Translations under genes and position numbers: made by a program | Notes under the pieces: model-generated | Databases searched by the model: none | Told to the model about the DNA's origin: nothing | Seen by the model: the letters and a program-made list of their open reading frames with translations, nothing else | Part shown: positions 1 through 34,365 of the stretch, in pieces | Numbering within the stretch: position 1 is the first letter of the stretch | Layout of the letters: the number at the start of each line of letters is the position of its first letter | Assembly: GCA_017437285.1 (NCBI GenBank) | Contig: JAFSBM010000068.1 | Coordinates: 1 to 34,365 of the forward strand | Source of the DNA: Ruminococcus sp. | GTDB taxonomy: Bacteria; Bacillota; Clostridia; Oscillospirales; Ruminococcaceae | DNA: 34,365 nucleotides | Direction of reading: 5' to 3'

Positions 1-41
1 TTATCTTCTATGCATTCCAGCCATTTTATAAATTCTTCCAT
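1..41 (-). CDS. 5' end of a truncated gene, product unknown
   Basis: Only the first 13 codons lie in the window, reading MEEFIKWLECIED on the minus strand before the edge. The case for a real gene is the start context: an AAAGGAG ribosome site sits 7 bases upstream of the ATG, and a good sigma-A promoter lies about 30 bases further up. The fragment is too short to name a family. It follows the small exporter gene in the same direction but has its own promoter, so it is probably a separate transcript. Confidence 0.5.
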   Translation of the reverse strand, partial: MEEFIKWLECIED

Positions 42-71
42 TCTTTTTGCTCCTTTTTCCTTTTTTATTCT

Positions 72-100
72 ATTTTACCACTTCCTTTTCCTTTTGTAAA
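72..100 (-). promoter_or_regulatory. sigma-A promoter for the truncated gene
   Basis: TTTACA (100-95), a 17-base spacer and TAAAAT (77-72) read on the minus strand towards the ATG at 41. Both hexamers are one base from consensus. Confidence 0.55.
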
Positions 101-138
101 CCTTTTTGTTACCGTTTTTTCACTCATGCGTTTGGTAT

Positions 139-165
139 GCACTTCTGATAAAAAATCAAAAGTGC
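139..165 (-). terminator. 11-bp inverted repeat after the exporter gene, possible terminator
   Basis: GCACTTCTGAT and ATCAAAAGTGC form an 11-bp stem with one wobble pair around a 5-base loop, 34 bases past the exporter stop codon. There is no clear U-run on either side, so it may be an RNA-stabilising hairpin rather than a true intrinsic terminator. Confidence 0.35.
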
Positions 166-198
166 CTTATAATTACATTTATCCGTGATATTCAGCAA

Positions 199-717
199 TT
201 AACCGAACATTTTAGCGAATACTTCTGGGAACCCGTAGCAGAGAGTACACATAATTGCAGATGCAAGGCAAAGTCCGAGGAAAATAGCAGGTACAGCCTT
301 TTTCAGCGGAATTTTACGTAGCGATGCAATAAGTGAGCCTGTCCAAGCACCTGTGCCTGGGAGAGGTATACCAACGAAAAACAGCAGGAACCAGAATTCG
401 CCCTTTTCCATAGTAGAGCTTTTGTTCATAGCCTTATCTTCGAGATATACAACCATTTTTGTAAGCAGAGGAACTTTGTGCTTTTTGAGAAAATCGAAAA
501 TTTTGTCAATAAACAGCAGAATAAAGGGGATAGGGAGAATATTTCCCAGCATACAAACCCATATAGCCTGTATAAGTTCCATATCAAGAACACGTGCAGC
601 GATTATACCGCCTCTCAGCTCGATAATCGGGAGAATTGATACAAGAAATGGGATAAGCCAGTCGGGTATTCCGTTTTCAGCAAGCCAGTTGGTCATTGCT
701 TCTGTAATTCCACTCAT
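199..717 (-). CDS. small multidrug export family membrane protein (COG2426-like)
   Basis: A 172-residue integral membrane protein with several hydrophobic helices. It carries the motif LPIIELRGGI near residues 30-40 and a later FVGIPLPGTGAWTGS segment, both typical of the small multi-drug export protein family (Pfam Sm_multidrug_ex, COG2426). The transported substrate is not known for most members; the name comes from weak early annotation. The ATG at 717 was chosen over an in-frame upstream codon at 780 because GAAAGGAAG lies just ahead of it, and because the promoter runs through the longer version. It has its own promoter and stands alone between ftsH and the truncated gene. I am confident of the family and not of the function. 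Confidence 0.85.
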   Translation of the reverse strand: MSGITEAMTNWLAENGIPDWLIPFLVSILPIIELRGGIIAARVLDMELIQAIWVCMLGNILPIPFILLFIDKIFDFLKKHKVPLLTKMVVYLEDKAMNKSSTMEKGEFWFLLFFVGIPLPGTGAWTGSLIASLRKIPLKKAVPAIFLGLCLASAIMCTLCYGFPEVFAKMFG

Positions 718-751
718 ATTTATACTTCCTTTCAAATCAAACAGTAAATTT

Positions 752-780
752 ATTATTGCATATTTTTGAAAAATAGTCAA
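752..780 (-). promoter_or_regulatory. sigma-A promoter for the small exporter gene
   Basis: TTGACT (780-775), 17 bases, AATAAT (757-752). It lies 35 bases ahead of the chosen ATG and rules out translation starting at 780. Confidence 0.65.
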
Positions 781-826
781 GGAGTTTTAATACATTTGGA
801 GAAATGTTTTATTTTTAGCACGAATT

Positions 827-2656
827 TTACAAAGTGTTGTTGCTTTCTTTGTTGAGAATAGCCATAAATTCCTCGCCTGTAATAGTTTCCTTTTCAAGGA
901 GGAATGCTGACAATTCGTGAAGTTTGTCTATGTTATCCTTGAGTATCTGCTGAGCTTTCTGATGTGCCTTGCGGACAATATCGTTTACTTCAGTATCAAT
1001 TTTAGCCGCAGTTTCAGCAGAGCAAGCGAGAGATGTATCGCCGCCAAGGTACTGATTTGTCACGGTTTCAAGGGCAACCATATCGAATGTGCTGCTCATG
1101 CCGAATCGTGTAACCATTGCTCGTGCGATTTTTGTTGCCTGTTCAATGTCGTTCGACGCACCGCTTGTGCATGTATTGAATACAAGTTCCTCGGCAGAAC
1201 GTCCGCCTGTGAATGTGGCTATACGTGCGAGGGCTTCTTCCTTTGTGAGCAGGAATTTTTCATCTTCGTCAACCTGCATTGTGTAGCCTAATGCACCGCT
1301 TGTACGTGGAATAATGGTGATTTTATGTACAGGTGCTGAGGCTTTCTGCATAGCCGCAACAAGTGCGTGACCGATTTCGTGATAAGCAATAAGTTCCTTT
1401 TCCTTTTGGGAAATAACAGCATTTTTACGCTGATAGCCTGCAATTACAACTTCTACGCTTTCTTCAAGGTCGGATTGATTTACAACCTTTCTGTCATTTC
1501 TCACAGCACGGAGAGCCGCCTCGTTGATGATATTTGCAAGCTCAGCACCTGACGCACCTGCTGTGGCACGGGCGATAGCGTTGTAGTCGATATTTTCCTC
1601 TGTCTTGATTTTCTTAGCGTGAACTTTCAATATTGCCTCACGTCCGTTGAGGTCGGGGAGTTCCGCAGGAATACGTCTGTCGAAGCGTCCGGGACGGAGG
1701 AGGGCAGGGTCGAGGGATTCGGGGCGGTTTGTAGCTGCAAGGATTACAACGCCCTTTTTGCCGTCAAATCCGTCCATTTCTGTGAGAAGCTGGTTAAGAG
1801 TCTGCTCACGCTCGTCATTGCCGCTGAAATTGCCGTCACGCTTTTTACCGATTGTGTCAATCTCGTCGATAAATACGATACAGGGAGCCTTTTCAGCTGC
1901 CTGCTTAAAGAGGTCACGAACCTTAGCTGCACCCATACCAACGAACATTTCAACGAATTCAGAACCTGAAATCGAGAAGAACGGCACTTCTGCCTCACCT
2001 GCAACAGCCTGTGCAAGGAGAGTTTTACCTGTTCCGGGAGGGCCGACAAGCAATGCACCCTTGGGGAGATTTGCACCGATTTCAGCGTATTTTTCAGGGT
2101 TGTGGAGGAAGTCAACGATTTCCACCAATGCCTCTTTAGCCTCGTCCTGACCTGCAACATCGGCAAAAGTTTTGCCTGTCTGTGCCTTTACGTAAATTTT
2201 GGCATTGCTTTTTCCGAATGACATAGCGTTTCCGCCGCCCATTCGCTTAGCCATACCTTTCATCAGAATATTCCAGAGAACGATGAAGAAAACGAGGGGG
2301 AGTACCCAGCCTACAAGGAATTCCAGAAGAATATTTCTTTCCTCAAAATTTTCCGTGAAAACGACATTTTTATCCTTATGGAGCCGTTCAACGAGGTTAG
2401 GGTCAGACATTCTGCCTGTAACGTAGACCTGTTTTTTATCATCGGATTCAACCTTGAATTTGATTTGATTATCCTTTACCTGAACGAGGGTAATTTCACC
2501 GTCTTCAAGCTTATCGAGGAAAAAGCTGTAATTAGTTTCCTCTACCTTTGGTTTGGTCAGCTGGGGCATAACCAGTATATTCATCAGAAGAGTAAGCACA
2601 AGGCTTGAAATGATGAAAACAATAATATGCTTGCTGTAATTTTTTTCATTATTCAT
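827..2656 (-). CDS. ftsH: ATP-dependent zinc metalloprotease FtsH
   Basis: A 609-residue membrane-anchored AAA+ protease that degrades misfolded or regulatory membrane and cytosolic proteins. In order: a transmembrane helix at about residues 10-30, a small extracytoplasmic domain, a second helix at about 110-132, and the AAA module with Walker A GPPGTGKT at 205-212, Walker B VFIDE at 261-265 and the second region of homology TNRPESLDPALLRPGRFDR. The protease domain has zinc motif HEIGH at 426-430 and the third ligand Asp near 503. The length is normal for the family. The ATG at 2656 has AAGGAGG six bases upstream; a longer in-frame start at 2674 would bury that site. It is monocistronic with a near-consensus promoter. 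All catalytic residues are present. Confidence 0.97.
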   Translation of the reverse strand: MNNEKNYSKHIIVFIISSLVLTLLMNILVMPQLTKPKVEETNYSFFLDKLEDGEITLVQVKDNQIKFKVESDDKKQVYVTGRMSDPNLVERLHKDKNVVFTENFEERNILLEFLVGWVLPLVFFIVLWNILMKGMAKRMGGGNAMSFGKSNAKIYVKAQTGKTFADVAGQDEAKEALVEIVDFLHNPEKYAEIGANLPKGALLVGPPGTGKTLLAQAVAGEAEVPFFSISGSEFVEMFVGMGAAKVRDLFKQAAEKAPCIVFIDEIDTIGKKRDGNFSGNDEREQTLNQLLTEMDGFDGKKGVVILAATNRPESLDPALLRPGRFDRRIPAELPDLNGREAILKVHAKKIKTEENIDYNAIARATAGASGAELANIINEAALRAVRNDRKVVNQSDLEESVEVVIAGYQRKNAVISQKEKELIAYHEIGHALVAAMQKASAPVHKITIIPRTSGALGYTMQVDEDEKFLLTKEEALARIATFTGGRSAEELVFNTCTSGASNDIEQATKIARAMVTRFGMSSTFDMVALETVTNQYLGGDTSLACSAETAAKIDTEVNDIVRKAHQKAQQILKDNIDKLHELSAFLLEKETITGEEFMAILNKESNNTL

Positions 2657-2685
2657 AAAAATCCTCCTTATCATGGACTGATAAA

Positions 2686-2714
2686 ATTATAACATACTTT
2701 TTCGAAAATAGCAA
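2686..2714 (-). promoter_or_regulatory. ftsH promoter
   Basis: TTGCTA (2714-2709), 17 bases, perfect TATAAT (2691-2686). The -35 region lies in the 12-mer TGTTGCTATTTT, which recurs exactly in the promoter of the next gene upstream. Confidence 0.7.
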
Positions 2715-2749
2715 CAGGGAAATTGTGATATTTATGATAATCCTGTGAA

Positions 2750-2779
2750 AATAAAATGCTCCCGAGAGTGATCGGGAGC
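2750..2779 (-). terminator. rho-independent terminator after the SleB-type hydrolase
   Basis: A perfect 8-bp stem, GCTCCCGA/TCGGGAGC with a 6-base loop, is followed on the minus strand by ATTTTATTTT. It separates the hydrolase from ftsH. Confidence 0.85.
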
Positions 2780-2862
2780 AAGTAACATTCTAACAGATTT
2801 AGGGTTCCATTTAATTAATAACTAATTTGAGTGAAAATCAGGATTAAGTGTTAGTTGGCACA

Positions 2863-3912
2863 TCAATAAAAATAGTTCTGGTAACCGTCACCGTAGAAAC
2901 CAAAATATCCATGTCCGAATGATTCTGTTTCTGTGAAGTAAAGGTTAACTGCATCCTTAACATCCTGAGTCACGTGATGTGAATAGGTTCCAAGGTAAAC
3001 ATAGCTTGAAGAACCTGTGAACTGATAGGGCTGTGTAAGAACTCCAAGAATAGTATTGGGGTAGAGGGGGCTTTCAACACGATTCATAATAACCTCTACT
3101 ACAAGAGCCTTATCATATGTACTAATCCAATTGCAGCCTGCTTCATGAGCAACTGCATTACATAAAATGATGTACTCCTCATCTGTGATGGGAAGTGAAA
3201 CTGATTCTTCGGGAACTTCAGGAGTTACCGTTTCAGTTGAATCAGCGGGAGGAACGATTTCCTCTACAACAGGAGCGTCTGTAGGTGCCTCTGTAACAGG
3301 CTCTGTATAAGTGGGAGCCTCAGTAGTAGTGGCGATTGTTGTAGTCGCAACTGTTGTGGTAGTGATTTCTGTAACGATTGGAGTTGTTACAGTAGTTGTT
3401 GGAGCTGCTGTAGTTGTCGTAGTGACAGTTGCAGCAGTTGTAGGAGTTGTAGTTACTGTTGTTGCTGTAGTTGCAACAGTTGAAGTTGTAGTAACTGTAG
3501 TTGCAGCAGAAGTTCCTGTTGAAGTAACAGTTACAGCCGCTGTTGTTGAAGGCACTGTAGTACCTTCTGTTTTATTATCCTTGTTGGGTTTTGCCATTGC
3601 ACCTTTTAAAGAAACTCCGATAGAAGGTAATTCTTTAAGTGCGGACGAACCATTCATTCCTGATGTTGTTACGGTGCTTACAGCAGCCGTATAAGTGATT
3701 TTGCTCGTTGTGGTTCTGGGTGTTGTTCTGATAGAAGTTACTGCAGCTACATTAGCCAATTCTTCGCTTTGGACTTCATAAATGTTTTGAACATCATTAT
3801 TCGGAGCAACGGACTTAACAATCGGTGATGTAGCAATCAGACCGAAAGTTCCGCCGAAGATGCAAGTGGAAACTCCTCCGATAATAAGTGCTGCAATTTT
3901 AGCTTTTCTCAT
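2863..3912 (-). CDS. secreted SleB/Hydrolase_2-type cell wall hydrolase with threonine-rich stalk
   Basis: A 349-residue exported protein. Residues 1-30 carry a basic start and a hydrophobic stretch (signal peptide or membrane anchor). Residues 117-236 are an extreme Thr/Val/Ala/Pro low-complexity stalk, ending in an acidic Pro-rich stretch. The last 110 residues match the cell wall hydrolase SleB family: LCNAVAHEAG with the presumed catalytic Glu at 257, VVEVIMNRVESPLYPNTI, GVLTQPYQF and a closing YFGFYGDGYQNYFY. Family members cleave peptidoglycan and include spore cortex lytic enzymes, but many act in vegetative cells; a stalk of this kind suggests display through the wall. The ATG at 3912 is preceded by AGGAAAGGA; an adjacent upstream TTG is possible. 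It is monocistronic, with its own promoter and terminator. Confidence 0.85.
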   Translation of the reverse strand: MRKAKIAALIIGGVSTCIFGGTFGLIATSPIVKSVAPNNDVQNIYEVQSEELANVAAVTSIRTTPRTTTSKITYTAAVSTVTTSGMNGSSALKELPSIGVSLKGAMAKPNKDNKTEGTTVPSTTAAVTVTSTGTSAATTVTTTSTVATTATTVTTTPTTAATVTTTTTAAPTTTVTTPIVTEITTTTVATTTIATTTEAPTYTEPVTEAPTDAPVVEEIVPPADSTETVTPEVPEESVSLPITDEEYIILCNAVAHEAGCNWISTYDKALVVEVIMNRVESPLYPNTILGVLTQPYQFTGSSSYVYLGTYSHHVTQDVKDAVNLYFTETESFGHGYFGFYGDGYQNYFY

Positions 3913-4011
3913 CAACTCATCCTTTCCTCGAAAAGCATTCGTTTATTATACAATCCGAAAGGGACTGTATCATTGAAAGTCGATACAATCGCATCGCAAT
4001 CAACTGTGATA

Positions 4012-4040
4012 ATACTACCACATCCGAGAAAAAATAGCAA
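4012..4040 (-). promoter_or_regulatory. promoter of the SleB-type hydrolase gene
   Basis: TTGCTA (4040-4035), 17 bases, TAGTAT (4017-4012), giving a leader of about 90 bases before the ATG. The -35 lies in TGTTGCTATTTT, shared with the ftsH promoter. Confidence 0.55.
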
Positions 4041-4439
4041 CACTTTTCAAAACTTTTCCATTTTACGAACAAATAAGAAGAACGGGAAATTTTTCTTTTT
4101 GTGCAGATTGCTCATAAATTATATGAACTAAAAATGAATACAGAATATAAATTAACACGAATTTCTGAAATTACCGATTTAAAAAGTTACAACGAGGTTA
4201 CAGTAAAATAATACTATTTGTAAAAACATTGATGCAATATCCCTGATAAAAAATTTATATGCTTATTTTCTTACGGTATTACGCATATTTTTAGTTTTTT
4301 TAGAATACGTAACGTAATAAGTAAATAGCAATGGTGGGTTACAAATTGTAACCGATAACCAAGGGTATAACAGGGAAATTCGATTTTTTATTGGTCATTT
4401 TTAATAAAAACGAGAATTTTCGCAAAATACAGAGCATTT
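4041..4439. other. AT-rich intergenic stretch with no convincing gene
   Basis: About 400 bases between the hydrolase promoter and the terminator of the DnaI-like gene. I see no supported coding region. It holds several GTTAC/GTAAC motifs and a 17-bp palindrome, listed separately. The nearest thing to a gene is a 25-codon frame starting near 4134, which lacks a ribosome site. Confidence 0.5.
4337..4353. repeat. 17-bp perfect palindrome GGTTACAAATTGTAACC
   Basis: Eight-base arms mirror each other around a central A. It lies in a gene-free stretch about 300 bases upstream of the hydrolase promoter and about 90 bases beyond the terminator of the DnaI-like gene. It could be an operator or a chance palindrome in AT-rich DNA. 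Confidence 0.4.
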
Positions 4440-4488
4440 TTATTGCGAAAACGAAAACAACTGCCGAAAAAACCTGTTTTCGGCAGTT
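4440..4488 (-). terminator. rho-independent terminator of the dnaD-dnaI-like operon
   Basis: A 12-bp stem (4459-4470 paired with 4477-4488, core ACTGCCGAAAA) begins 12 bases after the stop codon and is followed on the minus strand by TGTTTTCGTTTT. Confidence 0.85.
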
Positions 4489-4500
4489 ATATTTTTTAAT

Positions 4501-5466
4501 TTATTGCATTGACTTCTGCTTTTTCTGTAGTCTGATATCATCGCCTTTGAACTCAAGACAGTTATAAATTGTGATGATTCTTGATGCGATTTTACCGCCG
4601 TAACGTGCTGAAATGGCAGAAAAATCAAGATTTGTATTTATAATAGTAGGAAGATTTTTCACAAGTCGGCTGTTGATAATATTGTAAATTGCGGAGTTGT
4701 AGAACTTGGATTCGAACTCTGTTCCGAGGTCGTCAAGGATAAGCAGGTCAACATCGCAGACTAAATCAAGCATTTCCGTTGACTTTTCGTGGCTGAAATG
4801 CTCCTTTTCGATGTCACGGAGGATATTCATAGTTGAATCGTAAATTACGCTGTAACCTTTTTTCAGCACTTCATTGGCAATTGCAAGGGAAATATGAGTT
4901 TTTCCAAGTCCTGTATTGCCGAAAATCAGTATACTTTCTGAATTTCTGCTGAATTGTGCGGCATAATTTTTGGTGAAACTGAGAATTCTCTCCATAGCCG
5001 CATAGTCGCCGCCCTTGTAAAAATCAAGGCTGAATGTGTTGAAACTTGAAAGGCTTAACTGAGCTTTCTGATTGAGTGCCTCAGTTGTAAGCTTAGCTGT
5101 AAGGCGGTTGAAACAGTCACAGAAAATACCGTTGATATAGCCTGTATCGCCGCATTTCGGGCAGCTGTAATTCATATCAAGGTAGTCGGAGGGGTAGCCG
5201 TTGGCTGAAAGAAGCTGTTCCGCAACCTCCTGCGCACCGAGGTTATTTCTTTTTACCTGTTCGATTTTTTCGCTTACATCAGCACCTTTTGCCTCGCTGA
5301 TAATGCGAATAAGCTCCTTTCCCGTATTGTAAAGAGCGTCGTTTATTTCCTTTATTTCGGGAATTTTCTCATTTATTTCCGCAATACGCCGGTCATTTTC
5401 GGCAATAGCCTTTGCACGACGCTGTGACAGAATGGCGTGGGCTTTATCAAAAATTTCGCTGTCCAA
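4501..5466 (-). CDS. DnaI/DnaC-like helicase loader ATPase
   Basis: A 321-residue AAA+ ATPase expected to load the replicative helicase at the origin or at restarted forks. The first 95 residues are charged and helical, followed by a zinc-ribbon-like cluster (Cys 102, 105, 116, 118) as in Gram-positive DnaI. The ATPase core has Walker A GNTGLGKT at 183-190 and Walker B LLILDD at 241-246, and a candidate arginine finger in the SRIIT segment near 296. The start is a TTG at 5466: the upstream AAGGCGGTGA fits a ribosome site and overlaps the stop of the DnaD-like gene 12 bases ahead, so the two are probably co-translated. The DnaI versus DnaC label rests on motifs and gene pairing. Confidence 0.88.
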   Translation of the reverse strand: MDSEIFDKAHAILSQRRAKAIAENDRRIAEINEKIPEIKEINDALYNTGKELIRIISEAKGADVSEKIEQVKRNNLGAQEVAEQLLSANGYPSDYLDMNYSCPKCGDTGYINGIFCDCFNRLTAKLTTEALNQKAQLSLSSFNTFSLDFYKGGDYAAMERILSFTKNYAAQFSRNSESILIFGNTGLGKTHISLAIANEVLKKGYSVIYDSTMNILRDIEKEHFSHEKSTEMLDLVCDVDLLILDDLGTEFESKFYNSAIYNIINSRLVKNLPTIINTNLDFSAISARYGGKIASRIITIYNCLEFKGDDIRLQKKQKSMQ

Positions 5467-5478
5467 AAAATCACCGCC

Positions 5479-6459
5479 TTATACATTATTAATAAGCATT
5501 TTATATTTGTCGGGGTCGAAACCGTCTGAAGCGGCAGGTGAACCCGATTTTCTTCTTTTGTATTCCTCCTCGGCATTTTTCACATCGCTGACAGATGAAT
5601 AGCCTGAAAGTTTCCATGACTCAAGAATTTTATTTATGTATTCAAAGGAAACCTTGTTGATTTGCTCAACAGTTTTTTCGTATGCAAGATGAATCATATC
5701 AAGGGGAAGTCTGTCAGCCTGCCATTTTGTAATCATTTTCTGTTGATTTGTGGTGGGATTCTGACGGAGTTCAAATATACGCTTGATTTCATTTGTAAAA
5801 TCACGAGCCTGATTTCTGCGTTCAATCTCGGCTGTGGCAAGTTCAAGGGTATTGATTTCATTTTCTGCCCAATCCGAGGCGATTTTCTCAATATATTTGG
5901 GATTTGTTTTGTCAGCGTCAATGCAGTATCCCAGCAATGTGAGGATTACCTCGTTTCCAAGGCTGAGATAGTCTGACATCCATATTAAAGTGTTCTGCAT
6001 AGCAGGGGTGAGAGTTCCAAGAAGTGTTTCGGAAATTCTGAAAAGGTCGGAAATATTTTCGTTAGCCGCAAGAATATCAGCTATTTCCGAGGGGTGAAGC
6101 TGTGTAGTTTTCAGCGGAGCATTTCCAAGGGGAGCAGTTGGCTGTGCAGGTGTATCGGCAGCGATTTCCTTTACAGGCTCAATTATAGGCTGAGCAGCGG
6201 GAGTTGATACCGAAGTTGAAGCCGAAGTTGAAAGCACATTTACCTGCTGCCAGAATAAGACTGCATCTGCAACTTTTTCCGTGCCAACTCCTGTGTTGGC
6301 GGAAATTTCCTCTGCTGTGAGATTTTTTTCGCTGTGTCGGAGGAGATAAAGGAGAACCTTAATCTGACTTTCGTCGGCAATTTTAAGAAGATTATCTGCA
6401 ACAATACAAGGGACACCAAACATAGTTCCCCATATTCCGCTATTTACTTTGTAATCCAC
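5479..6459 (-). CDS. DnaD/DnaB-type primosome protein with two DnaD-like domains
   Basis: A 326-residue protein. Residues 1-75 look like a winged helix (VLLYLLRHSEKNLTAEEIS followed by a recognition-helix-like ANTGVGTEKV). A flexible Ala/Thr/Pro/Val-rich linker spans about 76-118. Two helical repeats resembling the DnaD/DnaB C-terminal module follow, at about 137-216 (ending YIEKIASDWAENEI) and 224-292 (ending YINKILESWKLSGY). A tandem arrangement resembles Bacillus DnaB more than single-domain DnaD. Proteins of this type help remodel DNA and recruit the helicase loader, which fits the DnaI-like gene 12 bases downstream. The start is a GTG with an ideal AAGGAGG seven bases upstream. Confidence 0.85.
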   Translation of the reverse strand: MDYKVNSGIWGTMFGVPCIVADNLLKIADESQIKVLLYLLRHSEKNLTAEEISANTGVGTEKVADAVLFWQQVNVLSTSASTSVSTPAAQPIIEPVKEIAADTPAQPTAPLGNAPLKTTQLHPSEIADILAANENISDLFRISETLLGTLTPAMQNTLIWMSDYLSLGNEVILTLLGYCIDADKTNPKYIEKIASDWAENEINTLELATAEIERRNQARDFTNEIKRIFELRQNPTTNQQKMITKWQADRLPLDMIHLAYEKTVEQINKVSFEYINKILESWKLSGYSSVSDVKNAEEEYKRRKSGSPAASDGFDPDKYKMLINNV

Positions 6460-6551
6460 GAAAAAACCTCCTTATATATTGCTTCACCAACTAATTCTTC
6501 AAGAGTTAATTTGCGGAGCAATGAAAAATCACATTTACGTAAGTAATATTT

Positions 6552-6580
6552 ATTATATCACATTTTCACATCTTTGTCAC
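6552..6580 (-). promoter_or_regulatory. promoter of the dnaD-dnaI-like operon
   Basis: GTGACA (6580-6575), 17 bases, perfect TATAAT (6557-6552). The leader is about 85 bases long. Confidence 0.65.
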
Positions 6581-6614
6581 TATGGCATTTTAGACAATCA
6601 ATGATATATTTTTT

Positions 6615-6650
6615 TGTATAAAATTCCCCGATGAAAAAATTCATCGGGGA
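6615..6650 (-). terminator. rho-independent terminator of the ECF sigma/anti-sigma operon
   Basis: An 11-bp stem (TCCCCGATGAA/TTCATCGGGGA, 4-base loop) lies 9 bases past the anti-sigma stop codon and is followed by ATTTTATACAAAAAAA on the minus strand. Confidence 0.85.
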
Positions 6651-6658
6651 TTATTATT

Positions 6659-8062
6659 TTATCCGTTTACATCAAAATATTCGCCGTAATTATTGCCGCT
6701 AACGTCAAAGGAAACAAAAATTTTATCCTTTACGTTGTCATCGGCAAAAAATGCAATCTGCACATCAGCGGATTCGTTAGGGGCAAGAATCAAGTGGTTT
6801 TTGCCGCCCTTTTGGTCGCTGTCCATTGCCAATGAGAACCACATAGACTGTCTTTCTAAGCCAAGTATGGAATCGTAACAGGAATATTCACCCTGAGCTT
6901 CCCAATTCACAACAGGCTTGCCGTCCTCCATGATGAACATAATAGGACTTATGCATATTTCATTTTCAACATCGGCTGTATTTGTATATGTCACATTCAA
7001 TTTAAGAATATGCATAGGTAGACTTTCCTCGGAGATAATCTCATCATTTGTATCAACACCATCACCACGTTTTACAGTAGTACGAATATTTTTAATGATA
7101 TTTCCGTTTTCGTCCATAAGGTGACTGAAATCGGTTTCATCTCCGCAGCCGTCTGTTGTTATTCCGTCAAAGCTGTCAGTAAGCTCAAAACTATTGAGAG
7201 TAATATCATATCCATCGTGCATTCCTGCTCCACTATAAGGCTTGCTTACGGTGTCACCGATAGTTCTTACATTTTCCTCGTAGGCATAAGTTTCCAGAGG
7301 TGTAAAAGAATCGGACTGATAATTGCTCTCGTCAAGCCACGGAATATAATCTCCGTGAAGCTTTTCCTCTGTGGGATAAAGAGTTATATTGTCAATGATT
7401 TTCAGCAGATCCTCATGAGAAATATCCTTAGTTATGGATATATCAAGAACATAACTTGTTCCCTCAAAGCTTACAAATACTTCTCTTGTATAAGGATTTT
7501 CATTGAAAAGCACATGAGGTTCACGGTAGTTTATAAGTGCTGTTTTTCCCTCTGCTTCATAAGTTTCACATTCTGCTGAAAAGGGCAGGGACAGTTCAAG
7601 AGTCATATCATTTGGGAGCTTGTAAAACAGCGGAGAAATTGCACCCTTAATCTCATCGCTGTCAAGGATAAAGCCGCCCTTTTCCGTAGAAGGAACATAT
7701 CCCTCAGGCACCCAGCCGAATTCATAAAACATATACTTTGGAGTCTCAGTATTTTCCGTATCAGCCACAGGTGTCTGAATTGAAATTGTATTTTCATAGT
7801 TTGCTGTTTTCTCGATTTTTGCTGTCAGCTTTTCATAGGCGAAAACCGAAAGGGGAATAGCCGCAGTAACAGCCACCGCCGCCGCAATAACTGCCAATCC
7901 ACGCTTTTTATTGAAAGTCTTTTTTGTCATAGTAACCCTCCTCAGCATCTGCTGCTTGTTCAGTTTGTAATGTTCGGAAAAAATATGCTCCTCATCGGAG
8001 GAAAAAGCGTCCTCAACAATTTTTTTCCATTCTTTTTCATTGGGAAAATCATTTTTATTCAT
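6659..8062 (-). CDS. membrane anti-sigma factor-like protein with large extracytoplasmic sensor region
   Basis: A 467-residue single-pass protein. Residues 1-53 are cytoplasmic and charged, 54-76 form the membrane helix, and about 390 residues lie outside. The early outer part (about 103-190, including FGWVPEGYVPS) resembles the DUF4367 region of Firmicute anti-sigma proteins. The later part (about 345-460) looks like a beta-sandwich, with a VTYTNTADVENEI stretch. The chosen ATG overlaps the end of the sigma gene as ATGAATAA (8 bases), a classic coupling that supports a sigma/anti-sigma pair. AGAGGAG lies about 9 bases upstream; earlier in-frame ATGs overlap more and have worse spacing. The likely role is holding the sigma factor until an outside signal arrives. 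The ligand is unknown; the neighbouring cellulosomal esterase makes a polysaccharide signal conceivable. Confidence 0.75.
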   Translation of the reverse strand: MNKNDFPNEKEWKKIVEDAFSSDEEHIFSEHYKLNKQQMLRRVTMTKKTFNKKRGLAVIAAAVAVTAAIPLSVFAYEKLTAKIEKTANYENTISIQTPVADTENTETPKYMFYEFGWVPEGYVPSTEKGGFILDSDEIKGAISPLFYKLPNDMTLELSLPFSAECETYEAEGKTALINYREPHVLFNENPYTREVFVSFEGTSYVLDISITKDISHEDLLKIIDNITLYPTEEKLHGDYIPWLDESNYQSDSFTPLETYAYEENVRTIGDTVSKPYSGAGMHDGYDITLNSFELTDSFDGITTDGCGDETDFSHLMDENGNIIKNIRTTVKRGDGVDTNDEIISEESLPMHILKLNVTYTNTADVENEICISPIMFIMEDGKPVVNWEAQGEYSCYDSILGLERQSMWFSLAMDSDQKGGKNHLILAPNESADVQIAFFADDNVKDKIFVSFDVSGNNYGEYFDVNG

Positions 8063-8567
8063 TGCCTGCATCTCCTCTCTGAGATATGAGTTTTTTTCTT
8101 GCCCGTTCAAATCTTTTCCGCACGTTTGATTCTGTCATGTTCATTTGCTGTGCAATTTCACGCCATTGAAGCTCGTCCCTGCACCGAAGCAAAATGATTT
8201 TTCTGTCGGTTTCGTTGAGAATGTCAAGTAATCCGTCATTTTCGCCCATATTTTTTTCAAATTCCGAAGCCGTGTCGGGAATTGAATTTATACTGTCGTC
8301 CATGGGCTGTAATCTGTCATAATTCCGCTTGTTTTTCCTGTAAATGTCAATGGCTGAATTTTTTATGGTTTTCACTATATAGCTTTTGGTTTTCGGGGAA
8401 TTGACATCGCCGATTTTTCCGATTTTCCTTATTATATTCATAAATGCGTCAGAAACGGCATCCTCGGCATCTGAGGAATTTTTAAGAACGGAAAAAGCAA
8501 TACGGTACATTGGCTGTTCGTAGATTTCATACAGCTTATTGAGTTTTTCCGTTTCAGCACTTGTCAT
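8055..8567 (-). CDS. ECF-type RNA polymerase sigma factor (sigma-70 family)
   Basis: A 170-residue protein with region 2 at about residues 8-78 (YRIAFSVLKNSSDAEDAVSDAFMNIIRKI, then KSYIVKTIKNSAIDIYRK) and region 4 at about 110-162 (LNETDRKIILLRCRDELQWREIAQQMNMTESNVRKRFERARKKL). These are joined by a short acidic linker with no region 3, as in extracytoplasmic-function sigma factors. It redirects RNA polymerase to a small regulon. The ATG has GAGGTGAT upstream. It is first in a two-gene operon with the overlapping anti-sigma gene and divergent from the dockerin esterase. A 12-bp palindrome sits between its -10-like TATAAT and its ribosome site. Confidence 0.92.
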   Translation of the reverse strand: MTSAETEKLNKLYEIYEQPMYRIAFSVLKNSSDAEDAVSDAFMNIIRKIGKIGDVNSPKTKSYIVKTIKNSAIDIYRKNKRNYDRLQPMDDSINSIPDTASEFEKNMGENDGLLDILNETDRKIILLRCRDELQWREIAQQMNMTESNVRKRFERARKKLISQRGDAGNE

Positions 8568-8583
8568 TGCATCACCTCATTTT

Positions 8584-8595
8584 TGAAACGTTTCA
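8584..8595. promoter_or_regulatory. LacI-type palindrome TGAAACGTTTCA at the sigma operon start
   Basis: A perfect 12-bp palindrome with a central CG, the form typical of LacI/GalR-family operators. On the minus strand it begins 3 bases after a TATAAT (8604-8599), so it would cover the transcription start of the ECF operon. No good -35 is seen at 17 bases from this -10. No LacI-family gene is in the window. Confidence 0.5.
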
Positions 8596-8708
8596 TATAT
8601 TATAACGATTTATTGTTATGGTTATGTGACAATATCCTTGAAAAAGTACAAAATTGGTGAATTTGAAATACTTTTGAGCAATTTTTGTGTAGACAATTAT
8701 TTGAAGAA

Positions 8709-8737
8709 TTGTTACAATGTTAATAGATATATACAAT
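8709..8737 (+). promoter_or_regulatory. promoter of the dockerin esterase gene
   Basis: TTGTTA (8709-8714), 17 bases, TACAAT (8732-8737); the leader is about 30 bases long. It looks like a housekeeping sigma-A promoter, so direct dependence on the adjacent ECF sigma factor is not obvious. Confidence 0.55.
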
Positions 8738-8772
8738 GCTTACAAGCATAAATTTCAAAAGGGGGAATTCTT

Positions 8773-10410
8773 ATGAGAATTAAATCCATTATGGCGGCGG
8801 TTTCAGCTTTGGTAATGAGCATAAGTGCGATTGCACCTGTGGGCATTAGTGCGGCTGATAACGAGTACTATCGTGACAGCTTTGAAAGCGGCGAAGGTGA
8901 CTGGACAGGCAGAGGTTCTGCAACTGTATCAGCAAGCAGTTCAAAGGCTTACGACGGCAGCAGCTCACTTTTTGTTGAGGGCAGAGCCGAAAACTGGAAC
9001 GGTGCGACAAAGGCACTCAGCACAGATACTTTTGTTCCCGGACAGTCCTATTCATTTAGTGTAAATGTAATGGGGCCAAATGAGGACAAGGAAAACACAT
9101 TTCACCTTACATTGCAGTATAACGGAAGTGACGGAGAAGCACATTACGACAAAATAGCAAGCGGAACTGCTTACGGCGGCGAATGGATTCAGCTGTCAAA
9201 CAAGAGTTTTGAAATCCCGTCGGGTGCGTCTGATTTATCAATTTATGTTGAAACTGAAAATGGTACTTCTGATTTCTATATTGATGACGCTGTAGGTGCT
9301 GCAAGCGGTACTGAAATTGACGGTGCAGGTGAAGCAATTCCTCTTATCCGTGGTGATGTATTAAGTGACGGTGTTATTGATGTTTATGATGTGATTATGG
9401 CACGAAAGGGTTATATTGACGGCTACGGCAAAGGTAAATCCGCCAAAAATGCCGATGCCGACAACAATGGTGAAGTAGCAGTAAATGACCTCGTACTTAT
9501 TGCACAGTTTGTAATGGGTCAGATATCCGAATTTCCGCAGGGTGAGCCGATTACACCTCCCGAGCCTGAAAAGACTCCCTTTGACTATAATGCAAATCTC
9601 CAGTATAAGGCTGCTCCCGATAAATATATCAATGAGCCTGCAAGCCAGCAGGGTAAGATTGTCAAGGAAACATATTCAAGCATCAACGGACAAAAGAGCC
9701 TCCACGTATATCTCCCATACGGTTATGACGAGAGCAAGAAGTACAATATTTTCTACATTATGCACGGCGGCGGAGAAAATGAGAATACAATTTTCTTTGA
9801 TGATAGTGCAAAGCTTGGAAATATTCTTGACCATATGATTCAGAATGGCGAACTCGAACCTATGATTGTAGTAACTCCCACATTCAACGGCGGAAATTGC
9901 ACCGCACAGAATTTCTACAATGAATTCCGTCAGAGCGTAATTCCCTTTGTTGAGGGCAAATATTCCACATATGCAGAATCCACATCAGCTGAGGATATTG
10001 CGGCATCAAGAATGCACAGAGCATATGGCGGATTCTCAATGGGTGCGGTTTCAACATGGGCAGTAATGGAAAATTGTCTTGACATTGTCGGCTACTATAT
10101 GCCTTTAAGCGGTGATCATTGGTCGGGTAATTCGGGAGATGACAAGGCACGTTCAATTGCAAATGCTATTGATAAATCGGGACTTAAACCAAACGAATAC
10201 TATATTATGTGTGCAACAGGAAGCGATGATATTGCATATCCGAATGTTACACCGCAGATTGAAGCAATGAAGAAGTATTCACAGTTCAAATACACATCTG
10301 ATTTCTCACAGGGCAACTTCTATTATATGGTAGCACCGTCACTTACACATTGGTGGGGCTATGTAAGACATTACGTTTACGACTGTCTGCCATACTTCTT
10401 CCACGAATAA
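8773..10410 (+). CDS. secreted CBM-dockerin-CE1 esterase (cellulosomal, feruloyl/acetyl-xylan esterase-like)
   Basis: A 545-residue modular enzyme for plant cell wall breakdown. The signal peptide covers residues 1-28 (cleavage likely after GISAA). Residues 32-177 are a CBM22/CBM4_9-like carbohydrate-binding beta-sandwich (DSFESGEGDWTGRG, ending FYIDDAVGA). Residues 192-256 are a type I dockerin with two calcium loops (GDVLSDGVIDVYDVI and NADADNNGEVAVNDLV). After a Pro-rich linker, residues 285-545 are an alpha/beta hydrolase of carbohydrate esterase family 1: oxyanion region IMHGGGENE, nucleophile Ser422 in GGFSMG, likely His526 in LTHWWGY. Family members remove ferulate or acetate from xylan. 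The dockerin would plug it into a cellulosome. The central dockerin is unusual in Clostridium but known in Ruminococcus. The ribosome site is AAGGGGG. It is monocistronic. Confidence 0.93.
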   Translation: MRIKSIMAAVSALVMSISAIAPVGISAADNEYYRDSFESGEGDWTGRGSATVSASSSKAYDGSSSLFVEGRAENWNGATKALSTDTFVPGQSYSFSVNVMGPNEDKENTFHLTLQYNGSDGEAHYDKIASGTAYGGEWIQLSNKSFEIPSGASDLSIYVETENGTSDFYIDDAVGAASGTEIDGAGEAIPLIRGDVLSDGVIDVYDVIMARKGYIDGYGKGKSAKNADADNNGEVAVNDLVLIAQFVMGQISEFPQGEPITPPEPEKTPFDYNANLQYKAAPDKYINEPASQQGKIVKETYSSINGQKSLHVYLPYGYDESKKYNIFYIMHGGGENENTIFFDDSAKLGNILDHMIQNGELEPMIVVTPTFNGGNCTAQNFYNEFRQSVIPFVEGKYSTYAESTSAEDIAASRMHRAYGGFSMGAVSTWAVMENCLDIVGYYMPLSGDHWSGNSGDDKARSIANAIDKSGLKPNEYYIMCATGSDDIAYPNVTPQIEAMKKYSQFKYTSDFSQGNFYYMVAPSLTHWWGYVRHYVYDCLPYFFHE

Positions 10411-10427
10411 TAATACGATATAAATTT

Positions 10428-10459
10428 ACCGCACAGGAAACAATATCCTGTGCGGTTTT
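10428..10459 (+). terminator. rho-independent terminator of the esterase gene
   Basis: A perfect 11-bp stem (ACCGCACAGGA/TCCTGTGCGGT, 7-base loop) runs into TTTT, 17 bases past the stop codon. Confidence 0.85.
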
Positions 10460-10460
10460 G

Positions 10461-10497
10461 GCATATAAAAGAAACGCCCTCACAAGGAGAGCGTTTC
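10461..10497 (-). terminator. rho-independent terminator of the GntR-ABC operon
   Basis: GAAACGCCCTC/GAGAGCGTTTC form an 11-base stem with one mismatch; TTTTATAT follows on the minus strand. It lies back to back with the esterase terminator, so convergent transcripts are separated. Confidence 0.8.
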
Positions 10498-10506
10498 AAG
10501 CAGTTT

Positions 10507-12687
10507 TTAATCCCAGCCGTAATTATCGTAATCGTTATAATCGTTTGTAACTTGCCACTTTAAAACTTCCAGAGAATCAAGAAGTTCTTTGTTATCACCA
10601 CGGTCAAGGAGGAAAAGGACTTCGCCATTAAATTTAAATACCGCAATTGGCATTTCGCCCCAGACCATAGGTGTACTTTTGTTGATAAGTTTGCTCATCT
10701 CATACGATACCTTAACCGTCTTTGTATCACCGGAGTAATATATATCCATACCTGAGATAGAATCAAGAACTGTAAAATTCTCATAAAAATCATAGTAATA
10801 ATATTCATTTTCGGTATAGTCATTTGTAAAGATTGATTCAGCTGCTGAATAGAATACAGGAGAGCGTGAAATATCTATGTTATTGGGCATTTCTTCTCTT
10901 GTAATATCACCGCAGTCAATTCCAAGACTTTCAAGAATAGAGATAGTATTATCAAATGTTTCAAGAACAAAGTATTGATTGTCAATCTTTCCGCAATAAT
11001 TTGCATTGAGGAGGTCGTCCTCTGTCATATTCATAAGGTCCTTTTTGTATGCGTCACAGATAGAGATAAATGAGAGCTTATCTGTTTTCTTGCTTTGATA
11101 ATCACCTGATTTATCTAAAAATTCAACGGTAGTTGCATTATCGTATTCATCGTAATAATTAATCTCATAGCGGAACATTTCCTTACATATCTGTTCAGCG
11201 TAATCGTCGGAGAGAAGAATTGCCTTTTTCAACTCCGCAGACATATTTGACGGAACATTGTATTCTCTTGATATAGTAGAGCCTGTGTAGGTTGAATATT
11301 GCAGGTAAATAGAGTCATCTACGGTGTTGGGATAATATTCATCAAAATTAACAGTATTATATGTATATTCTTCCTGATTGAAATGGCGGTCAACCAATTC
11401 CTCGTGAAGCTTTACAGCTTCTTCTATAACCTTTTTATCACGGAAAACCATTTTTCCATAATCGGTTATATCATTATCTCTTATTGCAATGCTTTCTACA
11501 GATGCTGTGGAGGGAACTTTTTTAGCAATTCCGAAGCCCTTTGTGGAACTGAAAAGACTGCATAAAACTATAACAGAAATTACAGCTGCACCAAATCCAA
11601 GACCTGCCTGCCAGAATTTCTTGAAGCCACGGCGTGTAATGACTTCCATAATGAACCATACGATACCGCAGAGAACAATACCTGCCGCAAGGAAGCCGCC
11701 GAAGTTGATGAAAAGGGAGAGAATGCAGAATGTACCCATTGTCATAATTGCGTAGAAAGCAGATTTGTAAACATAGGGCTTTGAAACGTCCTCAGCCTTT
11801 CTGTGGCGGTAGAGGAGATATGCTGCAATAAGATAAAGTGCAGTTACAGCAAGGGTAATTATTATCCATTTAGTGTAAAGGAATGTATTGAAAGAATCGG
11901 TATAATCTATAGAATCAGCAACAATAAAGAAGAATGAAATTGCACCTATAGGCGATGTACTTGTGAAAATATTGTTGTAGAAAATAGCGGTTTGGTCAAT
12001 ACCATAAGCGTAACTCTGACAAAGTGCAACCCATACGCAGGCAATTGATGCAGGAATGAGAACATTGAAAGCGAAAATGCTGAAAATTGATTCAAAAGTA
12101 TTTCCGCAAAATACAATTGCAAGAACGGTGAGTGTATAGAATTGAATAATTGCGATTAAAACAATGAATATTACTTTAAGTACGAAATCAAAGTTTTTCC
12201 AGAATTCATTTATTTCAGGCACTATTGGCGTACCGATTCCCAGAATTGCAATGGAAAGGAGAATTGCACCGAATATAGGTGCGATGTACATTATGCAGCC
12301 CGAGAGATAATCAGCAAAGAAACGCTGAGTACCGCTTAAAGGCAGAGCATAGTTCATATCCGTAATGGATTTTTTGTACAGGTATTTGAAATTGGTGAGA
12401 GCCAATGTCATACCTAAAAACAGAGAAATTATAAAGCACAGAACACCAACAACAGCAAAGGCTCCGCAGCCTGCTGAAATTGAATCGTATGCTTCCTCGC
12501 TGATAGCTTTCAAATTATAATACTGAGTTTCATTATATAATGCAATAATTGCGATAACTGCTAAAGCAGGAAGTCCGAGAATTGACATTATTAAATGTAC
12601 AATAAAGCTTCTCTTGTTTTCTCTGAAATTATTTTTAAAGCGTTTGCCGAAAAAACTTGGCGATTTACTTGATGTCGTTGCTGTCAT
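10507..12687 (-). CDS. ABC transporter permease with large extracytoplasmic C-terminal domain
   Basis: A 726-residue protein. About the first 390 residues hold some ten hydrophobic helices, in the style of ABC-2 exporters. The last 330 residues are hydrophilic, rich in Tyr, Asp, Glu and Asn, and likely lie outside the membrane. Permeases paired with YtrA-type GntR regulators often have this shape (the tail may match DUF6449, not verified). It overlaps the ATPase gene by 23 bases. The ATG at 12687 was chosen because GGAGGTG lies seven bases ahead; a longer in-frame start at 12726 would extend further into the ATPase gene. Substrate unknown: YtrA-linked systems are often induced by cell-wall antibiotics, so peptide antibiotic resistance or lipid/wall precursor handling is a guess. 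Confidence 0.85.
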   Translation of the reverse strand: MTATTSSKSPSFFGKRFKNNFRENKRSFIVHLIMSILGLPALAVIAIIALYNETQYYNLKAISEEAYDSISAGCGAFAVVGVLCFIISLFLGMTLALTNFKYLYKKSITDMNYALPLSGTQRFFADYLSGCIMYIAPIFGAILLSIAILGIGTPIVPEINEFWKNFDFVLKVIFIVLIAIIQFYTLTVLAIVFCGNTFESIFSIFAFNVLIPASIACVWVALCQSYAYGIDQTAIFYNNIFTSTSPIGAISFFFIVADSIDYTDSFNTFLYTKWIIITLAVTALYLIAAYLLYRHRKAEDVSKPYVYKSAFYAIMTMGTFCILSLFINFGGFLAAGIVLCGIVWFIMEVITRRGFKKFWQAGLGFGAAVISVIVLCSLFSSTKGFGIAKKVPSTASVESIAIRDNDITDYGKMVFRDKKVIEEAVKLHEELVDRHFNQEEYTYNTVNFDEYYPNTVDDSIYLQYSTYTGSTISREYNVPSNMSAELKKAILLSDDYAEQICKEMFRYEINYYDEYDNATTVEFLDKSGDYQSKKTDKLSFISICDAYKKDLMNMTEDDLLNANYCGKIDNQYFVLETFDNTISILESLGIDCGDITREEMPNNIDISRSPVFYSAAESIFTNDYTENEYYYYDFYENFTVLDSISGMDIYYSGDTKTVKVSYEMSKLINKSTPMVWGEMPIAVFKFNGEVLFLLDRGDNKELLDSLEVLKWQVTNDYNDYDNYGWD

Positions 12688-13588
12688 ATCCAAGCACCTC
12701 CAGTTCATAGATGAAAATTTCTTCAAGTGTCAATGGGATAACCTCAAAAAGAACAGGCTTTTTGGGAGCGAAATAAGCTTTCAGCACATCAGCCTCTCCC
12801 TTTGCGATAATGTAGTAGATACTCTGACTGCGTTCAAAGTGGAGAATTTCAAGTCCTGATTCTTCAAGCTGTTCCTTTGTGTATTCAACGGGATTTCCAT
12901 TTTCATCAGGTGGGAATACAGCCTGAATTTTGTGGATACTTGAAGTTACATCATCAAGTTCACGGGCAAAAAGGATTTTTCCGCCGTGGAGAAGTGCGGC
13001 AGTATCGCAGACTTCGTTGATTTCACGGAGGTTGTGGGAGGAAATGACAGTTGTAAGCTGACGGTCAAGCATTGCGTCAACAAGCATTTTCTTTACGATA
13101 ATTCGCATAGTTGGGTCAAGTCCGTCAAATGCCTCGTCAAGGAGCAGGTAATCTGTTTTGCAGGCAAGACCGATAATAACGATAGCCTGACGCTTCATAC
13201 CCTTTGAAAATTTGTTGATTTTCTTGTTAAGGGGAAGATTGATACGCTTTCTCAGTTCCTCAAATGTTTCCTCGGAGAAGTTTCTGTAGTAGCTTTTGTA
13301 GTAGTTTTTCAGCTCTTTGAGGGTAAATCCTGCGAACTGAACTGTTTCGTCATTGATGAAAAATACTTTTTCCTTGATTTCCACATTGTCATATACAGGC
13401 TTTCCGTCAATGAGAACTTCGCCCTCCTCAGGCTTGTAGATACCCGACAAAAGGCGGAGGATAGTGGATTTACCTGCACCGTTTGAGCCTAAAAGTCCGA
13501 ATGCCGTACCCTTTTCGATTTTCAAATCTACGTGGTCAAGGGCGGTATATGAGTCGAACTTTTTCAGCGTATTTTTTAATTCAATCAT
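12665..13588 (-). CDS. ABC transporter ATP-binding protein (YtrB-like)
   Basis: A 307-residue nucleotide-binding subunit that powers the permease encoded just downstream. Walker A GSNGAGKST is at 34-42, signature FSKGM at 127-131, and Walker B YLLLDEAFDGLD begins at 147. The switch His is in ISSHNLREI. The signature is FSKGM rather than LSGGQ, as is common in ABC-2 type exporters. A C-terminal extension of about 90 residues is typical of this subfamily. The start overlaps the stop of the GntR gene as ATGA (4 bases), and AAAGGAGG lies inside the end of that gene, so translation is coupled. The Walker residues and signature Ser and Gly are present. Confidence 0.95.
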   Translation of the reverse strand: MIELKNTLKKFDSYTALDHVDLKIEKGTAFGLLGSNGAGKSTILRLLSGIYKPEEGEVLIDGKPVYDNVEIKEKVFFINDETVQFAGFTLKELKNYYKSYYRNFSEETFEELRKRINLPLNKKINKFSKGMKRQAIVIIGLACKTDYLLLDEAFDGLDPTMRIIVKKMLVDAMLDRQLTTVISSHNLREINEVCDTAALLHGGKILFARELDDVTSSIHKIQAVFPPDENGNPVEYTKEQLEESGLEILHFERSQSIYYIIAKGEADVLKAYFAPKKPVLFEVIPLTLEEIFIYELEVLGYDSNDIK

Positions 13589-13953
13589 TTGTCTTCCTCC
13601 TTTGCGTAAATTGCGTCAATATGCTCTTTCAGCGTATCTGCGGAAACTCCACGATTTTTTGCTGAAACAGCCGCTTCGTCAAATTCATCAAGTGCTGCCT
13701 TGTGGAAAATTGTGTTATCCAGTTTGGCGACAAAACTTCCTCTGCCCGGAACGGAGTAGATAATACCACGTCTTTCAAGTTCCTGATAGGCTTTGGCAAC
13801 TGTGTTGGGGTTTACCCTTGCATCCTTTGCAAGACTGCGGACGCTGGGCAATTGAGAGTTTTCTTCCAGAGTGCCTGATAGAGCGAGTTCAGTAATTTTC
13901 TGATAAATCTGCTCATAAATCGGGACTCTGCTTGTGAGGTCGATTGTAAACAT
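13585..13953 (-). CDS. YtrA-subfamily GntR transcriptional regulator
   Basis: A 122-residue regulator with an N-terminal winged helix (residues about 8-75: SRVPIYEQIYQKI, LPSVRSLAKDARVNPNTVAKAYQELERRGII, GRGSFVA). The short C-terminal tail of about 45 residues is the mark of the YtrA subfamily, which lacks a large ligand domain. It is first in an operon with the ATPase and permease and probably represses that operon. A candidate operator lies at the transcription start. The ATG has GAAAGGAG upstream. Confidence 0.93.
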   Translation of the reverse strand: MFTIDLTSRVPIYEQIYQKITELALSGTLEENSQLPSVRSLAKDARVNPNTVAKAYQELERRGIIYSVPGRGSFVAKLDNTIFHKAALDEFDEAAVSAKNRGVSADTLKEHIDAIYAKEEDK

Positions 13954-13988
13954 AAGCTCTCCTTTCTGTCATTTGTGTACTATGATTT

Positions 13989-14004
13989 GTAATACAGCTA
14001 TTAC
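13989..14004. promoter_or_regulatory. candidate operator GTAATAGCTGTATTAC
   Basis: Inverted arms GTAATA/TATTAC with a 4-base centre begin 7 bases after the -10, overlapping the expected +1. The placement fits autorepression by the YtrA-type regulator. Binding is inferred. Confidence 0.5.
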
Positions 14005-14010
14005 ACTAAT

Positions 14011-14039
14011 ACTATATCACATATTTTCGCCTTTGTCAA
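14011..14039 (-). promoter_or_regulatory. promoter of the GntR-ABC operon
   Basis: Perfect TTGACA (14039-14034), 17 bases, TATAGT (14016-14011). Such a strong promoter fits an operon that is normally held off by a repressor. Confidence 0.75.
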
Positions 14040-14047
14040 GGGGTTTT

Positions 14048-14084
14048 ATAAAAAAAGCTCCCGAAAATTTTTTCGGAAGCTTTA
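14048..14084 (-). terminator. rho-independent terminator of glycogen phosphorylase
   Basis: AAAGCTCCCGAAAA (14055-14068) pairs with TTTTCGGAAGCTTT (14071-14084) with one mismatch, 14 bases past the stop. The minus strand continues as TTTTTTTATAA. Confidence 0.85.
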
Positions 14085-14097
14085 ATATGATATAGAA

Positions 14098-16350
14098 TTA
14101 TAATTTCCAGATGTCCTTGTTGTACTGTGCAATTGTTCTGTCTGAGGAGAAATAGCCTGCCTTAGCGATATTTACAAGCATTTTTTCTGCCCATTCAAGG
14201 GAGTTTTCATAGTCAGCGTATGCCTTTTCACGAGTTTCAACATAATCGTCAAAATCGGGGAAAGTCATAAACCAGTCCTTGCCTGTAAGTTCCTTGAAAA
14301 GCCGCTCCAGACGGACTTTATCTCCAAGCTTCATCATTTCGTCACCGATAATGAAATCAACAGCCTCTTTGATAGCCTTATTCTTTGTGTAATAATCCTT
14401 TGAAACGTAGCTTTTCTCTTTGTAGCGTTCAACGACAGTTTCGCTGTCATCGCCGAAAATGTAGATATTTTCATCGCCCACAAGCTGATGAATTTCTACA
14501 TTTGCACCGTCCTCTGTGCCGAGAGTAACAGCGCCGTTAAGCATAAATTTCATATTTCCTGTTCCGCTTGCCTCCTTTGAAGCGAGAGAAATCTGCTCCG
14601 AAATATCGCAGGCGGGGATAAGCTTTTCAGCAAGGGTTACATTGTAGTTTTCCACCATAATCACATTGAGATATGGCTTAACATCGTCATCTGCGGCAAT
14701 AAGTTCCTGTAGGCAGAGAATGAGGTGGATAATATCCTGTGCAATGATGTATGCAGGGGCAGCCTTTGCACCGAAAATAACGGTAATAGGCGTTGTGGGG
14801 AGTTTTCCTGCCTTGATTTCAAGGTATTTGTGGATTACATAAAGTGCATTAAGCTGCTGACGTTTGTATTCGTGCAGACGCTTAATCTGAATGTCGTAAA
14901 TGGAATTTTCATCAATTTCAAGTGACTGTTTTTCCATAAGATAATTTTTAAGCTGAATTTTCTTTTCCTTTTTAATAGAAAGAAGCTTTTGAAGAACTTC
15001 CTTGTTGTCCTTGAAATCCAGAAGCTTTTCAAGTTCATCAGCGTCCTTTTTCCAGCCGTCACCGATAAGCTCTGTGATGAAAGCGGAAAGTTCGGGATTG
15101 CTGTGCATAAGCCAGCGGCGGAAAGTTATGCCGTTAGTTTTATTGTTGAATTTTTCGGGATAAATCTCATAAAAGCTGTTAAGTTCCTCGTTTTTGAGAA
15201 TTTCCGTGTGAAGCTGTGCAACACCGTTTACGCTGCTGCTGTAGTGAATGTCAATGTGTGCCATATGAACCCTATCGTCCTTGTCAATGATATGAACGGC
15301 AGGCTCATCAAACTTTCTGCGAACCTTATCGTCGAGGATTTCCATAATCGGCACAAGCTGCGGAACAACCTTTTTAAGCTGTGAAATATTCCACTTTTCA
15401 AGAGCCTCTGCAAGAATAGTGTGGTTTGTGTATGCACAGGTACGTGTTACAATTTCAATAGCCTCATCCAAGTCAATTCCACGCTGAACGAGAAGTCGGA
15501 TAAGTTCGGGAATTATCATTGTGGGGTGAGTGTCGTTTATCTGAATTACCGCATAGTCGCAGAGGTCGTGGAGATTACAGCCCTTTGCGGTACATTCATC
15601 AAGGATAAGCTGTGCCGCTGCGGATACCATAAAATACTGCTGATAAATTCGGAGAAGTCTGCCGTCCTCATCGCTGTCATCGGGGTAGAGGAACAGGGTG
15701 AGATTTTGAGTAATTGCAGTTTTATCAAAGTCAATTCCCGATGTTACGAGGTTTTCGTTAATTCCCTCAACATCGAAAAGCCGCAGCTTATTTGAAGTGC
15801 TGTCGTAGCCTGTGACATTGATTTCATAAAGACGTGCGGCAACAACGACATTGCCGAACATAACAGGATAAATTTTATCTGTTTTGTTGAGCCAGCAGTC
15901 GTCATTCAGCCATCTATCGGGAATTGCGGTCTGTGCATTCTCCTTGAAAACCTGTCTGAAAAGTCCGAAATGATAGTTAAGACCAATTCCGTCACCATTC
16001 AGACCGAGGGTAGCAATTGAGTCAAGAAAACAAGCTGCAAGTCTGCCAAGACCGCCGTTTCCCAGGGAAGGCTCATTTTCGATTTCCTCAATTTCGCATA
16101 TATTTTTGCCCATTTCCGCAAGCTGATTTTTCACATCATCATACAAGGCCAGGTTTATAAGATTGTTTGACAAAAGCTTGCCGATAAGGAATTCAGCGGA
16201 AACGTAGTAGAGTTTCTTTTTGCTTTCGGGGGATTTCTTTTCAGCCGCAAGTCGGTTTACTTCGCATAACAAAGCGGCATAAATCTCCTCATTAGTGCAG
16301 AGAGAGCCGTCTTTTCCGTATTTGCTGTATAAAATTTCATTAAGATTCAT
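14098..16350 (-). CDS. glgP: glycogen/alpha-glucan phosphorylase
   Basis: A 750-residue GT35 enzyme that releases glucose-1-phosphate from glycogen or maltodextrin. Visible landmarks: [17 protein letters not shown] at 51, [20 protein letters not shown] at 92-111, the ITQN loop near 213, NDTHP at 272, [15 protein letters not shown] at 487, and the pyridoxal-phosphate site [14 protein letters not shown] with Lys601. It is shorter than animal enzymes, which have an allosteric N-terminal extension, but typical for Clostridia. The ATG at 16350 follows AAAGGAG; the in-frame ATG at 16425 lies upstream of the -10 box and is rejected. It is monocistronic, with no other glg genes nearby. Fibre-degrading ruminococci store glycogen, which fits. 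All catalytic residues are intact. Confidence 0.95.
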
Positions 16351-16392
16351 AATAAATCGCTCCTTTAATGCCTTATAAATAGGTATATACAT

Positions 16393-16421
16393 ATTATACA
16401 TCAAATTTATATGAATGTCAA
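16393..16421 (-). promoter_or_regulatory. consensus sigma-A promoter of glgP
   Basis: TTGACA (16421-16416), exactly 17 bases, TATAAT (16398-16393): a full match to consensus. Confidence 0.85.
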
Positions 16422-16544
16422 TCAATTGAACAGAGGTAAAACTATCGGATTTTTAGTTATTTTGTATAAAAAGATAACCGTGCTGCGTAAAACTGCTGAA
16501 ATTACCAGTATTTTGCAGGGAATTAATTATTATTAAAAAGTCTG

Positions 16545-16617
16545 TCAACATTATTCAACCTGTTATCAACTGTTGACTAACAGCGTATCAACAGAGTTTT
16601 CAACACCCGAAAGTTGA
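16545..16617. promoter_or_regulatory. helically phased TCAAC repeat array
   Basis: TCAAC occurs at 16545, 16555, 16566, 16588 and 16600, that is at steps of 10, 11, 22 and 12 bases. The inverse GTTGA occurs at 16572 and 16613, and again at 16673 and 16683 across the -35 and spacer of the downstream promoter. The pair at 16566-16576 forms TCAACTGTTGA. Near one-turn spacing suggests several copies of a regulator on one face of the DNA. The array lies between divergent glgP and the VanY-like gene; the rest of this 500-base gap holds only their promoters. Confidence 0.5.
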
Positions 16618-16673
16618 AAACAGTATAAATATTTGTTACATTTGTGCAAAAGGTAGGATTTAGTTATTTTGGG

Positions 16674-16702
16674 TTGACTTTTGTTGAAAAAAGTATTATA
16701 AT
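16674..16702 (+). promoter_or_regulatory. promoter of the VanY-like gene
   Basis: TTGACT (16674-16679), 17 bases, TATAAT (16697-16702). The leader is about 145 bases, long enough for control in RNA, though I see no known riboswitch in it. Confidence 0.75.
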
Positions 16703-16852
16703 AAATATAGGAATATTATGGTTATTGCACGTACTTTCACAAAAGTGCGTGGAAATTTTATATTTTCCTCAGATGCCCGACATAAAAAGAAATAGGCATA
16801 AAGATATAAAGAAAGAACGAGTGTGAACAAACATTCGGAGGAATACAACAAA

Positions 16853-17809
16853 ATGAAAAAAATAAAAGTAAGACCTATGCACCTCTTATCTACGTTGGTG
16901 GTGTGTGTGTTGGTCATTTTCGCAACCGATTTCGGTGTGAGAATGATGAACCCAAGAAGTCTTATTGATGCCATTGAGGAGCATGGATGTTTTGTTCCGG
17001 TGGGCGGTGTCAAAAAGGACTTGCCAACACTTGTAAGCGGTGAAGAAGGGGAAATTCCGTCATCTGCCGGCACAGTTGCAGAACCGGGATGCACCTCAAA
17101 AGCGGTCACTCAGGATGATATTTTTAAGGGCAGACTTGTTCCATATCGTGGAGATATGCAGGTTATTCCCGATGTTTCTGAAAGCAGCGTAAATCTTTCC
17201 CAGTACAAGAACAATTATTATACAACATTAGGCGAGGAGATGCCTCTTACAAAGGATGCTGCTGACGGATTCAATGCTTTAATGGAGGCTTACAATAAGG
17301 CTACAGACCTTGTTGATTTTGCAGTATATGGCACAGAAGTCACTAATAACGGTGTAGGTTCGCCCTGTCCTATTCCTTTTTCAGAAAGTAAGGCAGGAAA
17401 TTCAATTGACCTTGCTGTTATGGGTTACGGCTCGATTATTTCATATGACGGACTGGACGCTGAAAAGTGGGTTATCGACAACTGTCACAATTATGGCTAT
17501 GTTGTGAGATATCCGCAGAATAAGGCGGAAATCACAGGTGAGCAGTATTGCCCTTGGCATATCAGATATGTGGGAATTCCTCATTCTATGGTGATGAAGT
17601 CAAATAACTGGTGCCTTGAAGAATATATCGGATACCTCCGCAGCTTTACAAGGGATAATCCCTTTTTGTGCAGCGTAAACGACAGAAATTACGAGATTTA
17701 CAGCGTTCCGTCAATGGGCGAGGTTACATATTTAAGTGTTCCGCTTGCAGGAAATTATGAGATTTCAGGCGACGGCACGACTGGTTATATAATTACAATT
17801 GAAAAGTAA
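16853..17809 (+). CDS. VanY-type D,D-carboxypeptidase-like protein, probably catalytically dead
   Basis: A 318-residue membrane-anchored protein (hydrophobic helix at about 11-26). Residues 105-260 match the VanY/M15B fold: a tail region PLTKDAADGFNALMEAY, then the zinc site segment and WVIDNCHNYGYVVRYPQNKAEITG. In active enzymes the motifs are SxHxxGxAxD and EPWH. Here they read SESKAGNSID (177-186) and CPWH (233-236). The first zinc His is Ser179 and the catalytic Glu is Cys233, while Asp186 and His236 remain. Hydrolysis is therefore unlikely; it may bind peptidoglycan stems or act as a sensor. A small beta domain closes the protein (about 275-318). The ATG at 16853 has CGGAGGAA upstream; an in-frame GTG at 16823 is less likely. 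It is monocistronic. Confidence 0.82.
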   Translation: MKKIKVRPMHLLSTLVVCVLVIFATDFGVRMMNPRSLIDAIEEHGCFVPVGGVKKDLPTLVSGEEGEIPSSAGTVAEPGCTSKAVTQDDIFKGRLVPYRGDMQVIPDVSESSVNLSQYKNNYYTTLGEEMPLTKDAADGFNALMEAYNKATDLVDFAVYGTEVTNNGVGSPCPIPFSESKAGNSIDLAVMGYGSIISYDGLDAEKWVIDNCHNYGYVVRYPQNKAEITGEQYCPWHIRYVGIPHSMVMKSNNWCLEEYIGYLRSFTRDNPFLCSVNDRNYEIYSVPSMGEVTYLSVPLAGNYEISGDGTTGYIITIEK

Positions 17810-17813
17810 AATC

Positions 17814-17843
17814 AAGCACTCTATGAAAATAGGGTGCTTTTTG
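17814..17843 (+). terminator. rho-independent terminator of the VanY-like gene
   Basis: AAGCACTCTAT/ATAGGGTGCTT is an 11-bp stem (one wobble pair) with a GAAA tetraloop, followed by TTTTT, 4 bases past the stop. Confidence 0.88.
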
Positions 17844-17879
17844 TGCATATGCACAAATGTGCAGGCGGATTTTGTGCAA
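17841..17879. promoter_or_regulatory. 16-bp palindrome TTGTGCATATGCACAA with extra half-sites
   Basis: The perfect palindrome spans 17841-17856. TGTGCA recurs at 17858 and 17873, giving three copies at steps of 16 and 15 bases. It lies just after a terminator and about 100 bases ahead of the putative -10 of the solute-binding lipoprotein gene, so it may be an activator or repressor site for that gene. A single TTTGTGCAAA also lies at 16641 ahead of the VanY-like gene. Confidence 0.45.
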
Positions 17880-17953
17880 TCATACGAAATTTGCAAATTA
17901 AAAATGTTAATTTGGCGAAAATACCCCTTTAAAATCACTATTATATAGAGGGG

Positions 17954-17982
17954 TAAAAAACAGCACTCCTCTTGTGTATAAT
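17954..17982 (+). promoter_or_regulatory. tentative promoter of the solute-binding lipoprotein gene
   Basis: TATAAT at 17977-17982 is convincing, but the hexamer at the right distance is TAAAAA. A weak -35 would suit an activated promoter. Confidence 0.35.
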
Positions 17983-18032
17983 GTATAAATAATGCGTAAA
18001 AAATTATTTAAAATCACTAAGGAGGACTTACT

Positions 18033-20264
18033 ATGAAAAAATTGACATCATTTCTTTGCGGATTATCAATTATCTGCTCAATGACAGCCTGCACCGAAAA
18101 GCCGCAGGAATCAGAGGTTATTCCCGTAACTCCTGTTGTATCGCAGACGATTTACAAATCAGAGGAATTTCCCATGCCCGATGATTACAACGGATTGATT
18201 TCGTTGGATTATTCCGCAGAAAAGGGAACTGTGCTGATTTATTACAATGGGGATTATGAGTATTTTGCTCAGTATTACGACGAAAATCTCAATCCGACGG
18301 AAAAAATTTCACTTAGGCAGGGAAAATTAGAATACGGCACAAGAGCATATGTTGCTCCTGACAGCACAATTCATCTTGTAACTATTTATGGCGAATATGA
18401 CGGAGATGCTGCCACGGATTATGAGGAATATTACGCAAACGCTGAGCCGAAAATTGAAATTTACAGCTACAATTCAAAGGGTGAAGAAATCGGGTATCTC
18501 AATGTTGAGGATATTGCCGATTCCTTTAATCTGATGAACAGCGTTACGGATATGATGTATTGCAATGAGAAATATATTCTCAATTTCTTTGACAACAAAT
18601 ATGTAATTGACAAAAACGGAATTATGACAGAATTTGAAAATGAAATGAATACGGTTTGTGCCGTTGACACCGAGGGGCGGCTTGTGGCTTCAAGGTGGGA
18701 GGATTACTGTTTTGTTGATGAAAGTCTGAAATATTCCGATAATCCCACAAAATTCGGGGAATATATACGCAGGTCGGGGGAAATCTTCACAGGTGCAGGG
18801 GATTACAGCCTTTTCGCAGTTATGCAGCGTGGAATTTATGGCATTACAGCGGACGGACAGGTTTTACAGCTTCTCGATTTTGCGGCTTCACGAATAAGCG
18901 CTAATACCCTCTATGATTACGCCTATGTGGGTGAGGGGAAATTTGCTGCGTTTTATTCGGGAGATATGGGAGAAACCGCAATTCTGCTTATGACCGTTCG
19001 CCCCGATGACTATGTTGAAAACCGTGAAAAAGTTGTTCTTGCCCTTGACGGTATAAATACATCACATGACGAACTTGCAGCAGCTTTCAATAAATCAAAC
19101 GATGAATATGAAGTTGAAATCAGAAATTACGAATACGGCACAGATGCACTGCGAGCTGATGTGCTGTCGGATAATTCACCCGATGTTTATTGTTATTCAG
19201 ACCTTGATACAGTTCAGAGCTACACAAATATCGGTGCATTTGCCGATATGTACGAGCTTATGGACACCTATGGCGGATTGTCCCGTGAGGATATTATGCC
19301 AAATGTCCTTGAAGCCTACGAAACAGGGGATAAACTTTACTTTATGTCAGATACATTCTATGTAAACTGCAATATAGCGTGGAGTGAGATGCTTGGCAGA
19401 GAGTACAGCAACTGGACTCTGGACGAATTTTTCGAGGTTGTTGAAAATATACCCGAAAATATGTATATCGGCGATAAATGGTCATTTGACAGCAGACACG
19501 GATTATTCTGCTATCTCTGTCGTAATAACGTGGAGCAATGGGTGGATTTTGACAATAACACCTGTGATTTTACCTCCGAAAGCTTTATAAAAATGCTTAA
19601 ATTATGCCGTGATTTGAAACTTGTATTTGATGAAATGCCCGATTATCAGAATATGACTCAGGAAGAAACCGCTGCTTTGGAGGAAATGAATGCGGCATTG
19701 TTAAGAAATAAAGAGGCTCTGCTTGGTTGGAGCGGAGGTTCTATGTCTTGGCTGCAAGGTCCCGGCTACGCAGCACATTTTGGCTTTAAAATGGAGGATA
19801 TAACACTTGTAGCAAATCCTACTAAGGATGGCGGAGGAACGATAAACTGCGGTAATTATTATTCTGTTCTCAAAAGCGGAAACTGTACCGAGGGCGGCTG
19901 GGCGTATATGTGTTGGCTGCTTGGAGAAAAAAAGCAGGAGGAAATCGGTTTTCATATGTTTCCAGTCCGCAAGGACGCTTTTTATAAGTGTACGGAAAAA
20001 CAGCGTGCGGCAACGGAAAATGGTTCAGCGGCAGGCGGTATGAATGGTTTAAGATTTGAGTTCGACCCCACTATTACAGAGGAACAGTATGAGTACATCA
20101 TCGGATTTATTGAAAAGTGTAACGTTTTAGCAGGACTTCGTTCAAAAGTGGGAGAAATTCTCGACGATGAATACAAAAGCTTTGCCGCAGGAGAGGTAAC
20201 TGCCGAAGAATGTGCAGAGCGTATTCAGAGCAGAATGGAGATTTATCTCAGCGAAAATTCATAA
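18033..20264 (+). CDS. large solute-binding-type lipoprotein with extra N-terminal sensor-like domain
   Basis: A 743-residue lipoprotein: signal peptide with lipobox SMTAC and lipidated Cys20. About the last 415 residues (from EKVVLALDGINTSHDELAAAFNKSNDEYEVEI on) resemble family 1 extracellular solute-binding proteins of sugar ABC importers. These carry the usual DVYCYSDLD, W-rich ligand segments (NWTLDEFFEVVENIPE, WSGGSMSWLQGPGY) and a closing Glu-rich helix. Residues 21-320 are extra, with repeated short beta strands and Asp/Tyr-rich turns (GTVLIYYNGDYEYFAQYYDENL), perhaps a beta-propeller. Standard binding proteins are 420-550 residues. No permease or ATPase is nearby, so it may serve a remote importer or act in sensing. 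AAGGAGG lies seven bases ahead of the ATG. Confidence 0.75.
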   Translation: MKKLTSFLCGLSIICSMTACTEKPQESEVIPVTPVVSQTIYKSEEFPMPDDYNGLISLDYSAEKGTVLIYYNGDYEYFAQYYDENLNPTEKISLRQGKLEYGTRAYVAPDSTIHLVTIYGEYDGDAATDYEEYYANAEPKIEIYSYNSKGEEIGYLNVEDIADSFNLMNSVTDMMYCNEKYILNFFDNKYVIDKNGIMTEFENEMNTVCAVDTEGRLVASRWEDYCFVDESLKYSDNPTKFGEYIRRSGEIFTGAGDYSLFAVMQRGIYGITADGQVLQLLDFAASRISANTLYDYAYVGEGKFAAFYSGDMGETAILLMTVRPDDYVENREKVVLALDGINTSHDELAAAFNKSNDEYEVEIRNYEYGTDALRADVLSDNSPDVYCYSDLDTVQSYTNIGAFADMYELMDTYGGLSREDIMPNVLEAYETGDKLYFMSDTFYVNCNIAWSEMLGREYSNWTLDEFFEVVENIPENMYIGDKWSFDSRHGLFCYLCRNNVEQWVDFDNNTCDFTSESFIKMLKLCRDLKLVFDEMPDYQNMTQEETAALEEMNAALLRNKEALLGWSGGSMSWLQGPGYAAHFGFKMEDITLVANPTKDGGGTINCGNYYSVLKSGNCTEGGWAYMCWLLGEKKQEEIGFHMFPVRKDAFYKCTEKQRAATENGSAAGGMNGLRFEFDPTITEEQYEYIIGFIEKCNVLAGLRSKVGEILDDEYKSFAAGEVTAEECAERIQSRMEIYLSENS

Positions 20265-20275
20265 ATTTTAAATTC

Positions 20276-20295
20276 CCCGAATAAAATTTATCGGG
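20276..20295 (+). other. hairpin over the ribosome site of the PBP5-like gene
   Basis: CCCGAATAAA pairs with TTTATCGGG (one bulged A). The 3' arm runs into GGGTGATG, the only ribosome-site candidate for the next ATG eight bases on. No U-run follows, so it may tune translation rather than end transcription. Confidence 0.35.
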
Positions 20296-20302
20296 TGATG
20301 TT

Positions 20303-21439
20303 ATGAGAAAAATAATAGCTGTTTTTATATCATTTGTCGTATTATTGACAATGGTTAGTCCGTTGTATACTATAGCCGATGATACAACAAATTCCGCAAA
20401 AGCATATGTTCTTATGGAAGCTACCACACAGACCGTTCTGGACAGCGAAAATGCCGATTTACGGCTTAATGTGGGCTATTTATCAAAACTTATGACAATT
20501 CTGCTCATAGCTGAGGATATTGAAACAGGAAAATATCTTATGTCAACGGAACTTACAGCGTCATCGGCGGTAACAGGCACAAAAGGTGCTGTCATATGGC
20601 TTGAAGCAGGGGATAAAATGACTGTCGAGGAACTTTTGAAAGCGGTGATTATCGGCAATGCCAATGACGCTGTAACCGTTCTTGCGGAGAAGTCGGAGCA
20701 GTCCGTTGAAAATTTCGTAATGCGTATGAATACCGAGGCTTTTGACCTTGGATTGCGGAATACAGCCTTTTATTCCCCTTATGGATATTATGACGAAAGG
20801 GAATACACAACGGCTCACGATATGGCGGTGATTTGCTCAAAGCTTGCGGAATACGGTTTTCTCCGCCCGATTTTCAAAACCTGGCGTGATTTCGTAAAAT
20901 CTGGGCAAACTGAACTTGTAAGCGAAAATAAACTTGCCAATTCCTATGAAAGGCACGTGGGATTCAAGGCGGCACATTCCGAGGAAACGGGATATAACAT
21001 AGCTGAGGGCGGTATGGACGAAGCAGGAACCTGTTATATTTCCGTCGTTCTCGGAGCAGACAGCGAGGACGAAATGTACAGACAGGCGAAAAGCCTTATA
21101 CGAAGCGGCTTTACGGATTATAAAGTGACGGCTACTATGTTTCCCGATGAAATGTTAATGCCTATAAAAGTCCGTGGAGGCTGCGATTCAGCGGTGGAAA
21201 TCCGCATAAGAGGGCAGAGCAGACTTGTAGTTCCAAAAGCTGTCAAGGAGCTTGGCACAGCGGTAGTTCTCCCCGAATATCTCACAGCTCCCGTGAAAAG
21301 CGGTCAGAAAATCGGTACGGCAGTTTTTTACAGCGACAAGAACTGCGTCTGTGAAATCGACATTATAACCGCTGGAAGTGTGGAAAAACTATCCTTTGCA
21401 TATGTGCTTAAAAAAACATTGTGCAATATTATGAAATAA
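20303..21439 (+). CDS. PBP5/DacA-like (peptidase S11 fold) protein lacking catalytic motifs
   Basis: A 378-residue exported protein: signal peptide at about 1-25, S11 D-Ala-D-Ala carboxypeptidase fold at about 32-270, then the beta-rich C-terminal domain of PBP5 (about 275-360). Family landmarks remain (AYVLMEATTQTVLDSENAD, GAVIWLEAGDKMTVEELLKAVIIGNANDAVTVLAE, NTAFYSPYGYYDEREYTTAHDMAVI). All three active-site motifs are altered: SxxK is YLSK (Tyr59, Lys62), SxN is NAN (119-121) and KTG is KAA (222-224). Without the Ser nucleophile it cannot form an acyl-enzyme, so it is probably a structural or regulatory pseudoenzyme. The frame is intact and the fold well kept, which argues against decay. 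It lies 38 bases after the lipoprotein gene, probably on the same transcript. Confidence 0.85.
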   Translation: MRKIIAVFISFVVLLTMVSPLYTIADDTTNSAKAYVLMEATTQTVLDSENADLRLNVGYLSKLMTILLIAEDIETGKYLMSTELTASSAVTGTKGAVIWLEAGDKMTVEELLKAVIIGNANDAVTVLAEKSEQSVENFVMRMNTEAFDLGLRNTAFYSPYGYYDEREYTTAHDMAVICSKLAEYGFLRPIFKTWRDFVKSGQTELVSENKLANSYERHVGFKAAHSEETGYNIAEGGMDEAGTCYISVVLGADSEDEMYRQAKSLIRSGFTDYKVTATMFPDEMLMPIKVRGGCDSAVEIRIRGQSRLVVPKAVKELGTAVVLPEYLTAPVKSGQKIGTAVFYSDKNCVCEIDIITAGSVEKLSFAYVLKKTLCNIMK

Positions 21440-21504
21440 TGGGGAATGGATTTGTTGGAATTTGACAAAAGTGGTTAAAATTAACAAATTATGATTAAAT
21501 CTAC

Positions 21505-21533
21505 TTGAAAAATTTTCAAATCCGTGTTATAAT
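21505..21533 (+). promoter_or_regulatory. pgi promoter
   Basis: TTGAAA (21505-21510), 17 bases, perfect TATAAT (21528-21533). The leader is about 55 bases and includes a small GTGCG/CGCAC pairing just before the ribosome site. Confidence 0.7.
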
Positions 21534-21593
21534 TAAGAAGATAATTTTATAGTGCGGTTAGATTTGCTTTCTCGCACAATGGAGGTACAAAAA

Positions 21594-22928
21594 ATGTCAT
21601 TAAAGCTTAACACAAAATATCTTCAGGATTTTGTAAATGCCGACGAAATGGCAGGCATTAAGGCACAGATTGAAACTGCTGCTGAGATGCTCCACAACAA
21701 AACAGGTCTTGGCAATGATTTCCTCGGCTGGGTAAATCTTCCCACAGATTACGACAAAGAGGAATTTGCTCGTATAAAGGCTGCTGCTGAGAAAATTAAG
21801 GCAAATTCTGATATTCTCATCGTTATCGGTATCGGCGGTTCATACCTCGGTGCAAGAGCTGCAATCGAGCTTCTCAAATCGCCTTTCTATAATAATATGA
21901 AGAAAGATACACCTGACATCTATTATGTTGGCAACAGCATCAATCCCACATACCTCAACGAAGTAATCGCTCTCTGCGAGGGTAAGGATTTCTCTGTAAA
22001 CGTAATTTCAAAGTCAGGTACAACAACTGAGCCTGCTCTTGCTTTCAGAATCTTCAAGAAAATGGTTGAGGATAAGTACGGCAAGGAAGAGGCTAAGAAC
22101 CGTATTTTCGCCACAACTGACAAGGCAAGAGGAACTCTCAAGAACCTCTCTGACGCTGAGGGTTATGAAACATTTGTAATTCCCGATGACGTTGGCGGAC
22201 GTTTCTCTGTTCTTACAGCAGTTGGTCTTCTTCCTATCGCAGTTGCAGGCTGTGACATTGACGCTCTTATGAAGGGTGCTGCAAAGGCTCAGCAGGAACT
22301 CTGTGCTGACTTCGATAACAACGACTGCTACAAGTACGCTGCACTCAGAAACATCCTTTACAGAAAGGGCAAGTCTGTGGAAATGCTCGTTTCCTACGAT
22401 CCAAGCTTTGTAATGATGTCAGAGTGGTACAAGCAGCTCTTCGGCGAGAGCGAGGGTAAGGACAACAAGGGTATTTTCCCTGCATCCGTTACATTCTCAA
22501 CAGACCTTCACTCCATGGGACAGTACATTCAGGACGGTGCAAGAATTATGTTTGAAACCGTTGTTGATATCAAGACTCCCAAGCAGGACCTTTTCCTTGA
22601 AGCTGACGAGGAAAATCTCGACGGTCTTAACTTCCTCACAAATCAGAATATGTCCGTTGTAAACCGCAAGGCATTTGAGGGTACAGTTCTTGCTCACACA
22701 GAGGGCGGCGTTCCCAATATGATTCTTGAGCTTGCTGATACAACTGAGGAAAGCGTTGGATATATGATTTACTTCTTCGAGAAGGCTTGCGCTGTTTCAG
22801 GTTATGTTCTCGGCGTTAATCCTTTCAATCAGCCAGGTGTTGAGAGCTACAAGTCAAATATGTTCGCTCTCCTCGGTAAGCCCGGCTATGAGGGTGCAAA
22901 GGCTGAATTAGAGGCTAAATTGGGCTAA
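21594..22928 (+). CDS. pgi: glucose-6-phosphate isomerase
   Basis: A 444-residue cytosolic glycolytic enzyme interconverting glucose-6-phosphate and fructose-6-phosphate, of the short Gram-positive type. Motifs include [17 protein letters not shown] (about 78-94), the phosphate loop [33 protein letters not shown], the DLHSMGQ segment and the C-terminal [12 protein letters not shown] with the active-site Lys. The ATG at 21594 was chosen for the GGAGGTACAAAAA just upstream; an earlier in-frame start at 21552 has no such site. Codons are strongly biased to a preferred set (CTC/CTT, AAG, GGT), pointing to high expression. Next to glgP it would channel glycogen-derived glucose phosphate into glycolysis. 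Confidence 0.97.
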
Positions 22929-23048
22929 AATCGGCTGTGCAGCTTTTGCATTGCTGATTTATGGGAGTTCCGTGAGAAATGAAAAACGATTCTTCTGCGG
23001 AAAGTTCCCGATATAAGAAACAATAAATCTCTCCGCCTTAAAGCGGGG
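22929..23048 (+). other. structured region between pgi and the P-loop gene
   Basis: Three stems follow each other. The first pairs 22929-22941 with 22947-22959 (AATCGGCTGTGCA, one mismatch, two wobbles, 5-base loop). The second has GGGA/TCCC and TTCCG/CGGAA arms across 22963-23009. The third has TCTCCGC/GCGGGGA (23029-23047) and ends just before the AAAGGAG ribosome site. None has a proper U-run. This could be a leaky terminator, an RNA-processing region or an uncharacterised regulatory leader. Confidence 0.45.
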
Positions 23049-23062
23049 AAAGGAGAAAAAAT

Positions 23063-23470
23063 ATGATTAAGCTTATTACAGGAAAAAAAGGTACAGGAAA
23101 AACAAAAATAATCATCGACCAGATCAACGAGGCAGTTAAATCCACAAACGGAAATATTGTTTGCATCGAAAAAGGCGATAACATCAGACGTTCTATCAGC
23201 TACAAGGTAAGATGGTGTGACGTTGATCAGTTCGGCGTTGAGGGTATGGATTCTTTCTATGGCTTCGTAGCCGGTATGCTCGCAGGCAACTATGATATAA
23301 AGGACATTTTTGTTGACGGTATCTTCAAGATCGTTGGCAGAGATTACGAGTGCTTCGGCAAGATGCTCGAAAAGCTTGACAAGCTCACAGGTGATGATTC
23401 TGTAATTACATTTACAGTTTCTGCTGATGAGGCTGACCTTTCCGAGAACGTAAAGCAGTTCATCAAGTAA
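23063..23470 (+). CDS. small P-loop protein of unknown function
   Basis: A 135-residue soluble protein. It opens directly with a Walker A motif, GKKGTGKT at 7-14, and has a possible Walker B strand, IKDIFVDGI (about 79-87), then ends in a strand-helix stretch SVITFTVSADEADL. No helicase, kinase or GTPase motif is visible. Similar short ATP-binding proteins occur in Clostridia and are sometimes labelled PilT-like, which the sequence does not justify. The ribosome site is AAAGGAG. It probably shares the pgi transcript, since no separate promoter was found, and codon use is as biased as in pgi, suggesting good expression. Confidence 0.75.
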   Translation: MIKLITGKKGTGKTKIIIDQINEAVKSTNGNIVCIEKGDNIRRSISYKVRWCDVDQFGVEGMDSFYGFVAGMLAGNYDIKDIFVDGIFKIVGRDYECFGKMLEKLDKLTGDDSVITFTVSADEADLSENVKQFIK

Positions 23471-23489
23471 TCGCTGATTTTCAATGAAA

Positions 23490-23520
23490 TTTTTCCGTTA
23501 TCTCTTGACATACGGAAAAA
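23490..23520. promoter_or_regulatory. 9-bp inverted repeat around the -35 of the DUF177-rpmF promoter
   Basis: TTTTTCCGT (23490-23498) and ACGGAAAAA (23512-23520) flank a 13-base centre that contains the TTGACA. A protein bound here would block polymerase. It could also act as a weak hairpin ending the upstream transcript. Confidence 0.4.
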
Positions 23521-23533
23521 AATAGTGTATAAT
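23505..23533 (+). promoter_or_regulatory. consensus promoter of the DUF177-rpmF operon
   Basis: TTGACA (23505-23510), 17 bases, TATAAT (23528-23533): a perfect match, as expected for ribosomal protein genes. Confidence 0.85.
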
Positions 23534-23565
23534 ATATTTTGTAATGCTTTGAAGGATTTTTTAGT

Positions 23566-24021
23566 ATGATAATTAATTTAAAGCAGCTTTTCAGCATCAC
23601 AGGTGAGTCAAAGGATTTTGACTATGAAATCGGAAGCGAGGAACTTTCGGGAATCAAGGGCTGTAATTTCAGTTCGCCAATTTCCGTAAAGGGCAGAATT
23701 TATAATAAGGCAGGCGTTGTCTATTTGAAGTACAACCTCTCCTTTTCTATGAACAGCCAATGTGACCGATGCCTGAAAGAAATGGATATTCCCTATTCTT
23801 TCGACTGTGACCATATTGTTGTTCCCTCTGTAAGCGGCGATAATGATGAATATATCGTGGCTGACGGTGAGAACCTTGAGCTGAATGAAATTGCAGTAAC
23901 CGATATGCTGCTTCAGATACCCACAAAAACACTTTGCAGCGAAGATTGCAAGGGTTTGTGTATGGTGTGCGGAGCTGATTTGAATGAGGGCGACTGCGAA
24001 CATCAAATATCCGAGTCGTGA
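23566..24021 (+). CDS. DUF177 (YceD-like) zinc-finger protein
   Basis: A 151-residue protein of the DUF177/YceD family, almost always encoded next to rpmF and linked to 23S rRNA accumulation and 50S assembly in other organisms. Cysteines are paired as in Gram-positive members: CDRC at 66-69, and C128, C132, C135 and C144 in the DCKGLCMVCGADLN segment. These are expected to bind zinc. The N-terminal half is beta-rich. The ATG follows GAAGGA by nine bases. It lies 23 bases ahead of rpmF and shares its promoter. Confidence 0.92.
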   Translation: MIINLKQLFSITGESKDFDYEIGSEELSGIKGCNFSSPISVKGRIYNKAGVVYLKYNLSFSMNSQCDRCLKEMDIPYSFDCDHIVVPSVSGDNDEYIVADGENLELNEIAVTDMLLQIPTKTLCSEDCKGLCMVCGADLNEGDCEHQISES

Positions 24022-24044
24022 GACTCTTATAAGGAGGTGCCAAC

Positions 24045-24230
24045 ATGGCTGTACCAAAGAGAAAAACTTCTAAGGCAAGACGTGATAAAAGACGTTCTGC
24101 TGTTTGGAAGCTCGATACACCTGCAATGTCCAAGTGCGATAACTGCGGTGCTATTAAGGCTCCCCACAAGGTTTGCAAGAACTGTGGATTCTACAAGGGC
24201 GTTAAGGTTTTAAATCTGGATGAAGAATAA
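24045..24230 (+). CDS. rpmF: 50S ribosomal protein L32
   Basis: A 61-residue protein, MAVPKRKTSKARRDKRRS at the start as in nearly all L32 proteins, with a zinc ribbon CxxC...CxxC (Cys 31, 34, 44, 47). This is the zinc-bound (C+) form rather than the cysteine-free paralogue made under zinc starvation. An ideal AAGGAGGTG precedes the ATG. Confidence 0.98.
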   Translation: MAVPKRKTSKARRDKRRSAVWKLDTPAMSKCDNCGAIKAPHKVCKNCGFYKGVKVLNLDEE

Positions 24231-24248
24231 TCAATTTCAGATACGAGG

Positions 24249-24279
24249 AGGAGAGGAGGCATAGTCTTCTCTCCTTTTT
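24249..24279 (+). terminator. rho-independent terminator after rpmF
   Basis: AGGAGAGGAG (24249-24258) pairs with CTTCTCTCCT (24266-24275) around a 7-base loop and runs into TTTT. No new promoter is obvious before the next gene, so some read-through is likely. Confidence 0.75.
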
Positions 24280-24303
24280 ACGTTATTTACAGGAGGGTTA
24301 TAA

Positions 24304-25599
24304 TTGGTACCGATAAAATCAGTAATAAGCGGCTCTCCTGCTTCGGATTGCGGCATTGCAGAGGGCGATATTCTTGTATCCGTCAACGGCGAGATAATCA
24401 ACGATGTGCTGGATTATATGTATTATTCCGCTGATGTCAATGTGGAAATCGTTGTTCTGAGAAATGGCGAGGAGATGAAATTCATCGCCCATAAGGACGA
24501 ATATGACGATTTAGGACTTGAATTCGACACATTTCTTATGGACAGCAAACGGAGATGCTCCAATAAGTGCGTTTTTTGCTTTATTGACCAGATGCCGCCT
24601 AATATGCGTGAAACTCTTTATTTCAAGGACGATGACGCAAGACTTTCTTTTTTGCAGGGAAATTATGTCACCCTTACCAATTTAAAGGACGAGGACATTG
24701 ACCGCATTATAAAAATGAAGCTTAACATAAATGTTTCGGTTCATACAACAAATCCGGAACTCCGTGTTAAGATGATGGGCAACAGATTTGCAGGGGAAAA
24801 GCTGAAATATATCCGCAGACTTGCGGAAAACGGAATAAGCCTCAACTGCCAGATTGTCTGCTGTCCCGATTTGAACGATGGCGAGGAATTAAGGCGTACT
24901 CTCCGTGATTTAGGGGAACTTATGCCGAATATCAGCAGTCTTGCCGTTGTTCCCGTGGGAGTTACAAAATTCCGTGAAAATTTATTTCCCCTTAAAACTT
25001 TTGACAAGGAAAGAGCAAGGGAAACCATTGATATTATCGAGGAATTTCAGGCTGAATTCCTTGAAAAATACGGCACACGTGCTGTATTTCCCTCTGATGA
25101 ATTTTTCCTTACGGCAGAACGGGAACTGCCTGAAATGGACTATTATGAGGATTTTCCGCAATTTGAAAACGGCGTAGGAATGCTCCGTTCTCTTATTGAT
25201 GAATTTGAAAATGCCCTTGAAGGGGCTGAATATGACGGCGGTGAACGACATATCACCGTGGCAACAGGTTATTGCCCTTATCCCGTGATTAAGGGACTTT
25301 GCGAAAAGGCTGAAAACAAATTCAGCGGATTAAAAATTGATGTTATGCCGATACGAAACGACTTTTTCGGCAATACTATAACTGTAACGGGACTTATAAC
25401 AGCTACAGACCTTATATCTCAGCTGAAAGGCAGAGATAACGGCACAGAGCTGCTTATTTCCCAATCTATGCTTATGCAGAACAGCGATATTTTCCTTGAC
25501 GATAAGACTGTATCGGATGTGGAAAATGCGCTTGATATAAAGATAAAGACAACTCAGAATGACGGCTATGACTTACTTGACGCTATTCTGGGAATATAA
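24304..25599 (+). CDS. DUF512 family radical-SAM-like protein with N-terminal PDZ domain
   Basis: A 431-residue protein of the COG1625/DUF512 family. Residues 1-65 are a PDZ-like module (SVISGSPASDCGIAEGDILVSVNGE). A CSNKCVFCFID cluster follows (Cys 85, 89, 92; CX3CX2C), the iron-sulfur signature of radical SAM enzymes. The DUF512 domain takes up the C-terminal half (VPVGVTKFRENLFPL, YGTRAVFPSDEFFLTAERELP, TGYCPYPVIKGL). The reaction is unknown. It is widespread in Clostridia, typically directly upstream of der, as here (24 bases). The start is TTG with AGGAGGG six bases ahead; no ATG nearby fits. Confidence 0.92.
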   Translation: MVPIKSVISGSPASDCGIAEGDILVSVNGEIINDVLDYMYYSADVNVEIVVLRNGEEMKFIAHKDEYDDLGLEFDTFLMDSKRRCSNKCVFCFIDQMPPNMRETLYFKDDDARLSFLQGNYVTLTNLKDEDIDRIIKMKLNINVSVHTTNPELRVKMMGNRFAGEKLKYIRRLAENGISLNCQIVCCPDLNDGEELRRTLRDLGELMPNISSLAVVPVGVTKFRENLFPLKTFDKERARETIDIIEEFQAEFLEKYGTRAVFPSDEFFLTAERELPEMDYYEDFPQFENGVGMLRSLIDEFENALEGAEYDGGERHITVATGYCPYPVIKGLCEKAENKFSGLKIDVMPIRNDFFGNTITVTGLITATDLISQLKGRDNGTELLISQSMLMQNSDIFLDDKTVSDVENALDIKIKTTQNDGYDLLDAILGI

Positions 25600-25623
25600 G
25601 GGATTGAAAGGAGATACTGATTT

Positions 25624-26952
25624 ATGGCTTTACCAATAGTTGCAGTTGTTGGCCGTCCTAATGTGGGAAAATCAACGCTGTTCAACAAGCTTATCGGTCA
25701 GCGATTGTCTATCGTGGAGGATACTCCCGGTGTAACCCGTGACCGTATATATTCAAAATGTGAGTGGCGTGACAAGCAGTTTATGGTTGTTGATACGGGA
25801 GGTATCGAGCCTGACAGCAATGACGTAATTCTTGCACAGATGCGTCGTCAGTCACAGCTTGCAATTGACAAGGCTGATGTAATTATTCTTGTTACGGATA
25901 TTCGCTGCGGAGTTACAGCCGATGACTATGCCGTTGCGGATATGCTTCAGAAAAGCGGAAAACCTGTTGTTCTTTGCGTAAATAAGGTGGACAATCTCGG
26001 TGAACCGCCGCTGGAACTTTATGAGTTCTATAACTTAGGACTGGGCGAGCCTTATCCCGTTTCCTCCGTACACGGTCACGGAACAGGTGATATGCTTGAT
26101 GAGGTTTATAAGCTTCTTCCAAGCGGTGAAACAGAGGATTATGATGACGAATACATCAAGGTTGCAGTAATCGGAAAGCCCAATGCAGGTAAATCTTCAC
26201 TTATAAATAAAATTGCAGGTGAGGAAAGGGTAATCGTTTCCGATATTGCAGGAACAACCCGTGATTCAACGGATACTGTCATTGAAAATGAATACGGTAA
26301 ATTTGTATTCATCGACACAGCAGGAATCCGCAAAAAGTCAAAGGTAACTGAAAAAATCGAGCATTACAGCGTTCTGAGAGCATATATGGCGGTTGACCGT
26401 TCAGATGTGTGCGTAATTATGCTTGATGCCACAGAGGGATTTACAGAGCAGGATTCCAAAGTTGCGGGATATGCCCACGAACAGGGAAAAGCCTGCGTTG
26501 TAGCCGTTAATAAGTGGGATTTGGTTGAAAAGGACGACAAGACAATGCAGGAATTCCGCACAAAGCTTGAAAATGATTTCAGCTTTATGTCCTACGTGCC
26601 TTTTGTATTCATATCCGCAAAAACAGGTCAGCGTATCAATAAGCTGTATGAGCTTATAAAATATACCAACGACCAGAACAGTATGAGAATATCAACAGGA
26701 ATGTTAAACGATGTTCTTGCATATGCTACTACAAGGGTGCAGCCTCCCTCGGATAAGGGTAAGCGTCTGAAAATTTACTATATGACACAGCCCTCAACGA
26801 AGCCGCCCACCTTTGTAACATTTGTTAACAAAGCAGATCTTTTCCATTTTTCTTACAGAAGATATATTGAAAATCAGATCCGTTCAACATTCGGCTTAGA
26901 GGGAACTCCCGTCCGTTTTGTTGTACGTGAAAGAGGAGGTAACGATAAATAA
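25624..26952 (+). CDS. der: ribosome biogenesis GTPase Der (EngA)
   Basis: A 442-residue protein with two GTPase domains in tandem and a KH-like RNA-binding tail (about 350-442), needed for 50S subunit maturation. Domain 1: GRPNVGKS at 10-17, DTGG at 57-60, NKVD at 120-123. Domain 2: GKPNAGKS at 184-191, DTAG at 231-234, NKWD at 296-299. The acidic linker EDYDDE separates them. Length and motifs are normal. AAAGGAG precedes the ATG, and the stop overlaps the start of plsY by one base. Confidence 0.98.
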   Translation: MALPIVAVVGRPNVGKSTLFNKLIGQRLSIVEDTPGVTRDRIYSKCEWRDKQFMVVDTGGIEPDSNDVILAQMRRQSQLAIDKADVIILVTDIRCGVTADDYAVADMLQKSGKPVVLCVNKVDNLGEPPLELYEFYNLGLGEPYPVSSVHGHGTGDMLDEVYKLLPSGETEDYDDEYIKVAVIGKPNAGKSSLINKIAGEERVIVSDIAGTTRDSTDTVIENEYGKFVFIDTAGIRKKSKVTEKIEHYSVLRAYMAVDRSDVCVIMLDATEGFTEQDSKVAGYAHEQGKACVVAVNKWDLVEKDDKTMQEFRTKLENDFSFMSYVPFVFISAKTGQRINKLYELIKYTNDQNSMRISTGMLNDVLAYATTRVQPPSDKGKRLKIYYMTQPSTKPPTFVTFVNKADLFHFSYRRYIENQIRSTFGLEGTPVRFVVRERGGNDK

Positions 26953-27620
26953 TGAAAGTTTTATTAGCATTGCTTATAGCCGCTGCACTTGGCTATTTCT
27001 TGGGAAGTCTTAATTTTTCCATAATCGTTGTAAAGCTTCTTAAAGGCAGAGATATCAGAACAGTAGGAAGCAGAAATGCAGGTCTTACAAATACCTACCG
27101 CTGTTTCGGTCCTCAGTGTGCGGCATTAACTCTTATCGGCGACCTTGCCAAGGGTATTGTAGCTGTTCTTCTTTCACAGCTTTTTGCAAGTATGCTTAAA
27201 GTTGGATTTGCCCCTGACAATGAAGTGAAATATATCGGCTTTGTTGCAGGATTTTTCGCAATTCTCGGTCATGTTTTCCCCATTTACTACGGATTTAAGG
27301 GCGGAAAGGGAGTTCTTGTAGGCGTTGCGTCATTCCTCCCCATTGACCCCAGAGTATTCTTTGCACTTCTCATTGTATTTATTGTAATACTTTCAATTTC
27401 AAAATACGTTTCTGTTTCTTCCATTCTTGGAGCATTCTACTCACCTATAGCCATATTCCTTATGTCACTTTGGGTTGACGGTGAAAAATTCGGCAGAAGT
27501 CTGCTTTATCTGCTTTTGTGCTTACCTATGGCGATAATGGTTGTATATATGCACCGTTCAAATATGGAACGCTATATGGAAGGTACTGAATCAAAGTTTA
27601 CATTTAAATTCAATAAATAA
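26952..27620 (+). CDS. plsY: glycerol-3-phosphate acyltransferase PlsY
   Basis: A 222-residue membrane enzyme with about five helices that transfers acyl groups from acyl-phosphate to glycerol-3-phosphate, the first step of phospholipid synthesis. GSLNFSIIVVKLL, GSRNAGLTNTYR (about 37-48) and GHVFPIYYGFKGGKGV are the three family motifs. The second usually reads GSGNxGATN; the change to GSR..GLTN is noted but the motif Asn and Thr are kept. The start overlaps the der stop (TAATG), a tight coupling. GpsA, which makes its substrate, is next. Confidence 0.95.
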   Translation: MKVLLALLIAAALGYFLGSLNFSIIVVKLLKGRDIRTVGSRNAGLTNTYRCFGPQCAALTLIGDLAKGIVAVLLSQLFASMLKVGFAPDNEVKYIGFVAGFFAILGHVFPIYYGFKGGKGVLVGVASFLPIDPRVFFALLIVFIVILSISKYVSVSSILGAFYSPIAIFLMSLWVDGEKFGRSLLYLLLCLPMAIMVVYMHRSNMERYMEGTESKFTFKFNK

Positions 27621-27654
27621 CATTAATTATTTTTGACGGAAAGGTGGTATATCA

Positions 27655-28662
27655 ATGGCGAATATAGTAATTCTCGGTTCGGGAGGATTTGGTCTTAGTC
27701 TTGCTATTACGGCATTCAAGACAGGTAAACACGAAGTTACGGTATGGTCAAAATTTCAGGAGGAAATTGATGAAATCCGTCTGAAAGGCGAGCATATCCA
27801 CAAGCTTCCGGGAGTGGCAATTCCCCCTGAAATTCATCTTACAAGCGATATTTCCTGTATAAGCGGCTGTGATATTCTCATATTCGGTATACCCTCAAGC
27901 TTCCTCCGTTCTGTTGCACAGCTTGCAAAGCCATATGTTACAAAGGATATGGTAGTTGTAAATTCAGGCAAGGGAATAGAGGAGGGCAGCTTGAAACTTC
28001 TCAGTCAGGTTATCAAGGAAGAACTTGGAACTGAAAAGTTTGTAGTTCTTTCGGGACCGTCCCACGCTGAGGAAGTTGCCCGTTCAATCCCTACAGCTAT
28101 TGTAGCGGCTTCAGAGGATAAGGAGGCGGCACGATATATACAGGAACAGCTGGGCAGCGATAAACTGCGAATTTACCTCAATGATGATGTAATCGGCTGT
28201 GAACTTGGAGGTGCGTTGAAAAATATAATCGCTCTTTGCTGTGGAATCTGTCTTGGAATGGGTTACGGCGATAACACAAAGGCGGCACTTATGACAAGAG
28301 GAATCCACGAGATTATGCGTCTTGGAGTTGCCGCAGGTGCCGATATTATTACATTTGGCGGACTTACGGGACTGGGCGACCTTATAGTGACCTGCACAAG
28401 CCTGCACAGCAGAAATGCAAGGGCAGGAAAGCTTATCGGTGAGGGCATGGAGCCTGCCGAGGCTGTCCGTCAGGTAGGTACCGTTGAGGGTTACTGGTGC
28501 TGTCATACAGCCTATGAGCTTGCAAAAAAGCTTAGCGTAGAAATGCCGATTACAGAACAGCTTAATGAAGTTCTGTTCAATGGCGGAAAAGTACAGGACG
28601 CTATGGCGAAGCTTATGGGCAGACCTATGATATATGAGTATGACGAAATTATTTCAGGCTAA
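27655..28662 (+). CDS. gpsA: NAD(P)-dependent glycerol-3-phosphate dehydrogenase
   Basis: A 335-residue cytosolic enzyme that reduces dihydroxyacetone phosphate to glycerol-3-phosphate for lipid synthesis. It has a Rossmann motif GSGGFGLSLA at 8-17, SGPSHAEEVA, catalytic Lys in ELGGALKNIIAL (about 190) and TFGGLTGLGDLIVTCTS. It directly supplies PlsY encoded just upstream (34 bases), and the der-plsY-gpsA order is common in Clostridia. AAAGGTGG lies upstream of the ATG. Confidence 0.97.
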   Translation: MANIVILGSGGFGLSLAITAFKTGKHEVTVWSKFQEEIDEIRLKGEHIHKLPGVAIPPEIHLTSDISCISGCDILIFGIPSSFLRSVAQLAKPYVTKDMVVVNSGKGIEEGSLKLLSQVIKEELGTEKFVVLSGPSHAEEVARSIPTAIVAASEDKEAARYIQEQLGSDKLRIYLNDDVIGCELGGALKNIIALCCGICLGMGYGDNTKAALMTRGIHEIMRLGVAAGADIITFGGLTGLGDLIVTCTSLHSRNARAGKLIGEGMEPAEAVRQVGTVEGYWCCHTAYELAKKLSVEMPITEQLNEVLFNGGKVQDAMAKLMGRPMIYEYDEIISG

Positions 28663-28673
28663 GGAGGAAATAT

Positions 28674-30203
28674 ATGACTGAAATTCGTGAGTACAGAGGA
28701 CATATAAGAAACTGGAAGGAGCTTTGCACAGAGCTTGGCATTGACAGCAATCTCGACAGGGAGAGCCGTGAAAATGCGATTATAATTGCTGCCTATGAAA
28801 AATGGGGCAAGGATATGGGCGAACATCTTTACGGAATGTTTGCATTCTGCCTTTGGGACGGCGAAAAGCTTTTTGCAATGCGTGACCATTTTGGTACAAA
28901 GCCATTTTTCTATTACGTTACAGATGAGGGAAATCTTCTTTGCAGCGGTTCAATCCGCAATATTATTGCAGGGGAGGGCTTCAAAAAGGAGCTTAACAGA
29001 GATATGCTCCAGATTTATATGTCACTTACCTACGTTGGCGGCGAGGACACATTTTTCAAGGGTATGAAAAAGCTTATGCCGGGACATTACCTTGAATTTT
29101 CCAATGGAAAGCTTGAAATCCACCGCTACTGGAAGCCTGAATTCAATCCCGACCATTCAAAGACACTCAATGACTGGGCGGATGAAATACACTCCACACT
29201 TCTCGGCATTATGCCTGAGGTGCTTGACGAAAATGAAACGGCTGAATCATTCCTTTCAGGTGGCGTTGATTCCTCATATGTGCTGGCAGTTTCTGATGTA
29301 AAGGTAACAAATTCCTGCGGATATGATGACGAGAGATTTGACGAATCACCCCTTGCAAAGCAGACAGCCGATTTGCTTGGCAGGGAAAATAACCGTTGCT
29401 GTATTACTCCCGAAATGTATTTCGGAATCGTACCATGGGTTATGGAAAATATGGAGCAGCCTTTGGCAGATGCTTCGGCAGTTGCATTTGCACTTGGCTG
29501 TCGTGCTACAGCAGAGCATACAAAGATTTGTTATTCGGGCGAGGGTTCTGATGAATTTTTCGGCGGATACAATATGTACCGCAATGCTGAGAGATACGGC
29601 GAAAATCTGAAAACATTCTATGTGGGCAACACAAATATAATGAAAGAGGACGAAAAACAGCGTATCCTCAAAACCTACAATCCCGATGTTCTCCCCATAA
29701 ATATTGCTAAGGATATTTATGCTGAAAATGAGGGCTGTGACCCTCTTACAAAGATGTCGGATATTGATATCCGTATATGGCTTGAGGGTGACATTTATCT
29801 CAATGTTGACAAGATGAGTACAGCGGCAGGTCTTGAAGTACGTATGCCTCTCACAGACAGACGAATTTTCGATATTGCTTCACGTATGCCCTCTGAGCAT
29901 AAAATCAACGAGGAGGCTAATAAAGCTGCTCTCCGTACTGCGGCTGCAAAGGTACTCCCCGAAGAAATCGCATTCCGCAAAAAGCTTGGATTTATCGTGC
30001 CTATCAGAATATGGCTTGCAGATGAGCGTTATAACGCTGATGTAAGAGCAAAATTCGACAGCGACACAGCTGCGGAATTCTTCAATGTTGAGGAAATCAA
30101 GGCGATTTTTGCTGATTATATCGGCGGAAATTCCGACAACTGGAGAAAAATCTGGACAATTTATACGTTCCTTGTATGGTACGATATTTATTTTAAAAAC
30201 TGA
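28674..30203 (+). CDS. asparagine synthase-like protein without the glutaminase Cys
   Basis: A 509-residue member of the AsnB family. The synthetase half is intact: PP-loop SGGVDSS at 195-201, YSGEGSDEFFGGY, and LEVRMPLTDRRIFD. The N-terminal half is a glutaminase domain that begins late. In AsnB the protein starts MCGI and Cys2 is the nucleophile, with NGEIYNY about 70 residues on. Here the protein starts MTEIREYRGHIRNWKEL, which aligns to that later point. A strong AAGGAGG right before the ATG, and only 11 bases after gpsA, show that nothing is missing by accident of start choice. It should not use glutamine; it may use free ammonia or amidate or cyclise something else. No frameshift is seen. 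Confidence 0.85.
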   Translation: MTEIREYRGHIRNWKELCTELGIDSNLDRESRENAIIIAAYEKWGKDMGEHLYGMFAFCLWDGEKLFAMRDHFGTKPFFYYVTDEGNLLCSGSIRNIIAGEGFKKELNRDMLQIYMSLTYVGGEDTFFKGMKKLMPGHYLEFSNGKLEIHRYWKPEFNPDHSKTLNDWADEIHSTLLGIMPEVLDENETAESFLSGGVDSSYVLAVSDVKVTNSCGYDDERFDESPLAKQTADLLGRENNRCCITPEMYFGIVPWVMENMEQPLADASAVAFALGCRATAEHTKICYSGEGSDEFFGGYNMYRNAERYGENLKTFYVGNTNIMKEDEKQRILKTYNPDVLPINIAKDIYAENEGCDPLTKMSDIDIRIWLEGDIYLNVDKMSTAAGLEVRMPLTDRRIFDIASRMPSEHKINEEANKAALRTAAAKVLPEEIAFRKKLGFIVPIRIWLADERYNADVRAKFDSDTAAEFFNVEEIKAIFADYIGGNSDNWRKIWTIYTFLVWYDIYFKN

Positions 30204-30213
30204 GATTTATTGG

Positions 30214-30238
30214 ATAATAGGGTTAAAAGCCCTATTAT
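30214..30238 (+). other. hairpin ahead of gltX
   Basis: ATAATAGGG pairs perfectly with CCCTATTAT around a 7-base loop, just 22 bases before the gltX ATG. No U-run follows. It may be a weak terminator for the upstream gene or a leader element; no T-box is present. Confidence 0.4.
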
Positions 30239-30260
30239 TCCTGTATAAAGGAGAAAAAAG

Positions 30261-31718
30261 ATGTCAAATAAGGTAACTACACGTTTTGCACCGTCACCAA
30301 CGGGATTTATGCACATAGGAAATCTGAGAACTGCTCTTTATTCCTATCTTCTTTCAAAGTCACAGGGCGGAAATTTCATTCTGCGAATTGAAGATACAGA
30401 CCAGGAGCGACTTGTTGAAGGTGCTGTTGATGTAATTCTTGATACGCTGAAATCAACAGGTATCGAATATGATGAAGGCCCTGCAAAGGACGGCGGTCAC
30501 GGTCCTTACATTCAGAGCGAAAGACTTCCTATTTATAAGGAATATGCTGAGAAACTCATAGCTGACGGTCATGCTTATTACTGTTTCTGCTCAAAGGAGC
30601 GACTTGATTCCCTTAAAGATGAAAACGGAATCGGCGGTTATGACGGTTTCTGCCGTGATAAGAATTACACAGCTGAGGATGCTGCACGTCATAAGGCTGA
30701 GGGCGGCAATGTTGTAATCCGTCAGAAAATGCCTACAGAGGGCAAGACAGCGTATGTTGACGTAGTTTACGGTGAAGTTGAGATTGACAATACTGAGCTT
30801 CGTGACCAGATTCTTATCAAGGATGACGGTTATCCCACATACAACTTCTGCCACATTGTTGACGATTATCTTATGGGCGTGACTCACGTTGTAAGAGGTA
30901 ACGAATATCTCACATCAACTCCCAAATATTGCCTGCTCTATGATGCATTCGGCTGGGACAGACCGACTTATGTTCACCTGCCATTGCTTATGGGTAAGGA
31001 CGATGAGGGCAAGGTTTCAAAGCTTTCAAAGCGTCACGGTGCAGTAAGCTTCCACGACCTTGTAAATGACGGTTATCTCCCTGAGGCAATCGTAAATTAT
31101 ATTGCACTTCTTGGTTGGTGTCCTAAGGATACAAATGAGGAATTTTTCACAATGGACGAACTGAAAGAGAATTTCTCCATTGAGGGACTTAGCAAATCTC
31201 CTGCTGTATTCGACTATGAGAAACTGAAATGGTTCAACTCCGAATACATCAAGAAGCTTCCAGAAGATGTATACGCTGAAAAGGCTCTGCCGATTCTTGA
31301 CGGTATTTGCGAAAGCTGCATCAACACAAAGAAGCTTGCAGCACTTCTCCACACAAGAATTTCTTATTTCAATGAAATCAAGGATATGATTGGATTTGTT
31401 ACATCTCGTCTGCCTATGGAGGGCGATTTGTACACAAACAAGAAGAATAAGACAAATCCCGAAAACTGCAAGGAAGTTCTTGTGGATTGTCTGCCAATTC
31501 TTGAAACGGTTGAGAATTGGGAGAATGACACACTTTTTTCTGTGCTTAAAGAGTATGCCGCATCCAAGGAGAAAAAGGCAGGTGCAGTTATGTGGGCAAT
31601 CCGTGTAGCTGTTGGCAGACAGGCAATAACTCCCGGCGGTGCTACTGAGCTTATGGAAGTATTCGGCAAGGAAGAATCCATAGGACGTATCAAGCAGGCG
31701 ATTGAGGAATTGAACTAA
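30261..31718 (+). CDS. gltX: glutamate--tRNA ligase
   Basis: A 485-residue class I aminoacyl-tRNA synthetase. It has FAPSPTGFMHIGNLRTAL with the HIGH-type motif HIGN at 18-21, FILRIEDTDQERLVEGAV, CFCSKERL, and KLSKRHG (KMSKS-type) at 255-261. The C-terminal helical anticodon-binding domain follows. HIGN in place of HIGH is common in GluRS. The ATG has AAAGGAG seven bases upstream. The protein may also be non-discriminating (charging tRNA-Gln) as in many Firmicutes; the sequence does not decide this. No promoter was found nearby, so it probably belongs to the upstream operon. Confidence 0.97.
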   Translation: MSNKVTTRFAPSPTGFMHIGNLRTALYSYLLSKSQGGNFILRIEDTDQERLVEGAVDVILDTLKSTGIEYDEGPAKDGGHGPYIQSERLPIYKEYAEKLIADGHAYYCFCSKERLDSLKDENGIGGYDGFCRDKNYTAEDAARHKAEGGNVVIRQKMPTEGKTAYVDVVYGEVEIDNTELRDQILIKDDGYPTYNFCHIVDDYLMGVTHVVRGNEYLTSTPKYCLLYDAFGWDRPTYVHLPLLMGKDDEGKVSKLSKRHGAVSFHDLVNDGYLPEAIVNYIALLGWCPKDTNEEFFTMDELKENFSIEGLSKSPAVFDYEKLKWFNSEYIKKLPEDVYAEKALPILDGICESCINTKKLAALLHTRISYFNEIKDMIGFVTSRLPMEGDLYTNKKNKTNPENCKEVLVDCLPILETVENWENDTLFSVLKEYAASKEKKAGAVMWAIRVAVGRQAITPGGATELMEVFGKEESIGRIKQAIEELN

Positions 31719-31734
31719 GGGAAGTCTTAATATA

Positions 31735-31760
31735 AAACGGCGGTCAGATGACCGCCGTTT
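31735..31760. terminator. bidirectional terminator between gltX and the small minus-strand gene
   Basis: AAACGGCGGTCA and TGACCGCCGTTT form a perfect 12-bp stem with a 2-base centre. The minus strand runs on as TTTTATATT; the plus strand has a poorer TTTGTGTTT. Confidence 0.88.
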
Positions 31761-31764
31761 GTGT

Positions 31765-31995
31765 TTATTCTGCAAAGAAGAAATCTTTTATTATGTTCTT
31801 CTTTTCTTTTTTACTTGTGGGATATTCTTCGATACATGTTACATATTCAGCATTTATTGCCATAACTCTGTTGTCAGTAGTTTCAAGTATAAGTGTTTTT
31901 CCTGAAATTCCTTTAAGAGTACCTGTTTTTAAATCCTCGTTAATTGTCTTTACGTAACATTTTGTGCCAATGAATTTCTTTGCCGCTTCTAACAT
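31765..31995 (-). CDS. small conserved-looking protein, Sm/SH3-like beta fold suspected
   Basis: A 76-residue basic protein starting MLEAAKKFIGTKCYVKTINEDL. Short beta strands with turns (GTLKGISGKTLILETTDNRVMAINAEYVTCIEEYP) suggest a small barrel like LSm or SH3 folds, often RNA-binding; this is shape-based inference only. AAAGGA lies ten bases before the ATG at 31995. The frame also stays open up to an ATG at 32118, which has GAGGA upstream, lies 5 bases after the MetRS-like stop and would add a hydrophobic helix (FLPIYFLLFVVF). I prefer the short form because the added 41 residues are low quality, but the long membrane-anchored form cannot be excluded. Confidence 0.6.
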   Translation of the reverse strand: MLEAAKKFIGTKCYVKTINEDLKTGTLKGISGKTLILETTDNRVMAINAEYVTCIEEYPTSKKEKKNIIKDFFFAE

Positions 31996-32123
31996 AAATG
32001 TGCAATCCTTTCTCTTTAGAATCTGAGTTGCCGTTATACTTCTTATTGTATTCCTTTTTCTGCTCATTGATGTCATAAATACAACAAATAACAGAAAATA
32101 AATTGGCAGAAATTTCATTTGTT

Positions 32124-34133
32124 TTATTCCTCGTCAGCCTTTGCGAACTGTGATTCGTGACGTGTGAAGAAGTCAGTTCTTGGTGGGAGGAATTTCAGCT
32201 GATGATTTTCACCTGTGAAATAGGTGAGAGGCTCGAAAATTGTATCCCATGACCAGATTCTCTCGTCAACCTGTAAGTATTCACGTACCTTTTCAGTTCC
32301 GAATGGAGCTAATGGGTGGAGAAGTACAGCAGTTGTACGGATAATGTGGAAAAGGTTAGCAAGAGCCTGTGCAGTCTGCTCCTTATCCGATGTATCACCG
32401 TTGAGAGCCTTTGCCATATACTTACTGCCGTTTCTGATATAGCTGTCAAGAATGTAAGTACACTGGTGGAATGCGAATTTAGCCATATAACGCTCATATT
32501 CAAGAATAGCTTTCTTAGCGTCTGCAAGAATATTTTCCTCGGGAGCAACAGCAGGGAGTATACCGTCAAATTCTTTCTGTGTTGTGTAGAAAGCAGTACG
32601 AATCATTCTGTTGTATACGTTGGAAAGGAGCAATCCGTCCTTTACTACGGGATCTGCATCATCGGGGTTAGCGTCGGGATTGAAAGGCTTAGGCATAAAG
32701 CTTACGGAACGCTGACCAAGACCAAGTCCAAGCCAGTGCATACGAAGCTGTTCGGGAGTGTAGTAATCAAGGAGATCGTCAGCCATAGGAGGCTTAACCG
32801 CACCTGAACTTGAAGCCTTTTTGTCAAGGAAAAGGATGTGGTGATTTGCCACGATTATAGGCATCTGTAACTCACCGTCGGGAACATCGGCAGTCTTTAC
32901 CTCTGATTCCTGCTGTGCCATCCACATTGCAGGCTCAGCAATACCATAGAAGTAAATGTTATCCTGACCGATAAACTGGTAAACTGTAGCGTCCTTGCTG
33001 CACCAGTAGTCCTTCCACTCGTCACGCTGATGACCTATGGATTCGAGATAAGTCTGAGTAAAGGAGATAGGAGCCCAGAGAGATTCAGGCCATACCCATA
33101 CTGTAAGACCGTCAACGCCGTCCATAACAGGTGCAGGAACACCCCATTCGATATTTCCTGTAAGGCGGAAAGGGACGAGAGTTTTACCTGTTCTGTAGCG
33201 GATTCCGTTTTCTGTGAGAATTCGGCAGGCTGTATCGCAATCGGAAAGCTTGTCAAATTCAATTGTAAATGAGGGCTTTTTCTTTTCCTCAATGTAGTTG
33301 TGTTCGGGCATAGTTCCCTTGATTTCAAGGTATTTTTCCTCAAATTCACGCTTTACGTAAATAACAGGCTTTTTGAGGAATTCGTCAATTGTTTTCCATA
33401 CAACAGGGCGAACATCCTTACGCTTTTTGAGTTCCTCAATCCAGTTTTTCATAAGTTCCTCATAGTCACGGAGCTTGAAATACCAGTTTGTAACGGGCTT
33501 CATTGAGGGAGTTTTGCCTGTGAGTGTGCTGACGGGGTTGAGCAGATTTTCGGGCATATACTGATGACCTAGGTCGCACTCGTCAGCGTATCCCTTTTCA
33601 GATGTACATCCCTCAACAGGACATTTACCGATAACCTGTCTGCCGTTGAGGAAACAGCCTGCCTCCTCGTCATAGAACTGCATTGTTGTAATCTGGTTGA
33701 GCTGACCTTTTTTGTGGAGGGAGCTGATAAACCAGTCTGTTACTTCTGCGTGGATTTCCTTGGAGCGACCAAGTCCCGAAGCTGCATAGAGATTGGGAGA
33801 AATGCCGTATTTACCGAGAGTAGCTTTCTGCTTGTCGTGGTTGGACTGAACGAAATCAACGAGAGAACCCTCAAATTCGCCCTTTTCAACCTTGACACGC
33901 CAGCCCTCAGCGATAGGGGAGCCGTAGCAGTCTGTTCCTGTTACGAAAATTACGTTATCCTTGCCGATTCTGTCACGGAGAAAACGTGTATATGTATCGG
34001 CAAAAACAAGCATACCGCCAACGTGACCGAAGTGAAGCTCCTTGTTGCCGTAGGGCATACCGCCTGTAACAACAGCTCTTTTCGGAAACTGGGGACGTGG
34101 GATTTCAAAATTCTTTTTATTCTTATCGGACAT
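32124..34133 (-). CDS. MetRS-like class I tRNA ligase family protein, KMSKS lost
   Basis: A 669-residue protein clearly built like methionyl-tRNA synthetase. It has TGGMPYGNKELHFGHVGG (HIGH motif HFGH at 34-37), VTGTDCYGSPIAE, a zinc knuckle region (Cys 171, 176, 186), TNWYFKL, WGVPAP, VYQFIGQDNIYFYGIAEPA and an anticodon-binding helical tail. Two oddities stand out. The KMSKS loop reads KASSSG (439-444), so the second Lys is Ser442. About 75 extra residues (roughly 245-325) are inserted before the RLTGNIEWGVPAP segment. There is no C-terminal EMAP tRNA-binding domain. The ATG at 34133 follows AAAGGA. It may be an active variant or a paralogue with another role; a standard metG could lie elsewhere. 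Confidence 0.85.
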   Translation of the reverse strand: MSDKNKKNFEIPRPQFPKRAVVTGGMPYGNKELHFGHVGGMLVFADTYTRFLRDRIGKDNVIFVTGTDCYGSPIAEGWRVKVEKGEFEGSLVDFVQSNHDKQKATLGKYGISPNLYAASGLGRSKEIHAEVTDWFISSLHKKGQLNQITTMQFYDEEAGCFLNGRQVIGKCPVEGCTSEKGYADECDLGHQYMPENLLNPVSTLTGKTPSMKPVTNWYFKLRDYEELMKNWIEELKKRKDVRPVVWKTIDEFLKKPVIYVKREFEEKYLEIKGTMPEHNYIEEKKKPSFTIEFDKLSDCDTACRILTENGIRYRTGKTLVPFRLTGNIEWGVPAPVMDGVDGLTVWVWPESLWAPISFTQTYLESIGHQRDEWKDYWCSKDATVYQFIGQDNIYFYGIAEPAMWMAQQESEVKTADVPDGELQMPIIVANHHILFLDKKASSSGAVKPPMADDLLDYYTPEQLRMHWLGLGLGQRSVSFMPKPFNPDANPDDADPVVKDGLLLSNVYNRMIRTAFYTTQKEFDGILPAVAPEENILADAKKAILEYERYMAKFAFHQCTYILDSYIRNGSKYMAKALNGDTSDKEQTAQALANLFHIIRTTAVLLHPLAPFGTEKVREYLQVDERIWSWDTIFEPLTYFTGENHQLKFLPPRTDFFTRHESQFAKADEE

Positions 34134-34173
34134 AACAATGTTCCTTTCGTCTTTGGATTTTAACACAACTTAT

Positions 34174-34202
34174 ATTATAGCATAATTACAGCTGTTTTGC
34201 AA
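34174..34202 (-). promoter_or_regulatory. promoter of the MetRS-like gene
   Basis: TTGCAA (34202-34197), 17 bases, perfect TATAAT (34179-34174). The short leader leaves no room for a T-box. Confidence 0.6.
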
Positions 34203-34270
34203 GGGTTTTGGAGAAAAATATTATGGGATAATGTATGTGCTAAAATGAGATGAACCATCATAAAAAAAGA

Positions 34271-34338
34271 AGAAATTCCAACCGAGATATGGTATAATAA
34301 GTTTACCACAACCAAATAACCAACTCGGAGGAATTTCT
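34271..34338. repeat. inverted repeat around the promoter of the edge gene
   Basis: AGAAATTCCAACCGAG (34271-34286) is mirrored by CTCGGAGGAATTTCT (34324-34338), with 14 paired bases and one unpaired position. The right arm includes the GGAGGA ribosome site. A TATAAT (34293-34298) lies between the arms. It could be part of an insertion sequence end or an operator pair. Confidence 0.45.
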
Positions 34339-34340
34339 GT

Positions 34341-34365
34341 ATGAATATTATAACACAAGAAGCAA
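34341..34365 (+). CDS. 5' end of a gene cut by the window edge, possibly a transposase
   Basis: Eight codons, MNIITQEA, before the edge. CGGAGGA lies eight bases ahead of the ATG and a TATAAT about 45 bases ahead. The opening resembles, from memory, some Clostridial IS3/IS481-type transposases, and the inverted repeat just upstream would suit an element end. Eight residues cannot prove a family. Confidence 0.4.

Follow-up and report, generated by a model that had tools for sequence, protein, structure and literature searches.

A conserved, probably non-catalytic S11 carboxypeptidase homologue in Ruminococcus and its VanY-type neighbour

Described systems and the window protein

PBP5-type D,D-carboxypeptidases (family S11; DacA, DacC and DacD) work through an acyl-enzyme route that needs the serine of the SxxK motif, the serine of SxN and the threonine of KTG. 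To our knowledge, regulation of wall hydrolases by inactive homologues is known mainly for LytM-domain proteins and a few other folds. In the excerpts available, DipM is an inactive LytM-domain regulator, with EnvC and NlpD named alongside it (PMC10336132), and Helicobacter pylori Csd2, an M23 protein that has no zinc bound, forms a pair with Csd1, a homologue that does bind zinc (PMC5053510). The inactive forms in the excerpt of PMC13059705 are laboratory mutants, and the relevant phrase in that of PMC6107284 concerns a GGDEF domain. Literature titles and abstract beginnings did not turn up a comparable S11 or VanY family that is inactive in nature; this does not imply absence from print.

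The window analyzed here is a stretch of 34,365 nucleotides from a Ruminococcus sp. genome (contig JAFSBM010000068.1 of assembly GCA_017437285.1). Its gene at 20303..21439 (+ strand), here called PBPx, encodes a putative pseudo D,D-carboxypeptidase of the S11/PBP5 fold. The reading frame starts with ATG and is open over 378 amino acids, and a signal peptide is recognizable by eye. Both Pfam domains score above their curated cut-offs, Peptidase_S11 at residues 28-253 (1.3e-37; 130 bits against 27.6) and PBP5_C at residues 287-362 (5.8e-8; 33.2 bits against 21.2), which places PBPx in the S11 family by homology and bears out an earlier note on this DNA, made from the sequence alone, that described a kept fold and C-terminal domain in a clean frame. 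Against the named DacA, DacC and DacD equivalogs of NCBIfam, the best score of PBPx was 115.8 bits, below the curated cut-off of 765. Where an amphipathic C-terminal anchor was sought, the 13 C-terminal windows printed had helical moments of at most 0.31, the maximum for the protein being 0.73.

Residues 31-362 align with solved PBP5-type structures, the top match being 4k91 (4.8e-31). This structure-based alignment confirmed the substitutions that the earlier note had described: SxxK has become YLSK (residues 59-62; 20477..20488, + strand), SGN has become NAN (119-121; 20657..20665, + strand) and KTG has become KAA (222-224; 20966..20974, + strand), the last followed by His225. The description of all three motifs as replaced needs qualifying, since each replacement is partial: Lys62, Asn121 and Lys222 are retained. 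PBPx has neither the SxxK serine, nor the SxN serine, nor KTG. Judging from S11 chemistry, no acyl-enzyme would form on Tyr59, so that PBPx would neither trim pentapeptides nor be acylated by penicillin. PBPx has in common with DacA, DacC and DacD the S11 and PBP5_C domains and an export signal (by eye), and it occupies the same genomic place as canonical S11 genes in other genera; it differs in that the nucleophilic serine, the SxN serine and the threonine and glycine of KTG are all substituted, in an old and conserved state. To annotate this gene as a carboxypeptidase because its domains match would misstate its mechanism.

The window genome has six S11 genes, of which L001, L004, L005 and L006 are standard by motif and L002 (contig C76) is another degenerate type. 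Together with L341-L370, L002 represents a second dead S11 lineage of proteins of about 470 amino acids with a C-terminal hydrophobic stretch, in which the SxxK region reads PGPLVN or close to it, the SxN region is mostly SSxE, and KT is kept. Proteins of this type were matched in 52 of 60 congeners, and the SxxK serine and lysine were both absent in all 30 fetched loci, the window genome's own copy included.

Conservation and ancestry of the altered motifs

A search of 125 Ruminococcus genomes gave matches in 124. Counted by hand from the match list, orthologs of PBPx are present in 104 genomes, 97 of them full-length (the window included) and seven as fragments only; all 97 full-length rows span at least 99% of window residues 31-365. 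The remaining 20 matched genomes had only weak matches to other S11 genes, and some of these are good assemblies (e.g., G119), so PBPx is evidently not indispensable. Among the best 80 of 214 matches listed, named organisms with a close match were mostly labelled Ruminococcus, many of them R. flavefaciens.

Within the genus the altered residues are strongly conserved. Lys62, Gly118, Asn119, Asn121, Asp122 and Lys222 are each found in 97/97 rows and His225 in 96/97, and none of the 97 sequences has SxN, KTG or a threonine at position 223, where Ala (93), Glu (2) and Val (2) occur. Position 59 is Tyr in 89 rows and otherwise Phe (2), Ala (2), Trp, Cys, His or Ser (one each), the single serine carrier being L080. 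Position 224 is more variable (Cys 48, Ser 24, Ala 20, Val 3, Thr 2). In an alignment of 67 sequences (A1), nine of the 32 invariant columns fall within the 21 positions of the motif segments (p 1e-5), indicating that the cleft is still constrained. The median dN/dS of PBPx was 0.104 over 33 genus pairs with pS below 0.5, and 0.075 between the window and its nearest relative. The invariance of Asn119 and the lack of any threonine at position 223 exclude chance or sequencing error in one genome as the source of these motifs.

Beyond the genus, a family-wide profile search at 1e-40 matched at least 247 of 297 genomes, among the matches listed, and 80 non-genus matches were retrieved, hand-picked from the better part of that list. 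Asn replaces the first serine of SxN (NxN) in 54 of these 80 proteins (35/40 in one batch and 19/40 in the other), which span 27 other genera. Of the other 26, 23 carry the canonical Ser/Ser/KTG set and three (L254, L282 and L296) have odd single motifs. In the 54 NxN proteins Lys62, Asn119, Asn121 and Lys222 are again invariant, Thr223 is kept in none and Gly224 in 27; position 59 is Thr in 23, His in 13, Ser in 11, Ala in 3, Tyr in 2, and Val and Gln in one each. The serine or threonine at position 59 and the retained Gly224 suggest that some NxN members could keep weak chemistry.

Both phylogenies were built with the motif columns masked, and both recovered the NxN proteins as one clade. 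A quick tree of 110 rows grouped 71/71 NxN rows (SH-aLRT 94), and a mixture-model tree grouped 40/40 (support 95/95) in a set reduced by hand to 69 rows; the 41 rows dropped included four S11 genes of the window genome other than PBPx, and several NxN rows on long branches. When all odd motifs were scored as “pseudo,” the quick tree needed four changes rather than one, and the three odd rows fell elsewhere. The altered second motif, with Asn119 in 97/97 genus rows, is the hallmark of this clade; of the other residues whose conservation the earlier note had asked about, Tyr59 occurs in 89/97 and position 224 varies.

Canonical and NxN S11 genes alike lie mostly upstream of the gene for glucose-6-phosphate isomerase (PGI; 21552..22928, + strand, in the window), also in another family of the order. 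The presence of Ser/Ser/KTG enzymes upstream of PGI in other genera indicates that catalysis was lost in place, PBPx being the descendant of an active S11 enzyme that occupied this locus. In an ancestor of part of the family, the SxN of a standard PBP5-type D,D-carboxypeptidase would have become NxN and its KTG mostly K-A-x; the nucleophile position would then have come to hold Ser, Thr, His, Ala or, within Ruminococcus, Tyr, with no change at the two active-site lysines or at the second Asn of motif 2.

Of 245 genomes covered by a profile search across the order, 13 had matches at E 1e-88, and the eight of these from outside the family were all canonical. A DNA pattern for GNANDA was searched in 394 genomes of the order and 348 of the phylum; among the 40 returned loci inspected were seven S11 reading frames, six within the family (L397-L400, L403, L404) and one, L387, in another family of the order. 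L387 is an unrelated degenerate S11 protein (80 bits) that contains GNANDA and, as judged by eye, has Ala where SxxK has its serine; it possibly represents an independent loss.

Possible roles of PBPx

It seems probable that PBPx is a pseudo-carboxypeptidase, arising by an old loss of catalysis in place, whose task would be to bind stem peptides, to regulate wall enzymes, or both. A retained non-enzymatic job, as the earlier note proposed, gains support from the genus-wide altered residues, a dN/dS of about 0.1 and the single clade; enzyme activity could come from the four standard-motif S11 copies of the window genome. Retention of the two lysines and Asn121 speaks for a continuing function of the cleft; less surely, this cleft, still polar, may accommodate a peptide ligand (the stem peptide) or an enzyme partner. 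PBPx might then be an exported protein that regulates wall metabolism, or serves it as a receptor, without catalysis of its own, much as inactive LytM-domain proteins act on wall hydrolases. As far as the excerpt of PMC10336132 describes those regulators, they and PBPx are both exported peptidoglycan-peptidase folds with a degenerate catalytic site; they differ in fold, PBPx being of the S11 serine type and its neighbor M15B. DipM thus may serve as a model for the regulator reading, not as evidence for it (PMC10336132). The penicillin-binding fold, the classic antibiotic target, would then have turned, across many genera of a family from gut and rumen, into a conserved protein without catalysis; and if PBPx reads uncleaved D-Ala-D-Ala ends, wall-status sensing in these bacteria becomes a testable question.

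A rather unlikely alternative is that the fold was kept and the ligand changed, so that PBPx is an exported binder of a target other than D-Ala-D-Ala (a wall polymer, saccharide or surface protein) with its motif residues serving folding. Invariance of the motifs would also follow from a cleft kept for folding, and a number of positions that hardly vary among 31 canonical enzymes are less constrained in the 54 NxN proteins (163 Asp, 167 His, 208 Thr, 225 Thr, 226 Thr and 258 Arg, in window numbering with the canonical consensus residue). Against this stands the strict retention of Lys62, Asn121 and Lys222 in all 97 genus and 54 other sequences.

That same retention, with none of the three residues lost in any counted row, would suit a remodeled hydrolase that is still active, in which, for example, Lys62 activates water or Thr or Ser59 acts as nucleophile in sister genera; Ser or Thr does occupy position 59 in 34 of the 54 non-genus members. 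We regard this as improbable, given that position 59 in the genus is Tyr in 89 of 97 rows and otherwise F, A, W, C, H or S, that the SxN serine is gone by definition of the clade, and that Thr223 occurs in none of the 97 genus or 54 other rows.

A role as a non-acylating sensor of beta-lactams or glycopeptides is very unlikely: the S11 fold and a vanG-like stretch elsewhere in the same genome (L306) are compatible with it, but no sensor kinase was seen by eye among the adjoining window genes, and the beta-lactam sensors we know of in this clan retain the nucleophile, which counts against it. Decay of the gene was rejected as almost certainly wrong, for the standard-motif orthologs that the earlier note would have taken as a sign of it do exist in the same place upstream of PGI in other genera, but the altered form is an old clade whose substituted residues are conserved across 97 sequences with dN/dS of about 0.1.

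The VanY-type neighbor and surrounding genes

At the 80 genus loci with flanks (L037-L116), PGI was present in 79, the next small reading frame in 74 and a VanY-like gene in 67. In the window the latter is a VanY-type (M15B) protein at 16823..17809 (+ strand), with a Pfam VanY match and an N-terminal hydrophobic stretch by eye, that is dead by sequence. We take the His, Asp, His and Glu positions of VanY to have their M15B zinc-ligand and catalytic roles. Ser189 stands at the first zinc His position and Cys243 at that of the catalytic Glu, while Asp196 and His246 are kept. The zinc-site segment of the VanY profile (A2) aligns with that of VanXY (4f78) and YodJ (4ox3); the neighbor differs from VanY and VanXY of M15B in lacking the first zinc His (78/78 neighbors: Ser 68, Arg 6, Cys 3, Thr 1) and the catalytic Glu (78/78: Cys 75, Tyr 2, Ala 1), and the Asp and last His of the site are kept in 78/78. 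The median dN/dS of this gene was 0.12 over 30 pairs with pS below 0.55. Two former carboxypeptidases of unrelated fold, both conserved and apparently inactive, therefore adjoin in most genus loci; what is new here is that the usual upstream neighbor of PBPx is a second predicted dead carboxypeptidase, of the VanY type.

VanY and PBPx are co-oriented in 74 of 77 pairs, on opposite strands in three, with a median gap of 84 nt. Among the 74 same-strand pairs, 65 gaps of about 50-200 nt were scanned for terminators, and a terminator-like hairpin was found in 55, compared with three of 65 single-base shuffles; in the window a hairpin with a T tract lies 3′ of the VanY gene (17815..17838, + strand) according to our own finder, while a scan with other settings did not list it. 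These hairpins indicate that the two genes probably have separate transcripts, and a single VanY-PBPx operon was dropped as an interpretation. No VanY gene was detected next to any of the 40 non-genus S11 genes in one batch (35 of them NxN), which, together with the hairpins, weakens the case for functional pairing. The adjacency in most genus loci suggests a shared pathway for PBPx and the dead VanY, each probably transcribed on its own.

Another S11 gene often precedes VanY. The 80 genus loci L145-L224 contained 34 additional S11 reading frames. Two of these, at loci that have no VanY, are of the degenerate L002 type; at 32 loci the S11 gene precedes VanY and has the same orientation. All 32 keep the SxxK serine and lysine; the SxN-D region was read as SGAD in 25 (the pattern found nothing in seven), and the third motif is KTG in 30, the KAG read in two being perhaps an artefact of the pattern. 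The S11-VanY gap has a median of 70 nt, with a terminator-like hairpin in 0/32 when scanned without a shuffle control. Among 17 VanY loci of other genera, seven have an S11 gene directly upstream, as does the congener L323; in these eight (L323-L326, L328-L330 and L333) the gap again holds no terminator-like hairpin (0/8, likewise without a shuffle control), and VanY lacks both the first His and the Glu. The ten other-genus VanY genes without S11 in the 1.5-kb flank include six that are intact (L331, L334, L336, L337, L338 and L340) and four that are altered, L327 and L335 lacking both residues, L332 the His and L339 the Asp. The four altered cases argue against a strict rule linking S11 to a dead VanY; in many loci, though not in all of them, the dead VanY resembles a partner of an S11 enzyme.

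Csd1 and Csd2 are paired homologues in the excerpt of PMC5053510, whereas the tight gene pair described here joins an S11 enzyme to a dead VanY of unrelated fold. A tentative extension, which we think possible and less than even in likelihood, is that several D-Ala-D-Ala carboxypeptidases with two unrelated folds, each inactivated separately (NxN S11, PxxN S11 and VanY lacking His and Glu), together serve this family of gut Clostridia as exported, non-catalytic regulatory subunits or readers of stem peptides that are still uncleaved, the dead VanY partnering the S11 carboxypeptidase encoded directly upstream.

Between VanY and PBPx the window carries an oversized solute-binding-like lipoprotein gene (18033..20264, + strand) without a Pfam or NCBIfam hit. 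Among the loci examined, it lies upstream of PBPx only in the window and four close relatives (L146-L149); it occurs in 0/80 of the genus loci L037-L116, a set that included just one of the closest relatives. The lipoprotein gene is a lineage-local insertion between VanY and PBPx, and was rejected as a general functional partner. Its co-transcription with PBPx, which the earlier note had thought probable, is plausible in this genome, where the 38-nt gap has no terminator-like hairpin and a hairpin follows VanY, but does not extend to the other 80 loci.

In the nearest relative (L145, 1563-4749) the VanY-PBPx gap lacks the lipoprotein and holds, by eye, genes for a serine beta-lactamase-like membrane protein and a transporter-like protein on the opposite strand; the gap is perhaps an insertion hot spot. 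A fragment resembling the window lipoprotein by eye (L305:3-1367) adjoins a VanY gene with intact motifs. The window genome encodes a second dead VanY-type protein (L309, contig C119), with TDY and TYT at the zinc-site motifs, whose gene adjoins that of an apparent oligopeptide-binding protein. On contig C234, L306 carries consecutive genes that by eye are D-Ala ligase-like, VanXY-like and acyltransferase/racemase-like, an arrangement similar to that of vanG-type clusters, and its VanXY part is very similar to PDB 4f78.
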